64,000 nucleotides of DNA, taken from NCBI RefSeq assembly GCF_002161215.1, contig NZ_NFMB01000002.1, positions 310,001 to 374,000 on the forward strand. The letters run 5' to 3'. Source of the DNA: Flavonifractor sp. An10. Its GTDB lineage: Bacteria; Bacillota; Clostridia; Oscillospirales; Oscillospiraceae. The position numbers and the translations under genes are program-made. The notes under the pieces are model-generated. The model was not told the origin of the DNA. It ran no database searches and saw only the letters and a list, made by a program, of their open reading frames with translations. Positions 1 to 64,000 of the stretch are shown piece by piece (position 1 is the first letter of the stretch; every line of letters starts with the position of its first letter).

Positions 1-363
1 GGCCAGCATGGCGTCCAGGGCGGCCCGCTGGGCCCGGCGGCGGGAGAGCCGGGGGCGGAGGGCGCCGTTTTCCTCTTCCAGGGCTTCCACCGTGAAGCAC
101 ACCGGCCTGCCCACCCGGGAGAGGATGGCGATCTCCCGGGTGGTGCCCTCGGCGATGCCCAGGGCGGCCTCCTCCCGGGGGATCACCCCGGTGAAGGGCC
201 CCACGGTCACCAGCAGATTGTGGCCCTCGTCGCACAGCTGGGCCACCCCCTCCAGGACGGTTTTCTCCTCCATGGCCCGGCGGAGTGTGCCGGCGGAGGC
301 GCAGGCGGCCTCGTTTTCCGGTGTATGCAGCAGACGCCCCTCGGGCGGATAGCGGCTCGTCAA
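1..363 (-). CDS. S1-like RNA-binding domain protein, C-terminus cut by window edge
   Basis: Partial gene on the minus strand; the 3' part lies beyond the window. The frame opens Leu(start)-Thr-Ser-Arg-Tyr-Pro-Pro-Glu-Gly and contains LCDEGHNLLVTVG, then GVIPREEAALGIAEG and EIAILSRVGRPVCF. This resembles the N-terminal part of the S1-like proteins annotated as '30S ribosomal protein S1' in Clostridia. No ATG is available upstream before the in-frame stop. I chose TTG at 361-363 because AGAAAGGA sits about 9 nt before it; an upstream in-frame TTG is the alternative. Expected role is binding of RNA, but only the N-terminal third is visible. It is divergent from the DUF951-hisC unit. Confidence 0.6.
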   Translation of the reverse strand, partial: MTSRYPPEGRLLHTPENEAACASAGTLRRAMEEKTVLEGVAQLCDEGHNLLVTVGPFTGVIPREEAALGIAEGTTREIAILSRVGRPVCFTVEALEEENGALRPRLSRRRAQRAALDAMLA

Positions 364-436
364 TATGACCAAATCCTTTCTCGGCTCCAGGCGCTTTTTT
401 CTTACCCAACCACTATATGCGCCCCCTCCGGTTGAA

Positions 437-465
437 TTGACAGGGGCGGAGCGGGAATTTATAAT
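437..465 (+). promoter_or_regulatory. sigma-A promoter for the DUF951-hisC operon
   Basis: TTGACA (437-442), 17-nt spacer, TATAAT (460-465): a consensus promoter about 70 nt upstream of the DUF951 start. The leader carries a short GC palindrome near 497-515. Confidence 0.85.
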
Positions 466-534
466 ATAGACATCTGATGCTTTACACAAATAAAGCGCGC
501 GGCCCGGCCGCGCGGAGAGAAGGGGGCGCGGCGC

Positions 535-726
535 GTGGACATTCACGTGGGCGATGTACTGGAACTGAAAAAGGAGCACCCCTGCGGCAGCCGGCGGTGG
601 CTGGTGCTGCGGGTGGGCATGGACTTCCGCCTGCGCTGCGAGGGCTGCGGCCACGAGGTCATGCTGCCCCGGAGCAAGGCGGAAAAGAGCATCCGGAAGA
701 TTCTGCGGGAGGAGGGGACGGAATGA
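535..726 (+). CDS. DUF951 family small protein
   Basis: 63 residues starting with GTG at 535, with an AGAAGGGGG ribosome site just upstream. It carries the family features VGDVLELKKEHPCGS and the cysteine cluster CEGCGH followed by VMLPRSKAEKSIRKI. Families of this type (YyzM-like) are small nucleic-acid-binding-type beta proteins in Firmicutes with no firm function. Its stop overlaps the hisC start (ATGA), so the two are translationally coupled. Confidence 0.85.
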   Translation: MDIHVGDVLELKKEHPCGSRRWLVLRVGMDFRLRCEGCGHEVMLPRSKAEKSIRKILREEGTE

Positions 727-1781
727 AGGAATTTTGGAGCGCGCGGGCCAGGAGCCTGACCCCCTATGTGCCGGGGGAGCAGCCCCAGGGCCAGACCTTT
801 ATCAAGCTCAACACCAACGAGAACCCCTATCCCCCCGCGCCGGCGGCCCTGGCGGCCATCCGGGCGGCGGCGGACGGCACCCTGCGGCTCTACCCCGACC
901 CGGAGTGCGGCGTTCTGCGGCAGGCCCTGGCGGAGACCTACGGCCTGCGGCCGGAAAACGTGTTCGTGGGCAACGGCTCCGACGAGGTGCTGGCCCTGTG
1001 CTTCCAGGCCTTTTTTGACCCGGGGCGGGAGATCCTCTTTCCCGACGTGACCTACAGCTTCTACCCGGTGTTCGCCCAGCTGTACGGCTTGGACTACCGG
1101 GAGGTGCCCCTGAACGACGACTTCTCCCTGCCGCTGGAGCCCCTCCTGGGCGGGAACGGCGGCGTGGTGATCGCCAACCCCAACGCCCCCACCGGACAGG
1201 CGGTGGGCCTGGACGCCGTCCGCGCCCTGCTGGAGGGGAATCCCCGGGCGGTGGTGCTGGTGGACGAGGCCTATGTGGACTTCGGGGCCGCCTCCGCCGC
1301 GGAGCTGGTGGGGGAGTACCCCAACCTGGTGGTGGTGCAGACCATGTCCAAGTCCCGCGCCCTGGCGGGCCTGCGGGTGGGCTATGCCCTGGCGGACGGG
1401 AACCTGATCGCCGCCCTCCACAGCGTGAAGAACTCCTTCAACTCCTACACCCTGGATCGGCTGGCCCTGGCCGGGGCGGCGGGGGCCCTGTCGGAGCCGG
1501 ACTATCTGCGCCAGACGGCGGAGAAGATCATAGCCACCCGGGCGCGGACAACGGCGGCCCTGCGGGCCATGGGCTTCCAGGTGGCGGACTCGGCGGCCAA
1601 CTTCCTCTTTGTCTCCCACCCAGCGGTGGCGGCCAAGACCCTGCTGGACGGCCTGCGGGCGCGGGGAATCCTGGTGCGCTGGTGGGACAGGCCCCGCATC
1701 TCCAACCACCTGCGCATCACCGTGGGCACCGACGGGGAGATGGACGCCCTGCTGAGCGCCCTGGAGGAGCTGGTGCCGTGA
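723..1781 (+). CDS. hisC: histidinol-phosphate aminotransferase
   Basis: A 352-residue fold type I PLP aminotransferase. It would convert imidazole acetol phosphate to histidinol phosphate with glutamate as amino donor (histidine synthesis, cytosol). Visible signatures: KLNTNENPYPP at residues 28-38, VGNGSDEVL near 82-90, ANPNAPTG near 151-158, DEAYVDF near 181-187 and the PLP lysine in TMSKSRALAGLRVGY (K210). I chose ATG 723, coupled by overlap to DUF951, over a longer frame without family similarity. It lies outside any his operon here, so a role on a related phosphate substrate cannot be excluded. Its stop overlaps the next GTG start. Confidence 0.88.
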   Translation: MKEFWSARARSLTPYVPGEQPQGQTFIKLNTNENPYPPAPAALAAIRAAADGTLRLYPDPECGVLRQALAETYGLRPENVFVGNGSDEVLALCFQAFFDPGREILFPDVTYSFYPVFAQLYGLDYREVPLNDDFSLPLEPLLGGNGGVVIANPNAPTGQAVGLDAVRALLEGNPRAVVLVDEAYVDFGAASAAELVGEYPNLVVVQTMSKSRALAGLRVGYALADGNLIAALHSVKNSFNSYTLDRLALAGAAGALSEPDYLRQTAEKIIATRARTTAALRAMGFQVADSAANFLFVSHPAVAAKTLLDGLRARGILVRWWDRPRISNHLRITVGTDGEMDALLSALEELVP

Positions 1782-2650
1782 GATACGAGGGGAACATCTA
1801 CCGCCCGCCGGGGGAGTGGAAAAGCTACCTGCTGCAAGTCACGGTGGGTTGCTCCCACAACGCCTGTACCTTCTGTGGCATGTATAAGGACAAGCGCTAC
1901 CGGGTGCGCCCCCTGGAGGAGATCTTCGAGGACATTGCCATGGCGAAGGCGGCCTACGGGGACGTGAACCGGGTATTCCTCTGCGACGGGGACGCGGTGG
2001 CCATGGATACCGCCGATCTTCTGGCGGTGCTGAAAAAGCTCTATGAGACCTTCCCCTCCCTGGAGCGGGTCAACGCCTACGCCGGGCCGGTGAGCACCCT
2101 GGCCAGGACGGCCGGGGAGCTGAAGGCCCTGCGGGAGGCGGGGCTGGCCCGGCTCTACCTGGGGGTGGAGAGCGGCAGCGACACGGTGCTGAAGGCGGTG
2201 CGCAAGGGCGTGGACGCCGCGGGCATGCTGGAGGCGGGCCGCCGCCTGGTGTCCGCCGGCTTCGATGTGTGGGTGATGGTGCTCATCGGCCTGGCCGGGC
2301 CGGGGACGGCCTCCCGGGCCCACGCCCTAGACACGGCGGCCATGATCAACGCCATGGGGCCCCGCCACCTGTCCGCCCTGACCTATATCCCCGAGCGGGG
2401 CACCGTGCTGGGCCGGGCGGTGGAGCGGGGGGCGTTTCAGCTCCTCACCGCCCGGGAGGCCCTGGAGGAGACCCGGCTGCTGCTGGAGCATCTGGAGGTC
2501 AATCCCCTCCACTTCACCAGCGACCACGCCTCCAACTACCTGCCGTTGAAGGGCGGCCTGCCCGAGGACAGGGGGCGGCTGCTGACCCTGATCGACCAGG
2601 CCCTGGCGGGGGAGCGGGGCGTGCGGGCCGAGCAGTGGCGGGGCCTGTAA
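1778..2650 (+). CDS. radical SAM protein, uncharacterised clostridial family
   Basis: 290 residues from GTG 1778, overlapping the hisC stop (GTGA), so likely co-translated. Near residue 23 it has GCSHNACTFCGMYKDKRYRVR: the cysteines are spaced CX4CX2C rather than the classical CX3CX2C. As I recall, this spacing occurs in a clostridial family annotated simply as radical SAM protein. A later stretch, LYLGVESGSDTVLKAVRKG, is the usual SAM-radical barrel strand that binds the substrate side. The family is probably cytosolic and 4Fe-4S dependent; the substrate is unknown. A longer upstream frame is rejected because it only reads hisC out of frame. Confidence 0.8.
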   Translation: MRYEGNIYRPPGEWKSYLLQVTVGCSHNACTFCGMYKDKRYRVRPLEEIFEDIAMAKAAYGDVNRVFLCDGDAVAMDTADLLAVLKKLYETFPSLERVNAYAGPVSTLARTAGELKALREAGLARLYLGVESGSDTVLKAVRKGVDAAGMLEAGRRLVSAGFDVWVMVLIGLAGPGTASRAHALDTAAMINAMGPRHLSALTYIPERGTVLGRAVERGAFQLLTAREALEETRLLLEHLEVNPLHFTSDHASNYLPLKGGLPEDRGRLLTLIDQALAGERGVRAEQWRGL

Positions 2651-2668
2651 GAGGAAAGGAAGAGGAAC

Positions 2669-3010
2669 ATGGAAGACAACCATCTGCACATCCTGTGGAC
2701 AAACGCCGACCCGGTGGTGTTCGACAAGATGGTCATGATGTATGCGGTGAACAGCCTGGTGCGGGGCTGGTGGGAGCGGGTGACGGTGATCCTCTGGGGG
2801 GAGACCGCCCGCCTGGCCGCCCGGGACACCGGGGTGAAAGAGCGCATCCAGCTGGCCATGGATCAGGGGGTGAAGTTCTCCGCCTGCATCACCTGCGCCC
2901 GGGAGCTGGGCGTGGAGGAACAGCTGCGGGACATGGGGCTGGAGGTCATCTCCTGGGGCCCGCCCCTCACCGAGCTGCTGAAGGCCAGGGCGCCCCTGCT
3001 CACCGTCTGA
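2669..3010 (+). CDS. DsrE/DsrF-like family protein
   Basis: 113 residues, 18 nt after the radical SAM gene, with GAGGAAAGGAAGAGG as ribosome site. It shows the DsrE-like alpha/beta pattern: HILWTNADPVVFDKMVMMYA, then WERVTVILWGETARL, KERIQLAMDQGVKFSACITCA and LGVEEQLRDMGLEVI. The CITCA cysteines lie where sulfur-relay DsrE proteins carry their acceptor cysteine. It may take part in sulfur or small-molecule handling with the upstream radical SAM enzyme, but that is inference from adjacency. A strong terminator follows directly. Confidence 0.8.
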   Translation: MEDNHLHILWTNADPVVFDKMVMMYAVNSLVRGWWERVTVILWGETARLAARDTGVKERIQLAMDQGVKFSACITCARELGVEEQLRDMGLEVISWGPPLTELLKARAPLLTV

Positions 3011-3022
3011 CGGGTTTATACA

Positions 3023-3060
3023 AGAAGCTGACAGGCATTTTGCCTGTCAGCTTCTTTTTT
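3023..3060 (+). terminator. rho-independent terminator after the hisC-DsrE operon
   Basis: AGAAGCTGACAGGCA pairs with TGCCTGTCAGCTTCT around a TTT loop and is followed by a T run at 3054-3060. Confidence 0.9.
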
Positions 3061-3142
3061 GCCCTGTCCCGGATCTGACCTTTTTTGTGGACGGGGGCCT
3101 CTATAATGGGACGTGGCGGGCCGGCCGGGAGGGGGAAGCGGG

Positions 3143-4000
3143 ATGACGGTGATCTATCTGGATGAGCTGTTCCTGCTGAACTTCGTGGTGGACTACCTGC
3201 TGCTGCTGGCCGCCGGACGGCTGTGCGGCGAGGTGCTCCGCCGGGGCTGGCTGGCCCTGGGCGCCGCCGTGGGCGCGGGCTACGCCGCCGCCGCCTTCCT
3301 GCCGGGGATGGGCTTCCTCCTTCACCCCCTGTGCAAGCTGGCGGCGGCGGTGCTGGCTCTGCTGGCGGGCTACGGCCGCAGCCGGCACCTGCTGCGGGTG
3401 GGGCTGGTGTTCTTCGCCGTGTCCGCCGCCTTCGGGGGCGGGATTTTTGCCCTCCAGCTGCTGGGCGGCCAGGGGCTCACCCTGCGCAGCGGGATTCTGT
3501 ACTCCGCCATGGATCTGCGGCTCATCCTCCTGTCGGCGGCGGGGTGCTATGTGCTCATCACCCTGGTGCTCCAGCGGACGGCAAGGCACACCGCCGCCCG
3601 GCGGGAGCTGGCGCCCGTCCTGCTCACCCTGGAGGGGCGGCGGGTGGCCCTCACCGCCCTGGTGGACACGGGCAACACTCTCACCGACCCGGCCACCGGC
3701 CGGCCGGTGATGGTGGCGGAGGGGGAGAAGGTGGCCAGGCTTTTCCCCGCCGGGCAGGCCCCGTCGGGGGAGGAGCTGCGCCGCCCGGTGGACGCCCTGG
3801 AGCGGCTGGGCCGCCAGGGGTGGCAGGGGCGGTGCCGCCTGCTGCCCTACCGGGCGGTGGGGGTGGAGTGCGGCATGCTGCTGGCCCTGCGGCTGGACGG
3901 GGCGAAGGTGGGCACGGAGGACTACGGCCGGCTGCTGCTGGCCCTGTCGCCCACCCCCCTCACCGACGGGGGCGGCTACAGCGCGCTGATTGGTACATAA
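3143..4000 (+). CDS. spoIIGA: sigma-E processing peptidase SpoIIGA
   Basis: 285 residues from ATG 3143, preceded by GGGAGGGGG. The N-terminal half contains five hydrophobic segments (from VIYLDELFLLNFVVDYLLLL onward). The C-terminal domain has the aspartic protease motif ALVDTGNTL with D175. SpoIIGA is the membrane protease that, on a signal from the forespore, removes the pro-sequence of sigma-E in the mother cell. The sigE gene is 27 nt downstream, the classical arrangement. A start 30 nt further upstream (3113) is possible but has no good ribosome site. A weak TATAAT at 3102-3107 lies upstream without a clear -35, as expected for a Spo0A-activated promoter (inference). Confidence 0.93.
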   Translation: MTVIYLDELFLLNFVVDYLLLLAAGRLCGEVLRRGWLALGAAVGAGYAAAAFLPGMGFLLHPLCKLAAAVLALLAGYGRSRHLLRVGLVFFAVSAAFGGGIFALQLLGGQGLTLRSGILYSAMDLRLILLSAAGCYVLITLVLQRTARHTAARRELAPVLLTLEGRRVALTALVDTGNTLTDPATGRPVMVAEGEKVARLFPAGQAPSGEELRRPVDALERLGRQGWQGRCRLLPYRAVGVECGMLLALRLDGAKVGTEDYGRLLLALSPTPLTDGGGYSALIGT

Positions 4001-4027
4001 ATCAACACGGAGTGCGGGGGTGCGGAT

Positions 4028-4750
4028 ATGAAGAGCTGGAAACTGCGGTGGTATGCGGCGCTGCAGCGGATCCTGGCCCGGCTGGGGCTCAGGCTGCCGG
4101 GCAAGATCATGTACATCGGGGGGAGCGACACCCTGCCGCCCCCTCTCTCCAAGGATGAGGAGGCGGAGCTGATCGCCCGGCTGGACGGGGGCGACGAGGG
4201 GGTGAAGAGCCAGCTCATCGAGCGCAACCTCCGCCTGGTGGTGTACATCGCCCGCCGGTTTGAGAACACCGGCGTGGGCATCGAGGATCTTATCTCCATC
4301 GGCACCATCGGGCTCATCAAGGCCATCAACACCTATCAGCCCGCCAAAAACATCAAGCTGGCCACCTACGCCTCCCGGTGCATTGAGAACGAGATCCTCA
4401 TGCACCTGCGCAAGACCGCCAACCTGAAAAGTGAGGTGTCCTTCGATGAGCCGCTGAACACCGACTGGGACGGCAACGAGCTGCTCCTGTCCGACATCCT
4501 GGGCACCGAGGGGGACGTGGTCATGAAGCCCATCGAGGCCGACGTGGATCGCCAGCTCCTCTCCGACGCCCTGGAGAAGCTGGAGGAGCGGGAGCGGCGG
4601 ATCATCACCATGCGCTTCGGCCTGGACGGCCGGCCTGAGCGCACCCAGAAGGAGGTGGCCGACCAGCTGGGCATCTCCCAGTCCTACATCTCCCGGCTGG
4701 AGAAGCGCATCATCAACCGCCTGAAGCGGGAGATCCTGAAGATGCTGTGA
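4028..4750 (+). CDS. sigE: RNA polymerase sporulation sigma factor sigma-E
   Basis: 240 residues, the usual length. The N-terminal ~29 residues form an amphipathic pro-sequence ending in [18 protein letters not shown], which matches the SpoIIGA cleavage region of pro-sigma-E. Region 2 is seen in [20 protein letters not shown] followed by [15 protein letters not shown], and region 4 in [20 protein letters not shown] with the helix-turn-helix [20 protein letters not shown]. It directs mother-cell gene expression after asymmetric division. It is co-transcribed with spoIIGA; sigG, often the next gene in Bacillus and Clostridia, is not here. Confidence 0.96.
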
Positions 4751-4759
4751 GTCCCGCTG

Positions 4760-4788
4760 TTGACAAATGGTTGGAAATGGGCTACGAT
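4760..4788 (+). promoter_or_regulatory. sigma-A promoter for the AbrB-like gene
   Basis: TTGACA (4760-4765), 17-nt spacer, TACGAT (4783-4788), starting just after the sigE stop; ATG follows 42 nt later. Confidence 0.75.
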
Positions 4789-4829
4789 TCCCATTAGAGA
4801 GAAATGTAATCCATACAGGAGGGATTCGG

Positions 4830-5048
4830 ATGGAAAAAATGGCCGTGCCGGAGGGGAAGTACCTGGCCTCCGTCAAGGTGGGCCCCAAGGGGCAGATTGT
4901 CATTCCCAAGGAAGCGCGGGAGCTGTTCGGCATTCAGCCCGGCGACACCCTGCTGCTGCTGGCGGATGTGAACCGGGGCATTGCCCTCCAGACCTTTGAG
5001 AAGGCCGACCCCATCTTTGCCGAGGTGTTTGCCGGGGGAGAGGGGTAG
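4830..5048 (+). CDS. AbrB/SpoVT-family transcriptional regulator
   Basis: 72 residues from ATG 4830 with ACAGGAGGG upstream; the longer frame from 4767 overlaps the promoter and is rejected. It contains the swapped-hairpin AbrB DNA-binding motif: ASVKVGPKGQIVIPKEAREL followed by FGIQPGDTLLLLAD. Proteins of this size act as dimers or tetramers binding AT-rich operators. The target is unknown; the glycosyltransferase gene next door has its own promoter and an AT-rich stretch upstream of its start, so it is a plausible target (inference). Confidence 0.88.
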   Translation: MEKMAVPEGKYLASVKVGPKGQIVIPKEARELFGIQPGDTLLLLADVNRGIALQTFEKADPIFAEVFAGGEG

Positions 5049-5062
5049 AGGAAAGAAACCAG

Positions 5063-5090
5063 AAGCCGCGCCGAAGAGCGCGGCTTTTTT
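5063..5090 (+). terminator. terminator after the AbrB-like gene
   Basis: AGCCGCGC / GCGCGGCT hairpin with CGAAGA loop followed by six T. Confidence 0.88.
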
Positions 5091-5093
5091 GGC

Positions 5094-5122
5094 TTGACAA
5101 GAGAGACTGGAAGTGATATAAG
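5094..5122 (+). promoter_or_regulatory. promoter and AT-rich leader of the glycosyltransferase gene
   Basis: TTGACA (5094-5099), exact 17-nt spacer, TATAAG (5117-5122). Between it and the gene lies the repetitive stretch GTAATACTAATAATACTATG (5130-5149), a possible operator. Confidence 0.82.
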
Positions 5123-5161
5123 TAAGAAAAGTAATACTAATAATACTATGGAGGAGATACC

Positions 5162-6364
5162 ATGAGCCGGATCGCCTTTTTCTCCATCCCAGCCCACGGC
5201 CACACCAACCCCACGGTGGAGGTGGTGCGCACCCTGGCGGCACGGGGCCACCGGGTGCGCTACTACTCCTTTGAGGAATTCCGGGGAAGGCTGGAGGGCG
5301 CGGGAGCGGAGTTTGTGCCCTGTGATTCCTATCTGCCCCCGGCGCCCCGGGACGTGGAGCGGCGCATCGGCCGGGACTTCGCCAGCCTGATCGGCATGGT
5401 GGTGGATGTGACGGCGGCCATGGAGGAGCAGGTGCTGGGGGAGCTGGCGGCGTTCCGGCCCCACTGCATCGTGGCCGACTCCCTGTGCATCTGGGGCAAG
5501 CTGTACGCCGAACGGCTGGGGATCCCTCTGGTGTGCTCCACCACCACCTTTGCCTTTGACCAGGTGACCGCCAGGGGGATGCGCCCCCGCCCCGGGGAGC
5601 TGCTCCGCACCCTGGCGGGTGTGCCCAGGATCGGGAAAAAGATGGCCCTGCTGCGGGCCCACGGCTACCGGGCGGAAAAGCTGACGGATCTGATCCAGAA
5701 CGACAGCTCCACCGACACCATTGTCTATACCTCCCGGGCCTTCCAGCCCGGCGGGGAGCGATTTGGGGAGCGGGTGGCCTTTGTGGGGCCCGTCCTGCCG
5801 GAGCTCCCCGCCCCGGCGGAGCGGGGGAACCGGCCCCTCATCTATGTGTCCCTGGGCACAGTGATGAACCGGAACGCCCGCTTTTACCGGAACTGCGCGG
5901 AGGCCCTGGGGGGCGGCCCCTGGGACGTGCTGATGTCGGTGGGGAGCGGGGAGCGCGCGGCCTCGCTGGGGGCCCTGCCCCCCAACGTGCGGGCGGAGGC
6001 CCGGGTGGATCAGCTCCGGGTGCTCCAGGCCACCCACCTGTTTGTGACCCACTGCGGCATGAACAGCGTCAGCGAGAGCATCTGGCAGGGGGTGCCCATG
6101 GTGCTCTCCCCCCAGCAGTCGGAGGAGCGCATGGTGGCCCGCCGGGCCGCGGAGCTGGGGGCGGGGCTCCTGCTGAAGCGCTCAGGCCCGGCGGCCATCC
6201 GGGCCGCGGTGGAGGAGGTGCTGTCCCGCCGGGCGGACTACTGCCGGGCCATAGAGCCCCTGGCCGCCGGCTTCCGGGCCGCCGGAGGGGCCCTGCGGGC
6301 GGCGGAGCACATCGAGGGCGTGATCGCCCGGCGGAGCGGCGTGGCCCGCCCGCAGCTCCCATGA
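5162..6364 (+). CDS. macrolide-family glycosyltransferase (GT1, MGT type)
   Basis: 400 residues, normal for GT1 enzymes. The N-terminal Rossmann domain begins RIAFFSIPAHGHTNPTVEVV, where the His of PAHGH is the catalytic base position of MGT/UGT enzymes. The C-terminal nucleotide-sugar domain contains LIYVSLGTVMN, then THLFVTHCGMNSVSESIWQG and VPMVLSPQQSEE, the donor-binding block. Such enzymes transfer glucose from UDP-glucose to hydroxylated hydrophobic acceptors; MGT members inactivate macrolides. The real acceptor cannot be read from sequence. It is a single-gene unit with its own promoter and terminator. Confidence 0.87.
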   Translation: MSRIAFFSIPAHGHTNPTVEVVRTLAARGHRVRYYSFEEFRGRLEGAGAEFVPCDSYLPPAPRDVERRIGRDFASLIGMVVDVTAAMEEQVLGELAAFRPHCIVADSLCIWGKLYAERLGIPLVCSTTTFAFDQVTARGMRPRPGELLRTLAGVPRIGKKMALLRAHGYRAEKLTDLIQNDSSTDTIVYTSRAFQPGGERFGERVAFVGPVLPELPAPAERGNRPLIYVSLGTVMNRNARFYRNCAEALGGGPWDVLMSVGSGERAASLGALPPNVRAEARVDQLRVLQATHLFVTHCGMNSVSESIWQGVPMVLSPQQSEERMVARRAAELGAGLLLKRSGPAAIRAAVEEVLSRRADYCRAIEPLAAGFRAAGGALRAAEHIEGVIARRSGVARPQLP

Positions 6365-6381
6365 CGGCGTCTCGGGACAGC

Positions 6382-6419
6382 AAAAAAGAGATGCGGATGA
6401 AAATCCGCATCTCTTTTTT
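6382..6419. terminator. bidirectional terminator between convergent genes
   Basis: AAAAAAGAGATGCGGA pairs with TCCGCATCTCTTTTTT. A-run and T-run on either side allow it to end both the glycosyltransferase and the fatty acid operon. Confidence 0.92.
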
Positions 6420-6424
6420 GACGT

Positions 6425-6880
6425 TCAGGTTGTCTCCGCCTGGCCCAGATCCACCTCGGGCATCAGCTCCTGATCCACGATGGCCAGCATCTCCTCCAGC
6501 TTGGCGCACTCCTCGGGGGAGAAGCGCTCCCGGATGCGCTCGGTTACCATATGGACATAGTCGTTGCTGATGTTGTAGTAGTCCTTGTACTTCTGGGTAA
6601 CCTGGAGGTGGTACTCCCGCTTGTCGTGCTCCGACTGGATCTTCTGGATATAGCCCTTTCGGATGAGACTGTTGATCTTGTAGGCCGCATTGGGCGGGGA
6701 GATCTTCATGAAGGAGGCGAACTCGTTGACGGTGGGGGAGCCCAGGGCCTGGATGGTCTCCATGGCGAAGGTCTCCACAGTGGTCAGGCTGGCCTCCCGG
6801 TTCTGAAAGCGGGCGAAGATCTCCTGGTAGAAGTGCAGCTTGAATTTGGTATACACGATTTCAAATTTCTCTTCCAGCAT
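6425..6880 (-). CDS. MarR-family regulator at the end of the fatty acid operon (FabT-like)
   Basis: 151 residues from ATG 6878-6880. The winged helix is visible in SLTTVETFAMETIQALGSPT, then VNEFASFMKISPPNAAYKIN and SLIRKGYIQKIQSEHDKREY. MarR regulators linked to fab genes (FabT) repress type II fatty acid synthesis in Firmicutes, usually with acyl-ACP as co-repressor. Here the gene is last in the operon, 62 nt after fabZ, rather than first as in streptococci. The probable site is the palindrome at 16880-16907. Function as FabT is inferred from context; the MarR fold is seen. Confidence 0.82.
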   Translation of the reverse strand: MLEEKFEIVYTKFKLHFYQEIFARFQNREASLTTVETFAMETIQALGSPTVNEFASFMKISPPNAAYKINSLIRKGYIQKIQSEHDKREYHLQVTQKYKDYYNISNDYVHMVTERIRERFSPEECAKLEEMLAIVDQELMPEVDLGQAETT

Positions 6881-6942
6881 ACTGGGCCTCCGCGTCCAAA
6901 GTGATAGGGGTTCTCTCTTCCTCATTGCGGAGGGGCAAGGGT

Positions 6943-7380
6943 TCAGGCGTTGGGGGCCAGGGCGAAGGTGAGCTCCGCCGTGACGGCGGCCTTGCCGTCC
7001 ACGGTGGCCTTGGCCTCGGCCACCGCCACCGGGCCCTTCTGCTTGATGATGGTGCACTCCAGCTCCAGCACGTCGCCGGGGGTGACCTGCTTGCGGAAGC
7101 GGGCGTTCTTGATGCCGCCGAACAGGCCGATCTTCCCCTTGTTCTCCGGCATGGACAGCATGGCCACGGCGCCCACCTGGGCCAGGGCCTCCAGGATGAG
7201 CACGCCGGGCATCACGTGGTACTGAGGGAAGTGGCCCTGGAAAAAGGGCTCGTTGACGGTGACGCACTTGATCCCCTTGGCCCACTTGCCCACCTCGCCG
7301 TCCACGATGCGATCCACCAGGGCGAAGGGGTAGCGGTGGGGGATGATCTCCGCGATCTGATTGGAATTCAGCTGCAGCAT
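6943..7380 (-). CDS. fabZ: 3-hydroxyacyl-ACP dehydratase FabZ
   Basis: 145 residues, single hot-dog fold. The active-site helix shows [20 protein letters not shown] followed by EALAQVGAV, with the catalytic His in GHFP and Glu in EALAQ. N-terminus [19 protein letters not shown] is typical. It dehydrates 3-hydroxyacyl-ACP to trans-2-enoyl-ACP, the step before FabK. It begins 3 nt after the fabF stop. No fabN/fabM-type isomerase is visible in the window, so how unsaturated chains are made is not shown here. Confidence 0.96.
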
Positions 7381-7383
7381 CTC

Positions 7384-8625
7384 TCAGCCCTCCCACTTCT
7401 TAAACAGCACGCAGGCGTTGTGGCCGCCGAAGCCCAGGGAGTTGGACAGGGCGTATTCCACCTGCTGCTCCCGGCCCTGGTTGGGGATGTAATCCAGGTC
7501 GCAGGCCGGGTCGGGCACCTGGTAGTTGATGGTGGCGGGCAGGAAGCCGTCCCGCAGGCCCAGGGCGGTGAAAATGGCCTCCACCGCGCCGGCGGCCCCC
7601 AGCATGTGGCCGGTCATGGACTTGGTGGAGCTGACGGCCAGGCGGTGGGCATGCTCGCCGAACACGGTCTTGATGGCCGCGGTCTCGCCGGAGTCGTTGA
7701 GGGGGGTGGAGGTGCCGTGGGCGTTGATGTAGCCCACCTGCTCCGGAGACACCCCCGCATCGGACAGGGCCTGGGCCATGGCCCGGGCGCCGCCCTCCCC
7801 GTTGGGGGCGGGGGCGGTGATGTGGTAGGCGTCGCAGGTGGCGCCGTAGCCCACCACCTCGGCGTACACCTTGGCTCCCCGGGCCATGGCGTGCTCGTAC
7901 TCCTCCAGCATCAGGATGCCGGCGCCCTCGCCCATGACGAAGCCGTTGCGCTCGGCGTCGAAGGGGATGGACGCCCGGTTGGGATCGTCCCCCACGTGGA
8001 GGGCCCGCATGGTGGTGAAGCCGCCCATGGACAGGGGGGTCACCGCCGCCTCGGCGCCGCCGCAGAGCATGACCTCGGCGTAGCCGTCCCGGATGTGGCG
8101 GAAGGCGTCGCCCACCGCGTTGGAGCCGCCGGCGCAGGCGGTCACCGGGCAGGTGCACATGCCCTGGAAGCCGGAGAGGATGGCGATATAGCCCGCGCCC
8201 ATGTTGGCGATGGTGGTGGGGATATAGAAGGGAGAGGCCCGGTCGTAGCCCTTCTCCGAGCAGCGCAGGGTCTCGCTCTCGGCCATCTCGATGCCGCCCA
8301 CGCCGCTGGACACGATGACGCCGCAGCGGGTGAGATCCTCCTGCTCACGGTTCAGGCCGCTGTCGGCCAGGCACTCCTTGGCGGCGGTCATGGCCAGCTG
8401 GATGTAGCGGCTCATGTGGCGCACGTCCTTCTTGTCCAGCACGGTGGTGGGATCCCAGTCCTTCACCTCGGCGGCCAGATGCACCTTCTGGGCGGAGCAG
8501 TCGTAGTGGGTGATGGGGCCGATGCCGCATACCCCGTCTTTGACGGCCTGCCAGGTATCGTCAGCGTTGTGGCCCAGGGGGGTGATGGCCCCCAGGCCGG
8601 TTATCAGCACTCTGCGTTTTTCCAT
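7384..8625 (-). CDS. fabF: 3-oxoacyl-ACP synthase II FabF
   Basis: 413 residues from ATG 8623-8625 with AGGAG upstream; the longer frame adds only repeat-derived residues. Thiolase fold with catalytic Cys164 in CPVTACAGGSNAVGDAF, His in INAHGTSTPLND and His in STKSMTGHMLGAAGAVEA. It condenses malonyl-ACP with acyl-ACP to elongate the chain. It is separated from fabG by a 680-nt repeat-rich interval although both lie on one strand. Confidence 0.96.
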   Translation of the reverse strand: MEKRRVLITGLGAITPLGHNADDTWQAVKDGVCGIGPITHYDCSAQKVHLAAEVKDWDPTTVLDKKDVRHMSRYIQLAMTAAKECLADSGLNREQEDLTRCGVIVSSGVGGIEMAESETLRCSEKGYDRASPFYIPTTIANMGAGYIAILSGFQGMCTCPVTACAGGSNAVGDAFRHIRDGYAEVMLCGGAEAAVTPLSMGGFTTMRALHVGDDPNRASIPFDAERNGFVMGEGAGILMLEEYEHAMARGAKVYAEVVGYGATCDAYHITAPAPNGEGGARAMAQALSDAGVSPEQVGYINAHGTSTPLNDSGETAAIKTVFGEHAHRLAVSSTKSMTGHMLGAAGAVEAIFTALGLRDGFLPATINYQVPDPACDLDYIPNQGREQQVEYALSNSLGFGGHNACVLFKKWEG

Positions 8626-8654
8626 ATTACTTGTTGCTCCTCCTTGTCGAGCGG

Positions 8655-8728
8655 CGGCCGCCATGTATGGCGGCCCTACAAGAAACCAAGATTGTATCCG
8701 TTTGTAGGGCGGCCATATATGGCCGCCG
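8655..8728. repeat. palindromic mini-element between fabG and fabF
   Basis: Two 27-nt arms, 8655-8681 and 8702-8728, are inverted copies with three mismatches. They carry GGCGGCCCTACAA and TTGTAGGGCGGCC and enclose a 20-nt AT-richer centre. It encodes nothing and resembles the small GC-rich palindromic (REP/MITE-like) elements common between genes of gut Oscillospiraceae. Family assignment is inference. Confidence 0.65.
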
Positions 8729-8759
8729 GGTGCGGTTCAATGCCGCGGGGACACACGCC

Positions 8760-9170
8760 CGACGGCTCGCCGCTTCTCGCTGTCACGGCTTGCCTGCTCG
8801 CGACGCCCGGCTTCCCTCCGTCTCGGGCTGGTCTGCGGGCCGCCCTGCGGCCCTGCGCTCGCCCTCGCTCCGATCCATCCGGGCTGCTCCCGACGGCTCG
8901 CCGCTTCTCGCTGTCACGGCTTGCCTGCTCGCGACGCCCGGCTTCCCTCCGTCTCGGGCTGGTCTGCGGGCCGCCCTGCGGCCCTGCGCTCGCCCTCGCT
9001 CCGATCCATCCGGGCTGCTCCCGACGGCTCGCCGCTTCTCGCTGTCACGGCTTGCCTGCTCGCGACGCCCGGCTTCCCTCCGTCTCGGGCTGGTCTGCGG
9101 GCCGCCCTGCGGCCCTGCGCTCGCCCTCGCTCCGGTCCATCCGGGCTGCTCCCGACGGCTCGCCGCTTCC
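8760..9170. repeat. 131-bp tandem repeat, three full copies plus a partial copy
   Basis: Copies begin with CGACGGCTCGCCGCTTC at 8760, 8891, 9022 and (partial) 9153, exactly 131 bp apart. The copies are almost identical; one visible change is GATCCATC to GGTCCATC in the third. As 131 is not a multiple of three, each copy is read in a new frame, and the open frames seen across it are not conserved proteins. No spacers separate the copies, so it is not CRISPR. It sits inside the fatty acid operon between fabG and fabF. Confidence 0.85.
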
Positions 9171-9300
9171 AGGTGTCATGCTTCGCGCCCTCCGCGACGG
9201 GCAACTGCTCACCGCTCCGCGAAAAACACCTCGCGCCTGTGGCGCGACTGCTTTTTCGTCTGCGCGGCTCGCTGTTGCCCTGCTCCCGGGCGCTCCGCAC
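9171..9300 (-). repeat. dispersed intergenic repeat, copy 1
   Basis: This ~130-nt stretch immediately after the fabG stop is a diverged copy of 57,306-57,440. Shared blocks include CGCGCCCTCCGCGACGG, CTGCTCACCGCTCCGCGAAA, AACTGCTTTTTCGTCTGCGC-like and CTGCTCCCGGGCGCTC. Relative to transcription both copies lie in the same sense and directly follow a stop codon. It merges into the 131-bp tandem units, with which it shares the GAAGCGGCGAGCCGTCG end. Confidence 0.75.
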
Positions 9301-9306
9301 TTCTCC

Positions 9307-10050
9307 CTACATCCCCATTCCTCCGTCCACAGAAAGCACCTGGCCGGTGATATAGGCGGCCTCGTCGGAGGCCAGGAAGGCCACGGCGGCGGCCACGTCC
9401 TCCGGGGTGCCGGGGCGGCCCGCCGGGATGGCGGACAGCATGGCCTCCCGGGCGGCCTCCGGCAGGGCGGCGGTCATATCGGTGGCGATATAGCCGGGGG
9501 CCACCGCGTTGACGGTGATGCCCCGCCCGCCCAGCTCCTTGGCCAGGGACTTGGTCATGCCGATGACGCCCGCCTTGCTGGCGCAGTAGTTGATCTGGCC
9601 CGGGTTGCCCCGCAGGGCCACCACGGAGCTGAGGTTGATGATGCGGCCGTACTTGGCCTTCATCATGGGCCGGGCGGCGGCCTTCATGCACAGGAAGGTG
9701 CCCTTCAGGTTGGTCTCAATGACCGCGTCGAAGTCCTCCTCCTTGAGCATCATGGCCAGGTTGTCACGGGTGATGCCCGCGTTGTTGACCAGGATGTGCA
9801 GGCCCCCCAGCTCCTTGACGACGGTGTCGATCAGGGCCTTGACGGCGGCGGGGTCGGCCACGCTGCCCTGGACGGCCCGGGCCTGCACGCCCAGGGCCTC
9901 CAGCTCCTTCAAAGTCTCCTCCGCGGCGGCGGTGTTGCCCGCGTAGGAGAACACCACGTTGGCGCCCCGGCGGGCCAGCTCCAGGCAGATGGCCCTGCCG
10001 ATGCCCCGGCTTCCGCCGGTGACCACGGCGGTCTTTCCAGTAAAGCTCAT
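9307..10050 (-). CDS. fabG: 3-oxoacyl-ACP reductase FabG
   Basis: 247 residues, short-chain dehydrogenase. It shows the NADPH site TGGSRGIGRAI near residues 11-21, NNAGITRDN, the catalytic Ser in INLSSVVALRGN, and YCASKAG with Tyr and Lys. C-terminus ends QVLSVDGGMGM as in FabG. It reduces 3-oxoacyl-ACP. The start lies 4 nt after the fabD stop, so the two are coupled. Confidence 0.95.
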   Translation of the reverse strand: MSFTGKTAVVTGGSRGIGRAICLELARRGANVVFSYAGNTAAAEETLKELEALGVQARAVQGSVADPAAVKALIDTVVKELGGLHILVNNAGITRDNLAMMLKEEDFDAVIETNLKGTFLCMKAAARPMMKAKYGRIINLSSVVALRGNPGQINYCASKAGVIGMTKSLAKELGGRGITVNAVAPGYIATDMTAALPEAAREAMLSAIPAGRPGTPEDVAAAVAFLASDEAAYITGQVLSVDGGMGM

Positions 10051-10054
10051 AGCG

Positions 10055-10981
10055 TTATCCTTTCAGCGCGGCGGAGAGGGCGTCCACGTCGGCGCAGGTC
10101 TCCACGGCATAGGTCTTGATGGCGGGGGCGGTCTTTTTCACAAAGCCGCTGAGGGCCTTGCCCGGGCCGATCTCCACGATGGTGTCCACGCCCAGCTCGG
10201 CCAGGCGGCGGATGGTGTCCTCCATGTAGACGGAGGACTGCACCTGCTTCTCCAGCAGGGCGGGGATGGTGTCGCCGGGGCCCATCTCACGGCCCAGGCA
10301 GTTGAACAGCACGGGGATGCGCATCTCCCCGAAGGTAATCTCCTTAAACTTCTCCCGCAGGGCGTCGCCGGCGGGGGAGAGGAGGGAGGTGTGGAAGGGC
10401 CCGCTGACCTTCAGGGGCATGCACCGCCTGGCGCCCAGCTCCTTGGCGATCCCGGCGGCCTTGTCCACAGCGGCCTGCTCGCCGCCGATGACCAGCTGGC
10501 CGGGGCAGTTGTAGTTGGCGATCTCCACCACGCCCGCGTCGGCGGCCTGCCGGCACGCCTGCTGCAGCTTCTCCCGATCCAGGCCCAGCACGGCGGTCAT
10601 GCCGCAGGGGCGGCCGGCGGCGGCAGAGGCCATGGCCCGGCCCCGGAAGGCGGCCAGGGAGACAGCCTGCCCGGCGGTGAACACCCCGGCGCACTGGAGG
10701 GCGGAGTACTCGCCCAGGGACAGGCCCGCGGCGTAGGCCGGGGTGATGCCCTTTTCGGCCAGGATGGCGGTCATGCCGGCGGCGAAGGCCACCATGCAGG
10801 GCTGGGTGTACTCGGTCTGGTTCAGCACCCCGTTGGGGTCGGAGAACATGGTGGTTTTCAGATCAAAGTCCACGTCGGCGGAGTCCACCACGGCCCGGAA
10901 GGCGGGGTAGGCCTCATAGAGGTCGGCCCCCATGCCGGGGTGCTGGGTGCCCTGACCGGCGTACAGAAATGCCAGGCTCAT
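10055..10981 (-). CDS. fabD: malonyl-CoA:ACP transacylase FabD
   Basis: 308 residues. N-terminus LAFLYAGQGTQHPGMGADLY is the classical FabD opening. The nucleophile elbow reads YAAGLSLGEYSALQCAGVF with Ser88; the usual GHSLGE has Leu in place of His here. Later GPFHTSLLSPAG holds the catalytic His. It loads malonyl groups on ACP. Its start overlaps the fabK stop by a few nt. Confidence 0.94.
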   Translation of the reverse strand: MSLAFLYAGQGTQHPGMGADLYEAYPAFRAVVDSADVDFDLKTTMFSDPNGVLNQTEYTQPCMVAFAAGMTAILAEKGITPAYAAGLSLGEYSALQCAGVFTAGQAVSLAAFRGRAMASAAAGRPCGMTAVLGLDREKLQQACRQAADAGVVEIANYNCPGQLVIGGEQAAVDKAAGIAKELGARRCMPLKVSGPFHTSLLSPAGDALREKFKEITFGEMRIPVLFNCLGREMGPGDTIPALLEKQVQSSVYMEDTIRRLAELGVDTIVEIGPGKALSGFVKKTAPAIKTYAVETCADVDALSAALKG

Positions 10982-11904
10982 TCGCTCAGCTCCTTCCGCA
11001 CCTGCTCGTAGCCGGCCATCAGCTCCTCAAAGATCTGCCGCAGGGGCCTGATGGCGTGAACCATGCCGGCCACCTGGCCGGCCATGAAGCTGCCGGTGTC
11101 CACGTCGCCGTCGAACACCGCCCGGCGGAGGGAGCCCAGAGTCAGCTTCTCCATCTCCTCCAGGGGCAGATTCTGCTTCTCCATGCGCAGGTACTCCCGG
11201 GCCATCTTGTTCTTCAGCACCCGGACGGGGGCGCCGCCGGAGCGGCCGGTGACCACGGTGTCGTTGGCCCCCGCCTTGAGGACGGCCCCCTTGTAGTTGT
11301 CGTGAATGGGGCACTCCTCACTGGCCAGCAGGACGGTGCCCACCTGCACGCCGCAGGCCCCCAGGGCAAAGGCGGCGCACAACTGACGGCCGTCGGCGAT
11401 GCCGCCGGCGGCGATGACGGGGACGCTCACCGCGTCCGCCACCTGGGGCACCAGGGCCATGGTGGTCATCTCGCCCACATGGCCGCCGCTCTCGGTGCCC
11501 TCGGCGATCACGCCGTCAATGCCGTAGCGCTCCAGCCGCTTGGCCAGCACGGGGGCGGCCACCACGGGGAACACCTTGATGCCCGCCTCTTTCCAGGCGG
11601 GGACGTACTTGCCCGGGTTGCCGGCGCCGGTGGTGACCACCTGCACGCCCTCCTCCACCACCACCTTGGCCAGCTCGTCGATGTGGGGGTTCATCAGCAT
11701 CAGGTTGACGCCGAAGGGCTTGTCGGTGGCGGCCTTGGCGTCCCGGATCTCGGCCCGCAGGGCCTCGGCGTCCAGGCCGCCGCCGGCCACCAGGCCCAGG
11801 GCGCCGGCGTTGGACACGGCGGCGGCGAACTTGCCGGTGGCGATGTTGGCCATGCCGCCCTGGATAATGGGGAACTCAATCCCCAGAAGCTCGTTTAATT
11901 TCAT
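10978..11904 (-). CDS. fabK: enoyl-ACP reductase II FabK
   Basis: 308 residues of the nitronate monooxygenase/FabK TIM-barrel family. It shows the FMN-binding opening EFPIIQGGMANIATGKFAAA, GVNLMLMNPHIDELA, and AEGTESGGHVGEMTTMALVP with the conserved His, plus VIAAGGIADGRQL. FabK is the flavin- and NADH-dependent enoyl reductase found in triclosan-resistant Firmicutes in place of FabI. No FabI is seen here. Upstream lies a 218-nt gap filled by a structured repeat. Confidence 0.93.
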   Translation of the reverse strand: MKLNELLGIEFPIIQGGMANIATGKFAAAVSNAGALGLVAGGGLDAEALRAEIRDAKAATDKPFGVNLMLMNPHIDELAKVVVEEGVQVVTTGAGNPGKYVPAWKEAGIKVFPVVAAPVLAKRLERYGIDGVIAEGTESGGHVGEMTTMALVPQVADAVSVPVIAAGGIADGRQLCAAFALGACGVQVGTVLLASEECPIHDNYKGAVLKAGANDTVVTGRSGGAPVRVLKNKMAREYLRMEKQNLPLEEMEKLTLGSLRRAVFDGDVDTGSFMAGQVAGMVHAIRPLRQIFEELMAGYEQVRKELSE

Positions 11905-11923
11905 AGATACTCCTTATGAAATG

Positions 11924-12120
11924 ACTCCACGAGAAAGCCTCGCAGAGTTTCCCCGCCCGCAGGCGGGGAAATAAAATGAAATCCGTTTTCGGCCGCGACA
12001 TGCGCGTGGACGAAAACACTTCTCAGCCCGCAAGTGTGAGTTTTATCCGGCTTCGCCGGATAAAACTTGCGCGCGGGGGGCTGCATCTCCCTCCAACAAG
12101 CGGCTCTGCCGCTTGTTGGA
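11924..12120 (-). repeat. structured intergenic element, copy B (in the fabH-fabK gap)
   Basis: Read on the minus strand it carries, in order: a hairpin of AACAAGCGGC/GCCGCTTGTT at 12,096-12,120, a 13+3+13 hairpin with GGC-GAA-GCC tip (12,039-12,067), TGAGAAGTG (12,015-12,024), a GTTTTCG/CGAAAAC stem (11,985-12,017), a TTTCCCCGCC/GGCGGGGAAA hairpin (11,949-11,972) and the conserved ACTCTGCGAGGCTTTC. The same order of conserved words and hairpins recurs at 50,884-51,211 with different stem sequences. No gene is present in this gap. Confidence 0.75.
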
Positions 12121-12122
12121 AG

Positions 12123-13073
12123 CTACGCCAGTTCCAGCAGCGCCCCCGCCCAGGTCAGGCCGCCGCCGAAGCCCACGCACAGGGCCCGCTGGCCGGAGCG
12201 CAGCTCCCCGCCGGTGATCAACTCGTCCAGCAGCAGGGGGACGCTGGCGGCGGAGGTGTTGCCGGTGTGCTCGATGTTGCCGGTGCACTTGGCCGGGTCG
12301 ATGCCCAGCTTTTTGACGGCAAAGTCGATGATGCGCTGGTTGGCCTGGTGGAAGACGAACCGATCCACATCCTCCAGCCCCAGGCCGGCCTTGGAGAGCA
12401 CCTCCCTGGCACAGCGGGGCACGGCCTCCACCGCGAAGCGGAACACGGGCTGGCCGTCCATGTGGATGTAGGAGGGGCGGTCGGAGTGGACGCCGGGGGC
12501 GTAGAGCACCTCGTCGTTGCCCCGGCAGCCCAGCACGGCGTGGAGGGATGGGTAGCCGGCCCGCCACTCCACCACGGCGGCGCCTACGCCGTCGCCGAAG
12601 AGCACGCAGGTGCCCCGGTCGGAGAAGTCGGTGATCCGGCTGAGCACCTCGGCCCCCAGCACCAGACCGTACTTCCGGGGCGCGGCGGCCAGGAGGCACT
12701 CGGCGGTGTGGAGGGCATAGACAAAGCCGGAGCAGGCGGCGTTCAGATCAAAGCACACCGTGTCCTCCGACAGGCCCAGCTCCCTCTGGAGCAGGCAGGC
12801 GGCGGCGGGGGTCAGGTAGTCGGGGGTGAGGGTGGCCACGATGCACACCCCAACCTCCTCCGGCTTCACGCCAGAGCGCTCCAGGGCCTGCCGGGCGGCG
12901 GCCAGGCAGAGGGAGGTATGGCTCTCTCCCTCCGCGCAGTAGCGGCGGGAGCGGATGCCGGTGCGGGTGGAGATCCACTCGTCGTTGGTGTCCACGATTT
13001 TGGCAAGATCGTCGTTGGTGACCACCTTGCTCGGCACGGCGGAGCCGGTGCCCAGGAGTTTGATTCCGCTCAT
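12123..13073 (-). CDS. fabH: 3-oxoacyl-ACP synthase III FabH
   Basis: 316 residues. Catalytic Cys114 in NAACSGFVYAL, His242 in VFHQANQRII, Asn272 in EHTGNTSAASVPLLLDE; Trp33 of NDEWISTRTGI lines the CoA site. It starts fatty acid synthesis by condensing an acyl-CoA with malonyl-ACP. Start ATG 13071-13073 overlaps the accA stop. C-terminus GFGGGLTWAGALLE is the standard FabH end. Confidence 0.96.
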   Translation of the reverse strand: MSGIKLLGTGSAVPSKVVTNDDLAKIVDTNDEWISTRTGIRSRRYCAEGESHTSLCLAAARQALERSGVKPEEVGVCIVATLTPDYLTPAAACLLQRELGLSEDTVCFDLNAACSGFVYALHTAECLLAAAPRKYGLVLGAEVLSRITDFSDRGTCVLFGDGVGAAVVEWRAGYPSLHAVLGCRGNDEVLYAPGVHSDRPSYIHMDGQPVFRFAVEAVPRCAREVLSKAGLGLEDVDRFVFHQANQRIIDFAVKKLGIDPAKCTGNIEHTGNTSAASVPLLLDELITGGELRSGQRALCVGFGGGLTWAGALLELA

Positions 13074-13891
13074 GTGCGCTCCTTTCTCAGGGCCTTGGCG
13101 CCCATGGCCCGGAATTTCTTATACCGCCCGGCGGCCAGGGCCGCGCCGCTGAGCTTGCTCAGGGAGTTGAGCTCCCGCGCCAGGACGGTGTCCAGGGTCT
13201 TGTACAGAGTCTCTGGGTCGGTGTGGGCCCCGCCCGCGGGCTCGGGGATCACCTTGTCGACCACCTCCAGCTCCAGCAGGTCGGCGGCGGTGAGCTTCAT
13301 CACCTCGCAGGCCTCCTCGCTGCGGGAGGAGTCCTTCCACAGGATGGCGGCGAAGCCCTCGGGGGAGAGGACGGAGTACACCGCGTTCTCCAGCATGAGC
13401 ACCCGGTTGCCCACGCCCAAGGCCAGGGCGCCGCCGCTGCCCCCCTCTCCGGTGACCACGGAGATCACCGGCACGGTGAGGCTGCTGGACAGGGCCAGGG
13501 TGTGGGCGATGGCGTCCCCCTGGCCCCTGGCCTCGGCCTCCAGGCCGGGGTAGGCTCCGGGGGTGTCGATGAAGGTGATGATGGGGCGGTGGAACTTCTC
13601 GGCCTGGAGCATGAGCCGCTGGGCCTTGCGGTAGCCCTCGGGGGAGGGCATGCCGAAGTGGAAGGCCAGGTTCTGCTCCAGGGAGCGGCCCTTCCGGTGG
13701 CCGATGACGGTCACCGGCTTGCCGTGGAACAGGGCGATGCCGCCCAGGATGCTGCCGTCCTCGGCGCACAGGCGGTCGCCCCGCTGCTCGAAGAAGTCGG
13801 TGAACAGGTGCTCGATGAACTCCGCCGTGCCGGGGCGCTCCGGGTGGCGGGCCAGGGCCACCCGCTGGGCGGCCGTCAGCTCATTTGCCAT
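13070..13891 (-). CDS. accA: acetyl-CoA carboxylase carboxyltransferase subunit alpha
   Basis: 273 residues with the crotonase-type AccA core: FTDFFEQRGDRLCAEDGSIL, HRKGRSLEQNLAFHFGMPSP, EGYRKAQRLM, FIDTPGAYPGLEAEARGQGD and TGEGGSGGALALGVGNRVLM. With AccD it forms the carboxyltransferase that makes malonyl-CoA. It is shorter than the ~315-residue enterobacterial AccA at the N-terminus, as is usual in Clostridia. The start overlaps accD by 11 nt. Confidence 0.95.
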   Translation of the reverse strand: MANELTAAQRVALARHPERPGTAEFIEHLFTDFFEQRGDRLCAEDGSILGGIALFHGKPVTVIGHRKGRSLEQNLAFHFGMPSPEGYRKAQRLMLQAEKFHRPIITFIDTPGAYPGLEAEARGQGDAIAHTLALSSSLTVPVISVVTGEGGSGGALALGVGNRVLMLENAVYSVLSPEGFAAILWKDSSRSEEACEVMKLTAADLLELEVVDKVIPEPAGGAHTDPETLYKTLDTVLARELNSLSKLSGAALAAGRYKKFRAMGAKALRKERT

Positions 13892-14743
13892 GCTCGTCGC
13901 CCCCCTTTCCGTGGAGCTTCAGAATCTGCAAGAGGGTGGTGCGCAGCTGGGGCCGGGGGACGATGGCGTCCAGGAAGCCGTGCTCCAGCAGGTACTCGGC
14001 GGTCTGGAAGCCCTCGGGCAGCTTCTCGCCGATGGTCTGCTCGATCACCCGGGGGCCGGCGAAGCCGATGAGGGCCCCCGGCTCGGACAGGATGATGTCC
14101 CCCAGGCTGGCGAAGCTGGCGGTGACGCCGCCGGTGGTGGGGTGGGTAAAGACCGAGATATACAGCCCGCCCCTCTGGGAGAACCGCTCCAGGGCGGCGG
14201 AGGTCTTGGCCATCTGCATCAGGGAGAGGATGCCCTCCTGCATCCGGGCCCCGCCGCTGGCGGAGAAGAGGATCAGGGGCAGCCTGTACTTGTCGGCGAA
14301 CTCCACCAGCCGGGTGACCTTCTCCCCCAGGGCGGCGGACATGCTGCCCATGAAGAAGCGGCTGTCGATGGCGCCCACGGCCACCCGCTGGCCGCCCATG
14401 CGGCCGGTGGCGGTGACCACGCCCTCGTTCATGCCGGTGCGGCGGCGGGCCTGATCCAGCTTGGCCTCATAGCCGGGGAAATCCAGGGGGTCGTTGGAGG
14501 CCAGGCCGGCGTCCAGCTCCCGGAAGGTGCCCTTGTCCAGGATCAGGCTCAGCCGGTAGTAGGCGCCCACGGGATAGTGATGGCCGCACAGGGGGCATAC
14601 ATAGCGGTTGGCCACCAGCTCCCGCCGGGGCACCGCCCTGGAGCAGGCCGGGCAGGTCTCCTCGGTCTGGGCCGGTGCGGGGGAGGAGCCCCGCAGGGCC
14701 TTCAGGGACAGCAGCTTCTGCCGCCGCTGGGCGAATACGCTGC

Positions 14744-14747
<4 letters not shown>
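13881..14747 (-). CDS. accD: acetyl-CoA carboxylase carboxyltransferase subunit beta
   Basis: 288 residues. Zinc ribbon cysteines C32, C35, C51 and C54 (TCPACSR... VCPLCGHHY). Carboxyltransferase core: [80 protein letters not shown]. Partner of AccA. It overlaps accC by 4 nt (ATGA). Confidence 0.96.
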
Positions 14748-16126
<1,379 letters not shown>

Positions 16127-16130
16127 GGGC

Positions 16131-16562
16131 TCACCCTTCCCGGTAGCGGATCAGCGGCTCCCCGAAGGACACCAGGGCTCCGTCCTGCTGGAGCACGGCC
16201 TCGATGACGCAGTCGCAGGGGGCCTGCACCTCGTTCATCATCTTCATGGCCTCCATCAGGCACACGGTCTGCCCCTTCTTTACGTGGTCGCCCACCTGCA
16301 CATAGGGAGCGGCGTCGGGGGCGGAGGCGGCGTAGAAGGTGCCCACCAGGGGGGCGGTGATGAACAGGCCCTCGGGCTCCGCCGCCGGGGCGGGGGCGGC
16401 GGCAGGCGCGGCGGCCTGGGCCGCGGGGGCGGCGTAAACCGGGGCGGCGGCCCCGCCGCCCTTGCCCAGCTCCAGGGAGAAGTCCTTGGTGGTCAGCTTG
16501 AAGCTGGTGGCGGCGCTGGCGTCAAACCGGGCCATCAGCTCGAAAATCTCTTGGTTGCTCAT
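16131..16562 (-). CDS. accB: biotin carboxyl carrier protein
   Basis: 143 residues. An N-terminal helix is followed by an Ala/Pro-rich hinge (residues 37-62). The C-terminal biotinyl domain has [15 protein letters not shown] with biotin-lysine K107. It moves carboxyl groups between AccC and AccA/AccD. A hairpin-plus-T-run lies between acpP and this gene, so it is probably expressed by partial readthrough. Confidence 0.95.
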
Positions 16563-16577
16563 AGCGGCTCCTTTCGG

Positions 16578-16604
16578 AAAAAAGGCATCGGCAAAAGCCG
16601 ATGC
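16578..16604 (-). terminator. internal terminator between acpP and accB
   Basis: On the minus strand GGCATCGGC / GCCGATGCC with a short T-rich loop is followed by TTTTTTCC. It lies within the acpP-accB gap of an otherwise tight operon and should give extra acpP-only transcript (inference). Confidence 0.75.
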
Positions 16605-16618
16605 CCCGGTTCCTCAAA

Positions 16619-16849
16619 TTACTCAGCGTGATCTTCCAGATACTTGACCAGATCGCCCACGGTCTTCATGTTGGGCAGCTCCTCGTCAGCGATGGTGACA
16701 CCGAACTCCTCCTCCAGGGCCATGGACAGCTCCACGGCGGCCAGGGAATCGGCCTCTAGATCCTCGGCCAGACGGGCCTCGGGGGTCACCTTGTCGGCGT
16801 CGCAGCTCAGGGTCTCCACGATGATCTCTTTAACCTTCTCAAAATCCAT
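16619..16849 (-). CDS. acpP: acyl carrier protein
   Basis: 76 residues, highly acidic. The phosphopantetheine site is LEADSLAAVEL with Ser35 in DSL. First gene of the operon, downstream of a consensus promoter and of the 28-bp palindrome. It carries growing acyl chains for all Fab enzymes encoded below. GAAGGAGAA precedes the start. Confidence 0.97.
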   Translation of the reverse strand: MDFEKVKEIIVETLSCDADKVTPEARLAEDLEADSLAAVELSMALEEEFGVTIADEELPNMKTVGDLVKYLEDHAE

Positions 16850-16879
16850 GATAGATTCTCCTTCAAAAATAGTTCAGAC

Positions 16880-16907
16880 ATTTTACTTAAAAATTTTTAA
16901 GTAAAAT
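16880..16907. promoter_or_regulatory. 28-bp perfect palindrome, candidate operator of the fatty acid operon
   Basis: Arms ATTTTACTTAAAAA and TTTTTAAGTAAAAT are exact inverted copies with no spacer. On the minus strand the palindrome starts 11 nt after the -10 box, so a bound repressor would cover the start of transcription. The MarR gene at the operon's end is the obvious candidate binder (inference). Confidence 0.75.
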
Positions 16908-16918
16908 AACTGAGGGAT

Positions 16919-16946
16919 ATTTTAACAGGAGATTTGGATTTGTCAA
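16919..16946 (-). promoter_or_regulatory. sigma-A promoter of the fatty acid operon
   Basis: Minus strand TTGACA (16941-16946), 16-nt spacer, TAAAAT (16919-16924), ~70 nt before acpP. The ~110 nt between it and the convergent nitroreductase gene hold nothing I can identify. Confidence 0.85.
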
Positions 16947-17060
16947 GATGGAACTTTGCAAAATAGTGGATTGCGCCAAAAATTCCGCCGGGCCGCCGGG
17001 GCGTGTGGGCAAAAAGAGGCAGGGAACACCCCGCGAAAGGTGGAAACGCCGCCCCTCCGC

Positions 17061-17732
17061 TCAGGGCGCCCAGTGGAATTGCTCCGCTCCGGCCCCCAGC
17101 TCAAAGTGATATTTCGCAATGCCCAGGTCAATTTTGCTGTAAAAGCCCAGCCCGGCCCCGGCTGACACGGCGTCCCCCCGGAGGGTGAAGCGGAACTTCT
17201 GCTGGTTCATGGCTGTGGGGGCCAGCAGCGCGGCCTGCACGCCATGCCGGAACCACTCCGGCATGGGCCCGTCGGCCTGGGCCACCTCCTCCGGCGCCTT
17301 GCTCCTGTGGCTCACGCCCTGGGTCTGGCCGTAACCGATGGCGATGACCAGCCGGAGGGCCTCGCCGGGGCCCACCGCAAAGGCCGTCTTGATCTTGCTG
17401 TAGGTCATGGCCACCCAGCAGGTGTTCAGGCCCATCTGCTGGGCCCGCAGCACCACCTTTTCGCCGTAGTAGCCGCACAGCTCATCCAGCTTGGGGCCCT
17501 TGGGGCCCACCAGGGCGATATAGTTCTTCACACCGGAGAATTTCCCATAGCGGGCCATCATGCCGCCGAAGCCCCGGGGCTCGTCCCACACCGGCTGCAT
17601 GTGCAGGCCGCTCTCCCGGTTGCACTGGTCTATAAAGACCGACAACTCCTCCCGTACCTCCGGCGGGAGCGCCTTATCCTCATACGCGCGCACAGAGTGG
17701 CGCCGCTCCATTGCTTCCCATAGCTCCATCAT
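17061..17732 (-). CDS. nitroreductase family protein
   Basis: 223 residues. N-terminus ELWEAMERRHSVRAYEDKAL is the nitroreductase FMN-binding opening with the R-x-S-V-R motif. RAQQMGLNTCWVAMT and APTAMNQQKFRFTL match the second flavin-contact region (normally near SxxxPSPxNxQPW). A flavin-dependent NAD(P)H oxidoreductase of unknown substrate; TM1586-like short forms are typical. It is coupled by a 4-nt overlap to the ArsR-like regulator gene before it, which probably controls it. Confidence 0.85.
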   Translation of the reverse strand: MMELWEAMERRHSVRAYEDKALPPEVREELSVFIDQCNRESGLHMQPVWDEPRGFGGMMARYGKFSGVKNYIALVGPKGPKLDELCGYYGEKVVLRAQQMGLNTCWVAMTYSKIKTAFAVGPGEALRLVIAIGYGQTQGVSHRSKAPEEVAQADGPMPEWFRHGVQAALLAPTAMNQQKFRFTLRGDAVSAGAGLGFYSKIDLGIAKYHFELGAGAEQFHWAP

Positions 17733-18124
17733 TTCAGATGCCTCCCGTGCTGCTGCAGCTCGTCCGTTTCACTCCTGTCCGGCGCGGCTCTCATGACGCG
17801 CCGGATATGGGAGAACAGGCGGATGACCTTTTCGATCTCACCATCCTGGGGATCCAGATAGTAGTAGATACAGGTTCCCTCTTTTCTGGAGCGCACGACC
17901 CCGGCCTCCTTTAGGATCTGTATGTGGTGGGAGATGGAGGGCCTGGACAGATGGGTGCGGCGGGCCAGCTCAATCACCCGGCGGCCCCCGCAGGGGCCGT
18001 CCAGCAGAACATACAGAAGGTACTGCCGCGTCTCGTTCCCCAGGGCGTTGAGCAGCTTCTGGCAGTCCCGGAACTCCGATTGCAGGCGTGTCAGTTCCTG
18101 TTGCATGTTTTCCAAATCACTCAC
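17729..18124 (-). CDS. ArsR-family winged-helix regulator
   Basis: 131 residues. An N-terminal coiled coil (residues 5-28, heptad-rich, QQELTRLQSEFRDCQKLL) precedes an ArsR winged helix: LNALGNETRQYLLYVLLDG, ELARRTHLSRPSISHHIQIL, KEAGVVRSRKEGTCIYYYLD. No ArsR metal-box CXC motif is present, so a non-metal signal is likely. It overlaps the nitroreductase gene. A TACAAT-like -10 sits about 100 nt upstream, without a clear -35. Confidence 0.87.
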   Translation of the reverse strand: MSDLENMQQELTRLQSEFRDCQKLLNALGNETRQYLLYVLLDGPCGGRRVIELARRTHLSRPSISHHIQILKEAGVVRSRKEGTCIYYYLDPQDGEIEKVIRLFSHIRRVMRAAPDRSETDELQQHGRHLK

Positions 18125-18300
18125 CTCCGGCCGGCGCGGGCTCCAGTCCGTCTGCTGCTGGAATGTGTACGGAGCAAAGCCGCAAAGCGGTTTATTCAGC
18201 GGACATTATTGTAGCATAAAATTGGGCCCGGCGGTTGATTGGTAAAGAAAATAGAGACGGAGTTTCACCGGAGCCTCCGCCGGTGCGGGGAGACAGGCTG

Positions 18301-18329
18301 TTGTGTCCCGGCGGGAAACGTGGTAGGAT
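18301..18329 (+). promoter_or_regulatory. probable promoter of the M55 peptidase gene
   Basis: TTGTGT (18301-18306), 17-nt spacer, TAGGAT (18324-18329), 26 nt before the start codon. Confidence 0.6.
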
Positions 18330-18354
18330 AGGGGGGCAAAGGAGGCGCATAGCC

Positions 18355-19155
18355 ATGAAGGTATTCATCAGCGCGGACATCGAGGGCACCGCCATCACCG
18401 CCACCCGGGAGGGGTGCCGCCCGGGGGAGTTTGAGTACGAGCACAGCCGCCGGGAGATGACGGCGGAGGTGGTGGCCGCCGCCGAGGGGGCCCGGGCCGC
18501 CGGGGCCGACCTGGTGGTGGTGAAGGACGCCCACGGGCCGGGGCTCAACATCCTGCCCGAGGAGCTGCCCGAGTATGTCCAGCTCATCCGCAGCTGGAGC
18601 CACGCTCCGGAGATGATGGTGGAGGGCCTGGACGAGAGCTTTGACGCGGCCCTCTTTGTGGGCTACCACAACGCCGCGGCGGAGGAGGGCAACTCCCTCA
18701 GCCACACCATCAACGGCGGGGTGGTGCACCGCATCACCGTCAACGGCCGGCCCGGCTCGGAATTCCTGATCTACAGCTGGATGGCCGCCTGGTACGGGGT
18801 GCCCAGCGTGTTTCTGGCCGGAGACCGGGCCCTGTGCGAGGTGGGAAAGACCCTCCACCCGTCCCTGGTCACCGTGCCGGTGAAGGACGACGTGGGGGGC
18901 CGCTCCCAGGGGCTGAGCCCCGCGCTGGCCCACCGGCTGATCCGGGAGGGGGCGGAGCGGGCGCTCCGGCAGGATCTGGCCGCCGCCCGCATCACCCTGC
19001 CCGAGCACTTCCGGGTGGAGCTGACCTACAAGAGCCACCGGGACGCCTACACCAAGGGCTTCTACCCCGGGGCGGAGCGGGTGGACGCCGTGACCCTGGC
19101 CTACGAGGCGGATGACTGGTACGAGGTCAACCGCTTCCTCCTGTTCGCCATTTGA
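18355..19155 (+). CDS. M55 family D-aminopeptidase (DppA-like)
   Basis: 266 residues from ATG 18355; GGAGGCGCATAGCC gives the ribosome site. MKVFISADIEGTAI is the DppA opening with the zinc-binding Asp and Glu. Further markers: EYEHSRREMTAEVVAA, VKDAHGPGLNIL with metal-binding Asp-Ala-His, SFDAALFVGYHNAAAEEGNS, and the catalytic His in NSLSHTIN. DppA enzymes are cytosolic decameric zinc peptidases that split D-Ala-containing dipeptides, often for peptidoglycan fragment re-use. No dipeptide transporter is adjacent here, unlike the Bacillus dpp operon. Confidence 0.9.
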   Translation: MKVFISADIEGTAITATREGCRPGEFEYEHSRREMTAEVVAAAEGARAAGADLVVVKDAHGPGLNILPEELPEYVQLIRSWSHAPEMMVEGLDESFDAALFVGYHNAAAEEGNSLSHTINGGVVHRITVNGRPGSEFLIYSWMAAWYGVPSVFLAGDRALCEVGKTLHPSLVTVPVKDDVGGRSQGLSPALAHRLIREGAERALRQDLAAARITLPEHFRVELTYKSHRDAYTKGFYPGAERVDAVTLAYEADDWYEVNRFLLFAI

Positions 19156-19196
19156 CGGCTTCAAAGGCTAATATTCTAAAGACAGGGAGACGATTC

Positions 19197-19856
19197 ATGT
19201 TCAAAAAGCTCGACCTGCACGGCATCCACTGCATCGCGCCGGTGCCCGGAAGCCGCAGCCCGGCGTGGTACTGGGGCAGCGACTTTGCCTCCGGGGATCT
19301 GTACGAGGCGGAGGAGCTGTTTCGCGGGGGACACCCCGTCCGCGGCAACCGCCTGGTGTTTGTCCGCTACCCGGAGGGCCGGGTGGTGGAGCCCATCGCG
19401 GGGAGGGAGGGGCGGTACTTCGGCCGGCCCTGCTTCGATGGGGGAAGGCTGTACATCCTGCTGGCGGACTTTCCCGGGGGGCGGATTGAAATCCACCGGT
19501 ACGATGACGGGACCGGGCAGACGGACCTCCTGGCCGCCATCCCCCTGGACCAGGTACCGGACTGCTACAATCTGCTGCTGTTCGGCTCCCCCCTCCTGCT
19601 GACCCGGCAGGGGAACGACGGGAAGTTCCAACTCCTCTGGCCGGACAGGTCGGAGTTCCCCCTGGAGGACAGCGGCGCCTTCCTGGGCCGGGGGGAGGAC
19701 GGCCGGCTGTATTTCAGCCGGTGGTTTGAGGAGCCGGACGGCTCCGATTACCGGGAGGAGGTGGTGGTGCGGCGGTACCCCGCCGGGGAGGTGCTGGAGG
19801 TGATTCCGGGCACCCTGTGGGAGATGCCCGACGGCCAGCAGTGGATTCTCCAATAG
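19197..19856 (+). CDS. hypothetical protein with beta-strand-rich sequence
   Basis: 219 residues from ATG 19197 with CAGGGAGA upstream. I do not recognise the family. The sequence alternates short hydrophobic strands and charged turns (LVFVRYPEGRVVEPIAGREG, RLYILLADFPGGRIEIHRYD), suggesting a beta-propeller or beta-sandwich that lacks a signal peptide or membrane span. It starts 41 nt after the M55 peptidase and may be co-transcribed with it. A hairpin follows its stop. Confidence 0.7.
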   Translation: MFKKLDLHGIHCIAPVPGSRSPAWYWGSDFASGDLYEAEELFRGGHPVRGNRLVFVRYPEGRVVEPIAGREGRYFGRPCFDGGRLYILLADFPGGRIEIHRYDDGTGQTDLLAAIPLDQVPDCYNLLLFGSPLLLTRQGNDGKFQLLWPDRSEFPLEDSGAFLGRGEDGRLYFSRWFEEPDGSDYREEVVVRRYPAGEVLEVIPGTLWEMPDGQQWILQ

Positions 19857-19872
19857 CATATGTGAAAACAGA

Positions 19873-19902
19873 ACGTGCCGCCCGGCAAACCGGGCGGCAC
19901 GT
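19873..19902. terminator. hairpin between convergent genes
   Basis: ACGTGCCGCCCGG / CCGGGCGGCACGT with CAAA loop, followed on the plus strand only by TCTGTTGTG; a moderate terminator. Confidence 0.6.
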
Positions 19903-19959
19903 CTGTTGTGTGGGGGGTGTTGTCGTAAGTAGCCGCCCCGGCTGGGGCGGCAGGGGCGG

Positions 19960-20196
19960 TCAGTTCCGGCAGCAGCCGCAGGAGCCGCTCCCATCCCCGT
20001 CCTCTGCGGTATCCCACAGGAAGGCGGGGTAGGAGACATACACCGGCCAGCGGGTGTTGACGGCGGAGCCTCCGCCGGGAAAGACGGGCAGCTCGGGGAA
20101 GGAGGGCAGGGTGGAAATCCCGCCGTTTCCGGCGGTGGAGCCGTTTCCGCAGCAGCAGCGGCGGCAGCAGCAGTTCTGCCACTGACAATAAGACAT
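19960..20196 (-). CDS. small cysteine-rich hypothetical protein
   Basis: 78 residues from ATG 20194-20196, chosen because GGGGGA lies 8 nt upstream; an in-frame ATG at 20209 is an alternative. The N-terminus is MSYCQWQNCCCRRCCCGNG and the C-terminus GSGSCGCCRN, giving ten cysteines at the two ends around a Pro/Gly-rich middle (GISTLPSFPELPVFPGG). This resembles small Cys-rich spore-surface or metal-binding peptides, but I do not recognise a family. No radical SAM gene is adjacent. Confidence 0.55.
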   Translation of the reverse strand: MSYCQWQNCCCRRCCCGNGSTAGNGGISTLPSFPELPVFPGGGSAVNTRWPVYVSYPAFLWDTAEDGDGSGSCGCCRN

Positions 20197-20280
20197 GAGA
20201 TATTCCCCCATACAGATGTCGGCGGGGGAAACCCGCCGCATCAGCAGTATACGCCGCAGGGGGCCGGCGGGTGCGTGGAC

Positions 20281-20311
20281 AAAAAAGCCGCCGAACCAGA
20301 GGTTCGGCGGC
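20281..20311 (-). terminator. terminator of the cold-shock gene
   Basis: Minus strand GCCGCCGAACC / GGTTCGGCGGC with TCT loop followed by TTTTTT (20281-20286). Confidence 0.88.
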
Positions 20312-20336
20312 GGTGGGTACATCTGACCGTCCTATG

Positions 20337-20549
20337 TTAGGCGGCGACCACGTTGACCGCGCGCAGCTTGTCGGCGTTCTTGGGATCGGGCTCCACATCA
20401 TAGGTGACCTTCTGGCCCTCCTGCAGGGTCTTGAAGCCGTCGCACACGATGGCGGAGAAGTGGACGAACACGTCGTCGCCGCCCTCGTCGTTGGAGATGA
20501 AGCCGAAGCCCTTGGTCTCGTTGAACCACTTGACAGTACCGTGATACAT
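20337..20549 (-). CDS. cold-shock domain protein (CspA family)
   Basis: 70 residues from ATG 20547-20549 with AGGAGGT upstream. RNP1 motif [12 protein letters not shown] and RNP2 DVFVHFSAI are intact, so it is a single-stranded RNA/DNA chaperone. The mRNA leader is about 120 nt long (promoter at 20,680-20,708), as is usual for cold-shock-controlled csp genes. The first insertion sequence copy lies just 31 bp beyond the -35 box but leaves the core promoter intact. Confidence 0.95.
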
Positions 20550-20679
20550 GAATGGTACCTCCTGAAAAGATTTTGATCTAAATGACATAGAAAAAACCCA
20601 CATGCCTGTTGTTCGTCTGAAGAAGCGACGATGACTACAAACATGTGAGTTCAGGCCGTGCATTTAGACTACTTGATAT

Positions 20680-20708
20680 ACTATACCACCAATTCCAGAT
20701 TGCGTCAA
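20680..20708 (-). promoter_or_regulatory. promoter of the cold-shock gene
   Basis: Minus strand TTGACG (20703-20708), 17-nt spacer, TATAGT (20680-20685). Confidence 0.85.
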
Positions 20709-20738
20709 GAGGAAAGCGCAGGAATCTGCGGCAGAGGG

Positions 20739-21789
20739 TGTAGGAGTACAATACATATTGGACAGAAGAATAAAAAAGGATGAAGGATAAGGCCTCATCG
20801 GTTAAAGTTGGAGTTGCAGACAACAACTTGACGAGAGGGGGCCATATCCTTCATGAGCAAGAGTATAACACAGGACATGGCATATCGGCAATCCCTGATG
20901 AAGTACGCGGAGAAATACGGCGTCAGCCGGGCAAGCCGGAAGTATAACAAAAGCCGGTCGTATATCTACTTTTGGAAGAAACGCTGGGACGGCAGAGCAG
21001 AATCCCTGGTTTGCCAGTCCCGGCGGCCCCACAGCCATCCAAACCAGCACACAGAAGCAGAACTAAAACTGATCCGGGATATGCGCCGCCGCAATCCGAA
21101 TCTGGGTATGGTGGAGTTGTGGCACCGGCTGCGGCAGCGAGGCTACACCCGCCGCCCAGAGAGCCTGTTCCGGGTGATGAGAAAGCTGGGGCTGTTCTCA
21201 CCTAAAGAGAAGAAAACGGCCTACAAGCCAAAGCCCTACCAGCAGATGACCTATCCCGGCCAGCGGGTTCAGGTAGATGTGAAGGTGGTCCCCCGCCGCT
21301 GCATCACCGACTCGGAACTCCGCCTGTTTCAGTACACCGCCATTGATGAGTTCACCCGCCTGCGCTTCCTGGCCGCCTACCCGGAGCAGTCCACCTTTTC
21401 CTCCGCTGACTTTCTGAAAAAGCTGTCCAAATGGTACGCCCGCCGGGGAATCCGCGTGGAATGTGTCCAGACGGATAATGGCTTTGAATTTACCAATCGT
21501 TTCTCCAACAGCAAGCGGGATCTCCCTACTCTGTTTGAGTCCGCCGCCGCCCAACTGGGTATCCGCCACAAGCTCATCCGGCCTTATACGCCTCGCCACA
21601 ACGGCAAGGTGGAGCGCAGCCACCGTGAGGACCAGAAACGCTTCTATTCCTGCCACAGTTTTTACTCCCTGGATGACTTCGCCAGACAGCTCGCTGTCCA
21701 CAACCGCCGCTCCAACAACTTCCCCATGAGACCGCTTAGTTGGCTTTCTCCGAACGAATTCACTGTCCAATATGTTTGACAAACCTACA
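20739..21789 (+). mobile_element. insertion sequence, copy 1 (1,051 bp, 26-bp target duplication)
   Basis: Ends are TGTAGG...CCTACA. The imperfect terminal inverted repeats share TGTAGG and CATATTGGACAG over 27 bp. The flanks 20713-20738 and 21790-21815 are identical 26-bp direct repeats beginning AAAGCGCAGGAATCTGCGGC, i.e. a long target duplication. One transposase gene fills the element and its stop codon lies inside the right repeat. TGT/ACA ends fit the IS481/IS3 integrase-type superfamily; long duplications of this size are described for the IS1202 family. Family placement is inference. Confidence 0.93.
20853..21779 (+). CDS. DDE integrase-type transposase of the insertion sequence
   Basis: 308 residues. 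An N-terminal helix-turn-helix region (YAEKYGVSRASRKYNKSRSY) is followed by an HTH_29/IS481-like linker and an RNase H-fold integrase core. The acidic triad is seen as Asp in VQVDVKVVPRR, Asp in VQTDNGFEFTN, and Glu in RPYTPRHNGKVERSHRED. The Asp of YTAIDEFTRLRFLAAYPEQS is also conserved. It looks intact and is 96% identical in protein to copy 2, with all visible differences after residue ~150. Its start codon is buried in an inverted repeat (see findings). Confidence 0.93.
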   Translation: MSKSITQDMAYRQSLMKYAEKYGVSRASRKYNKSRSYIYFWKKRWDGRAESLVCQSRRPHSHPNQHTEAELKLIRDMRRRNPNLGMVELWHRLRQRGYTRRPESLFRVMRKLGLFSPKEKKTAYKPKPYQQMTYPGQRVQVDVKVVPRRCITDSELRLFQYTAIDEFTRLRFLAAYPEQSTFSSADFLKKLSKWYARRGIRVECVQTDNGFEFTNRFSNSKRDLPTLFESAAAQLGIRHKLIRPYTPRHNGKVERSHREDQKRFYSCHSFYSLDDFARQLAVHNRRSNNFPMRPLSWLSPNEFTVQYV

Positions 21790-21815
21790 AAAGCGCAGGA
21801 ATCTGCGGCAGAGGG

Positions 21816-22253
21816 CTATACCTGCTCCCGGTCGGTGTTCTCCGCGATCAGGCGGCGGATGGACTCGGCGGGATAGGACAGCAGCCGCCCGTACTCCCAG
21901 GCCACCTGGCTGCGGTTGCCGCCGAAGTAGGCCCCCTCCGCCACCAGGGCCGCCTTGCGCTCCTTCAGGCGCAGGTACTCCTCCAGCACATGGCCGGCCC
22001 GGTAGAACAGGATGTTGTGCTTGCCCCGGTTCAGGGACAGGGGGAACAGGTCGGAGAGCAGGGGCTCGTCCTCTATGTAGAGCTGGTTTCCGTACCGCTG
22101 GCACAGCTCCCGGGCATAGGGGAGCAGGGCGTCCCGCTCCTCCGCGCTGTCCATGGGGTGGCTGAGGGCCAGAGATTTGACGCCGGCGTACACCATTTCG
22201 TTGAAGCAGTCGATGACGCCGCACTGGTAGGAATAGGAGTCGATGTTGCGCAT
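21816..22253 (-). CDS. hypothetical protein, conserved in gut Clostridia
   Basis: 145 residues from ATG 22251-22253. Sequence includes YSYQCGVIDCFNEMVYAGVK, LALSHPMDSAEERDALLPYA, DLFPLSLNRGKHNILFYRAG, LEEYLRLKERKAALVAEGAY and LLSYPAESIRRLI. I recall similar proteins as uncharacterised in Oscillospiraceae but know no function. It has no signal peptide or membrane span; helices dominate. The insertion sequence duplication abuts its stop codon, so its 3' flank was the target. Confidence 0.75.
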   Translation of the reverse strand: MRNIDSYSYQCGVIDCFNEMVYAGVKSLALSHPMDSAEERDALLPYARELCQRYGNQLYIEDEPLLSDLFPLSLNRGKHNILFYRAGHVLEEYLRLKERKAALVAEGAYFGGNRSQVAWEYGRLLSYPAESIRRLIAENTDREQV

Positions 22254-22338
22254 GGTTGGATGCCTCCCGTCTTGTCTCCCCTATTGTACCCTTTCCCACA
22301 GAAAATGGCAAGGGAGAAGGACAGGGAAATCCAGGAAG

Positions 22339-23835
22339 TTATGTCGGATTTTCGCGGGCCCATCCCCGGCAGCGCTCCACGGCCCGGTGCCAGTCCGCCA
22401 GCAGGCGCTCCCGGTGCCGGGCGTCCATGGCGGGGGAGAAGGTGGTGTCGCACCGCCACAGGCGGGAGAGCTCCTCCCGGCTCTCCCACACGCCGGCGGC
22501 CAGGCCGGCCAGATAGGCCGCCCCCAGGGCGGTGGTCTCCCGGATGGCGGGACGCAGCACCGCCCGGCCCAGGATATCCGCCTGGAACTGCATGAGGAAG
22601 CCGTCCCGGCTGGCGCCCCCGTCGGCCTTCAGGCTGGTGAGGGGCACCCCGGTGTCCGCCTCCATGGCCCGGGCCAGGTCTGCCACCTGGTAGGCGATGG
22701 ACTCCTGGGCCGCCCGGGTGATGTGCTCCCGCCGGGTGCCCCGGGTGAGGCCGATGAGCATGCCCCGGGCGTACATGTCCCAGTAGGGCGCCCCCAGCCC
22801 CGTGAAGGCGGGCACCAGGTACACGCCCCCGTTGTCGGGCGCCTTCCGGGCGTAGTACTCCGCGTCCCGGCTGTCGGGGAAAAAGCGCAGCTCGTCCCGC
22901 AGCCACTGGATCACCGCGCCCCCCACGAACACCGAGCCCTCCAGGGCGTACTCCACCTTGCCGTTGAGGCCCACGGCAATGGTGGTCAGCAGGCCGTTCC
23001 TGCTCTCACAGGGGGTATCCCCGGTGTTCATCAGCAGGAAGCAGCCGGTGCCGTAGGTGTTCTTGGCGTCCCCGGGGGAGAAGCAGCCCTGGCCGAAGAG
23101 GGCGGCCTGCTGGTCGCCGGCCATGCCCGCGATGGGGATGCGTACCCCCTGTATGTCGGTATAGCCGTAGATCTCGCTGGAGGAGCGCACCTCCGGCAGC
23201 ACGGAGCGGGGGATGTCCAAAGCCTCCAGCAGGGTGTCGTCCCAGTCCAGCCTGTGGATATCGAAGAGCATGGTGCGGGAGGCGTTGGTCACATCGGTGA
23301 CGTGAACCGCCCCGCCGGTGAGCTTCCACACCAGCCAGCTGTCCACCGTGCCGAAGAGCACCTCCCCACGCGCCGCCTTCTCCCGCGCCCCCTCCACGTG
23401 ATCCAGCAGCCACTTGAGCTTGGTGGCGGAGAAGTAGGCGTCGGGGAGCAGGCCGGTGACGGCCCGGATGTGCTCCTCCAGCCCGTCGGAGCGGAGCTGA
23501 TCCACCAGCTCCGCCGTGCGGCGGCACTGCCACACAATGGCGTTGTGCAGGGGCCGGCCGGTGGCCCTGTCCCACAGGATGGTGGTCTCCCGCTGGTTGG
23601 TGATGCCGATGGCGGCAATCTCCGGCGGCTCCACCCCCGACCGGGCGATGGCCTCCATCATCACGCCGTACTGGGTAGACCAGATCTCCATGGCGTCCTG
23701 CTCCACCCAGCCCTCCCGGGGGTAGTACTGGGTCAGCTCCTTCTGGGCCACGCCCAGAATGTTCTGTTCCCGGTCGAAGAGAATGGCCCGGGAGCTGGTG
23801 GTGCCCTGATCCAGGGCCAGGATGTACTTGCCCAT
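22339..23835 (-). CDS. glpK: glycerol kinase
   Basis: 498 residues from ATG 23833-23835. FGGY-kinase signatures: [84 protein letters not shown] and the ATP-binding [20 protein letters not shown]. It phosphorylates glycerol to glycerol-3-phosphate in the cytosol. The start lies 1 nt after the stop of the Crp-type regulator (TAATATG), so the pair is one operon. A longer frame reads back into the regulator gene and is rejected. No glpF or glpO/D is adjacent. Confidence 0.97.
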
Positions 23836-23836
23836 A

Positions 23837-24520
23837 TTAAGCGCCTCCTGATGGAGAGATGTTGTGAAGGGTGAAGCGGGCCCGGTCTGCGGTGAGCACA
23901 CCCTCCCGCTGGAGGGCGCCGATGGTGCGGGACAGGGCGCTGCGATCCACGCACAGGTAGTCGGCCAGGGCCTGCCGGTCAAAGGGGACGGTGACGGTGC
24001 GCCGCCCCGTCCGGTCGGACAGCTCCTCCAGATAGGCCAGCAGCCGCTCCCGGATGGTGCGGCCGGACAGGTGGTTCAGCTTGCCCGCCAGATGGAGGTT
24101 CTTCTCCGCCAGCACGGCCAGCAGGTTGGCAATCAGCCTGGCGTGGCAGCCGCAGGCGGCGGAGCAGGGGGAGGAGATGCGCCGGCAGTCCAGCAGAAGC
24201 ACCGCCGCCTCGGCCTCCGCCGTGACGGTCACCGGCAGGCTCTCCGCCCGGGCGCAGGCATAGGACTCGGCAAACAGGCCGCCGGGCCCCATGCTGCCCA
24301 TGACCACCCGCTGGCCGTCGGCCCTGGCCCGGCTCACCTGCACCTGACCGGTGAGCACCACCCCCAGATGGGTGGCGGGCTCACCGGCGCGCAGCACCGC
24401 GGCCCCCTTTTGGTAGCGCCGCAGCTGACCGCCCAGGCAGTCCACCGCCGCCAGAATCTGTTCATCCTCCATGCCGCGAAACAGCGCCGCCCGGCGCAGC
24501 GCACCCAGATAGGCCTGCAT
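23837..24520 (-). CDS. Crp/Fnr-family transcriptional regulator
   Basis: 227 residues: cyclic-nucleotide-binding-like beta barrel ([55 protein letters not shown]), a dimerisation helix ([20 protein letters not shown]) and a winged helix ([29 protein letters not shown]). The linker [11 protein letters not shown] has clustered cysteines that are common in clostridial members; an Fe-S cluster is not proven. It probably regulates itself and glpK. Confidence 0.9.
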
Positions 24521-24559
24521 CGTATCCTCCCCGTTGCAGCAGCAACCTTTTCTGCTCTG

Positions 24560-24588
24560 ATCCTATCAGACCCCCGGGAAAAAGGCAA
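24560..24588 (-). promoter_or_regulatory. promoter of the Crp-type regulator/glpK operon
   Basis: Minus strand TTGCCT (24583-24588), 17-nt spacer, TAGGAT (24560-24565). Confidence 0.65.
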
Positions 24589-24607
24589 GATGAAATGGCG
24601 GCCCGGC

Positions 24608-24636
24608 TTGCAAAATGGCGGGGAAGCTGGTACAAT
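24608..24636 (+). promoter_or_regulatory. promoter of the small membrane protein gene
   Basis: TTGCAA (24608-24613), 17-nt spacer, TACAAT (24631-24636); -35 regions of this and the divergent glpK operon lie within 20 bp of each other. Confidence 0.75.
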
Positions 24637-24668
24637 CAGAGCAGTACACACAGAATGGCGGTGAAGAA

Positions 24669-24842
24669 ATGGGTGGCCTGTTCTCCGTGGGGGTATTGCT
24701 GATTATTGTAGGCGTCCTGTTCCTGCTCATCCCCCTGGACATGCTCCGGAAGGTATTCCGCCGGATGCGCTCCAAAATGGGAACCAAGGTGGGCGGCGTG
24801 GTGCTGATCATCGCGGGCATTGTGCTGATGCTCTACAAGTGA
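24669..24842 (+). CDS. small two-span membrane protein
   Basis: 57 residues from ATG 24669 (GGTGAAGAA upstream). Two hydrophobic helices, roughly residues 4-23 (LFSVGVLLIIVGVLFLLIPL) and 39-56 (KVGGVVLIIAGIVLMLYK), are joined by a basic loop LRKVFRRMRSKMG, so both ends probably face outward. I recognise no family. It is a monocistronic unit ended by a strong hairpin. Confidence 0.65.
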   Translation: MGGLFSVGVLLIIVGVLFLLIPLDMLRKVFRRMRSKMGTKVGGVVLIIAGIVLMLYK

Positions 24843-24857
24843 AACCGGAGCGACACA

Positions 24858-24888
24858 GAGGGGCCGCCGGCGTATGCCGGCGGCCCCT
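24858..24888. terminator. terminator between convergent genes
   Basis: GAGGGGCCGCCGGC / GCCGGCGGCCCCT-type hairpin with a TATG-containing loop, followed by TGTTT; serves the plus-strand gene and faces the YtvI pseudogene end. Confidence 0.7.
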
Positions 24889-24890
24889 GT

Positions 24891-25962
24891 TTACAGCCGG
24901 GAGAAGAGCCCGCGCAGCACGCCGGAGGCCCACAGCTGCCGGGCCAGCACCCCGGCCAGGGGGGCGAGCACCATGCCGGCCACCCCGAAGGCCCGGAAGC
25001 CCACATACATGCAGGCCAGGGCGGCCAGGGGCGGCAGCCCCACCCGTTTCCCCACCAGCCTGGGCTCCAGCAGGCTGCGCACCAGGGTGACAACTCCGTA
25101 GAGGAGCAGCAGCCCCAGGCCAAGCCGGACATCTCCCAGCAGCAGGGCGATGGCTCCCCAGGGGAGCAGCACCGTCCCCACCCCAAAGACGGGCAGGGCG
25201 TCCACCAGGGCGGTGAGCCCGGCCAGCAGCAGGGCGGGCTCCACCCGCAGAAGGAAAAAGCCCAGAGCCAGCTCCCCGAAGGTGAGCAGCATCAGCAGCC
25301 CCTGGGCCCTGAGCCAGCCGCCGAAGGCCGTTTTCAGGCCGCCGGACACCCGGCCCAGCCGCTCCTGCCAGGTGCCGGGCATCAGCCGCCGGAGGGAGGC
25401 GCGCAGGAGGGCGGCCTGCGCCTGGTAAAATAGGCGGCCAGGAGGGTGGTAAAGAGAAAGAGGGCGGCGGAGGAGGGCGGCGGCCAGGCCGGCGGCCCCT
25501 CCGCCAGGGCCTGGAGAGCCGGCCGGGCAGGGCGGCCTGGCGGGCCAGGTTCTCCAGCCCCTCCCGGGCGGCGTCCTGGAGGGGGAGGGGCAGGGCCACC
25601 AGGAAGCGGTAGGCCCACCCCTCCAACTCCTCCGCCAGGGCGGGAAGCCCGGAGAGCAGCACGGGCAGGCGGGCCACCAGCCGGGTCAGCTCATACCAGG
25701 CCCGCCACAGGGCCAGGGCCAGCAGGCCCAGCAGGGCGGCGGCCAGCGCGGCGGTGCACAGGGCGGCGGCCCCCCACCGGGGCAGGCGGAGCCGCCGCAT
25801 GAGAAGGCCCACGGCGGGCTCCAGCAGGGCGGCCAGTCCCCAGGCCAGCAGAAAGGGGAGCAGCCAGGGCAGCAGGAAGCGGACGCACAGCCACAGCCCG
25901 GCCAGGGCCAGGGCGGCGTAGAGGAGGCGGAGGAGGAAGCGCAGGTGCCTGTTTTCCGGCAA
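24891..25962 (-). pseudogene. AI-2E/YtvI-type permease, broken by frameshifts
   Basis: Start taken as TTG 25960-25962, 7 nt after AAGGAGG. Frame 1 gives transmembrane segments LRFLLRLLYAALALAGLWLC, FLLPWLLPFLLAWGLAALLE and a long amphipathic stretch to RQAALPGRL. The strand ALFLFTTLLAAYF appears only in a second frame (near 25,440-25,475). The C-terminal half from LRASLRRLMPGTWQERLGRV through VDALPVFGVGTVLLPWGAIA to the stop appears in a third. At least two indels, near 25,425 and 25,490-25,520, are needed to restore one ~355-residue protein. The indels fall in GC-rich runs, so sequencing error remains possible. YtvI is the sporulation-integral member of this family. Confidence 0.75.
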
Positions 25963-26054
25963 AAAGACGCCTCCTTCCCCGATAATATGTAGGATTCCAC
26001 AAAAAAGCGCGGACAGATCTGGAAGAAATCGGCGGGATTGGCGGAGGTTGGCCC

Positions 26055-26084
26055 TTGCGGCGGGGCGGGTGGATGTGCTACAAT
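26055..26084 (+). promoter_or_regulatory. possible promoter of the ACT-hom-lysC unit
   Basis: TTGCGG (26055-26060), 18-nt spacer, TACAAT (26079-26084). Confidence 0.5.
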
Positions 26085-26146
26085 AGACCACAAGCGGAAA
26101 ACAAATGGCCTTCCGCTGTGGACACATAAAGCGGGAGGTGCATAGT

Positions 26147-26587
26147 ATGGGAAAAACGCCGAGCTATTTTATTGTGGAGGCCGGCGCGCTGCCCGAGATT
26201 TTCCTGAAGGTGGCGGAGGCCAAGCGGCTCCTGGAGACCGGTGAGGCCGAGACCGTCCACCAGGCGGCCCAGCAGGTGGGCATCAGCCGCAGCGCCTTTT
26301 ACAAGTACAAGGACGCGGTGCGGCCCTTCAACGACATGCTCCACGGGCGGATCGTCACCTTTCAGTTCCTGCTGAAGGACGAACCGGGGGTATTGTCCGC
26401 CGTCCTGAATATCTTTGCCCAGACAGGCGGAAATATTCTCACCATCAACCAGTCCATCCCGGCCAACGGCTGCGCGGCGGTGACGGTGGGGGCGGAGACC
26501 TCCGGCCTGTCCCTGCCGGTGGAGGAGCTGATGGAGCGGGCCCTGCGGATGGAGGGCGTGCTGCGCTGTGAGATTCTGGCGGGCTGA
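26147..26587 (+). CDS. ACT domain-containing protein (UPF0735/PheB-like)
   Basis: 146 residues from ATG 26147 with GCGGGAGGTG upstream. N-terminal helix-turn-helix-like part: ILPE-type ALPEIFLKVAEAKRLLETGE, then VHQAAQQVGISRSAFYKYKD. C-terminal ACT domain: RIVTFQFLLKDEPGVLSAVL, NIFAQTGGNILTINQSIPAN. Such proteins sit upstream of homoserine dehydrogenase in many Firmicutes and are presumed amino-acid sensors. Here too hom follows after 30 nt. Confidence 0.9.
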   Translation: MGKTPSYFIVEAGALPEIFLKVAEAKRLLETGEAETVHQAAQQVGISRSAFYKYKDAVRPFNDMLHGRIVTFQFLLKDEPGVLSAVLNIFAQTGGNILTINQSIPANGCAAVTVGAETSGLSLPVEELMERALRMEGVLRCEILAG

Positions 26588-26617
26588 GTGCCCGGATGTG
26601 AGGAGGAGAGACAGAGT

Positions 26618-27829
26618 ATGGTGAACGTGGCAATTCTGGGCTTTGGCGTGGTGGGCTCCGGCGTGGCCGAGGTGCTGGCAACCAACGGCCCCCATATTGA
26701 TCAGAAGGTGGACGATCTGATCCGCCTGAAATACATCCTGGACGTGCGGGACTTTCCCGACAGCCCCTTTGCCGACAAGGTGGTTCACGACTTCTCGGTG
26801 ATCGAGAACGACCCCGAGGTGTCCATCGTGGTGGAGACCATCGGCGGGGCGAAGGCGGCCCTGGACTTCACCCGCCGGGCGCTGCGGGCGGGCAAGAGCG
26901 TGGTCACCTCCAACAAGGAGCTGGTGGCGGAGCACGGCTGTGAGCTGCTGGCTCTGGCGGCGGAGCAGGGGGTCAGCTACCTGTTCGAGGCCAGCGTGGG
27001 CGGCGGCATTCCCATCCTGCGCCCCCTGAACCAGTGCCTGGCGGCCAATGAGATCGAGGAGATCACCGGCATCCTCAACGGCACCACCAACTATATCCTC
27101 ACCCGGATGATCCGGGGCGGGCTGAGCTTTGACGCGGCGCTGAAGGAGGCCCAGGCCAACGGCTATGCCGAGCAGGATCCCACCGCCGACATCGAGGGAC
27201 ACGACGCCTGCCGCAAGATCTGCATTCTGGCCTCCCTGGCCTTCGGGCGGCACATCTATCCCCGTCAGGTGCCCGCCGAGGGCATCACCGGTGTCACCCT
27301 GTCCGACGTGGCGTGGGCGGAGTCCTGCGGGAAGAAGCTCAAGCTGCTGGGCCGGGCCATCCGGCAGGCCGACGGCAGGGTGTGCGCCTATGTGTCCCCC
27401 CACCTGGTGGACGTGGAGAACCCCCTGGCCGGGGTGGAGGACGTGTTCAACGCCATCGCCGTGAAGGGCAACGCCATCGGCGACGTGATGTTCTACGGCC
27501 GGGGTGCGGGCAAGCTGCCCACCGCCTCCGCCGTGGTGGCCGACGTGATCGACGCGGCCAAGCACCGGGATGAGAAGAAGCGGGTGTTCTGGGCCGAGGG
27601 CGGCGAGGACACCACCGTGTCCCCAGACGGCCTGGCCTCCGCCTGGTACGTCCGGGGCTCCGGGGATGTCGGGGCGGCGAAGGCCGCCCTGCCCGGGGCC
27701 AGGCTGCTGGAGCGGGCGGACGCCCCGGCGGGCGAGTTCGCCCTCCTCACCGGCCCCATGACCCGCCCGGAGCTGGACGGGAAGCTGGCCTGCGTGAAGC
27801 CCCTGTCCGTGTTCCGGGTGCTGGACTGA
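26618..27829 (+). CDS. hom: homoserine dehydrogenase
   Basis: 403 residues from ATG 26618 (AGGAGGAG upstream). NAD(P) site AILGFGVVGSGVAEVL, then VVETIGGAKAALDFTRRALR, SVVTSNKELVAEHG, and the catalytic core EASVGGGIPILRPLNQCLAA, ILNGTTNYILTRM, EAQANGYAEQDPTADIEGHD. It reduces aspartate semialdehyde to homoserine. The C-terminal ACT region seen in longer homologues is short, so feedback control by threonine may be weak or moved to the upstream ACT protein (inference). Confidence 0.95.
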   Translation: MVNVAILGFGVVGSGVAEVLATNGPHIDQKVDDLIRLKYILDVRDFPDSPFADKVVHDFSVIENDPEVSIVVETIGGAKAALDFTRRALRAGKSVVTSNKELVAEHGCELLALAAEQGVSYLFEASVGGGIPILRPLNQCLAANEIEEITGILNGTTNYILTRMIRGGLSFDAALKEAQANGYAEQDPTADIEGHDACRKICILASLAFGRHIYPRQVPAEGITGVTLSDVAWAESCGKKLKLLGRAIRQADGRVCAYVSPHLVDVENPLAGVEDVFNAIAVKGNAIGDVMFYGRGAGKLPTASAVVADVIDAAKHRDEKKRVFWAEGGEDTTVSPDGLASAWYVRGSGDVGAAKAALPGARLLERADAPAGEFALLTGPMTRPELDGKLACVKPLSVFRVLD

Positions 27830-27902
27830 GGGCATAGGATGGCCTGGGGCGCCCTGCCCCGGCCTGTCCTGACTTTTTCCTTTGTAGGGGGTACATATAC
27901 CA

Positions 27903-29126
27903 ATGGGACTGATTGTACAGAAATTCGGCGGGAGCTCGGTTGCGGACGCCGACCGCATCCGCAACGTGGCCCGCATCATCACCGAGACCTACCGCCGGGG
28001 CCATAAGGTGGTGGCGGTGCTCTCCGCCCAGGGGGACACCACCGACGATCTCATCGCCAAGGCGGCGGAGATCAACCCCAACGCCTCCAGACGGGAGATG
28101 GATATGCTGCTCTCCACCGGGGAGCAGATCTCCTGCTCCCTGTGCGCCATGGCCATCGAGGCCATGGGCTATCCGGTGATCTCCCTGACCGGGTGGCAGG
28201 CGGGCTTCCGCACCAACTCGGCCTACGGCGACGCCCGCATCAAGCGGGTGGACGTGGAGCGGGTGCTCACCGAGCTGGACAAGAACACCATCGTCATCGT
28301 CACCGGCTTCCAGGGCATCAACAAGTATGACGACATCACCACCCTGGGCCGGGGCGGCTCGGACACCTCGGCGGTGGCCCTGGCCGCGGTGCTCCAGGCG
28401 GATTTGTGCCAGATCTTCACAGATGTGGACGGCGTGTACACCGCCGACCCCCGCCACGTGACGGGGGCGCGGATGCTGGAGGAGATCACCTACGACGAGA
28501 TGCTGGAGCTGGCCACCCTGGGGGCCCAGGTGCTCCACAACCGCTCGGTGGAGATGGCCAAGCGCTACGGCGTCAATCTGGAGGTGCTCTCCAGCTTTTC
28601 CGGCAAGCCCGGCACCAAAGTCAAGGAGGTTGCGAAAACCATGGAAAAACTGCATGTCAGCGGCGTTGCCTGCGACAAGAACGTGGCCCGGCTGGCCGTG
28701 GTGGGCCTGCCCGACGAGCCCGGCATCGCCTTCAAGATCTTCTCCCTCATGGCCAAGGAGAACGTGAATGTGGATATCATTCTCCAGTCCATCGGCCGCC
28801 ACAACACCAAGGACATCAGCTTCACCGTGGGCAAGCAGGACATGGAGCGGGCCAAGCAGGCCCTGGAGGCCCGGAAGGAGGCCCTGGGCTTCGACCACGT
28901 GGACGTGAACGACGCCATCGCCAAGGTGTCCATCGTGGGCGCGGGTATGATCCACAACCCCGGCGTGGCCGCCAAGATGTTCGAGGCCCTGTACAACGCG
29001 GCCATCAACATCCACATGATCGCCACCAGCGAGATCAAGATCTCCGTGCTGGTGGATCTCAGCGAGGCCGACCGGGCGGCCCAGGTCATCCACGACCGCT
29101 TCTTCCACGAGGTGGGCGTACAGTAA
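27903..29126 (+). CDS. lysC: aspartate kinase
   Basis: 407 residues, class II monofunctional aspartokinase. N-terminal kinase domain: IVQKFGGSSVADADRI, STGEQISCSLCAMAIEAMG, GRGGSDTSAVALAAVL, CQIFTDVDGVYTADPRHV. Two C-terminal ACT domains start near VARLAVVGLPDEPGIAFKIF and AKVSIVGAGMIHNPGVAAKM and would bind lysine or threonine. It catalyses the first step of lysine, threonine and methionine synthesis; hom lies 73 nt upstream. Confidence 0.96.
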   Translation: MGLIVQKFGGSSVADADRIRNVARIITETYRRGHKVVAVLSAQGDTTDDLIAKAAEINPNASRREMDMLLSTGEQISCSLCAMAIEAMGYPVISLTGWQAGFRTNSAYGDARIKRVDVERVLTELDKNTIVIVTGFQGINKYDDITTLGRGGSDTSAVALAAVLQADLCQIFTDVDGVYTADPRHVTGARMLEEITYDEMLELATLGAQVLHNRSVEMAKRYGVNLEVLSSFSGKPGTKVKEVAKTMEKLHVSGVACDKNVARLAVVGLPDEPGIAFKIFSLMAKENVNVDIILQSIGRHNTKDISFTVGKQDMERAKQALEARKEALGFDHVDVNDAIAKVSIVGAGMIHNPGVAAKMFEALYNAAINIHMIATSEIKISVLVDLSEADRAAQVIHDRFFHEVGVQ

Positions 29127-29136
29127 ACCGAAAAAG

Positions 29137-29175
29137 CGCGGAGCCGGTTCCCATCGGGAACCGGCTCCGTTTTTG
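29137..29175 (+). terminator. terminator after lysC
   Basis: GGAGCCGGTTCCC / GGGAACCGGCTCC with ATC loop followed by GTTTTTG. Confidence 0.92.
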
Positions 29176-29180
29176 TGTGC

Positions 29181-30395
29181 TCAGGCGTTGAATACGTACT
29201 TGTCCAGGCGGTGGAAGGCCTCCTGAATGCGGGAGAGGGGGGAGGCCAGGTTCATGCGGATGTGGCAGGGGCCGTGGAACGCCCGGCCGTCCTGCCAGGC
29301 CACGCCCACATCCCAGCCGGCCTTGATGACCTGATCCAGGGTCTTGCCGGTGCGCCGGCAGTAGTCCGTCAGATCCAGGAAGAGCATATAGGTGCCCTGG
29401 GGCATGGAGACGTCCACGCCGTCGTAGTGCTGCCGGATGTGGTCACAGGCGTATTTGCAGTTGCCCTCCAGCACCTGAAGAAGTTCGGAGACCCACTCTC
29501 TGCCCTCGTCGGAATAGGCCCCGATCAGGGCGTGCATGGACAGCACGTTCATCTCGTTGTAGTGGGTGGCGTCGCCGTGGGCGGTGACACGGTCGCGCAG
29601 ATATTTGTTATAAATGATGTGATAGCTGCCGATCAGGCCCGCCAGGTTGAAGGTCTTGGAGGGGGCGTAGACGGCCACGGTGTGCTCCCGGGCCCAGTCG
29701 TTGACCATGAGGGTGGGGATGTGCTGGTGGCCGGTATAGGTGATGTCGGCCCAGATCTCGTCGCTGATCACGAAGCACTGGTTGGCCTCAAAGACCTCCA
29801 TGGCCTTCTCCAGCTCCCAGCGCTCCCACACCCGCCCGGCGGGGTTGTGGGGGGAGCAGAAGATCGCCAGATGGATGTTGTTGGCCTTCAGCTTGGCGTC
29901 CATGTCCTCGTAGTCCATGCGCCAGATGCCGTTTTCATCCTTTTTCAGAGGGCTGTACACCGAGGTTCGGCCCAGATATTCCACATCGGCGGCGAAGCCC
30001 ACATAGGTGGGGCTGTGAAGCAAAACCTTGTCGCCGGGGGCGGTCAGGGTCTGCACCGCGCTGGTGACACAGCCGTGGACGCCGTTCTCATAGCCGATGT
30101 ATTCCCGCTTCAGCTCCCGGAAGCCGTGGCACTCCGTCTGCCAGCCGATGATGGCGTTGTAGTATGCGTCGCTGGGGAAGAAGTAGCCGTACAGGGGATG
30201 CTTGGCCCGCTCAATCATGGCGGCGGGAATAGTGGGGCAGGTGGCGAAGTTCATGTCGGCCACCCACATGGGGATGGGGTCGAAGCCTTCCTTGGGGGCA
30301 TCGGGCTCGTTGCCCCAGACTTTATGCCCGATGCTCTCCACAGCCAGGGCGTCTTTGCCCCGGCGGTCAATGATGGATGTAAAGTCGTATTTCAT
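29181..30395 (-). CDS. MalY/PatB-type PLP aminotransferase (cystathionine beta-lyase-like)
   Basis: 404 residues. The MalY/PatB signatures are present: PIPMWVADMNFATCPTIPAA, HPLYGYFFPSDAYYNAIIGW, HSPTYVGF, IFCSPHNPAGRVWERWEL, ISDEIWADITYTGHQHIPTL and the PLP lysine in VAVYAPSKTFNLAGLIGSYH. Members are C-S lyases acting on cystathionine or cysteine conjugates, or aminotransferases. It follows an APC amino acid permease by 16 nt in an operon governed by a MarR-like operator, suggesting uptake and cleavage of a sulfur amino acid (inference). Confidence 0.9.
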   Translation of the reverse strand: MKYDFTSIIDRRGKDALAVESIGHKVWGNEPDAPKEGFDPIPMWVADMNFATCPTIPAAMIERAKHPLYGYFFPSDAYYNAIIGWQTECHGFRELKREYIGYENGVHGCVTSAVQTLTAPGDKVLLHSPTYVGFAADVEYLGRTSVYSPLKKDENGIWRMDYEDMDAKLKANNIHLAIFCSPHNPAGRVWERWELEKAMEVFEANQCFVISDEIWADITYTGHQHIPTLMVNDWAREHTVAVYAPSKTFNLAGLIGSYHIIYNKYLRDRVTAHGDATHYNEMNVLSMHALIGAYSDEGREWVSELLQVLEGNCKYACDHIRQHYDGVDVSMPQGTYMLFLDLTDYCRRTGKTLDQVIKAGWDVGVAWQDGRAFHGPCHIRMNLASPLSRIQEAFHRLDKYVFNA

Positions 30396-30411
30396 AATAA
30401 AACCTCCTTAT

Positions 30412-31791
30412 TTAGCCCTCATTCTCGGTATCGACCAGGGCGCGCTCAATCGTCTCCTGCTTGCGGGCGGCCAGGACATCGGGCGAAACCCACTTCATTT
30501 TCAGGGTGATGAGAGGGATAATGAACATGACCACAATTTCGCCCACACACAGGGCGGCGGCCTTGAAGTCAAGGTTGATGAACAGGTTATAGATAATCAT
30601 GATGCCGAAAACACTACCGGCTACAGAGCAGAGGTTCCAGACCCACTTCGGGAAGCGGAGGCCCCGCTTTTCCCACTGCTCCGGATACAGCTTGGGCAGA
30701 CGCAGGCAGTAGAGGTTCATGAAAATATTCAGGATCATAGTGGGGATCATGGTATTGCCGACAACACCCTCAATGTCCAGGCCGGTCACCAGGGGGATCA
30801 GGCTGACAACATATAGCACCAGGTACATGACCCAGGGATAGCCGCCCTTGGTGGTCTTGGTGAACACGGAGGGAAGCCAGCCGTCCTCAGCCACCCGCAG
30901 GATAGGCGCACGCAGATAGGCCATAACACCCAGCATGGTGGAGGCCACAGCGCAGATACCGCCGCCCACCACGAAGAACACGTATAGGCCACGGGGCAGG
31001 ATCGCCTCGGCGGTGACGCTGATGTTCTGGCCGGCCACCTGCTCATAGGGCAGGATGCCGCTGGCCACATAGCCCATCAAAGCATACACCACGGCGACAA
31101 CAACGGTGGCGAGAATTGAGGCCAGGGGAATGGTGCGCTTGGGATTCCTGGTGACTCCGCCCATAGAGATCATGGCAGAGGTGCCCATACAGGCAAAGGA
31201 CATCATGGAGAGAGAAGCCATGAATCCGCCAAACCCGTCGCGCCAGAATCCGCCGTCCGCATTGGAGAAGAAGCTGGCGGCGTCTACCTGGGGAACGCCG
31301 AACACAATGAACATCCCCAGAGATACAAGCAGGGTAACGGTAATCAGGTTCTCAATCAGGGTCAGCATGCGGGAGCCGCGGATGGTGCATACAAATCCCA
31401 GCGTCAGAACCAGCACCGAGAAAGGCATCTGGAAGTTGCTGACCTGCGGCCACAGTTGTTCCACAAATTGCGTGATAGCCAGCGAGTGGCCAGCCAGTAC
31501 AAAGGCGGACGCGATTTGGAACCAGGCCGACACACCGGTGAGCAGCGGCGGGAAGACCATGGACCGGGCGGCGTAGTCGCCGCCGGGCAGCACGAACATG
31601 GAGCCAAATGCCAGAGAGTTCCAGAAGGCCAGCAGCATGTAGACGCAGCCAATGCTGCATACCAGCACAATGGACCGCCCGCCATAGGCGATGCCGGAGC
31701 CCATCATGATGAAGATACCGGTGCCGATGCCGCCGCCCACGCAGAGGCCGATCAGATTGAGTAAGCCTAACTTTTTCCCTTTTTCCTCCAC
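30412..31791 (-). CDS. APC-family amino acid permease
   Basis: 459 residues with about twelve hydrophobic segments. TM1 has the APC signature LIGLCVGGGIGTGIFIMMGSG; TM6 region FGGFMASLSMMSFACMGTSA; the YLRAPILRVAEDGWLPSVFT loop is characteristic of amino acid permeases. Integral inner-membrane symporter or exchanger; substrate not determined. First gene of the operon, with GGAGGAATTTCC upstream, and followed by the MalY-type enzyme. Confidence 0.92.
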   Translation of the reverse strand: MEEKGKKLGLLNLIGLCVGGGIGTGIFIMMGSGIAYGGRSIVLVCSIGCVYMLLAFWNSLAFGSMFVLPGGDYAARSMVFPPLLTGVSAWFQIASAFVLAGHSLAITQFVEQLWPQVSNFQMPFSVLVLTLGFVCTIRGSRMLTLIENLITVTLLVSLGMFIVFGVPQVDAASFFSNADGGFWRDGFGGFMASLSMMSFACMGTSAMISMGGVTRNPKRTIPLASILATVVVAVVYALMGYVASGILPYEQVAGQNISVTAEAILPRGLYVFFVVGGGICAVASTMLGVMAYLRAPILRVAEDGWLPSVFTKTTKGGYPWVMYLVLYVVSLIPLVTGLDIEGVVGNTMIPTMILNIFMNLYCLRLPKLYPEQWEKRGLRFPKWVWNLCSVAGSVFGIMIIYNLFINLDFKAAALCVGEIVVMFIIPLITLKMKWVSPDVLAARKQETIERALVDTENEG

Positions 31792-31893
31792 GGAAATTCC
31801 TCCTTTATAGATTATAGCACGAATCCTGTGGGTTTTCCGCTTTATTTTGATCAGCGCGTCCGCTGCAAAGCACCGCCGTATTTACGAGCTATA

Positions 31894-31912
31894 TTATTAA
31901 GTAACTAAATAA
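31894..31912. promoter_or_regulatory. candidate MarR operator
   Basis: Near-perfect palindrome TTATT-A-AGT-A-ACT-A-AATAA located between the APC permease promoter and gene, 12 nt downstream of the -10. The neighbouring MarR-family gene is a plausible repressor (inference). Confidence 0.6.
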
Positions 31913-31924
31913 AGTAGCATATTT

Positions 31925-31952
31925 ATAATATCACCACAGCGGCAGATGTCAA
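31925..31952 (-). promoter_or_regulatory. promoter of the APC permease operon
   Basis: Minus strand TTGACA (31947-31952), 16-nt spacer, TATTAT (31925-31930); the leader is ~130 nt. Confidence 0.75.
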
Positions 31953-32025
31953 GCAAAACTGTGCAGATTTCACAGGTTCTGCGGGGTACACAAAATCGGA
32001 GCGTGCATTTTGGCGGATTCGACAA

Positions 32026-32060
32026 AGAAAACCGGGGCGCGGCCATGGCCGCGCCCCGGT
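32026..32060 (-). terminator. terminator of the MarR-family gene
   Basis: Minus strand CCGGGGCGCGGCC / GGCCGCGCCCCGG followed by TTTTCTTTG. Confidence 0.85.
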
Positions 32061-32063
32061 GGT

Positions 32064-32546
32064 TCACAGATTATGTTCCTTGCTGTGCTGCACATCCTCC
32101 TGATACGCCTCGTTGAGCTTCCGCTGCACCATCAAATGGTGCTCCAGCTCCTGGGTGGAGAAGGTATCCAGGAGCCGGAAGGTGGCCTCCTGGCAGGAGC
32201 GGTTGAAGGAGGTGTGATCCTGATAGACCCGCTGGCCGCTGTCGGTGAGATAGAGGTTGAAAATCCGGTTGTTCTCCGGGTTGCGCACCTGCTCCACCCA
32301 GCCCTTGGCCCGCAGCTTCCGCACGATCTGGGAGCAGGCGCTGGGGGTCTTTTTCAGGATGGCGGCCAGCTCGGTGACGGTGATCTCCGGGTGCTCGCCG
32401 ATGAGGTCGATGATCTGGGCCTCCGACTGGTAGAGGGTATTTTCCCCGTACTGGTGGGGGAGGGAGTCATATTCATACATCAGGTCGTAGGCCTCGTCCT
32501 GGGCCGCCCAGATCTGCCGGAGCAGGGCCTCGCGCTGGTCTTCCAT
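32064..32546 (-). CDS. MarR-family regulator next to the APC/MalY operon
   Basis: 160 residues. Winged-helix: QSEAQIIDLIGEHPEITVTE, LAAILKKTPSACSQIVRKLR, AKGWVEQVRNPENNRIFNLY, LTDSGQRVY. It has its own promoter and terminator and lies directly upstream of the permease operon on the same strand. The clear palindrome in the intervening leader suggests it represses that operon. Confidence 0.88.
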   Translation of the reverse strand: MEDQREALLRQIWAAQDEAYDLMYEYDSLPHQYGENTLYQSEAQIIDLIGEHPEITVTELAAILKKTPSACSQIVRKLRAKGWVEQVRNPENNRIFNLYLTDSGQRVYQDHTSFNRSCQEATFRLLDTFSTQELEHHLMVQRKLNEAYQEDVQHSKEHNL

Positions 32547-32582
32547 AGCCGTCCGCGTCCTCTCTTACATAGTTGCCACCAT

Positions 32583-32611
32583 ATTATAACGGATTTGCCG
32601 CCGGGACGCAA
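32583..32611 (-). promoter_or_regulatory. promoter of the MarR-family gene
   Basis: Minus strand TTGCGT (32606-32611), 17-nt spacer, TATAAT (32583-32588). Confidence 0.75.
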
Positions 32612-32625
32612 GCCGGGAATTGGCC

Positions 32626-34317
32626 TTACTCGGTGTCGTGGTTCACCGCCCGGTTGATGGCGGAGAGGATGCCCTTCAGGGGGGCCAGGTTGATGTTGTG
32701 GCTCATGCCCACGCCGAACCAGTCCTTGCCGTTCTGATCCTGCAGGTGGATGTAGGACACGGCCTGGGAGTCGGAGCCCTGCTTGATGGCGTGCTCGCTG
32801 TAGTCGATAAAGGTAAAGCGATCCATCTTCTGGCCGTGGATGGCGTTGAAGAAGGCGTCGATGGGGCCGTTGCCGGAGCCCTGCACCTGGAACACGGTGT
32901 CGGTGTGGCGGAGGGTGCCGGCAAAGGTGACGTGGGAGTGGCCCTCCTCGTCGGTGAACTCGGCGAAGGAGTGGCGCACCAGCTCGTAGGGCTTCACCGC
33001 GTCAATATAGTGGGTCTTGAACAGGTCGTAGATGGCCTCGGGCTTGAGCTCCTTGCCCACCCGGTCGGTCTCCACCTGGACGATGTGGCCGAACTCCGGG
33101 TGCATGGCCTTGGGAAGGTCGAAGCCGAAGGAGTGCTGCATGACGAAGGCCGCGCCGCCCTTGCCCGACTGGGAGTTGATGCGGATGATGGGCTCATACT
33201 GCCGCCCCACGTCCGCCGGATCGATGGGCAGATAGGGCACCTCCCAGTACTCGGTGCCGCTCTCCTCCATGTAGCGCACGCCCTTGTTGATGGCGTCCTG
33301 GTGGGAGCCGGAGAAGGCGGTGAACACCAGCTCGCCCACGTAGGGCTGCCGCTCGCCGATCTTCATCTTGGTGACCTTCTCGTACACGTCCCGGATCTTG
33401 TTGATGTTGGAGAAGTCCAGGCCCGGATCCACCCCCTGGGTGTACAGGTTTAGGGCCAGGGTCACCATGTCCACGTTGCCGGTGCGCTCGCCGTTGCCGA
33501 ACAGGGTGGCCTCCACCCGCTCCGCGCCGGCCAGCTGGCCCAGCTCGGCGGTGGCCACGCCCTCGCCCCGGTCGTTGTGGGGGTGCAGGGAGATGATGGC
33601 GCTCTCCCGGCTGGGCAGCTTGGAGATGAAGTACTCGATCTCGTCGGCGAAGTAGTTGGGCATGCAGTTCTCCACCGTGGTGGGCAGGTTAAGGATCACC
33701 TTGTGCTCCGGCGTGGCGTGGAGGGCCTCGATCACCGCCTGGCAGATCTCCACCGCCGCGTCCATCTCCGTGCCCATGAAGGACTCGGGGGAGTACTCAT
33801 ACCGGAGATCCATGCCCGCGTCGATGGCGGGCTGGCTCAGCTCCCGGATCAGGTGGGCGGCATCCACGGCGATCTTCTTCACCCCCTCCACGTCGGTGTG
33901 GAACACCACCTTCCGCTGGAGGGTGGAGGTGGAGTTGTAGAAGTGGAAGATCACGTGCCTGGCGCCGTCAATGGCCTCAAAGGTCTTGCGGATCAGATGC
34001 TCTCTGGCCTGCACCAGCACCTGGATGGTCACGTCGTCGGGGATGTGGTTCCCGTCGATGAGGGCGCGGAGAAACTCATACTCCGTCTCCGAGGCGGAGG
34101 GGAACCCCACCTCAATCTCCTTCACGCCGATGTCCACCAGGGTGTGGAACAGCTCCAGCTTCTCCTCCACGTTCATGGGGTCGATCAGCGCCTGGTTGCC
34201 GTCCCGGAGATCCACCGAGCACCAGATGGGGGGCGCCGTCAGCTGCTTGTCGGGCCAGGCGCGCTTTTCCATCTTGAGGGGGACGAAGGGGATGTACTTT
34301 TCCTGTGCGGGCTTCAT
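32626..34317 (-). CDS. leuA: 2-isopropylmalate synthase
   Basis: 563 residues from ATG 34315-34317 (AGGAGGAATTTTC upstream); the 582-residue frame reads into the T-box terminator. This is the long LeuA form: catalytic barrel opening PIWCSVDLRDGNQALIDPMN, then HPHNDRGEGVATAELGQLAG with the metal-binding histidines and LFGNGERTGNVDMVTLALNL. The C-terminal LeuA regulatory domain begins around GHSHVTFAGTLRHTDTVFQV and would bind leucine. It condenses 2-ketoisovalerate with acetyl-CoA. A leucine-type T-box precedes it; leuB-D are not adjacent. Confidence 0.95.
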   Translation of the reverse strand: MKPAQEKYIPFVPLKMEKRAWPDKQLTAPPIWCSVDLRDGNQALIDPMNVEEKLELFHTLVDIGVKEIEVGFPSASETEYEFLRALIDGNHIPDDVTIQVLVQAREHLIRKTFEAIDGARHVIFHFYNSTSTLQRKVVFHTDVEGVKKIAVDAAHLIRELSQPAIDAGMDLRYEYSPESFMGTEMDAAVEICQAVIEALHATPEHKVILNLPTTVENCMPNYFADEIEYFISKLPSRESAIISLHPHNDRGEGVATAELGQLAGAERVEATLFGNGERTGNVDMVTLALNLYTQGVDPGLDFSNINKIRDVYEKVTKMKIGERQPYVGELVFTAFSGSHQDAINKGVRYMEESGTEYWEVPYLPIDPADVGRQYEPIIRINSQSGKGGAAFVMQHSFGFDLPKAMHPEFGHIVQVETDRVGKELKPEAIYDLFKTHYIDAVKPYELVRHSFAEFTDEEGHSHVTFAGTLRHTDTVFQVQGSGNGPIDAFFNAIHGQKMDRFTFIDYSEHAIKQGSDSQAVSYIHLQDQNGKDWFGVGMSHNINLAPLKGILSAINRAVNHDTE

Positions 34318-34344
34318 GAAAATTCCTCCTGTTCTCGGGGTCAG

Positions 34345-34627
34345 GGTACGAAAAAACGCCCCTGACCAATCCATTTGGTCAGGGGCGTAGAATTACGCGG
34401 TACCACCCTGCTTCCGCCGCCGGTTGCCCATGCGGCGCTCATGGCCTCCAACAAGGCCGCGGCCGGTAACGTGGCCGTGACGGTTCGCCCTACTGCTTGC
34501 GGTTCAGGCGGACGGCTCCGGGATCAGGATGCGCGCGGGCTCCCGCACCGGTTTGCACCAACCACCGGCTCTCTGCCCGGGAGGGGCCGCGCCTTCTTCC
34601 CATCATCGCCTGTTCTGGGATGCTGTT
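34345..34627 (-). promoter_or_regulatory. T-box riboswitch, leucine specifier, upstream of leuA
   Basis: Minus strand: Stem I starts with CAGGCG (pairs CGCCUG), a GAUGA kink-turn, AGAGAGCCGGTGGTTGGTGC / AAACCGG in the distal arm, then the specifier bulge at 34525-34527 reading CUG followed by A. The T-box AAGCAGGGTGGTACCGCG lies at 34397-34413 and the terminator CGCCCCTGACCAA / TTGGTCAGGGGCG with six or more T at 34350-34387. CUG is a leucine codon, consistent with leuA. Uncharged tRNA-Leu would prevent termination. Confidence 0.93.
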
Positions 34628-34633
34628 TCAATT

Positions 34634-34662
34634 ATTCTATCCGACCGGCCGGCCTTTGTCAA
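34634..34662 (-). promoter_or_regulatory. promoter of the leuA T-box transcript
   Basis: Minus strand TTGACA (34657-34662), 17-nt spacer, TAGAAT (34634-34639). Confidence 0.85.
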
Positions 34663-34745
34663 GGGAAAAGATTGCCTGTCGGTGAAGGACGGCGATTTGA
34701 CGGGAAAGGGTGAGGGGAATTTTGTAAAATTCACGTAAATTCTCA

Positions 34746-34774
34746 TTGACGGGGTAATTTACATTCGATATACT
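34746..34774 (+). promoter_or_regulatory. promoter of the Na/Pi cotransporter gene
   Basis: TTGACG (34746-34751), 17-nt spacer, TATACT (34769-34774), 57 nt before the start codon. Confidence 0.8.
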
Positions 34775-34783
34775 TAGTCTGGA

Positions 34784-34816
34784 AAATGTAAAGAATCTGA
34801 AAAAAGAATGTAAAGA
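34784..34816 (-). promoter_or_regulatory. three 11-bp repeats resembling a PhoP/PhoB box
   Basis: Read on the minus strand, TTTACA-N5, TTTTCA-N5, TTTACA-N5 follow each other at 11-bp spacing, the arrangement of Pho boxes (TT-N-A-C/T-A repeats). The site lies just after the predicted transcription start of a phosphate transporter-like gene, a position more compatible with repression than activation. Inference only. Confidence 0.45.
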
Positions 34817-34830
34817 TGAGGGAATGAAAT

Positions 34831-36483
34831 ATGAACGCGAGTATCGTGCTCGGGCTGCTGGGCGGCCTTGCCCTGTTCCTCTACGGCATGCAGATGATGA
34901 GCTCCGGCCTGGAGGCCGCGGCCGGCAACCGGATGAAGGGCATCCTGGAGCGGCTGACCTCCAACCGCATCCTGGGCGTGGCCGTGGGCGCCGTCATCAC
35001 TGCGGTGATCCAGTCCTCCTCCGCCACCACCGTCATGGTGGTGGGCTTCGTCAACTCCGGCATGATGTCCCTGAAGCAGGCCGTGTGGGTCATTATGGGC
35101 GCCAACATCGGCACCACCATCACCGGCCAGCTCATCGCCTTGGATGTGGGCGCCATTGCCCCCCTGTTCGCGTTTGTGGGCGTGGCGATGATCGTCTTCC
35201 TGAAAAAGCCCCAGCTCCACCACTACGGCAGCATTCTGGCGGGCCTGGGCGTGCTCTTCATCGGCATGGAGATGATGGGCACCTCCATGGAGCCCCTGCG
35301 TGAGATGCCCGCCTTTGTGAACATGGTGAGCACCTTCTCCAACCCCCTGGTGGGCATCGCCGTAGGCGCCATCTTTACCGCCATCATCCAGTCCTCCTCC
35401 GCCTCCGTGGGCATCCTGCAGGCCCTGGCGGTCAGCGGCGTGGTGGGCCTGGACACCTCGGTCTATGTCCTCTTCGGCCAGAACATCGGCACCTGCATCA
35501 CCGCCGTGCTGGCCGCCATCGGCACCAGCCGCAATGCCAAGCGCACCACCGTGGTGCATCTGTCCTTCAACATCATCGGCACCGTCCTGTTCACCATCCT
35601 GTGCCAGGTGACCCCGCTGGTGCCCTTCATGCAATCCCTGACCGACAACCCGGCGGCGCAGATTGCCAACATGCACACCCTCTTTAATGTGGTCACCACC
35701 CTGCTCCTGCTGCCCTGCGGCGGGCTGCTGGTGAAGCTGGCCATGCGCATCCTGCCCGACCGGGAGGAAGATCAGAAGGAGGGCATGCACCTGGCCTTCC
35801 TGGTGCCCGAGCCGGCCCGCACCAAGCAGGAGCACCCCATCGGCCTGTCCGCCATGTACCTGACCCAGCTGCGCCAGGAGCTCAACCGCATGCTGGGCAT
35901 GGCCAAGGACAACATCGCCACGGCCTTCCAGGCGGTGCTGGAGCGGGATCCCAAGGAGGTGGAGAAGGCCCAGGCCACCGAGGAGTACATCGACTTCCTG
36001 AACAAGGAGATCTCCCAGTACATCTCCAAGGGCATGGTGCGGGAGACCAACGCCAAGGACTCCTCCGCCATGAGCTCCTATTTTAAGATCACCGGCAACA
36101 TTGAGCGCATCGGCGACCACGCCATGAACATCTGTGAGTACACCCAGAAGCTGGCGGACAAGCACATCCGCTTTTCCGAGGAGGCCCAGGACGAGATCCG
36201 CGCCATGGAGCAGGTCTGCCTGGACACCCTGGCTCTGCTGGAGCAGGAGGGCATCCAGCCCACCGAGTGGCTGACCAAGGTCTCCGCCATGGAGCAGCGC
36301 ATCGACGACATGACCGACGAGTTCCGCCGCAAGCAGCTGGAGCGCATGCGGCAGGGCTCCTGCTCCGATGAGGCGTGCATCATCTTCTCCGAGCTGCTCA
36401 CCGACTTTGAGCGCATCGGCGACCACGCCCTCAATATCGCCCAGGAGCGGGCGAGCATTGCGCCCGAGTCCACGGACGCGTAA
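34831..36483 (+). CDS. Na/Pi cotransporter family protein with C-terminal PhoU domain
   Basis: 550 residues. Two inverted PNaS repeats each contain the QSSSA motif: AVITAVIQSSSATTVMVVGF (near residue 58) and AIFTAIIQSSSASVGILQAL (near 186). About eight membrane segments lead to residue ~310. A cytosolic PhoU-like helical domain follows (SSYFKITGNIERIGDHAMNI and LLTDFERIGDHALNIAQERA, the E-R-I-G-D-H metal motif twice). Such NptA/YjbB-like proteins move phosphate with sodium. Single-gene unit with terminator. Confidence 0.92.
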   Translation: MNASIVLGLLGGLALFLYGMQMMSSGLEAAAGNRMKGILERLTSNRILGVAVGAVITAVIQSSSATTVMVVGFVNSGMMSLKQAVWVIMGANIGTTITGQLIALDVGAIAPLFAFVGVAMIVFLKKPQLHHYGSILAGLGVLFIGMEMMGTSMEPLREMPAFVNMVSTFSNPLVGIAVGAIFTAIIQSSSASVGILQALAVSGVVGLDTSVYVLFGQNIGTCITAVLAAIGTSRNAKRTTVVHLSFNIIGTVLFTILCQVTPLVPFMQSLTDNPAAQIANMHTLFNVVTTLLLLPCGGLLVKLAMRILPDREEDQKEGMHLAFLVPEPARTKQEHPIGLSAMYLTQLRQELNRMLGMAKDNIATAFQAVLERDPKEVEKAQATEEYIDFLNKEISQYISKGMVRETNAKDSSAMSSYFKITGNIERIGDHAMNICEYTQKLADKHIRFSEEAQDEIRAMEQVCLDTLALLEQEGIQPTEWLTKVSAMEQRIDDMTDEFRRKQLERMRQGSCSDEACIIFSELLTDFERIGDHALNIAQERASIAPESTDA

Positions 36484-36499
36484 CAGTGAATCCTGAGAA

Positions 36500-36529
36500 G
36501 GGGAGTGCCGCCCCGGGGCGGCGCTCCCC
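36500..36529 (+). terminator. hairpin after the Na/Pi cotransporter
   Basis: GGGGAG-T-GCCGCC / GGCGGC-G-CTCCCC stem followed by a weak T-rich tail TCCTGTCTT. Confidence 0.6.
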
Positions 36530-36615
36530 TCCTGTCTTGCGGGGCGGGGAGGGCCCGCCCGTTCCCCTGCGGATTTCAGAAAATCAAAAAATACCGGAGA
36601 TCTCCCCGGTACTGC

Positions 36616-36644
36616 TTGACGGGGGATTTTCCATCTGTTATGAT
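36616..36644 (+). promoter_or_regulatory. promoter of the flavodiiron gene
   Basis: TTGACG (36616-36621), 17-nt spacer, TATGAT (36639-36644), about 75 nt before the start. Confidence 0.8.
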
Positions 36645-36718
36645 AATATGTTGGAAAAAACCTTATGCATATAGAGCTCAGGGCCCGGTTCCAGGCCCTG
36701 TTAGAAGGAGAATGACAT

Positions 36719-37924
36719 ATGTACTGCACCCGTAAGCTGACCGAGCAGGTGACCTGGGTGGGCGGCAGCGACCGCCGGCTGGCCCTGTTCGAGAATCTGT
36801 TCCCCGTACCCCACGGCGTATCCTACAACTCCTATGTGATTATGGACGAAAAGACCGCCGTACTGGACACGGCGGACGCCGCCATCTCCCGCCAGTTCCT
36901 GGAGAACGTGCTCCACACCCTGGGCGGCCGCCCGCTGGACTACCTGGTGGTCAACCACATGGAGCCCGACCACTGCGCCAACATCGAGGCGCTGGCCCTC
37001 CGCTTCCCCGGGATGAAGATCGTGGGCAATGCCAAGACCTTCACCTTTATGAAGCAGTTCTACGACCTGCCCCTGGAGGAGCGGATGATCATCGTCAAGG
37101 AGGGGGATACCCTCTCCCTGGGCAGCCACACCCTCCACTTCTACATGGCCCCCATGGTGCACTGGCCCGAGGTGATGGTCACCTACGAGTCCAGCGAGAA
37201 GCTCCTCTTCTCCGCCGACGCCTTCGGCACCTTCGGCGCCGTCAACGGCAGCCTGTTCAGCGACGAGGTGAACTTCGACCGTGACTGGCTGGACGACGCC
37301 CGCCGCTACTACGGCAACATCGTGGGCAAGTACGGCCTCCAGGTGCAGGCCGCCCTCAAGAAGCTCTCCGCCCTGGACATCGCCATGATCTGCCCCCTCC
37401 ACGGCCCCGTGTGGCGGGAGAACCTGGACTACCTGCTGGGCAAGTACGACAAGTGGAGCCGGTATGAGCCGGAGGAGAAGGCCGTGGCCATCTTCTACGC
37501 CTCCATGTACGGCGACACGGAGAACGCGGCCGATATCCTGGCCGCCGGCCTGGCCGAGGGCGGCGTGAGGAACATCGCCATGTATGACGTGTCCTCTACC
37601 CACATCTCCTATCTCATCTCGGAGGTGTTCCGGTGCAGCCACCTGGTGCTGGCGGCCCCCACCTACAACAACGGCATCTATCCCGCCATGGCCAACCTGC
37701 TCCACGACATGAAGGCCCTGATGCTCCAGAACCGCACCGTGGGCCTGGTGGAGAACGGCTCCTGGGCGCCGGTCAGCGGCAAGCTGATCCGGGCCGAGCT
37801 GGAGAGCCTGAAGGGCTTCCAGGTGCTGGAGCCCGTGGCCTCCCTGAAGTCCGCCCTCAAGGGGGACTCCCTGGAGCAGCTGGGCCAGCTGAAGGACAGC
37901 ATCCTGGCTTCCCTCAACGGCTGA
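36719..37924 (+). CDS. flavodiiron protein (FprA-type)
   Basis: 401 residues, class A length. N-terminal metallo-beta-lactamase domain with the diiron ligand motif VVNHMEPDHCANIE, then PMVHWPEVMVTYE, LLFSADAFGTFG and CPLHGPVW. C-terminal flavodoxin domain: AIFYASMYGDTENAADILAA, with FMN loop APTYNNGIYPAMANLLHDM. These cytosolic enzymes reduce O2 to water or NO to N2O in anaerobes, with electrons from rubredoxin. No rubredoxin gene is adjacent. AGAAGGAGAATGACAT precedes the start. Confidence 0.95.
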   Translation: MYCTRKLTEQVTWVGGSDRRLALFENLFPVPHGVSYNSYVIMDEKTAVLDTADAAISRQFLENVLHTLGGRPLDYLVVNHMEPDHCANIEALALRFPGMKIVGNAKTFTFMKQFYDLPLEERMIIVKEGDTLSLGSHTLHFYMAPMVHWPEVMVTYESSEKLLFSADAFGTFGAVNGSLFSDEVNFDRDWLDDARRYYGNIVGKYGLQVQAALKKLSALDIAMICPLHGPVWRENLDYLLGKYDKWSRYEPEEKAVAIFYASMYGDTENAADILAAGLAEGGVRNIAMYDVSSTHISYLISEVFRCSHLVLAAPTYNNGIYPAMANLLHDMKALMLQNRTVGLVENGSWAPVSGKLIRAELESLKGFQVLEPVASLKSALKGDSLEQLGQLKDSILASLNG

Positions 37925-37990
37925 TCAGGTGGACAAAACACGCGGTTGCCGGTAAATCCAGCCTGTCGAAAAGCCTTTCCGACAGACTGA

Positions 37991-38035
37991 CGCGGCCCAT
38001 CGGTCTTCGACCGATGGGCCGCGCTCTGTTTTTCC
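37991..38035. terminator. terminator after the flavodiiron gene
   Basis: GCGGCCCATCGGTC / GACCGATGGGCCGC with TTC loop, followed by GCTCTGTTTTTCC. It may also stop transcripts arriving from the convergent lipoprotein gene. Confidence 0.82.
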
Positions 38036-38058
38036 TTGCATTCTCTGCTTCCGTCTGT

Positions 38059-38757
38059 TCAGTCCAGCAGCTCCTCGGCCGGGATCCATTCCTCCGGGGA
38101 GAGAAGCTGGCTCTCCACCAGTTCCTCGAACCGAACCTCGAAGGTGTCTTGATCCACATCTTCATTGTCCAGCAGATAGGTAAGCGTCTCGACACCGCCG
38201 TCCGACGTGTCCTCGTGAATCGTCAGGTTGGCGGTTTCCTCGGTCTCTCCATCGGACAGATAGCGGAACAGATTGTACAGGTGGGAGTATCGGGTGGGCC
38301 CGGTGCCCGTATCGTACTGCCGTACCATGGTGCCGTCCCGCAGGGGATAGTCCCGACAGCTTGTCTCCATGATATCGTACTGCCAGCAGGACAATTCCCC
38401 GTCCCCGTAGTGGAACACGGCATTGAACAGGGCGGGCTGCCCCACCTTCTGCACCACCAGTTCAGCCCCGCCGTCCCCATCCAGATCCAGCAGTACATAC
38501 TCCAGCTCCTTCGCCGGGGGCAGGGTGACCTGGTACAGCTCCAACCCCTCCGGAGGGCGGTTCAGCGCCCCTGGCTCTCCCTCCAGCAGGGCCCGGTAGG
38601 CCTCCAAGGTCTCGGCCGACACAGGCGCAGGGTATAGCGGCTCCGGCGAAGCGGGCACGGGGCTTCCGGACAGCGCCGGCGGTTCTACGCCCCCCGCGCA
38701 GGCGGTAAGGACGGCAGCCAGTAGACAGGCCAGCCCCATTACGGATGTGCGGTTCAC
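38059..38757 (-). CDS. putative lipoprotein of unknown function
   Basis: 232 residues from GTG 38755-38757, chosen because AAGGAGGAG lies just upstream and a signal peptide follows: MGLACLLAAVLTACAGG, lipobox LTAC, so the mature protein would be lipid-anchored outside the membrane. A Pro/Ser-rich linker (PPALSGSPVPASPEPLYPAP) is followed by a domain with LLDLDGDGGAELVVQKVG, an Asp-rich calcium-loop/VCBS-like signature. I do not recognise the family beyond this. Confidence 0.72.
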   Translation of the reverse strand: MNRTSVMGLACLLAAVLTACAGGVEPPALSGSPVPASPEPLYPAPVSAETLEAYRALLEGEPGALNRPPEGLELYQVTLPPAKELEYVLLDLDGDGGAELVVQKVGQPALFNAVFHYGDGELSCWQYDIMETSCRDYPLRDGTMVRQYDTGTGPTRYSHLYNLFRYLSDGETEETANLTIHEDTSDGGVETLTYLLDNEDVDQDTFEVRFEELVESQLLSPEEWIPAEELLD

Positions 38758-38976
38758 AGCGGCACTCCTCCTTCGGACGGTTGTGCGGTCATGATACCAC
38801 CCGTACACCCCCAGGGAAACCCAGTTGCAGTTTCAAATGTTGAAAATTTGGTAACAAGTCCCCACAAGTCCGGCGCGGAAGTACTGTCGCCGCGGAAGGA
38901 CACACGGCACGGCAGCGACGCGCGAATAAACCTTCTGGGGAGGGGCGTGTACTCACGACCCGGGCGGCATGGCGGC

Positions 38977-39804
38977 TCACCGGGGGCGCAGCTGCCAGAA
39001 GACCACGGCGCCGGCGGCGGCCACGTTGAGGGAGTCCACACCGTGGGCCATGGGGATGCGGACAGTGTCGTCGCAGCAGGCGATGGTCTCGGGGGAGAGG
39101 CCGTTCCCCTCGGAGCCCAGCAGGACGGCCAGCCGCTCCGCCTGGGCCAGCCGGGGCTCCTCAATGCTGGCGGCGCTGCCGCTCAGGGCCATGGCGGCGG
39201 TTCGGAAGCCCATCTCCCGCAGGAGGGCCAGCCCGGCCCGGGGCCACTGGCCCTCCCCCTGGCCGATCCAGGCCCACGGCAGCTGGAAGACGGCGCCCAT
39301 GCTGACCCGGATGGCGCGCCGGTAAAAGGGGTCGCAGCAGGAGGGGGTGACCAGCACGGCGTCCATCCCCAGCGCGGCGGCGGAGCGAAACAGGGCCCCC
39401 ACATTGGAGGCGTCCGTGATGTTCTCCAGCACGGCCACCCGGCGGCTGTTCCGGCACACCGCCTCAACATCGGGGAGAGCGGGCCGGCGCATGGCGCAGA
39501 GCATGCCCCGGGTGAGGGCATAGCCGGTGAGCCGGGCCAGCACCTCCCGGTCGGCGGTGTAGACGGGGACATCCCCGCAGCGCGCCTCCAGCTGCCGGGC
39601 GAACAGGGGCAGGTGCCGGCGCTCCATCAGCAGGGACAGGGGGCGGCAGCCGGCGTCCAGGGCGCAGGAGATCACCTTGGCGCTCTCGGCGATCAGGACG
39701 CCCTGCTCCGGCTCCCGCCGGCTGCGGAGCTGTGCGTGGGTGAGCTGGGTGTAGGGGCTCAGCTCGCGAAGGGAGAGATCTGTGATCTCCACAATGTGTG
39801 CCAT
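38977..39804 (-). CDS. TrmH/SpoU-family RNA 2'-O-methyltransferase
   Basis: 275 residues from ATG 39802-39804. An N-terminal substrate-binding part (HAQLRSRREPEQGVLIAESA) precedes the knotted SPOUT domain: motif 1 VLENITDASNVGALFRSAAA, motif 2 AVLLGSEGNGLS, motif 3 VRIPMAHGVDSLNVAAAGAV. It would methylate a ribose in rRNA or tRNA with SAM; the exact target is not evident. Upstream of its start lies the second insertion sequence copy. Confidence 0.9.
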   Translation of the reverse strand: MAHIVEITDLSLRELSPYTQLTHAQLRSRREPEQGVLIAESAKVISCALDAGCRPLSLLMERRHLPLFARQLEARCGDVPVYTADREVLARLTGYALTRGMLCAMRRPALPDVEAVCRNSRRVAVLENITDASNVGALFRSAAALGMDAVLVTPSCCDPFYRRAIRVSMGAVFQLPWAWIGQGEGQWPRAGLALLREMGFRTAAMALSGSAASIEEPRLAQAERLAVLLGSEGNGLSPETIACCDDTVRIPMAHGVDSLNVAAAGAVVFWQLRPR

Positions 39805-39966
39805 GGCGCACCTCCCGGGTGGCGGATGTTCTGTCCGGCGGATTGTCCGTACCGGACTCAGCGGTACCCACCATATCATATACCGGGCTCTTTTTCAAGC
39901 GGTTTCCCGCCGCCTTTTCCCCGGGGATGCCCATCCGTCCATCCAAATTGAAGAAATTGCGCAAGA

Positions 39967-41017
39967 TGTAGGTTTGTCAAACATATTGGACAGTGAATTC
40001 GTTCGGAGAAAGCCAACTAAGCGGTCTCATAGGGAAGTTGTTGGAGCGGCGGTTGTGGGCAGCGAGCTGTCTGGCGAAGTCCTCCAGCGAGTAAAAGCTG
40101 CGGCAGGAATAGAAGCGTTTCTGATCCTCGCGGTGGCTGCGCTCCACTTTACCGTTGTGGCGAGGTGTATAGGGGCGGATGAGCTTGTGGCGGATACCCA
40201 GATGGGCGGCGGTGGTCTCAAACAAAGTAGGGAGATCCCGCTTGCTGCTGGAGAAACGATTGGTAAATTCAAAGCCATTATCCGTCTGGACGCATTCCAC
40301 GCGGATTCCGCGGCGCGCATACCACTTGAACAACTTTTTCAGAAAATCCGCAGAGGAATAGGTGGACTGCTCCGGGTAGGCAGCCAGGAAGCGCAAGCGT
40401 GTGAACTCGTCAATAGCAGTGTATTGGTACAGGCGCAGCTCAGGGTCTGTGATACAGCGGCGGGGAACCACCTTCACATCTACCTGAACCCGCTGGCCGG
40501 GATAGGTCATCTGCTGGTAGGGCTTTGGCTTGTAGGCCGTTTTCTTCTCTTTAGGTGAGAACAGCCCCAGCTTTCTCATCACCCGGAACAGGCTCTCTGG
40601 GCGGCGGGTGTAGCCTCGCTGCCGCAGCCGGTGCCACAACTCCACCATACCCAGATTCGGATTGCGGCGGCGCATATCCCGGATCAGTTTTAGTTCTGCT
40701 TCTGTGTGCTGGTTTGGATGGCTGTGGGGCCGCCGGGACTGGCAAACCAGGGATTCTGCTCTGCCGTCCCAGCGTTTCTTCCAAAAGTAGATATACGACC
40801 GGCTTTTGTTATACTTCCGGCTTGCCCGGCTGACGCCGTATTTCTCCGCGTACTTCATCAGGGATTGCCGATATGCCATGTCCTGTGTTATACTCTTGCT
40901 CATGAAGGATATGGCCCCCTCTCGTCAAGTTGTTGTCTGCAACTCCAACTTTAACCGATGAGGCCTTATCCTTCATCCTTTTTTATTCTTCTGTCCAATA
41001 TGTATTGTACTCCTACA
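39967..41017 (-). mobile_element. insertion sequence, copy 2 (1,051 bp, 27-bp target duplication)
   Basis: Same length, ends and orientation-defining repeats as copy 1, inverted. Flanks 39940-39966 and 41018-41044 are identical 27-bp direct repeats beginning CATCCAAATTGAAGAAATTG. It sits between the RNA methyltransferase promoter region and tRNA-Ser. The left half of the transposase gene is identical to copy 1 in all frames; the right half differs. Confidence 0.93.
39977..40903 (-). CDS. DDE integrase-type transposase, copy 2
   Basis: 308 residues, intact, acidic triad as in copy 1 (VQVDVKVV, VQTDNGFEF, HNGKVERSHRED). Against copy 1 I count eleven substitutions, all after residue ~150 (for example DSEL to DPEL, KLSK to KLFK, FESAAAQ to FETTAAH, CHS to CRS). 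Residues 1-150 are identical. Confidence 0.93.
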   Translation of the reverse strand: MSKSITQDMAYRQSLMKYAEKYGVSRASRKYNKSRSYIYFWKKRWDGRAESLVCQSRRPHSHPNQHTEAELKLIRDMRRRNPNLGMVELWHRLRQRGYTRRPESLFRVMRKLGLFSPKEKKTAYKPKPYQQMTYPGQRVQVDVKVVPRRCITDPELRLYQYTAIDEFTRLRFLAAYPEQSTYSSADFLKKLFKWYARRGIRVECVQTDNGFEFTNRFSSSKRDLPTLFETTAAHLGIRHKLIRPYTPRHNGKVERSHREDQKRFYSCRSFYSLEDFARQLAAHNRRSNNFPMRPLSWLSPNEFTVQYV

Positions 41018-41107
41018 CATCCAAATTGAAGAAATTGCGCAAGAAAGATTGACAGAGGGGAAAAAATATGGTATGATCACCTTCGCACTTGACCGGAGAT
41101 CGGACGT

Positions 41108-41195
41108 GGAGAGATGTCCGAGCGGTTGAAGGAACCGGTCTTGAAAACCGGCGATGCGCAAGCATCCGTGGGTTCGAATCCCACTCTCTCCGCCA
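41108..41195 (+). tRNA. tRNA-Ser (anticodon TGA), CCA encoded
   Basis: Acceptor GGAGAGA pairs TCTCTCC; discriminator G then CCA at 41193-41195. Anticodon loop CTTGAAA gives TGA. The long variable arm (GCGATGCGCAAGCATCC) and T-loop GGTTCGAATCCC are typical for class II tRNA-Ser. Confidence 0.96.
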
Positions 41196-41231
41196 CATTT
41201 TATTTGTTCGGCAGGCTGTTGTCAGGTATTT

Positions 41232-41322
41232 GCAGAAGTACCCAAGTGGCCGAAGGGGCTCCCCTGCTAAGGGAGTAGGGCGGGAAACCGTCGCGAGGGT
41301 TCAAATCCCTCCTTCTGCGCCA
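41232..41322 (+). tRNA. tRNA-Ser (anticodon GCT), CCA encoded
   Basis: Acceptor GCAGAAG pairs CTTCTGC; discriminator G then CCA (41320-41322). Anticodon loop CTGCTAA gives GCT. Long variable arm TAGGGCGGGAAACCGTCGC; T-loop GGTTCAAATCC. Follows the first tRNA-Ser by 36 nt and probably shares its transcript. Confidence 0.96.
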
Positions 41323-41323
41323 A

Positions 41324-41354
41324 AATAACCACACCGGAAGGTGTGGTTATTTTT
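41324..41354 (+). terminator. terminator of the tRNA pair
   Basis: AATAACCACACC / GGTGTGGTTATT followed by TTT. The ~200 nt beyond it up to 41,560 hold only a GC-rich hairpin (GAGAGAGGCCGCGG / CTGCGGCCTCTCTC, 41,493-41,533) and no gene I can identify. Confidence 0.88.
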
Positions 41355-41559
41355 ATGCTTACCGTAGGAAACTTGACATGCCCGGCAGAATGAGTCCCGT
41401 CTGCGCCGAAGTTTTGCCGCGGGCAAAACGCTCGTACGGCGCTTAAGCACCGTTGGCCAGTCAGAGGAAAGGGATCATGCGGCGGTTTTTGACAGAGAGA
41501 GGCCGCGGCCCCGTGGGGCTGCGGCCTCTCTCTGCTGTGGTATATTTTGGGCTGGCGCG

Positions 41560-43671
41560 TCAGTCCAGAAGCTGGGCCTGTACATCGATGGGCAGGGAGT
41601 CGATCAGGCTGTGGTTGGCGTTCATCAGGATGCGCTCCTCCAGCTTCAGGCCGAAGGTGGCCCCCTCCATCACCGCAGCGTGGAGGTTGCGGGGCTGCTT
41701 GCTGTCGCCGGCGTTCACCACCGGGATGCCCGCGCGGCGCACCTCCTCAAAGAAGGCTGTGTTGGAGCGGGTGTGGCAGGTGATCACGTCGTCAATGGCC
41801 AGCTCGGTGCGCTGGAAGGACTTGTCCATCAGCACCACCCTGCCCTTCTCCACGCTGTACACCGTGCTGTTCTCGATGATCCTCACCGGGAACTTGAAGG
41901 GCTCGCTGTGGAGGGCCTCCGCGTCGGTCTGGGCAAACCGCTTGCGCAGCACGTACATGTGGATCACCTCCACGGAAGCGGCGAACTCCTTGTTTTCCGT
42001 GACGATGGTGACCTCCTTGCCCATGCCGGCCAGGGCGGCGGCGGTATCGGCCGCGGCGTAGTGGTCGCCCCACACCAGCACCCGCTGGCCGGTGCGGCGC
42101 ATCTGCCGGTCTTTGGGGTGATAGGGGCAGGTCACCTTGGGGCAGGCGATGGCCTCCTCAAAGGGCACCACCCGCTCCGCACCGATGCAGTCGGGCACAT
42201 AGCTGGACGCGCCGGTGGCGTTGAGCACGATGTCAAAGCCGCGGAGATCGTCCGCCGTGGGGGCGGTGTGCAGGCGCACATCCACCTCCAGCCGGCGGAT
42301 TTGGCCCCGGATCCAGTCGGCGTACCACTTCATCTTTTCCTTGCCGGGGGCCATGCAGCAGCCCAGGATGGCGCCGCCCAGCTCGCCGGTCTTTTCAAAG
42401 AGGGTGACGTGGTGGCCGCGGGAGGCGGCGATGCGGGCGGCCTCCATGCCGGCGGGGCCGCCGCCCACGATGCCCACCTTCAGCGGATTGGCTGCGGGGG
42501 TCATCTCGTCAAACTCCATGTGGCCGCAGGCGGGGTTGATAGCGCAGCCGATCTCCTTCTTGGCCATCATGCTCTCCTGCCAGCAGCCGGTGAGGCAGGA
42601 GATACAGCGGCGGATCTGGTCATCCCTGCCCAGATAGGCCTTCAGTGCCCAGTAGGGGTCGCAGAGCATCTGCCGGGACAGGCCCACCATATCGGTGTCC
42701 CCGTCGGCCAGCACCTTGTCGCAGAAGTCGGGGTTGCGGAAGGAGTGGCTGTTGATCACGGGGATGGACACCGCCTGCTTCACCGCCCGGGAGGCGTACA
42801 GAGTCCACCCCTCGGGGTAGTACATGGGGTCGAAGCCGGCGCCGGGGCTCTCCTGGATGCACTGGCTCAGATCCAAGGCAGCCGCGCCGGCCTTCTCCAA
42901 CTCCACGGCCACCCGGACGCTCTCCTCACAGGTTCGGCCGCCCTCCACCCACTCGTCCACCGAGTAGCGCACCAGGATGGGGAAATCCCTGCCGCACTTC
43001 TGCTGGATGGAGCTGATGATGGCCAGGGGGAAGCGCATCCGGTTCTCAAAGCTGCCGCCCCAGCGGTCAATGCGCTTGTTCAGATAGGGGGACATGAACT
43101 GGGAGATCAGGTAGCCGTGGGCGGCGTGGAGCTCCACCCCGTCAAAGCCGGCCTGCTTGACCCGCCAGGCCGACTCGGAGAACTTGTCCACCATATCCAC
43201 CACCTCCTCGGTGGTCATGGCCCGGACGGGCTTGCCCTTCTCCTCGGCATTTTCGTAGACGATCTCGTGGCCGGCGCTCCAGGGCAGCTTGACCACCATG
43301 TCGGTGGCCGACATGGTGTTGTAGCGGGGCCAGGCGCACTGGCGTCCGGGGTGCTGCAGCTGCACCACGCACTTGGCGCCGTACTTGTGCATGCTCTCCG
43401 CCAGGCGGGCCAGGCCGGGGATCTGTGTATCGCTGTCCGCCACCAGGCCGGTGACGGTGGGGCGGCCGGTGGCCGCATCGGGGGAGGTGGCCCCCACGAT
43501 GATCAGGCCCACGCCGCCCTTGGCCAGCTGGCTGTGGTGATGGATGTCCCGCTCACTGACGGAGCCGTCGGCGTTGGAGGAGCTCACATCGGTGGGCACG
43601 TGGCAGATGCGGTTGGGCACCAGCATATTGCCGATTCGGATGGGCTGGAACAGATGTGGGTACTTTAACAT
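41560..43671 (-). CDS. old yellow enzyme-type NADH:flavin oxidoreductase with Fe-S and FAD domains (BaiCD/enoate reductase-like)
   Basis: 703 residues in three domains. Residues 1-~350: FMN TIM barrel (LFQPIRIGNMLVPNRICHVP, GFDGVELHAAHGYLISQFMS, NKRIDRWGGSFENRMRFPL). Next the 4Fe-4S motif CISCLTGCWQES...EIGCAINP. Then an FAD/NAD-binding part (KVGIVGGGPAGMEAARIAAS, VLVWGDHYAAADTAAALAG). Relatives include 2,4-dienoyl-CoA reductase, BaiCD/BaiH bile-acid enzymes and enoate reductases of gut anaerobes. The substrate is likely an unsaturated acid or steroid, not determinable here. It is followed by an MFS carrier gene upstream on the same strand, which suggests uptake linked to reduction. Confidence 0.9.
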   Translation of the reverse strand: MLKYPHLFQPIRIGNMLVPNRICHVPTDVSSSNADGSVSERDIHHHSQLAKGGVGLIIVGATSPDAATGRPTVTGLVADSDTQIPGLARLAESMHKYGAKCVVQLQHPGRQCAWPRYNTMSATDMVVKLPWSAGHEIVYENAEEKGKPVRAMTTEEVVDMVDKFSESAWRVKQAGFDGVELHAAHGYLISQFMSPYLNKRIDRWGGSFENRMRFPLAIISSIQQKCGRDFPILVRYSVDEWVEGGRTCEESVRVAVELEKAGAAALDLSQCIQESPGAGFDPMYYPEGWTLYASRAVKQAVSIPVINSHSFRNPDFCDKVLADGDTDMVGLSRQMLCDPYWALKAYLGRDDQIRRCISCLTGCWQESMMAKKEIGCAINPACGHMEFDEMTPAANPLKVGIVGGGPAGMEAARIAASRGHHVTLFEKTGELGGAILGCCMAPGKEKMKWYADWIRGQIRRLEVDVRLHTAPTADDLRGFDIVLNATGASSYVPDCIGAERVVPFEEAIACPKVTCPYHPKDRQMRRTGQRVLVWGDHYAAADTAAALAGMGKEVTIVTENKEFAASVEVIHMYVLRKRFAQTDAEALHSEPFKFPVRIIENSTVYSVEKGRVVLMDKSFQRTELAIDDVITCHTRSNTAFFEEVRRAGIPVVNAGDSKQPRNLHAAVMEGATFGLKLEERILMNANHSLIDSLPIDVQAQLLD

Positions 43672-43717
43672 AGCGCAGAACCTCCCAATGATTCAGATCT
43701 GCCCCTCGGGCAGCGGA

Positions 43718-44905
43718 TTACGGTTCGTCAGGGGCCGGCAGGCGCAGGGCTCCGGCGGCAAAGAGGATGACCAGCAGACCGGCGAAGATGGGCACGGACA
43801 TGCCCACCTGGATGGAGACGGCGTCGGACAGGTCGGCCATGAGAATGGGCACCACCACCCGGGCGATGCCGGTCACGAACATGTACATGGAGGTGGTGAG
43901 GGTGGTGCTGCCCTGATAGCCCCGGGCGCACTCCGCCACCATCATGGGCATAAAGTGGCCGGTGACCAGGCCCAGCAGCCCGAAGCACAGGCACATGACG
44001 GCGGCGCTTCCGCTGAGGATGCCCAGGGCCAGCAGGCCGGCGGACAGAGCCCCGCCGCCCAGAATGAGCAGCAGGGGGCGCACCCGCAGGTGGGGCGCCA
44101 GGAAGCGGTTGACCGTGGCGGCCACCCAGTAGACGGTCAGGCAGGTGGCCCCCAGGGCGTCGTTGTTATGAACCAGGAGCATGTAGCGCACGATCCAGCA
44201 GGTCAGGCCGGTCTGCACCATGGCGCACATGGCCCCGCAGGCCAGCAGCAGCAGATTGCGCTTTTTGCGCAGATAGCCGCCGAACTGCTGCAGGGAGAGC
44301 CGCTCCTCCCGGGCCTGCTGCCGGCTGTCCAGCCCTTTGGCGCCCCGCCGGGCCAGGGCCACACAGAGCATGGCGCCCGCCGTCATTGCGGCGATGACAA
44401 AAAATACGCCGCGCCAGGAGATCCCCAGCAGCAGGGCCTGCATCAGCAGGGGGGCCAGCAGGCTGCCCACGCCGAACAGGCCGTGGAGCAGGCTCAGATA
44501 CTTGGGGCTGTCATGGGGGTGAAAGTCGATCATGCAGGAGTTGATATAGCCATCCAGCCAGCCGCAGCCCACCCCCAGCAGCACAATGGCGGTGAGAAAC
44601 ACGGCGAAGGAGGAGGCCGAGCCGGAGAGAAGCAGCATCGCCACCTGCAGCAGTCCGGACAGGAGCAGCATGAACAGCTTCTCCGTCCGCCCCTGGAACA
44701 GGGGGTTGACCAGCAGGGCCAGCATATAGCCCACGCTGAGCATGCTGCTCAGCAGGCCCTGGGCAGCGCCGGTCAGGGAGAAGGCGGCCACCACCTCGTT
44801 GAGCAGCACGCTGCTGATGGAGTTGACAAAGGCGTAGAGAAAGGCGGTGACCAGGATCGCGGCGGTGACGCCCTTGACGGCTGGCGGATTGGTGCGGGTT
44901 TCCAT
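43718..44905 (-). CDS. MFS transporter
   Basis: 395 residues from ATG 44903-44905. About twelve hydrophobic segments, for example AILVTAFLYAFVNSISSVLL, LLSSMLSVGYMLALLVNPLF, LLHGLFGVGSLLAPLLMQAL. The usual positively charged loop between TM2 and TM3 (FQGRTEKL) is present. A central cytosolic loop (KGLDSRQQAREERLSLQQF) separates the two halves. It lies 46 nt before the flavin oxidoreductase, so they are probably one unit; the solute is unknown. Confidence 0.88.
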   Translation of the reverse strand: METRTNPPAVKGVTAAILVTAFLYAFVNSISSVLLNEVVAAFSLTGAAQGLLSSMLSVGYMLALLVNPLFQGRTEKLFMLLLSGLLQVAMLLLSGSASSFAVFLTAIVLLGVGCGWLDGYINSCMIDFHPHDSPKYLSLLHGLFGVGSLLAPLLMQALLLGISWRGVFFVIAAMTAGAMLCVALARRGAKGLDSRQQAREERLSLQQFGGYLRKKRNLLLLACGAMCAMVQTGLTCWIVRYMLLVHNNDALGATCLTVYWVAATVNRFLAPHLRVRPLLLILGGGALSAGLLALGILSGSAAVMCLCFGLLGLVTGHFMPMMVAECARGYQGSTTLTTSMYMFVTGIARVVVPILMADLSDAVSIQVGMSVPIFAGLLVILFAAGALRLPAPDEP

Positions 44906-44926
44906 GAAATCGCTCCTTTGGCAGAG

Positions 44927-44962
44927 AAAAACCGGCATCGGACGGTGCCCGATGCCGGTTTT
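44927..44962 (-). terminator. terminator of the sugar permease genes
   Basis: Minus strand AAAACCGGCATCGG / CCGATGCCGGTTTT followed by TCTC; ends the permease operon before the MFS gene. Confidence 0.85.
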
Positions 44963-44992
44963 CCAAAAGTGGGGCGCCGACGGTTAGTCAGC

Positions 44993-45988
44993 TTACTGCC
45001 GGACGTTTTTCTCGCGGTTGTAAAGGATCAGCAGCAGAACCATGATCAGGCCCATGAAGATATTGCGGAGAGGCTGAGAGAAGCCCATAGTGGTCAGCGC
45101 GTTGCTGAGCACCACCATGACCAGGGAGCCGGCGATGCTGCCCGTGTAGGAGCCCACGCCGCCGGAAAGGGTGGTGCCGCCGATGATGACCGCGATGAGG
45201 GAGTTATAGGCGTACTCATCGAAGATCTGGCAGCGGGCGGCGTTCATATACGCCGCACCCAGCATGCCGGCAAAGGCGGCGAACAGGCCGGAGAACACAT
45301 AGGTCAAAATCTGCACCCGGGCCACGCTCACACCGCTGAGCCGCGCCGCCGTGGGGTTGTTGCCCACCAGATAGACCTGCTTGCCGAAGCGGGAGCGGTT
45401 GAGCAGATAAAAGACCAGCGGAATGAGAACCACAGCGTAGAGCACAATGGACGGCAGGAACTGCAGCCCGAACAGGCGGGCGGTCACCGTCTTGATGAAC
45501 GTGGGGGAGGCATAGCCCATGGGGCTGCCCTGGGTGAGCACGTACTGCATCCGGGTCACCACGTTGGAGATGGCTAGGGTGACAATCATGGGGGGCAGGC
45601 CGATCTTCACCGAGCAGACGCCGTTGAGCAGGCCCACCAGAGCGCCCATGGCCAGAGCGGTCACCAGCAGCTGGAGGAAATGCCCGTCCTCGCCGTTCAT
45701 GATAGTGGTGGTCAGAATGGCCGCCGACGACATGACCGCGCCCACGCCGAAGTCCATGCCGCCGCCGATGAGCACGATGGTCTGGCCCGCGGAGGCGATG
45801 CTCAGCAGCAGGGTGAGCATGATGATGGAGCCGATGGCGCTGGCGTTGAAAGAAGACGGCGTCTTGATGATGGTGGCCAGATAGAGCAGGCCGGCGATGA
45901 TAAAGGCCATGCGGGCGGGGCTCTTCTGGATAAACATCTTCACCCGCTGGCCGGCGGACAGCTGCTGTGCAGACAGAGCGTTACGCAT
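44993..45988 (-). CDS. RbsC-type ABC transporter permease
   Basis: 331 residues from ATG 45986-45988. Carbohydrate uptake 2 permease family: TIVLIGGGMDFGVGAVMSSA, GALVGLLNGVCSVKIGLPPM, IVTLAISNVVTRM, RFGKQVYLVGNNPTAARLSG, IAVIIGGTTLSGGVGSYTGS. It would form a sugar importer with the adjacent permease, an ATPase and a binding protein, but no ATPase or binding protein gene remains here. It overlaps the preceding truncated permease by 8 nt. Confidence 0.9.
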   Translation of the reverse strand: MRNALSAQQLSAGQRVKMFIQKSPARMAFIIAGLLYLATIIKTPSSFNASAIGSIIMLTLLLSIASAGQTIVLIGGGMDFGVGAVMSSAAILTTTIMNGEDGHFLQLLVTALAMGALVGLLNGVCSVKIGLPPMIVTLAISNVVTRMQYVLTQGSPMGYASPTFIKTVTARLFGLQFLPSIVLYAVVLIPLVFYLLNRSRFGKQVYLVGNNPTAARLSGVSVARVQILTYVFSGLFAAFAGMLGAAYMNAARCQIFDEYAYNSLIAVIIGGTTLSGGVGSYTGSIAGSLVMVVLSNALTTMGFSQPLRNIFMGLIMVLLLILYNREKNVRQ

Positions 45989-46760
45989 TCCCGTCGCCCC
46001 CCTTCTTAGTCTCGACGGGCTCGTCATAGTGACGGTCGCTGCGCCGGAACTGGCGCACGATGCCCTCCCTCAGGGCGTCGCGCTGGCCCTTGGCCGTGAC
46101 GATGGTCATCAGCAGGCCCAGGAAAATGATGATGTCGGACACGAAGTTCTGCCAGTAACTGGTGACGGAGAAGCCGGGGATCAGGTCTACCAGCAGGGAG
46201 AAGAAGTAGTACACGGAGTTCTGGATCAGCACGTAGAAGCCGGAGCCGAACACGGCGCAGGCCACATTGCCCCAGCCGCCGAAGCCCAGGCCGCCCAGGA
46301 TGCAGGCAGACAGGGAGCGGATGCCGTAGTCCTCGGCCTGCAGCGGGTTGCCGGAGGCGATCATCAGCGTGATGCAGATGCCGGCCACGCCCACAAAGAT
46401 GCCCTTGAGGATGAAGGCCTTGAGCTGCACCTGCATGGGGCTGATGCCGGCGGCAAAGGCGTTGCGGGGGTTGGCGCCCACGGCGTAGATGTGGGTGCCG
46501 AACCGGTTGCTCCGGGCATACCACCAGATGAGCAGGACGCCCACGATGAACAGGGCGGACACCGGGATGATGCCCAGGATCTGGGAGTCATAGGCCTGGT
46601 AATAGACCTTCTCCACCTTGCCCTGGGGCACGTCCATGATCAGCACGTTGATGCCCTTGATGATGTAGGTCAGCGCGTAGCTGGCCAGCAGCGCCGGCAG
46701 GCGGAACACCGAGCAGCACACCCAGCAGGCCAGGGAGGCCAGGACAGCCACCAGTACCAC
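45981..46760 (-). pseudogene. RbsC-type ABC permease, 5' end missing
   Basis: Permease similarity runs from about VLVAVLASLACWVCCSVF through RLPALLASYALTYIIKGINV, NRFGTHIYAVGANPRNAFAA and ILGGLGFGGWGNVACAVFGS to the stop. The expected first ~70-80 residues (start, TM1-TM2, the IDLSVG-like region) are absent: near 46,760 the sequence changes abruptly into a plus-strand oxidoreductase gene that is also missing its start. The remaining frame stays open but without a recognisable start. Confidence 0.8.
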
Positions 46761-47219
46761 GACACCGACGCCGAGGATCACGCGGTCACCCAGCTGGAGT
46801 TTGAGGTGAACGGCCGCAAGGTGCTCTGCGTGGGCGAGGACAGCTGGGTCAAACAGGGCGGCATGCAGGACTGCATCGAGATTTACGGCGACAAGGGCGT
46901 GTGCTACGCCGATCTGTTCCAGGGCAACTCCTCCCAGATGTACAGCCTGGAGGGCTACGACTACGCCAGCGAGAAGGCCGGAGCCACCACCGGCTGGACA
47001 TACCCCATCTTTGAGGAGGCCTTCAACCAGGGCTATCCCCAGGAGCTCACCCACTTTGTGGACTGCGTGCGAACCGGCGGGAAGCCCGTCTCCGACGGCG
47101 AGTACGGCAAGGCCGTGCTGGAGGTCATCCACGCGGCATACCGCTCCGCAAAGGAGGGCCGGAAGGTGGAGCTGCCCTGGCAGTCCCGGGCCGGCAGGCC
47201 GGTGGACAACTGGAGGTGA
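46761..47219 (+). pseudogene. Gfo/Idh/MocA-type oxidoreductase, 5' part missing
   Basis: Similarity starts at DTDAEDHAVTQLEFEVNGRK and continues through EDSWVKQGGMQDCIEIYGDK, GWTYPIFEEAFNQGYPQELT, HFVDCVRTGGKPVSDGEYGK to AVLEVIHAAYRSAKEGRKVE. This is the C-terminal substrate/dimer domain; the N-terminal Rossmann domain with GxGxxG is missing. The truncated end abuts the truncated permease on the other strand. The GTGA overlap with the NagB-like gene downstream is kept. Confidence 0.8.
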
Positions 47220-47950
47220 TTGCGGTGCAGCGCTTCCCCAGCGACGCGGCCATGGGCGAGTACCTGGCGGATCGGATCGCCGAAGTGCTCCGGGCAAAGC
47301 CGGACGCCCTGCTGTCCATTGCGGCGGGCACCACCTCCTTCCCGGTGTTTGACGCGCTGAAACGGCGGGTCAGGGCAGGGGAGCTCTCCTTCGCGCAGGC
47401 CGGCTTTTTCGGCATGGACGAGTGGTGCGGCCTGCCCCAGGACGCCGACGGCGCCATGGCGGACTTCCTCCGCCGGCATTTCCTGGACGAGGTGGACTTC
47501 AAGGAGGTGTTCCTCTTTGACGGCATGGCCGATCCCCAGGCCGAGTGCGCCCGGGCCAGGGCGTTCCTGTCCAGCCGCGGCGGCCTGGATGTGATCGTGT
47601 TCGGCATCGGCGTCAACGGCCATGTGGCGCTGAACGAGCCGGGGGCGGATCCCACCCTCCACGCCCACGTGGCCCAGGTGGCCCAGGTTACCGCCCACGT
47701 GGCCCAGAAATATTTTGAGAAGAAGGCGCCCCCGCTGACGATGGGGGTCACCATCGGCCTGGCCGACGCGCTGGATACCGGATCGGTCTGGCTGGTGGCC
47801 AACACCCCGGCCAAGCGGGAGGCGGTGGAGAAGCTGGAGGCCCTGGCCGGTGCGGGCACCCCCAACAATCAGGTGCCCGCCAGCCTGGTGGCCGCCATGC
47901 CGCAGACGGAGCTGCTGGTGACAGAGGCGGTTTACGCGCCGGCCTCCTGA
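47216..47950 (+). CDS. glucosamine-6-phosphate deaminase-like (NagB/SugP) protein
   Basis: 244 residues from GTG 47216, overlapping the preceding stop. NagB fold markers: SIAAGTTSFPVFDAL, GFFGMDEWCGLP, LFDGMADPQAECARA, VIVFGIGVNGHVALNEPGAD, MGVTIGLADALDTGSVWLVA. NagB converts glucosamine-6-P to fructose-6-P and ammonia; relatives act on other sugar phosphates. As it follows an Idh-type oxidoreductase and ABC sugar permeases, it likely belonged to a carbohydrate catabolic locus that is now decayed. Whether it is still expressed is unclear. Confidence 0.85.
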   Translation: MIAVQRFPSDAAMGEYLADRIAEVLRAKPDALLSIAAGTTSFPVFDALKRRVRAGELSFAQAGFFGMDEWCGLPQDADGAMADFLRRHFLDEVDFKEVFLFDGMADPQAECARARAFLSSRGGLDVIVFGIGVNGHVALNEPGADPTLHAHVAQVAQVTAHVAQKYFEKKAPPLTMGVTIGLADALDTGSVWLVANTPAKREAVEKLEALAGAGTPNNQVPASLVAAMPQTELLVTEAVYAPAS

Positions 47951-47966
47951 TCAGAGCGCACAGAGC

Positions 47967-48000
47967 AGAGCCCTGGAACCGGATCCGGTTCCGGGGCTCT
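47967..48000 (+). terminator. hairpin after the NagB-like gene
   Basis: AGAGCC-CTGGAACCGG / CCGGTTCC-GGGGCTCT stem; tail lacks a strong T run, so termination strength is uncertain. Confidence 0.6.
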
Positions 48001-48050
48001 GTGCCTGCACGGGCCGTACTGGCCCCGCCCGGCTGTTTTCGCCCAACCCC

Positions 48051-48079
48051 TTGAAATCGGCGCGGTTTTCAAGTATAAT
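48051..48079 (+). promoter_or_regulatory. promoter of leuS
   Basis: TTGAAA (48051-48056), 17-nt spacer, TATAAT (48074-48079), about 50 nt before the start. There is no T-box in this short leader. Confidence 0.85.
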
Positions 48080-48129
48080 ATCACAGATTGCATGCGGCCT
48101 GGGGCCGAAGTGACAGATTCAAAGAAAGC

Positions 48130-50562
48130 GTGAGAGATTTGAAGTACGATTTTGCCGCCATTGAGCCCAAGTGGCAGAAGAAGTGGCTGGACGAGAAGAC
48201 CTTCCACTGCGAGAACCACAGCGACAAGCCCAAATTCTACGCCCTGGTGGAGTTCCCCTATCCCTCCGGACAGGGCCTGCACGTGGGCCACGCCCGGCCC
48301 TACACCGCCATGGACGTGGTGGCCCGCAAGAAGCGGATGGACGGGTACAACGTGCTCTTCCCCATGGGGTACGACGCCTTCGGCCTGCCCACCGAGAACT
48401 ACGCCATCAAAAACCACATCCACCCGGCCAAGGTGACCCACGACAACATTGAGAATTTCTCCAAGCAGCTGCACATGCTGGGCTACTCCTTCGACTGGGA
48501 TCGGGTGATCAACACCACCGACCCCAGCTACTACAAGTGGACTCAGTGGATCTTCCTCCAGCTGTACAAGCACGGCCTGGCCTACAAGACCACCATGCCG
48601 GTGAACTGGTGCACCTCCTGCAAGTGCGTGCTGGCCAACGAGGAGGTGGTGGAGGGCGTCTGCGAGCGGTGCGGCTCCCCCGTCATCCGCAAGGAGAAGA
48701 GCCAGTGGATGCTCAAGATCACCGAGTATGCCCAGCGGCTCATCGACGATCTGGACGAGCTGGACTTCATCGAGCGGGTGAAGATCCAGCAGAAGAACTG
48801 GATCGGCCGCTCCACCGGCGCGGAGGTCACCTTCCAGGCCACCACCGGCGACGAGATCGTGGTGTTCACCACCCGGCCGGACACCCTGTTCGGCGCCACC
48901 TACATGGTGCTCTCTCCGGAGCACGAGCTGGTGCGCAAGTGGCTGGACGCCGGCCTGCTGCACAATGCCGACGATGTGACCGCCTACCAGAAGGCCGCCG
49001 CCTCCAAGTCCGATCTGGAGCGCACCGAGCTGAACAAGGAAAAGACCGGCGTGTGCCTGGACGGCGTGAAGGGCGTCAACCCGGTGAACGGCAAGGAGAT
49101 CCCCATCTTCATCTCCGACTACGTGCTCTCCACCTACGGCACCGGCGCCATCATGGCCGTGCCCGCCCACGACGACCGTGACTGGGAGTTCGCCAAGAAG
49201 TTCGGCTGTGAGATCATCGAGGTGGTCTCCGGCGGCGAGGACGTGCAGCAGGCCGCCTTCACCGCCAAGGACGAGACCGGCATCCTGGTCAACTCCGACT
49301 TCCTCAACGGCCTGACCGTGAAAGACGCCATCCCCGTGATCACCAAGTGGCTGGAGGAGAAGGGCATCGGCCGCGCCAAGGTGAACTACAAGCTGCGGGA
49401 CTGGGTGTTCTCCCGCCAGCGGTACTGGGGCGAGCCCATCCCCATGGTGTACTGCGAGAAGTGCGGCTGGCAGCCCCTGCCGGAGGATCAGCTGCCCCTG
49501 GTGCTCCCCGACGTGGAGAGCTATGAGCCCACCGACGACGGCGAGAGTCCCCTGTCCAAGATGACCGACTGGGTGAACACCACCTGCCCCCACTGCGGCG
49601 GCCCCGCGAAGCGGGAGACCGACACCATGCCCCAGTGGGCCGGCTCCAGCTGGTACTTCCTGCGCTATATGGATCCCCACAACGACAAGGCCCTGGCCTC
49701 CCCGGAGGCCCTGAAATACTGGTCGCCGGTGGACTGGTACAACGGCGGCATGGAGCATACCACCCTCCATCTGCTCTACTCCCGGTTCTGGCACAAGTTC
49801 CTGTACGACATCGGCGTGGTGCCCACCAAGGAGCCCTACCAGAAGCGCACCTCCCACGGCATGATCCTGGGCGAGGGCGGCGAGAAGATGTCCAAGAGCC
49901 GGGGCAACGTGATCAACCCCAACGACGTGGTGGCCCAGTACGGCGCGGACACCATGCGGCTGTATATCATGTTCATCGGCGACTTTGAGAAGGCCGCCGC
50001 CTGGAGCGACAACGCGGTGAAGGGCTGCAAGCGGTTCCTGGACCGCGTATGGAACCTGTCCGACAACCTGACGGACGAGGCGGGCTATTCCAAGGCCAAT
50101 GAGAGCGCGGTGCACAAGACCATCAAGAAGGTGTCCGACGACATCGAGGCCATGAAGTTCAACACCGCCATCGCCGCCCTGATGGCCCTGGTGAACGACT
50201 TCTACGCCAACGGCTGCTCCAGGGGCGACTATGCCGCCCTGCTGCTCATGCTCTCCCCCTTCGCCCCCCACATGGTGGAGGAGCTGTGGGAGGCCCTGGG
50301 CTTCGCCGCGGACAAGGGCATGGCCTGCGCCCAGCCCTGGCCCGCCTACGACGAGAGCAAGACTGTGGAGGCCGAGGTGAACATGGCGGTGCAGGTCAAC
50401 GGCAAGCTCCGCGCCACCATCACCGTGCCTATGGACAGCGGGGAGGAGGCCGTGGTGGCCGCCGCCCTGGCCGACCCCAAGGTACAGAAGTTTACCGAGG
50501 GCAAGAACCTGGTCAAGACCATCCTGGTGAAAAACAAGCTGGTCAACCTGATTGCCAAATAA
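48130..50562 (+). CDS. leuS: leucyl-tRNA synthetase
   Basis: 810 residues from GTG 48130; a TTG at 48088 is possible but overlaps the promoter's transcription start region. HIGH motif as [14 protein letters not shown] near residue 47. Editing domain ([40 protein letters not shown]) contains the TTRPDTLFG and GTGA... features. KMSKS as [20 protein letters not shown]. The zinc-type CXXC pairs (CTSCKC, CERCG, CEKCGW, CPHCGG) are present. It charges tRNA-Leu. Directly upstream of rpsU, which has its own promoter. Confidence 0.97.
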
Positions 50563-50590
50563 GTTCCGTGCCCGGTATGTAAAAACGCTC

Positions 50591-50619
50591 TTGACATTTG
50601 GGGCATTATAGAATACAAT
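50591..50619 (+). promoter_or_regulatory. promoter of rpsU
   Basis: TTGACA (50591-50596), 17-nt spacer, TACAAT (50614-50619). Confidence 0.87.
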
Positions 50620-50691
50620 GATTCTGTTAAAGCCATATCTTTGTGGCCCTTTGGCGGTGGAATCCCGCCGCTTCGGAGGGAGGGGAAGTCA

Positions 50692-50874
50692 ATGTCGGAA
50701 GTCCATGTGAAGGACGGGGAGTCCTTGGAGAACGCGCTGAAGCGCTTCAAGCGCAGCTGCGCCAAGTCGGGCGTTCTGGCCGAGGTTCGCAGGCGTGAGC
50801 ACTATGAGAGCCCGAGCGTGAAGCGCCGCAAGAAGTCTGAGGCCGCCCGCAAGAACCGCAAGAAGTATTACTGA
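50692..50874 (+). CDS. rpsU: 30S ribosomal protein S21
   Basis: 60 residues from ATG 50692 (GGAGGGAGGGG upstream). Sequence [20 protein letters not shown], then [20 protein letters not shown] and a basic tail ending KNRKKYY. S21 helps initiation on the small subunit. The terminator hairpin 10 nt after the stop is the first of two identical hairpins that bracket a structured intergenic element. Confidence 0.96.
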
Positions 50875-50883
50875 GAACTTACA

Positions 50884-51211
50884 AGGCCCCGCACCCAATG
50901 GGTGCGGGGCCTTGCTGCGCCTGTCGAAAAAGTGGCGAAGCCACTTTTTCGAGAAAGATTGCATGGCGGAAGGGACTCGATTTCTTGCGAAATAGTCACC
51001 CCTTCCGCCATGAGAAGTGTCATTTCCGACGCGCACCCCCCAGGGGGCCCTCTCTTGCCCCTTCGGGGCAATTCACCTTGTGTCGCCGGAAATGACAGAT
51101 TTTGATTTTATTCCTGCGGCTGCGACCGCAGGAACTCTGCGAGGCTTTCCTTCGCGGGAGTTTTTCGATACGCTGAGGCCCCGCACCCAATGGGTGCGGG
51201 GCCTTGCTGCG
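50884..51211 (+). repeat. structured intergenic element, copy A, bracketed by identical 36-bp hairpins
   Basis: The 36-nt sequence containing GGCCCCGCACCC / GGGTGCGGGGCC occurs at 50884-50919 and again at 51176-51211. Between them lie hairpins: TCGAAAAAGTGGC-gaa-GCC... (50924-50952), ATGGCGGAAGGG / CCCTTCCGCCAT, TGAGAAGTG, GTCATTTCCG / CGGAAATGAC (51019-51096), TTCCTGCGG / CCGCAGGAA (51111-51133) and ACTCTGCGAGGCTTTC. The order matches copy B at 11,924-12,120. No gene is seen in 50,875-51,336. Confidence 0.78.
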
Positions 51212-51258
51212 TCCAGGGAGGTGCCCCGCCAAAAAGAGAGGTATTTGTATCTTTCCGC

Positions 51259-51287
51259 TTGACAGCGGAATTTTAAAATGATATATT
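51259..51287 (+). promoter_or_regulatory. promoter of the DUF3796-XRE operon
   Basis: TTGACA (51259-51264), 17-nt spacer, TATATT (51282-51287). Confidence 0.82.
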
Positions 51288-51311
51288 TATCCCATAAAGA
51301 GATAAATATAT
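51281..51311. promoter_or_regulatory. operator-like inverted repeat over the -10 box
   Basis: Perfect 11-bp arms ATATATTTATC and GATAAATATAT with a 9-nt spacer. It covers the -10 and the start of transcription, so it fits autoregulation by the XRE protein encoded second in the operon (inference). Confidence 0.7.
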
Positions 51312-51336
51312 CTCATAAGACGGGAAGGATTCCAAG

Positions 51337-52005
51337 ATGAAACAGCACTCTGTCAGACGAATTGTACTGCCGGGCGTGATCTGCGCCCTGCTGCTGGCGG
51401 CGGCCAGCGGGTACTCCATGGCCTTCAACGGGGGCCGGCTGGTGGAGCCCATGGACTTTTCCACCTACGTGTTCCGGGCGGGGGATCTGCCCATGCTCCT
51501 CGCCCTGGCGCTCACGGTCTGCTACGTGGGGTATCTGGTTGTCCTCCTGGTGGGGTATACCCTGTCCAGCAGACATCGGCAGGCGTCCGCCAGTACCGCC
51601 CGGGCGGTGAACCCCAGGCTGGGACTGCTGGGCCTTTTGGGGTTCCTGGGCTTTCTGGGCTTCTGGACTTACCAAACGGATGGGAGCATCTTCCCCTTCG
51701 TGTTCTTTCTGTTCTTCGGCTTCTTTGGCTTTTTCTTTGAGGGGAAGCTGTCCGGCACCCTGATGGACGAGCGGTACAGGGAGAACCAGCTGCGGGCCCG
51801 CACCACGGCCAACCGGGTGGCACTGACCATCATCTTCCTGGCGGTGCTGCTGCTGGGGCAGGGGAAAATCATGGGCAATCTGGAGCTCACGCTGGTGGCC
51901 TTTGTGATCGTGGTGGTGCTGGCCCTGGCGCTGGAGCTGTTTCTCAGCTCCTATCTGCTCTACCGCTATGACCACGACGAGCCAGCGGCCAGGGACGGGG
52001 AGTGA
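51337..52005 (+). CDS. DUF3796-type membrane protein
   Basis: 222 residues. Hydrophobic segments near residues 8-27 (RIVLPGVICALLLAAASGYS), 52-75 (MLLALALTVCYVGYLVVLLV), 95-112, 118-135 (FPFVFFLFFGFFGFFFEGKL), 162-177 and 183-206. The middle matches DUF3796 (Gly/Phe-rich LGLLGLLGFLGFLGFWTYQT). Membrane protein of unknown role, co-transcribed with a small XRE regulator 3 nt downstream, the standard pairing for this family. Confidence 0.82.
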   Translation: MKQHSVRRIVLPGVICALLLAAASGYSMAFNGGRLVEPMDFSTYVFRAGDLPMLLALALTVCYVGYLVVLLVGYTLSSRHRQASASTARAVNPRLGLLGLLGFLGFLGFWTYQTDGSIFPFVFFLFFGFFGFFFEGKLSGTLMDERYRENQLRARTTANRVALTIIFLAVLLLGQGKIMGNLELTLVAFVIVVVLALALELFLSSYLLYRYDHDEPAARDGE

Positions 52006-52008
52006 GCC

Positions 52009-52245
52009 ATGCCGGAGTTTGAGTGCAGGCTGAAAAAATACCGCCAGCTGAAGGAACTGACCCAGGAGCAGCTGGCGGCCAAAGTAGGGGTGCGGCGGGA
52101 GACCATCATGCGCCTGGAGAAGGCCCAGTACAACCCCTCCCTCAAGCTGGCCATCGACATCTCCCGGGCGGTGGGCGCCCCCATCGAGGAGATTTTCCTC
52201 TTTCCCGAGACTTCAGAGAAGGAAGAACAGGGCGGGGACGGATAG
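52009..52245 (+). CDS. XRE-family transcriptional regulator (YozG-like)
   Basis: 78 residues. A single helix-turn-helix: CRLKKYRQLKELTQEQLAAK, VGVRRETIMRLEKAQYNPSL, then AIDISRAVGAPIEEIFLFPE. Short HTH_3 proteins of this kind usually repress their own operon. It starts 3 nt after the membrane protein's stop. Confidence 0.92.
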   Translation: MPEFECRLKKYRQLKELTQEQLAAKVGVRRETIMRLEKAQYNPSLKLAIDISRAVGAPIEEIFLFPETSEKEEQGGDG

Positions 52246-52262
52246 CATCCGTCCCCGCCCTG
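52228..52262. terminator. hairpin overlapping the XRE stop codon
   Basis: CAGGGCGGGGACGGAT / ATCCGTCCCCGCCCTG with AGC loop; it includes the stop codon and lies between convergent genes. No T run follows. Confidence 0.6.
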
Positions 52263-52270
52263 TACGGCTC

Positions 52271-52888
52271 TTACCGCGCCATCTCCTGTTTTGCCCACGC
52301 CATCAGGGCGGGGAGGGTGCACCCGTCCTCCAGCAGTTCCCGCTCATCCGGCTCCAGCAGGGGGAGCAGCTCCCGCCTTGCGGCCGCATACCGCCCGGTG
52401 CGGCGGAGGTGGGCCAGCCGCAGGGCGAAGAAGGCGGCCTTCTGCAGGGCGGGGATAGCCTCCTCCGGACGGGCGTCAAAGAGAGCGGTGTGGCAGGCGG
52501 CGTGGTAGAGGGCGGAGGTCCCCGCCCGCACCGCCTGCTCCAGCGCCTCCTGCCCCATGGGCGGCAGCAGCCCCTCCAGGGAGCCGTACACCGGCAGGGT
52601 GTCCAGCTTCAGCTGGAGGGCGTCGAAGGCGGGCCAGGCGGCCAGGGCGGCCCGGTCGCAGAAGAAGCCGCAGGCCCGGTCGGCAAAGGGCATTTGCGCC
52701 AGCAGGGCCCGGCAGGCGGTCAGCTCCGCCTCTCCCAGCTCGTCCAGCACCACCACCAGATCCACGTCGCTGTCCGGCCCGGCCTCTCCCCGGCCATAGC
52801 TGCCCTGGATGCCCACGAAGGCCACCCGGCCGGGGAAGGCCTCCAGCAGGGCGGGGAGAAAGGCGTCCATCCACGGTTTCCAGTCCAT
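52271..52888 (-). CDS. nucleotidyltransferase domain protein
   Basis: 205 residues from ATG 52886-52888 with AAGGAGGT upstream. The pol-beta superfamily motif is GIQGSYGRGEAGPDSDVDLV with Gly-Ser and the Asp-x-Asp metal pair, then VVLDELGEAELTACRALLAQ. A helical C-terminal part (AIPALQKAAFFALRLAHLRR) resembles the HEPN-like/kanamycin nucleotidyltransferase extension. It could nucleotidylate a small molecule or protein; substrate unknown. It is not paired with a separate HEPN gene, so a MNT/HEPN toxin system is not indicated. Confidence 0.82.
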   Translation of the reverse strand: MDWKPWMDAFLPALLEAFPGRVAFVGIQGSYGRGEAGPDSDVDLVVVLDELGEAELTACRALLAQMPFADRACGFFCDRAALAAWPAFDALQLKLDTLPVYGSLEGLLPPMGQEALEQAVRAGTSALYHAACHTALFDARPEEAIPALQKAAFFALRLAHLRRTGRYAAARRELLPLLEPDERELLEDGCTLPALMAWAKQEMAR

Positions 52889-52951
52889 CACGCATACCTC
52901 CTTGTCAGAAATGGGAGGCAAGTATACCAGAAACCGGGAATCAGCGCAAGG

Positions 52952-53728
52952 CTATTTCAGGATTTCCTCCAGCAGATCGTCCACCTGGGGGTAGGCCAGC
53001 ACGGCGGAGGTGATCCCCAGACTCCGGGCGGTCTGCAGCTTTTTTCGGATGGAGCCGGCGTCGTCGAAGAGGACGAAGTGGGCCCCGTTCTGCCGGGACA
53101 TGTAGGTGAAGTAGTGGGCGCACAGCTCGCTGGAGAAGAACACCGAGGGGGCGCGCTCCTCCAGGCGCTCCTGCAGCTCCTCCCGGGTGAGAGGCATGCC
53201 CTGGCCGGTGGGGGAGGGGAGGAAGAAGTCCTCCGCCGCCCGCTCCACCGCCAGGGCCACCCGCCCGGCTCCGTAACGCTCCACCGCCTCCTGGAGCCGC
53301 TGGCGGAGGGAGCCGCCGGACAGGGCGGAGGGGATGAGCACCAGGGCGGAGTCGGAGCAGGAGCCGTAGGCCTCCGGCACATAGAGGGGCCAGCTCCGCC
53401 TGCGGCAGGCCTCCCCCAGGGCCTTCACCGCGCCGGCCAACACCGGCACCGGGTAGCCCTCAAAGTCGCACAGGATGCCGTCAAACCCCCGGGCCATGCA
53501 CTCCCGCAGAATCTCCTGGCACAGGGGCCCGGCCTCCCCCCGGCCGTCAAAGCCGGTGTTGTCCACCACCATCAGCCCGCCCCGCAGGGTGACGGGCATG
53601 TTGGCCCGGAACAGGTGGGGCCCGCCCCCCACCCGGTAGGCCACGTGGGCCACGGGCAGGCCGAACCGCTGGGCCGCCCGGGTCTGGTCGGGCGGCGCGG
53701 TGAGGATCAGGTTCAGGTTGGTTTGCAT
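52952..53728 (-). CDS. GH18-like TIM-barrel protein, function unknown
   Basis: 258 residues without signal peptide. GGLMVVDNTGFDGRGE and then ECMARGFDGILCDFEGYPVP resemble the GH18 strand-4 motif (D-G-x-x-x-D-x-E), with Glu as possible acid. Later YGAGRVALAVERAAEDFFLP and NGAHFVLFDDAGSIRKKLQT fit further barrel strands, and the end AVLAYPQVDDLLEEIL is typical. It may be a spore-coat or cell-wall related barrel, or an inactive relative. Divergent from yqeG. Confidence 0.6.
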   Translation of the reverse strand: MQTNLNLILTAPPDQTRAAQRFGLPVAHVAYRVGGGPHLFRANMPVTLRGGLMVVDNTGFDGRGEAGPLCQEILRECMARGFDGILCDFEGYPVPVLAGAVKALGEACRRRSWPLYVPEAYGSCSDSALVLIPSALSGGSLRQRLQEAVERYGAGRVALAVERAAEDFFLPSPTGQGMPLTREELQERLEERAPSVFFSSELCAHYFTYMSRQNGAHFVLFDDAGSIRKKLQTARSLGITSAVLAYPQVDDLLEEILK

Positions 53729-53810
53729 GTCTTAAGTACCCCCTTGTCCAAGTTCTCAGAAGCGTGTATAATTCTATGCGGACAAGACGGCAAATAGACG
53801 AGGTGAAACC

Positions 53811-54320
53811 ATGGCCTTTTCCATGCTGCCCCACTGGACGGGCGGCAGTATCTTCGACATCGACCCCGCCGCCCTGGCCGGCCGGGGGATCACCCTGCTG
53901 CTGGCCGATCTGGACAACACCCTGGTGCCCTACGGCGTGCCGGAGCCCACGGAGGCGGTGCGGGCGTGGAACCGGGCGCTGGAGGAGGCGGGGGTCACCC
54001 TGTTCGTCCTCTCCAACAACCGCCACCCACAGCGGCCGGAGCGGTTTGCCCATGCCCTGGGCGTGCCCTTCCTGGGCCACGCGGGCAAGCCCAGGCCCGC
54101 CGGCTTCCGCCGGGCCATGGAGCAGATGGGCCGCACCCCGGCCCAGACCGCCATTGTGGGCGACCAGATCTTTACCGACATCCTGGGGGGGCGGAACGCC
54201 GGGGTGCTCACCCTGCTGGTGGAGCCCATCCGCCTGGCGGGCAACCCGGGCCGCTACCTGCGCTACGCCGCGGAGTGGCCCTTCCGCATTCTGGGAAAAC
54301 GGAGGTCAAAACCCTTATGA
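53811..54320 (+). CDS. yqeG: YqeG-family HAD IIIA phosphatase
   Basis: 169 residues. HAD motifs: LLLADLDNTLVPYGVPEPTE (D-x-D), LFVLSNNRHPQRPERFAHAL (motif II), FLGHAGKPRPAGFRRAMEQM (Lys), AIVGDQIFTDILGGRNAGVL (acidic motif). Matches YqeG of Firmicutes, a phosphatase usually encoded near shikimate/nuclease or ribosome-assembly genes. Its stop overlaps the start of the frameshifted nuclease gene. Confidence 0.93.
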   Translation: MAFSMLPHWTGGSIFDIDPAALAGRGITLLLADLDNTLVPYGVPEPTEAVRAWNRALEEAGVTLFVLSNNRHPQRPERFAHALGVPFLGHAGKPRPAGFRRAMEQMGRTPAQTAIVGDQIFTDILGGRNAGVLTLLVEPIRLAGNPGRYLRYAAEWPFRILGKRRSKPL

Positions 54321-55184
54321 GCGCAATCTTCGGCCCGGCGGGCAACGCCGACTCCTTCCCCTATAAATCCTCGGCGGACGCCCCCCGCTGGCTGGCGGGG
54401 CTGGGCCTGGACGCCTATGAGTACCAGTGCGGCAAGGGGGTCAACGTCAGGGAGGACACCGCCCGCAAAATCGGCGCGGCGGCCAGGGAGGCGGGCATCC
54501 GCCTGTCCCTCCACGCCCCCCTACTTCATCAACCTGGCAAACCCCGACCCGGACAGTTTGCAGAAGACCATCGGCTATATCACCGCCGCCTGTGAAGCGG
54601 CGGACTGGATGGGGGCAACCCGGGTGATCATCCACTCCGGCGCCCTGATGAAGCGCACCAGAAGGGAGGCCCTGGACATCGCCATCCCCTCCCTGCGGGC
54701 GGTGGTCGCCGCCTGCGACGAGGCGGGGTATGGGCACATCGCCCTGTGCCCGGAGACCATGGGCAAGATCAACCAGCTGGGGGATCTGGACGAGGTGCTG
54801 GAGCTGTGCACCCTGGACGAGCGGCTGGTGCCCTGCGTGGACTTCGGCCACCTGTACGCCCGCTCCCTGGGGGAGCTGGAGGGCCATGAGGCCTGCGTCC
54901 GGATGCTGAACCGCATCCGGGAGGTGCTGGGGGAGGAGCGGGCCGGAACCTTCCACAGCCACTTCTCCAAGATCCAGTTCACCCCCAACGGCGGCGAGAA
55001 GATGCACCTGACCTTTGCGCAGGACGACTTCGGCCCCGACCCGGCCCCCCTCATGGCCGAGGTGGCCCGCCGGGGCTGGAGCCCCACCTTTATCTGCGAA
55101 AGCGCGGGCACCCAGGCGGAAGATGCGCTGACCATGAAGAGACTGTATCAGGCCGCGGCCCCGGGAGAAGAGGCACAGCCATGA
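54317..55184 (+). pseudogene. endonuclease IV-like TIM-barrel protein with a one-base frameshift
   Basis: The N-terminal frame (AIFGPAGNADSFPYKSSADA to GIRLSLHAP) goes out of frame in a run of six C at 54516-54521; removing one C restores YFINLANPDPDSLQKTIGYI and the rest. The repaired protein is 288 residues with AP endonuclease 2-family strands: ATRVIIHSGALMKRTRREAL, IALCPETMGKINQLGDLDEV, VPCVDFGHLYARSLGELEG, GTFHSHFSKIQFTPNGGEKM. Deoxyribonuclease IV removes abasic sites. The gap may be a genuine frameshift, a programmed slip or a sequencing error. Confidence 0.78.
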
Positions 55185-55501
55185 GCCCGGCGGTATGGAT
55201 TGCGCTTCTGGCCGTGTTCCTCCTCCTGCTCGCGGGCCGCAGGCGCGCGCGGAATCTGCGGCGGAGGGACCGCCGGAGACGAAAGGAGAGCAGATTGAGC
55301 ATGAATGAGATGATCCGTCAGCTGCTGGGGAAGCGGTGCGTGGTCTGCCTGGACGGCGGCTTCGGCGGCTCCCTGACCGGCGTGCTGGAGGCCCTGGAGG
55401 ACAACTGGCTGTCGGTGCGCACCGGAAAAAACGGGGCGCTGGAGCTGGTGAACCTGGACTACGTCAACCGCATCCAGGAGCTGCCCGAGAAAAAGAAATA
55501 G
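55181..55501 (+). CDS. small protein with N-terminal membrane helix and Sm-like domain
   Basis: 106 residues from ATG 55181, overlapping the previous stop. Residues 4-19 form a membrane span (AVWIALLAVFLLLLAG), followed by a very basic stretch (RRRARNLRRRDRRRRKESR). The remainder (MIRQLLGKRCVVCLDGGFGG, LTGVLEALEDNWLSVRTGKN) is an LSm/Hfq-like or DUF6897-type beta domain. An internal ATG at 55301 with AAAGGAGAG upstream could make a 66-residue soluble form; both may be used. Confidence 0.65.
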   Translation: MSPAVWIALLAVFLLLLAGRRRARNLRRRDRRRRKESRLSMNEMIRQLLGKRCVVCLDGGFGGSLTGVLEALEDNWLSVRTGKNGALELVNLDYVNRIQELPEKKK

Positions 55502-55514
55502 AGGCAGAACGTAG

Positions 55515-55534
55515 GGCGGGGGCTTGCCCCCGCC
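55515..55534 (+). terminator. short GC-rich hairpin upstream of the M24 peptidase gene
   Basis: GGCGGGGGC / GCCCCCGCC with TT loop, followed by GCCGATCCATCAAAAAA on the plus strand; terminator or boundary element, low certainty. Confidence 0.4.
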
Positions 55535-55590
55535 GCCGATCCATCAAAAAAAGACGACACCATTAGAATCATAGAAGGGAAGTTTTCAAC

Positions 55591-56655
55591 ATGAACCATC
55601 TGAAACAGATTGCGGCCAAGCTGCCCGAGTACGGCATCGACGCCATGCTGCTCAACAGCGAGCCCGGCGAGTACTACGCCGTGGGCTTCCACGGCGAGGG
55701 CAACGTGGTGGTGACGGCGGAGAAGTGCTTCTACTTCACCGACTCCCGCTACATTGAGGCGGCGGGCAACCTGATCACCGGCGCGGAGATCGCCATGACC
55801 GGCCACAGCCGCAACTACCGGGCCATGGTGCAGGAGGTTGTGGAGCAGTGCGGGATCAAGACCATGGGCTTTGAGGAAAACTACCTGTCGGTGGCGGAGT
55901 ACGAGTTGTGGGAGAAGGGCCTCACCGCCGAACTGGTGCCCGCCCAGAAGCTGGTCAACTCCCTGCGGGCCGCCAAGGACGAGGAGGAGATCGCCCTGAT
56001 GCGCAAGGCCCAGGAGATCACCGACAGGGCCTTTGACGAGATCCTCAAGTTCATCCAGCCCGGCATGACCGAGCAGGAGATCGCCGCCAAGCTCCAGTAC
56101 GACATGCTCCGCTTCGGCGCGGAGAAGATGAGCTTCGACCCCATCGTGGTCTCCGGCCCCAACGGCAGCCTGCCCCACGGCGTCCCCAGCGGCAAGCAGG
56201 TGCAGAAGGGCGAGTTCCTCACCATGGACTTCGGCTGCAAGTACGGCGGCTACTGCTCCGACATGACCCGCACCGTGGCCCTGGGCGAGCCTACCGAGGA
56301 GATGAAGAAGGTCTACCAGATCGTGCTGGAGGCCCAGCTGGCCGGCATCGCCGTGACGCGGGCCGGGGTGCCCGGCACCAGCATCGACGCCGCCGCCCGC
56401 AAGGTGATCGCCGACGCGGGCTACGGGGAGTTCTTCGGCCACGGCTACGGCCACAGCCTGGGGATTGAAATCCACGAGTCCCCCAACGCCAACACCCGGG
56501 ACAACACCCTTCTGCCCGTGGGCGCGGTGGTGTCCGCCGAGCCGGGCATCTACCTGCCCGGGAAATTCGGCGTGCGCATCGAGGACGTGACCATTTTGCG
56601 GGAAGACGGCTGTGAAATTCTCACCAAATCCCCGAAAGACCTGATTATTCTCTAA
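55591..56655 (+). CDS. M24 family Xaa-Pro aminopeptidase
   Basis: 354 residues. Creatinase-like N-domain (IDAMLLNSEPGEYYAVGFHG, FTDSRYIEAA) and pita-bread C-domain. Metal ligands: Asp in LTMDFGCKYGGYCSDMTRTV (two Asp), His in GHGYGHSLGIEIHESP, Glu in AVVSAEPGIYLPGKFGVRIE (two Glu). Cytosolic metalloenzyme removing the residue before proline. It precedes efp, the usual gene order in Clostridia. Confidence 0.94.
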   Translation: MNHLKQIAAKLPEYGIDAMLLNSEPGEYYAVGFHGEGNVVVTAEKCFYFTDSRYIEAAGNLITGAEIAMTGHSRNYRAMVQEVVEQCGIKTMGFEENYLSVAEYELWEKGLTAELVPAQKLVNSLRAAKDEEEIALMRKAQEITDRAFDEILKFIQPGMTEQEIAAKLQYDMLRFGAEKMSFDPIVVSGPNGSLPHGVPSGKQVQKGEFLTMDFGCKYGGYCSDMTRTVALGEPTEEMKKVYQIVLEAQLAGIAVTRAGVPGTSIDAAARKVIADAGYGEFFGHGYGHSLGIEIHESPNANTRDNTLLPVGAVVSAEPGIYLPGKFGVRIEDVTILREDGCEILTKSPKDLIIL

Positions 56656-56661
56656 AAACCC

Positions 56662-56690
56662 TTGCAAATACGGGGAGAATGGGGTAAAAT
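56662..56690 (+). promoter_or_regulatory. promoter of efp
   Basis: TTGCAA (56662-56667), 17-nt spacer, TAAAAT (56685-56690), just after the peptidase stop. Confidence 0.75.
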
Positions 56691-56735
56691 AGCGTAGCTG
56701 ATTTAGTACAACCTGATTTTGGAGGATGAATACCA

Positions 56736-57305
56736 ATGCCTACGATTTCTGCCAGTGACTTCCGCAACGGCGTGACCTTTGAGATGGACGGCCAGGTCAT
56801 GCAGGTGGTCGAGTTCCAGCACGTGAAGCCCGGCAAGGGCGCCGCCTTCGTGCGCACCAAGATGAAGAACGTGATCACCGGCGGCGTGACCGAGACCTCC
56901 TTCAACCCCACCGCTAAGTTTGAGCAGGCCTATGTGGAGCGCAAGGACATGGAGTACAGCTACAACGACGGCGATCTGTACTACTTCATGGATCCCGAGA
57001 CCTACGACCTGGTGCCCATCGGCAAGGAGCTGCTGGGCGACAACTTCCGCTTCGTGAAGGAGAACATGGTGTGCAAGATCAACTCCTACAAGGGCAAGAT
57101 CTTCGCCGTGGAGCCTCCCACCTTTGTGGAGCTGGAGGTCACCGAGACCGACCCCGGCTTCCGCGGCGACACCGCCACCAACGTGACCAAGCCCGCCACC
57201 CTGGAGACCGGTACCGAGATCAAGGTGCCCCTGTTCATCAACCCCGGCGACAAGATCAAGATCGACACCCGCACTGGCGAGTACCTGGAGCGCTGCAAGG
57301 CTTAA
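56736..57305 (+). CDS. efp: translation elongation factor P
   Basis: 189 residues with three beta domains. N-domain: [20 protein letters not shown] and the tip loop [18 protein letters not shown] with Lys at the modification site. C-domain: [20 protein letters not shown] and [12 protein letters not shown] rescues ribosomes stalled at polyproline. No epmA/epmB or ymfI neighbours are present. A dispersed repeat follows directly after its stop. Confidence 0.97.
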
Positions 57306-57440
57306 GCGTCCGAGCGCCCGGGAGCAGGCGCACAGTGAGCCGCGCAGACGAAAAAGCAGTTGCGCCGCAGGCGCAAGGTGTTTTTCGCGGAGCGGTGAGC
57401 AGTGTGCCGTCGCGGAGGGCGCGAGGCGTGATAACAGGCG
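57306..57440 (+). repeat. dispersed intergenic repeat, copy 2
   Basis: Related to the stretch after fabG (9,171-9,300), inverted in the window but in the same sense relative to transcription. Conserved blocks: GAGCGCCCGGGAGCAG, GAGCCGCGCAGACGAAAAAG, GTGTTTTTCGCGGAGCGGTG and CGTCGCGGAGGGCGCGA. Directly follows the efp stop and precedes the CD1247-like gene. Confidence 0.75.
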
Positions 57441-57491
57441 CACCATCTTAACGAAGGCCCTTCGTGGCCGCCTGAGAAAGGGAGAAAAACA

Positions 57492-57956
57492 ATGACGATT
57501 TCCGAGAAGGTCGCGTATCTGAAGGGCCTGGCTGAGGGCCTGGATCTGGACACCTCCAAGTCCAAGGAGGCCAAGCTGATCTCCGTGATGATCGGCATCC
57601 TGGAGGAGATCGGGATGTCCATCGAGGATCTGGAGGAGAACACCGTAGCCCTGGGCGAGGAGCTGGACGCCGTGTCCGACGATCTGTCCGACGTGGAGAA
57701 GGCCGTCTTTGAGGATGAGGACGAGGACGACGACTGCTGCTGCGACGAGGACGACGATTTTTTTGAGGTGGACTGCCCCAACTGCGGCGAGACTCTGGTG
57801 ATTGACGAGTCCGTCCTGGAGGAGGGCGTGATCCAGTGCCCCAGCTGCAAGCAGAAGTTCGCTCTGGATCTGTCCGACGAGTGCGGCTGTGGCTGCGAGG
57901 ACGACGATGAGGACGGGGACTGCGGCTGCGGCTGTGAAGACCACGACCACCAGTAA
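57492..57956 (+). CDS. CD1247-like domain protein with zinc-ribbon and acidic tail
   Basis: 154 residues. The N-terminal half is helical (ISEKVAYLKGLAEGLDLDTS, LEEIGMSIEDLEENTVALGE) and matches proteins annotated as CD1247 N-terminal domain-containing. The middle holds an Asp/Glu/Cys stretch (EDEDEDDDCCCDEDDDFF). A zinc ribbon follows (VDCPNCGETL ... QCPSCKQKFA), then an acidic Cys-rich tail (CGCGCEDDDEDGDCGCGCED). Function unknown; metal binding likely. Confidence 0.85.
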   Translation: MTISEKVAYLKGLAEGLDLDTSKSKEAKLISVMIGILEEIGMSIEDLEENTVALGEELDAVSDDLSDVEKAVFEDEDEDDDCCCDEDDDFFEVDCPNCGETLVIDESVLEEGVIQCPSCKQKFALDLSDECGCGCEDDDEDGDCGCGCEDHDHQ

Positions 57957-58067
57957 GAGCAGATACAAACGGCTACAGCGGGGAGGCGGCCGCCTCCCCG
58001 CTGTTTCTCTGCCGTCGTCCCGCCAGCCGTTTCTTCAAAATTTCTTGATATTTTGGGGAAATCAGGC

Positions 58068-58096
58068 TTGACACGGCCCGGCCGGGATGGTATACT
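58068..58096 (+). promoter_or_regulatory. promoter of rplJ-rplL
   Basis: TTGACA (58068-58073), 17-nt spacer, TATACT (58091-58096). Confidence 0.88.
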
Positions 58097-58102
58097 ATCA
58101 GG

Positions 58103-58270
58103 CGTGTTCAAAGACAGCAGGTGGCGCCAGCCATAATTCCTGCCGAGAATGCAGCCACAACGGAATGAGATTCTTTGTGCTGTTTTCGCGTGCTTTGAAT
58201 GCGAAAACGGCTTTTTTGTTGCGTCTGCATCGGAAAAGTTGGACTCAATCTCAACGGAGGTGAATTCCAA
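58103..58270 (+). promoter_or_regulatory. ribosomal protein L10 leader
   Basis: The leader contains GCAGGTGGCGC, CCTGCCGAGAATGCAGC and GAATGAGATTC blocks as in Firmicutes L10 leaders, then a hairpin GTTTTCGC / GCGAAAAC followed by GGCTTTTTTG (58,180-58,216), a terminator. L10/L12 binding to the leader would promote termination (established for this leader class). Confidence 0.82.
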
Positions 58271-58813
58271 ATGCCTAACGCAAAGGTTCTCAGTGAGAAG
58301 CAGGCCATCGTGGCTGAGCTGACCGAGAAGTTCAAGACCGCCAGCAGCGGCGTGCTCGTGGACTACAAGGGCATCACCGTGGCCGAGGACACCGCTCTGC
58401 GCGCCGAGTGCCGCAAGAACGAGCTGGACTACGCCGTAGTGAAGAACACCCTGGTGCGCTTTGCCATCAACAACGTGGGCCTGGAGGAGATGGATTCCGT
58501 CCTGAACGGCACCACCTCTCTGGCGCTGTCCCACGGCGATCCCATCGCCCCCATGCGCGTCATCAACAAGTTTGCCAAGCAGTTCAATGGTGAGAAGTTC
58601 ACCATCAAGGCCGGCTTCATGGACGGCAAGGTTCTGTCCATGGACGAGATCAAGGCCCTGGCCGAGCTGCCCTCCAAGGAGGTTCTGCAGGCGCAGGTTC
58701 TTGGCACCATGCTGGCCCCCATCACCAGCCTGGCTATCGTCATCAAGGCCATCTGCGAGCAGAAGGGCGGCTCCGTGGAGCCCGCCGAGGCGGCTGCCGA
58801 GGCTGCCGAGTAA
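58271..58813 (+). CDS. rplJ: 50S ribosomal protein L10
   Basis: 180 residues from ATG 58271 (GGAGGTG upstream); a longer frame reads through the leader terminator. Features: KQAIVAELTEKFKTASSGVL, VDYKGITVAEDTALRAECRK, YAVVKNTLVRFAINN. It anchors L7/L12 dimers on the stalk and represses its own operon through the leader. An Ala/Glu-rich tail ends the protein. Confidence 0.97.
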   Translation: MPNAKVLSEKQAIVAELTEKFKTASSGVLVDYKGITVAEDTALRAECRKNELDYAVVKNTLVRFAINNVGLEEMDSVLNGTTSLALSHGDPIAPMRVINKFAKQFNGEKFTIKAGFMDGKVLSMDEIKALAELPSKEVLQAQVLGTMLAPITSLAIVIKAICEQKGGSVEPAEAAAEAAE

Positions 58814-58867
58814 TATCCCCGCATCAAACATTCAAAAAAATATTTATTTCATAGGAGGTTACCTATC

Positions 58868-59242
58868 ATGGCTTCTGAGAAAATCACTGCCCTCATCGAA
58901 GAGGTTAAGGGTCTGACTGTTCTGGAGCTCTCCGAGCTCGTCCACGCTCTGGAGGAGGAGTTCGGCGTCTCCGCCGCCGCTATGGCCGCTCCCGCCGCCG
59001 GCGGCGCTGCCGCTCCCGCTGCTGAGGAGAAGACCGAGTTTGACGTGGTGCTGGCCGAGGTCGGCGCCGAGAAGATCAAGGTCATCAAGGCTGTCCGCGA
59101 GATCACCGGCCTGGGCCTGGCCGAGGCCAAGGCTGCCGTCGAGGCTGCCCCCAAGGCCATCAAGGAGGGCGTCTCCAAGGACGAGGCCGAGGAGCTGAAG
59201 AAGAAGCTGGAAGAGGTCGGCGCCAAGGTGGAGCTGAAGTAA
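58868..59242 (+). CDS. rplL: 50S ribosomal protein L7/L12
   Basis: 124 residues: N-terminal dimer domain ([20 protein letters not shown]), Ala-rich hinge ([20 protein letters not shown]) and C-terminal factor-binding domain ([20 protein letters not shown]). Recruits elongation factors. GGAGG precedes the start; a strong terminator follows. rpoB is not directly downstream, unlike in many bacteria. Confidence 0.98.
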
Positions 59243-59266
59243 TCCGGTTTCCCAACCAAACCAAAA

Positions 59267-59307
59267 AACCGTGCCCGGGCATATGCCCGGGCACGGCTTT
59301 TTCTTTT
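59267..59307 (+). terminator. terminator after rplL
   Basis: CCGTGCCCGGGCA / TGCCCGGGCACGG followed by CTTTTTCTTTTT; an A run on the other side could also serve the convergent ECF gene. Confidence 0.92.
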
Positions 59308-59325
59308 TCATACGGAGTGCGGCGC

Positions 59326-59838
59326 TCACCGCTGCCGCATCAGGCGGGTCAGGACGTTTTTGCAGGGCCGGAAGAGCACCAGCGCCATGGCGAAGTTGCC
59401 GGCGCAGTGGAGCAGATCGAAGGGGATGCCGCTGACCCACCAGGACAGGGCGAAGGCCCAGCCGCCGCTGACCCAGTACACCAGGGCGCACAGGGCGCCG
59501 AAGCTCAGGCCGAAGGCGCCGGAGAGCACCGCCCAGCCCAGGGGGGACTCCATCCGCCGGAACACCATGGCCAGCAGCACCAGCACCAGCCACACGTAGG
59601 TGTAGCAGATAGACCAGAAGCCGATGCCCCAGATCAGCAGCTCCATGGCCACATAGACATACAGCGGGGCCAGAACCCTCCAGCCCAGCACCACCGTGTA
59701 CACCACCAGCAGGAGGGACACCGGCTCAATGTTGGGCAGCCAGGCCAGGGCCATCTTGCTTACCCACAGCAGGGCGCCCAGCAGGGCCAGGAGCACCAGC
59801 TCCCTGGCCCCCATGGGCTTCCCTTTAGAACTCGTCAT
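59326..59838 (-). CDS. ECF transporter S component
   Basis: 170 residues with five or six hydrophobic helices (ELVLLALLGALLWVSKMALA, VSLLLVVYTVVLGWRVLAPL, AVLSGAFGLSFGALCALVYW). The short N-terminal Arg-rich start and GIPFDLLHCAGNFAMALVLF fit S components of energy-coupling factor vitamin importers. No EcfA/EcfT genes are adjacent; it would use shared ECF modules (group II). It overlaps a DUF4430 protein gene by 14 nt, so the two are a functional pair. Confidence 0.85.
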   Translation of the reverse strand: MTSSKGKPMGARELVLLALLGALLWVSKMALAWLPNIEPVSLLLVVYTVVLGWRVLAPLYVYVAMELLIWGIGFWSICYTYVWLVLVLLAMVFRRMESPLGWAVLSGAFGLSFGALCALVYWVSGGWAFALSWWVSGIPFDLLHCAGNFAMALVLFRPCKNVLTRLMRQR

Positions 59839-60232
59839 AGCCCACCATGAAGGTCAGCTCGAAGTGGTCGCCGTCGGCAATGGGGGTGGTGTCCGCGCTG
59901 GTGTTGATCATCTCGCCGCCCTGGGTGAGCTTCCACCACTCCTGCGCCCCTTCGTCCGCCGTCTCACCGTCGGCTACCAGGATATACAGCCCGTAGGGCC
60001 CCTGATTGTCCTCCACCACGCCGCCGGCCACCAGGGCGGGGCCCAGATAGGCCTCGTCGGTCTCCAGGGTGAAGTCCTTGGCGGTACCGTCTCCGTGAAC
60101 CACCTGCACCGTCACGGTCTTGGCGCCCGTCTCCCCCGTGGGGGCGGTCAGGCGCCACACCAGCACCAGCGCGGCGGCCACGATCACCAGGATCACCACC
60201 GCCAGCAGCGTCTTTCTCTTTTGCAATCTCAT
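59825..60232 (-). CDS. DUF4430 protein (transcobalamin-like C-terminal domain), membrane-anchored
   Basis: 135 residues from ATG 60230-60232 with AGGGAGGCAG upstream. An N-terminal signal anchor (TLLAVVILVIVAAALVLVWR) leaves an extracellular domain: KTVTVQVVHGDGTAKDFTLE, LGPALVAGGVVEDNQGPYGL, WWKLTQGGEMINTSADTTPI, DGDHFELTFMVG. DUF4430 is the fold of the C-terminal part of transcobalamin/intrinsic factor, so a cobamide or other vitamin ligand is suggested for the ECF pair (inference). Confidence 0.82.
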   Translation of the reverse strand: MRLQKRKTLLAVVILVIVAAALVLVWRLTAPTGETGAKTVTVQVVHGDGTAKDFTLETDEAYLGPALVAGGVVEDNQGPYGLYILVADGETADEGAQEWWKLTQGGEMINTSADTTPIADGDHFELTFMVGYDEF

Positions 60233-60286
60233 CTGCCTCCCTATATTGGTCAAGTAGAGACAGTTTACCACAGTTCGGCGCCGGTT

Positions 60287-60862
60287 TCAACTCAAATCCC
60301 CGGCCTCCGCCGGATCAGGCGGCCTGGGGCAGCCGCCGGGGCGGAAGGGGAACACGGCGTACCACGCCCCGCCCAGCCGCCGGACGGAGGCGAAGCAAAA
60401 CAGGGGCGTCAGGGGGAAGGGCGCCGCCGGGTCAAAGGGGTAGGCCAGGGAGAAGCCGCCCTCCTCCGGCCGGTACAGGGCCCGCCGCTCCCCGGCGGCC
60501 CGGGCCAGCAGGGGCTCCCCCATCCGCCTGGCGGGGCTGGGCTCCCACTGCCAGCCCGCCGGCGGAGCGGCGGCCTCCCGCCCGGGGACGGCTCCGGCGG
60601 CAAAGGCCAGCTCCGCGGCCGCACCGGCGGGGGGCCACGCCCCCTGCCGCCGGAGCTCGTCCAGGGACAGGGTGCGCCGCAGCTTCAGCGCGCCCCCCTC
60701 GGGCACAAAGGTGCCCGCCAGGGCCCGCCCATGCGCCCCCAGCAGCCAGCCCTTGTACAGCCCGCGCCGGTCGTCGGGCAGCTCCGCTTCAATCCGCGCC
60801 CGCCCGTTCTCCTCCCGGACGGTGAGCCAGCCCCGGCCGCCGTCCAGGGAAAACCGCTCCAT
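60287..60862 (-). CDS. hypothetical protein
   Basis: 191 residues from ATG 60860-60862. No recognised family. N-terminal half is strand-rich and polar (RFSLDGGRGWLTVREENGRA, LYKGWLLGAHGRALAGTFVP), with a later YPFDPAAPFPLTPLFCFASV segment. No signal peptide or membrane span. Codon use matches neighbours, so I think it is real. It is in tandem with the DUF4430 gene 54 nt downstream. Confidence 0.6.
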   Translation of the reverse strand: MERFSLDGGRGWLTVREENGRARIEAELPDDRRGLYKGWLLGAHGRALAGTFVPEGGALKLRRTLSLDELRRQGAWPPAGAAAELAFAAGAVPGREAAAPPAGWQWEPSPARRMGEPLLARAAGERRALYRPEEGGFSLAYPFDPAAPFPLTPLFCFASVRRLGGAWYAVFPFRPGGCPRPPDPAEAGDLS

Positions 60863-60933
60863 GCCGCCGCCCCCTCTCCCGGTCTCTCCCTCTATCCTAT
60901 GCGCGCCGCAGGGGGAAATGCGCGCGGAGGCGG

Positions 60934-60962
60934 TTGACAGACGGCGGAAGCCCTGCTATACT
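60934..60962 (+). promoter_or_regulatory. promoter of the ABC-F gene
   Basis: TTGACA (60934-60939), exact 17-nt spacer, TATACT (60957-60962). The leader to the ABC-F start is ~210 nt. Confidence 0.88.
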
Positions 60963-61080
60963 GTGGGCGATCAAAAAAACGATGGGAGCTGGGAAGATGC
61001 GCAAATAACCTGAACTGTCCATGCACGCGGAGGCGGCCCCTGGGGCCGTCCGGTTCGTCGTGCGCCGGCAGGAGGGTTAT

Positions 61081-61167
61081 GTGAGCGCGCTTCCCCTTTT
61101 TTGCACCCTTTTTGGACAAAGTGGGCGCGGGAGGCCGGATCCTCCTGCGCCCATTTTTGCATATTGA
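61081..61167 (+). CDS. leader peptide of the ABC-F gene (28 residues)
   Basis: GTG start at 61081 with AGGAGGG 5 nt upstream. The frame reads MSALPLFCTLFGQSGRG then RPDPPAPIFAY and stops at 61165-61167, 11 nt before the ABC-F start codon. Its last twelve codons lie inside the terminator hairpin, so ribosome position would decide whether the hairpin forms. Leader peptides of this layout control many ribosome-protection and methylase genes (established mechanism); for this one it is inference. Confidence 0.7.
   Translation: MSALPLFCTLFGQSGRGRPDPPAPIFAY
61121..61160 (+). terminator. attenuator hairpin in the ABC-F leader
   Basis: GGGCGCGGGAGG (61123-61134) pairs CCTCCTGCGCCC (61141-61152) with one G-T pair, then ATTTTTGC. 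It lies upstream of the gene, so it is a conditional terminator. Confidence 0.78.
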
Positions 61168-61178
61168 GGTGATGCACC

Positions 61179-62684
61179 ATGTCTCTCATTGAGATTCGCA
61201 ATCTGACCTTCGCCTATCCCGGCAGCTTTGACAACGTCTTTGAGGGGCTCAATCTCCGGCTGGACACCAGCTGGCGGCTGGGCCTGGTGGGCCGCAACGG
61301 CCGGGGCAAGACCACCCTGCTGCGGCTGCTCCTGGGGGAGTACGAGTACAGCGGCGCCATCTCCGCGCCGGCGGAGCTGGCGTATTTTCCGCCCAGGGTG
61401 GCCCATCCGGAGGCGGACACCCGCGCCGTGCTGGAGGAGCTGGCACCCGGCCTGGAGGAGTGGCGGCTCCTCAGGGAGCTGGCCGCCCTGGAGGTGGACG
61501 AGGGAGTGCTGGACAGGCCCTTTTCCACCCTCTCCGGCGGGGAGCAGGTGAAGGCGCTCCTGTCCGTCCTCTTCCTGCGGGAGGGCGCCTTCCCCCTGCT
61601 GGACGAGCCCACCAACCACCTGGATCTGGAGGGGCGGCAGCTGGTGAGCCGCTGGCTGTCCCGGAAGGAGGGCTTCCTGCTCATCTCCCACGACCGGGCC
61701 TTCCTGGACGGCTGTGTGGATCACATCGCTGCCATCAACAAGAAGGACGTGGAGGTGCGGCAGGGGGACTTTTCCGCCTGGTGGCGGGACAAGCAGGCCC
61801 GGGACGACTGGGAGCGGGCGGAGAACAGCCGCCTGAAAAAGGAGATCGGCCGGCTGGAGGACGCCGCCCGGCGCACTGCCGCCTGGTCCGACCGGGTGGA
61901 GGCCAGCAAGAAGGGGAGCCGGAACGCCGGCCTGCGGCCCGACCGGGGCTACATCGGCCACAAGGCCGCCAAGATGATGAAGCGCTCCAAGGCCGCCCAG
62001 GCCCGCCGGGAGGAGGCCGTACAGGCCAAATCCGCCCTGCTGAAAAACATCGAGCTGGCGGAGGAGCTGAAGCTCCACCCCCTCACACACCCCAAGGCCC
62101 GGCTGGTGGAGGTGAAAGAGGCCGCCCCCGATTACGGGGGCGGCCCGGTGTGCGCCCCCGTCTCCTTCACCGTGGAGCGGGGGGAGGTGGCGGCCCTGAC
62201 CGGCCGCAACGGCTGCGGCAAGTCCAGCCTGCTCAAGCTGGCCTGCGGGGAGGACATCCCCCACACCGGCCTGTTTGCCCTGGCCTCCGGGCTGGTGGTG
62301 TCCTGGGTGCCCCAGGACGCCTCCTTCCTGCGGGGCTCCCTGCGGGACTTTATCCGGGACAGCGGCGTGGACGAGACCCTGTGCAAGGCCATCCTGCGCA
62401 AGCTGGACTTCTCCCGGGCCCAGTTTGACAAGGACATGGCCGACTACAGCGCCGGGCAGAAGAAGAAGGTGCTCCTGGCCCGCAGCCTGTGCCAGAGCGC
62501 CCACCTGTACGTGTGGGACGAGCCGCTGAACTATATCGACGTGTTTTCCCGCATGCAGCTGGAGCGGCTGCTGCAGGCATATCACCCCGCCATGCTTCTG
62601 GTGGAGCACGACCGGGCCTTCCTGGACGGCCTGGCCGACAAGCTGGTGCCGCTGCACGCCGGGGCCGCGTCCGGCGGGAGGTAA
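61179..62684 (+). CDS. Lsa-type ABC-F ribosomal protection protein
   Basis: 501 residues, two ABC domains without membrane segments. Walker A GLVGRNGRGKTTLLRLLLGE and ALTGRNGCGKSSLLKLACGE; signatures STLSGGEQVKALLSVLF and DYSAGQKKKVLLARSL; Walker B PLLDEPTNHLDLEG and YVWDEPLNYIDVFS. A long interdomain linker (KKEIGRLEDAARRTAAWSDR ... KMMKRSKAAQARREEAVQAK) is the antibiotic-resistance domain. The opening SLIEIRNLTFAYPGSFDNVF resembles Lsa proteins, which displace lincosamides, pleuromutilins and streptogramin A from the ribosome. The drug spectrum here is not known. Confidence 0.93.
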   Translation: MSLIEIRNLTFAYPGSFDNVFEGLNLRLDTSWRLGLVGRNGRGKTTLLRLLLGEYEYSGAISAPAELAYFPPRVAHPEADTRAVLEELAPGLEEWRLLRELAALEVDEGVLDRPFSTLSGGEQVKALLSVLFLREGAFPLLDEPTNHLDLEGRQLVSRWLSRKEGFLLISHDRAFLDGCVDHIAAINKKDVEVRQGDFSAWWRDKQARDDWERAENSRLKKEIGRLEDAARRTAAWSDRVEASKKGSRNAGLRPDRGYIGHKAAKMMKRSKAAQARREEAVQAKSALLKNIELAEELKLHPLTHPKARLVEVKEAAPDYGGGPVCAPVSFTVERGEVAALTGRNGCGKSSLLKLACGEDIPHTGLFALASGLVVSWVPQDASFLRGSLRDFIRDSGVDETLCKAILRKLDFSRAQFDKDMADYSAGQKKKVLLARSLCQSAHLYVWDEPLNYIDVFSRMQLERLLQAYHPAMLLVEHDRAFLDGLADKLVPLHAGAASGGR

Positions 62685-62733
62685 AGATTTTTCCCGGCCG
62701 GCCGCGGGCCGCAAAGCACTGGGGCTCCTGAAT

Positions 62734-62793
62734 GGTTACCCGCCGGAAACCGCTCAATTGTTACCAGCCGGTAACTATAGCACATTATTGTGC
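62734..62793. promoter_or_regulatory. tandem operator-like palindromes upstream of the peptide locus
   Basis: GTTACCCGCCGGAAAC (62735-62750) and GTTACCAGCCGGTAAC (62760-62775) agree at 14 of 16 positions and are 25 bp apart; a third palindrome GCACA-TTAT-TGTGC is at 62780-62793. All lie just upstream of the -35 box, so an activator or repressor site is likely. Confidence 0.55.
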
Positions 62794-62797
62794 GTAC

Positions 62798-62826
62798 TTT
62801 TCAAAAGACGGAAGGACTGCTACAAT
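62798..62826 (+). promoter_or_regulatory. promoter of the ACGX peptide locus
   Basis: TTTTCA (62798-62803), 17-nt spacer, TACAAT (62821-62826), 44 nt before the precursor start. The -35 is weak, consistent with need for an activator. Confidence 0.65.
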
Positions 62827-62870
62827 CCGGTTATCAGGAGCGGCACACGCCGCGCAAGGAGGTTTTTATC

Positions 62871-63089
62871 ATGTCATTGAAGAATCTGTTCAGCCTTGGC
62901 AGGGATCGGGAGGAGAAGCCCACAGCCTGTGGGACGGCCTGCGGTTCCGGCGACAAGAAGCCCACAGCCTGCGGGACGGCCTGCGGTTCCGGCGACAAGA
63001 AGCCCACAGCCTGCGGAACGGCCTGCGGCAGCGGCGACAAGAAGCCCGCAGCCTGCGGAACGGCCTGCGGCAGCGGCGACAAGAAGTAA
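62871..63089 (+). CDS. ACGX-repeat ribosomal peptide precursor
   Basis: 72 residues from ATG 62871 with AAGGAGG upstream. A 15-residue leader (MSLKNLFSLGRDREE) is followed by four 14-residue repeats, KPTACGTACGSGDK three times and KPAACGTACGSGDK once, ending in Lys. Each repeat carries two Ala-Cys-Gly-X motifs, eight cysteines in total; the DNA repeats are 42 bp. It matches the target-peptide type of the predicted ACGX radical SAM system. It lies 66 nt before the radical SAM enzyme gene. No protease or exporter is visible before the window ends. Confidence 0.9.
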   Translation: MSLKNLFSLGRDREEKPTACGTACGSGDKKPTACGTACGSGDKKPTACGTACGSGDKKPAACGTACGSGDKK

Positions 63090-63155
63090 GGATACAGCCA
63101 GACCTCCCCGCGGGCCCCGGCCCGCGGGGACGCAATTCCAAGCGAGGGATCAGAC

Positions 63156-64000
63156 ATGGAGTATTTTGCGTTTCAATGGCACATCACCGAGGCCTGTGAC
63201 CAGCGGTGCCGCCACTGCTATATCTACGCCCTGGGCAGCCACGCCAGGTTTCAGGAGATGGCCCTGGAGGACATGCTGACGGTGATTCGGAACTGCCAGA
63301 CCTTCTGTGAGAAGGCGGGGCGGCTTCCCTACTTTTACATCACCGGCGGCGACCCTATCCTCCACCCCCAGTTCTGGACGCTGCTGGAGATTCTGCGCAT
63401 CGCGGACATCCCCTTCACCATCATGGGCAACCCCTTCCACCTGACGCCGGAGGCCTGCCGCCGGATGAAGGACTGCGGCTGCCGGAAATACCAGCTCTCC
63501 CTGGACGGCCTGCGGGAGACCCACGACGGCATCCGCCAGCAGCCCGGCTCCTACGACGCCACCATGGCGGCCATCCCCATGCTGCGGGAGGCGGGCATCG
63601 ACTCGGCCATCATGACCACGGTGTCCCGCTGGAATGTGCAGGATATCCCCGCCCTGGTGGACGAGGTGGTGGCCCATCGGGCGGACATCTTCGCCTTTGC
63701 CCGCTACTGCCCCTCTCCGAAGGATCGGGACGTGTGCTGTTCCCCGGAGGAGTACCGGGACATGCTGGAGCAGTGCTGGGAGAAGTTTCAGCACTACGAG
63801 GCGGAGGGGTGCCAAACCACCTTCAACCTGAAGGATCACCTGTGGACGCTGTTCCAGTATGAGAAGGGCCTGTTTGATCCCGGCCGGTATCCCGACGACG
63901 GGGTGGTCTACGACGGCTGCAACTGCGGCAACTGCCACCTGACCATCCTCTCCGACGGCGCGGTGTACGCCTGCCGCCGGATGGAGAGCAAGGTGGGAAA
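63156..64000 (+). CDS. radical SAM/SPASM maturase of the ACGX system, 3' end beyond window
   Basis: 281 codons visible from ATG 63156 (AGCGAGGGAT upstream). The SAM-cluster motif is CDQRCRHCYIYAL, CX3CX2C, in HITEACDQRCRHCYIYALGS. YFYITGGDPILHPQFWTLLE and YQLSLDGLRETHDGIRQQPG are further SAM-barrel motifs. A SPASM-type cysteine cluster starts at DGCNCGNCHLTILSDGAVYA with CRRMES and continues off the window, as expected for auxiliary 4Fe-4S clusters. It should install a radical modification, probably involving the cysteines of the adjacent precursor (inference). C-terminus is not visible. Confidence 0.9.
   Translation, partial: MEYFAFQWHITEACDQRCRHCYIYALGSHARFQEMALEDMLTVIRNCQTFCEKAGRLPYFYITGGDPILHPQFWTLLEILRIADIPFTIMGNPFHLTPEACRRMKDCGCRKYQLSLDGLRETHDGIRQQPGSYDATMAAIPMLREAGIDSAIMTTVSRWNVQDIPALVDEVVAHRADIFAFARYCPSPKDRDVCCSPEEYRDMLEQCWEKFQHYEAEGCQTTFNLKDHLWTLFQYEKGLFDPGRYPDDGVVYDGCNCGNCHLTILSDGAVYACRRMESKVG

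Follow-up and report, generated by a model that had tools for sequence, protein, structure and literature searches.

An ACGX-repeat RiPP locus of Flavonifractor sp. An10 in a putative thiol-stress gene set with a class M sirtuin

Genes and features of the ACGX operon

In a 64,000-nucleotide stretch of the Flavonifractor sp. An10 genome (hereafter the window), an open reading frame on the forward strand (positions 62871–63089) encodes a 72-residue peptide with eight cysteines that scored 60.1 bits against the curated model TIGR04341 (target_ACGX, cut-off 28), a model without matches in any of 14 control genomes. The peptide consists of an N-terminal MSLKNLFSLGRDREE followed by four 14-residue repeats, each with two Ala-Cys-Gly (ACG) motifs, as a first-pass annotation of this DNA had described; its statement that all four repeats are perfect holds for three identical units, and the fourth has Ala in place of Thr. 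The 42-bp DNA repeats (62914–63086, forward strand; TRF: 4.1 copies, 95% matches, score 276) are also separated by silent differences. The precursor is specified with Cys codons only, and the TGA-encoded selenocysteine of SbtM-type precursors was not seen in it; nor was a signal peptide recognized by eye. Elsewhere in the window, a 131-bp tandem repeat is present at positions 8758–9169 (3.1 copies, 99% matches).

The gene for the radical SAM/SPASM enzyme follows after a gap of 66 bp (window 63156–64000, forward strand). The window holds the first 281 of its 345 codons, and the frame continues intact to position 374193 of contig C8 (genome G000), which settles the earlier concern that it might break just beyond the window. 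The 345-residue product scored 600.7 bits against rSAM_ACGX (TIGR04340, cut-off 400) and exceeded the cut-offs of the Pfam families Radical_SAM and SPASM. An alignment of 14 relatives shows no variation in its CX3CX2C cysteines (C14, C18, and C21) or its SPASM cysteines, which bears out the class originally assigned from the letters alone. An RRE domain ahead of the radical SAM domain was considered and rejected, because the domain match starts at residue 10 and leaves no room in front. Since the two adjacent gene products both exceed the curated ACGX cut-offs, the pair belongs to a known predicted family and had been correctly recognized as an ACGX system. The two models, classified as 'subfamily' and 'hypoth_equivalog', name a predicted pair and are listed without a regulator, redox partner, or sirtuin link. 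Neither the model names nor the term 'ACGX system' was found in the open-licence literature, where the listed matches to the string 'ACGX' included none on RiPPs by title, and a joint occurrence of radical SAM enzyme, RiPP, and HxlR was not found there either. The precursor–enzyme pair is a known database prediction for which no function was found in this literature; new is its gene context, which was not found described there.

Four further forward-strand genes on the same contig complete an operon of six: a nitroreductase (NTR, 374190–374780, Pfam 72.9 bits) whose start overlaps the end of the enzyme gene as ATGA, a protein with a PNPOx domain fused to ferredoxin clusters (PNPOx-Fd, 374785–375399), a macrodomain protein (375412–376203, 334.7 bits to PRK04143, cut-off 272), and a class M sirtuin (SirTM, 376148–377029); the later gaps do not exceed 12 bp. 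The protease, exporter, or second maturase suggested earlier for the region past position 64,000 did not appear, the next four genes being those for redox and ADP-ribosylation proteins. No Rfam element reached its gathering score in the operon, and a Pfam scan of its proteins revealed no MNIO or DUF2063 domain.

The sirtuin scored 21.3 against Pfam SIR2 (below the cut-off of 24), and a profile built from six relatives matched PDB entry 5a3a ('SIR2 family protein', 2e-87), the SirTM of S. pyogenes. The operon protein carries RLFYTQGDYG, with QG where HG is expected, and has a macrodomain protein as neighbor; QG marks class M sirtuins, according to the cited part of PMC4518038. An extended SirTM/Zn-macrodomain operon has been described for Staphylococcus and Streptococcus (excerpts of PMC4518038 and PMC11490716). 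As far as those excerpts go, the operon studied here resembles it in the overlapping macrodomain and QG-type sirtuin genes accompanied by oxidoreductase genes, but has no GcvH-L or LplA2 gene and contains a RiPP and a radical SAM enzyme instead.

Upstream of the precursor gene lie two unstranded operator-like palindromes whose starts are 25 bp apart: GTTACCCGCCGGAAAC (window 62735–62750), with one mismatch to GTTAC-N6-GTAAC, and GTTACCAGCCGGTAAC (62760–62775), the sole exact copy in the 3.88-Mb genome. Both precede the first hexamer of a promoter-like site on the forward strand (62798–62826, TTTTCA-17-TACAAT with TG), which is a consensus match only, with 0.2 expected in shuffles. Such an arrangement is more in keeping with activation than with repression.

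Further upstream, an ABC-F gene (window 61179–62684) gave 679 bits to the Lsa model (cut-off 750) and passed the general ribosomal-protection-like model (430.3 versus 380). On the 3′ side of the operon, genes for a thioesterase and a xanthine phosphoribosyltransferase run in the opposite direction. About 1.4 kb past the operon end are a tRNA-Ser gene (L003 8448–8540) and an integrase gene (L003 8582–9856, minus strand), followed by ParB-like and relaxase genes; the whole stretch (L003 8448–12190) is probably an integrated mobile element.

Occurrence, gene order, and regulators in relatives

The enzyme exceeded its cut-off in 15 of 200 genomes sampled from the family, the window's own included; three further members of the genus in this sample had none above it. 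A contig scan gave at least 578 confirmed relatives; the record names of the best 80 of these include Clostridia, Bacteroidales, Methanobrevibacter, Methanomethylophilaceae, Treponema, and others, some of which may be misbinned because most are MAGs and only a few are cultured strains, for instance Fonticella tunisiensis DSM 24455 (L093) and Hallella multisaccharivorax DSM 17128 (L067). Clostridia, Bacteroidales, and methanogens lead an anaerobic life. The 15 family loci and these best 80 were combined to 95 loci (94 distinct), referred to below as the listed loci. L048, which is below the ACGX cut-off, was excluded from all neighbor counts. L049, which shares its contig with L042, was left out of the tree, the precursor, slot, and SirTM QG counts, and the final motif and HxlR counts, and was retained in the neighbor clustering and in the first motif and gap counts; L046 and L075 were also left out of the tree. 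Because a simple ORF caller missed GC-rich genes, among them three of the window's operon genes, gene order was counted from six-frame HMM searches. The neighbor HMMs were built from the same loci that they score, and the far bins of these loci served as control.

An ACG-repeat precursor was found by a single finder, which requires two CG motifs, in 79 of 94 listed loci. Among the remaining 15, eight contigs start too near the enzyme, two have masked letters, three contain short or broken frames (L040, L055, and L075), L043 was missed by the finder and detected by an earlier search, and no precursor was seen within 520 bp in L053. For L040, the search gave no proper start-to-stop precursor, and the enzyme frame of L075 is split in two. 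Selenocysteine in place of cysteine was considered for the precursor-less loci and rejected: hand inspection of 14 other upstream-region translations, in which stop codons were not told apart, gave no sign of it. The 79 precursors contain 2 to 11 cysteines each, so that repeat number does differ among relatives, as had been proposed, with slippage as the presumed cause. Gly follows Cys in 455 of 471 cases, a frequency biased upward by the finder's demand for two CG motifs, and Ala precedes it in 411; the Cys-to-Cys spacing varies widely. The Methanobacteriaceae precursors (L080, L084, L099, L105, and L109) have other repeats, e.g. ACGSDINTACGSDVTAS, with an acidic residue at +3; more than one HxlR gene is present at some of these loci.

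The general order in the listed loci is HxlR (mostly divergent), precursor, enzyme, a quinone-oxidoreductase-like gene (QOR) or NTR, often PNPOx-Fd, and often macrodomain plus SirTM. Directly after the enzyme, 85 listed loci have QOR (36), NTR (30), PNPOx-Fd (13), FdNTR (1), macrodomain (1), SirTM (1), or none of these (3). Where 4.5 kb of downstream sequence was available (69 listed loci), QOR alone was found in 31 and NTR alone in 27, both in 2 and neither in 9 (p 2e-9). On an enzyme tree of 92 rows, built by a quick method and with 27 of its 89 inner branches open, the NTR/QOR state changes at least 17 times. The repeated swap of unrelated reductase types in one position argues that this slot needs a reductase, against which stand the 13 of 85 loci with PNPOx-Fd in it.

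No peptidase occurred among the neighbor clusters identified in the listed loci. There were 28 clusters, formed from ORFs of at least 70 residues. Sequence and HMMs served to name the largest, and a Pfam scan of a single member was used for each of ten more; the scan returned nothing for two representatives. Transporter-type clusters were few: MATE proteins in 8 and ABC ATPases in 6 of 95 listed loci. MATE genes are not concentrated at the enzyme (of six bins, five have 0.4–1.9 per 100 kb and one has none), and the median start of the ABC ATPase genes is at −4.1 kb. An exporter or protease partner was rejected on these grounds.

A gene of the HxlR type, a thiol-sensing class of regulators, lies upstream in 53 of 81 scorable listed loci, divergently in 48; with one label per locus, the count is 52 with HxlR, 7 with HxlR nearby elsewhere, 8 with a TetR-type regulator, and 14 with none. 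HxlR density is 27.3 per 100 kb at 0.4–3 kb upstream versus 0–5.8 in five other bins. A Cys-Pro near the N-terminus is invariant in 10 of 10 aligned regulators. The one HxlR protein scored against models gave 103.2 bits with Pfam and 108.8 bits with the RrpB model (below its cut-off of 175). Inverted repeats upstream of the loci converged on GTTAC-N6-GTAAC. At one mismatch or fewer, this motif has 36 sites upstream in 32 of 86 listed loci (0.470 per kb) and 14 in the rest of the same loci (0.0124 per kb), an enrichment of about 38-fold; 13 loci have an exact site, and 27 of the 32 have HxlR nearby. One shuffle per locus gave no match. As the motif was chosen after the sequences had been seen, the proper control is not a p-value but the comparison of gap lengths: gaps of 3–5 and 7–9 in place of N6 gave at most three sites each (L049 included). 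Single inexact sites mean little, since those with one mismatch are rarer in the window's genome than those of the reversed control (18 versus 39).

In the window itself, no HxlR gene adjoins the ACGX operon. The best match to ACGX-linked HxlR in its genome (L152, G000:C1:347897–348205, 154.7 bits; next best 106.2) lies on another contig and may act on the operon in trans; no motif site within two mismatches was found in 3.3 kb around it.

Chemistry at the Cys-Gly motifs

The second-best NCBIfam model for the enzyme was SbtM (TIGR04082), with 188.6 bits and an alignment that reaches nearly the end of the model; all 14 aligned relatives match it too. The enzyme differs from SbtM in falling below the cut-off of 350 and in leaving the first 197 model positions unmatched; a selenocysteine codon was not seen either. 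SbtM substrates have a Cys-Gly context. Local Cys-Gly chemistry is favored over thioethers because SbtM is the nearest characterized family and nearly all precursor cysteines precede Gly; the variable Cys spacing together with the frequent Ala-Cys and Cys-Gly pairs suits a change local to each cysteine. Conversion of the ACG cysteines to thiooxazoles is thus plausible from the sequences. The loss of four hydrogens from SbtM substrates yields a thiooxazole, according to the cited excerpt of PMC11002830.

The formation of thioethers as in ranthipeptides or sactipeptides, which had been the first guess, would link each cysteine to a nearby residue, e.g. Asp or Glu at +4, with a loss of 2 Da per link. 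PapB-type enzymes modify sites with Cys-X3-Asp/Glu spacing, and 206 of 416 ACG cysteines outside the Methanobacteriaceae (only Cys before Gly, from the same 79 precursors) indeed have Asp or Glu at +4. The other cysteines fit less well, with Cys at +4 in 173, Asp or Glu at +3 in 3, and neither in 34; for the five Methanobacteriaceae precursors, 38 of 38 cysteines have the acidic residue at +3. Among relatives with a solved structure, sequence comparison gave SkfB (64.9 bits) and the entry 5wgg (49.9 bits, 'Radical SAM domain protein'), which is presumably CteB, and the predicted fold is nearest to SkfB, SuiB, BlsE, and anSME. This fold (mean pLDDT 77.6, about 45–54 for the last 45 residues) does not decide between the chemistries. 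Two other models scored far lower than SbtM, with 47.2 bits for PapB (NF047865, cut-off 340) and 50.1 bits for StsB (cut-off 625). Together with the near-invariant Cys-Gly, these scores weaken the thioether proposal, which we now consider rather unlikely. If thiooxazoles are formed, this would be the second way of making the group by radical SAM chemistry; the other enzymes known here to yield it are SbtM and the nonheme-iron MNIO enzymes.

A putative stress regulon and the place of the sirtuin

The gene context suggests that the ACGX locus belongs to a gene set for defense against chemical stress and does not encode an antibiotic. In the cited part of PMC6943732, the DUF24/HxlR-class regulators HypR, YodB, and CatR sense HOCl, quinones, and diamide via an N-terminal cysteine, the oxidant-sensing residue in HypR and CatR, and their regulons include an azoreductase and a nitroreductase. 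The regulons of YodB, CatR, HypR, and RrpB type share with the relatives' loci an HxlR gene upstream of nitro- or quinone-reductase-like genes. In the proposed mechanism, an HxlR-type regulator with an N-terminal cysteine would act at GTTAC-N6-GTAAC and induce the operon when quinones, nitro compounds, disulfides, or oxygen stress the cell. The radical SAM/SPASM enzyme would oxidize the cysteine of each ACG, most likely to a thiooxazole by an oxygen-free, SbtM-like loss of four hydrogens, a step proposed because of the nearest characterized relative and the Cys-Gly conservation. The modified peptide would remain in the cell and help it to cope with redox stress, electrophiles, or soft metals. 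Electrophiles may be removed, or the peptide cycled, by the nitroreductase or, in other genomes, by the QOR-like enzyme in its slot, with PNPOx-Fd as the putative electron partner. More speculatively, SirTM and the Zn-macrodomain protein might put ADP-ribose on a target linked to stress, perhaps the peptide, and take it off again. To our knowledge, no HxlR regulon of the YodB/CatR/HypR/RrpB type controls a RiPP. Against the assignment to a stress regulon count the lack of an HxlR gene next to the window's operon, the absence of the motif (at one mismatch or fewer) from 54 of 86 listed loci, the occurrence of SirTM without ACGX, and the greater specificity of HxlR itself for aldehydes (cited part of PMC6943732). 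The assignment is moderately supported, and we give the full reading of the locus as an intracellular cysteine-repeat RiPP within an electrophile/thiol-stress regulon an even chance of being right.

Other functions were weighed against this context. The peptide could buffer intracellular copper or another soft metal, as a counterpart of bufferins and oxazolins with cysteine heterocycles made by a radical SAM enzyme. Those MNIO RiPPs likewise have repeats with two Cys-Gly motifs, matching the two ACG motifs per 14-residue unit found here, but depend on a different enzyme class, and the window's operon has neither an MNIO gene nor a DUF2063 domain. The cited excerpt of PMC12538549 adds that bulbicupramide binds Cu(I), has rings at Lys-Cys-Gly tentatively assigned as thiooxazoles, and is encoded without nearby proteases. 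However, no metal exporter or metal regulator occurs among the neighbor clusters identified, of whose representatives two gave no Pfam match, and we regard a metal buffer as unlikely. The NTR/QOR slot might instead serve maturation, by reducing a residue that the radical SAM enzyme had rendered unsaturated: mutually exclusive enzyme types occupy one slot, and the LanJ classes, which use different cofactors, do one job in that the zinc- and NADPH-dependent LanJA and the flavin-dependent LanJB act on dehydro residues in lanthipeptides (cited part of PMC11519912). The loci with PNPOx-Fd directly after the enzyme and the nine with neither reductase fit this poorly, and nitroreductases are already known from HxlR-class regulons in the cited text of PMC6943732, which makes such a maturation role quite improbable. 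Very improbable is a secreted antimicrobial RiPP, for which the general prior for radical SAM/SPASM maturases next to small peptides speaks, but which is at odds with the lack of a peptidase among the clusters identified and the few, dispersed MATE and ABC ATPase genes.

Within the stress-regulon interpretation, the link between SirTM and ACGX is recurrent. SirTM density is 11.3 per 100 kb just downstream of the enzyme versus 0–0.7 in other bins. SirTM was found in 29 of 73 scorable tree rows (L076 a fragment, L101 partial) and changes between presence and absence at least 18 times on the 92-row tree; together with the NTR/QOR changes, this indicates that the association recurs. The QG motif is present in 28 of 30 SirTM matches in the listed loci, the other two being fragments. 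In the 200 family genomes, SirTM occurs in 13 of 15 with ACGX versus 51 of 185 others (Fisher p 9e-6, kinship uncorrected), and six of the 15 have it within the retrieved surroundings of the ACGX genes. Nine listed loci have a full or near-full QG SirTM among the ACGX genes with no macrodomain detected. Loci of this kind include L041, L057, L086, L091, L111, L114, L122, and L123; SirTM without a macrodomain is perhaps a one-way or differently reversed system.

Two accounts of this link were compared. In one, which is compatible with the stress regulon, the SirTM/Zn-macrodomain pair and the ACGX genes are independent arms of one HxlR regulon, and the sirtuin has another target such as lipoylated GcvH. 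Twenty SirTM loci that have no ACGX pair next to them were retrieved, 6 of which come from ACGX genomes. Seven of the 20 carry HxlR, five of these seven have a motif site with at most one mismatch compared with 2 of the 13 without HxlR, and the window's genome encodes GcvH and LplA elsewhere (a strong and a weak match to GcvH on contig C9, one LplA on C11). The nine loci without macrodomain stand against this account, because in them SirTM does not simply travel with its usual partner; in L078 and L086, whose contigs stop no more than 3.2 kb from the start of the enzyme, a macrodomain could have been missed. On balance, shared regulation is somewhat probable and could alone explain the SirTM–ACGX link; it is likelier than a direct modification of the peptide. 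In the other account, the ACGX peptide would be the missing substrate of one SirTM/Zn-macrodomain branch, namely a ribosomally made thiol (thiooxazole) carrier in place of lipoyl-GcvH-L that anaerobes produce when exposed to electrophiles and that reversible ADP-ribosylation switches off and on. ADP-ribosylation of the peptide is speculative, and the whole proposal is a doubtful one that we think improbable.

The context described here suggests a testable function for the ACGX system: Clostridia, Bacteroidales, methanogens, and others would produce the peptide in response to stress and keep it inside the cell. Few targets of SirTM/macrodomain ADP-ribosylation pairs are known, and the operon also names a candidate that could be examined with few purified proteins.
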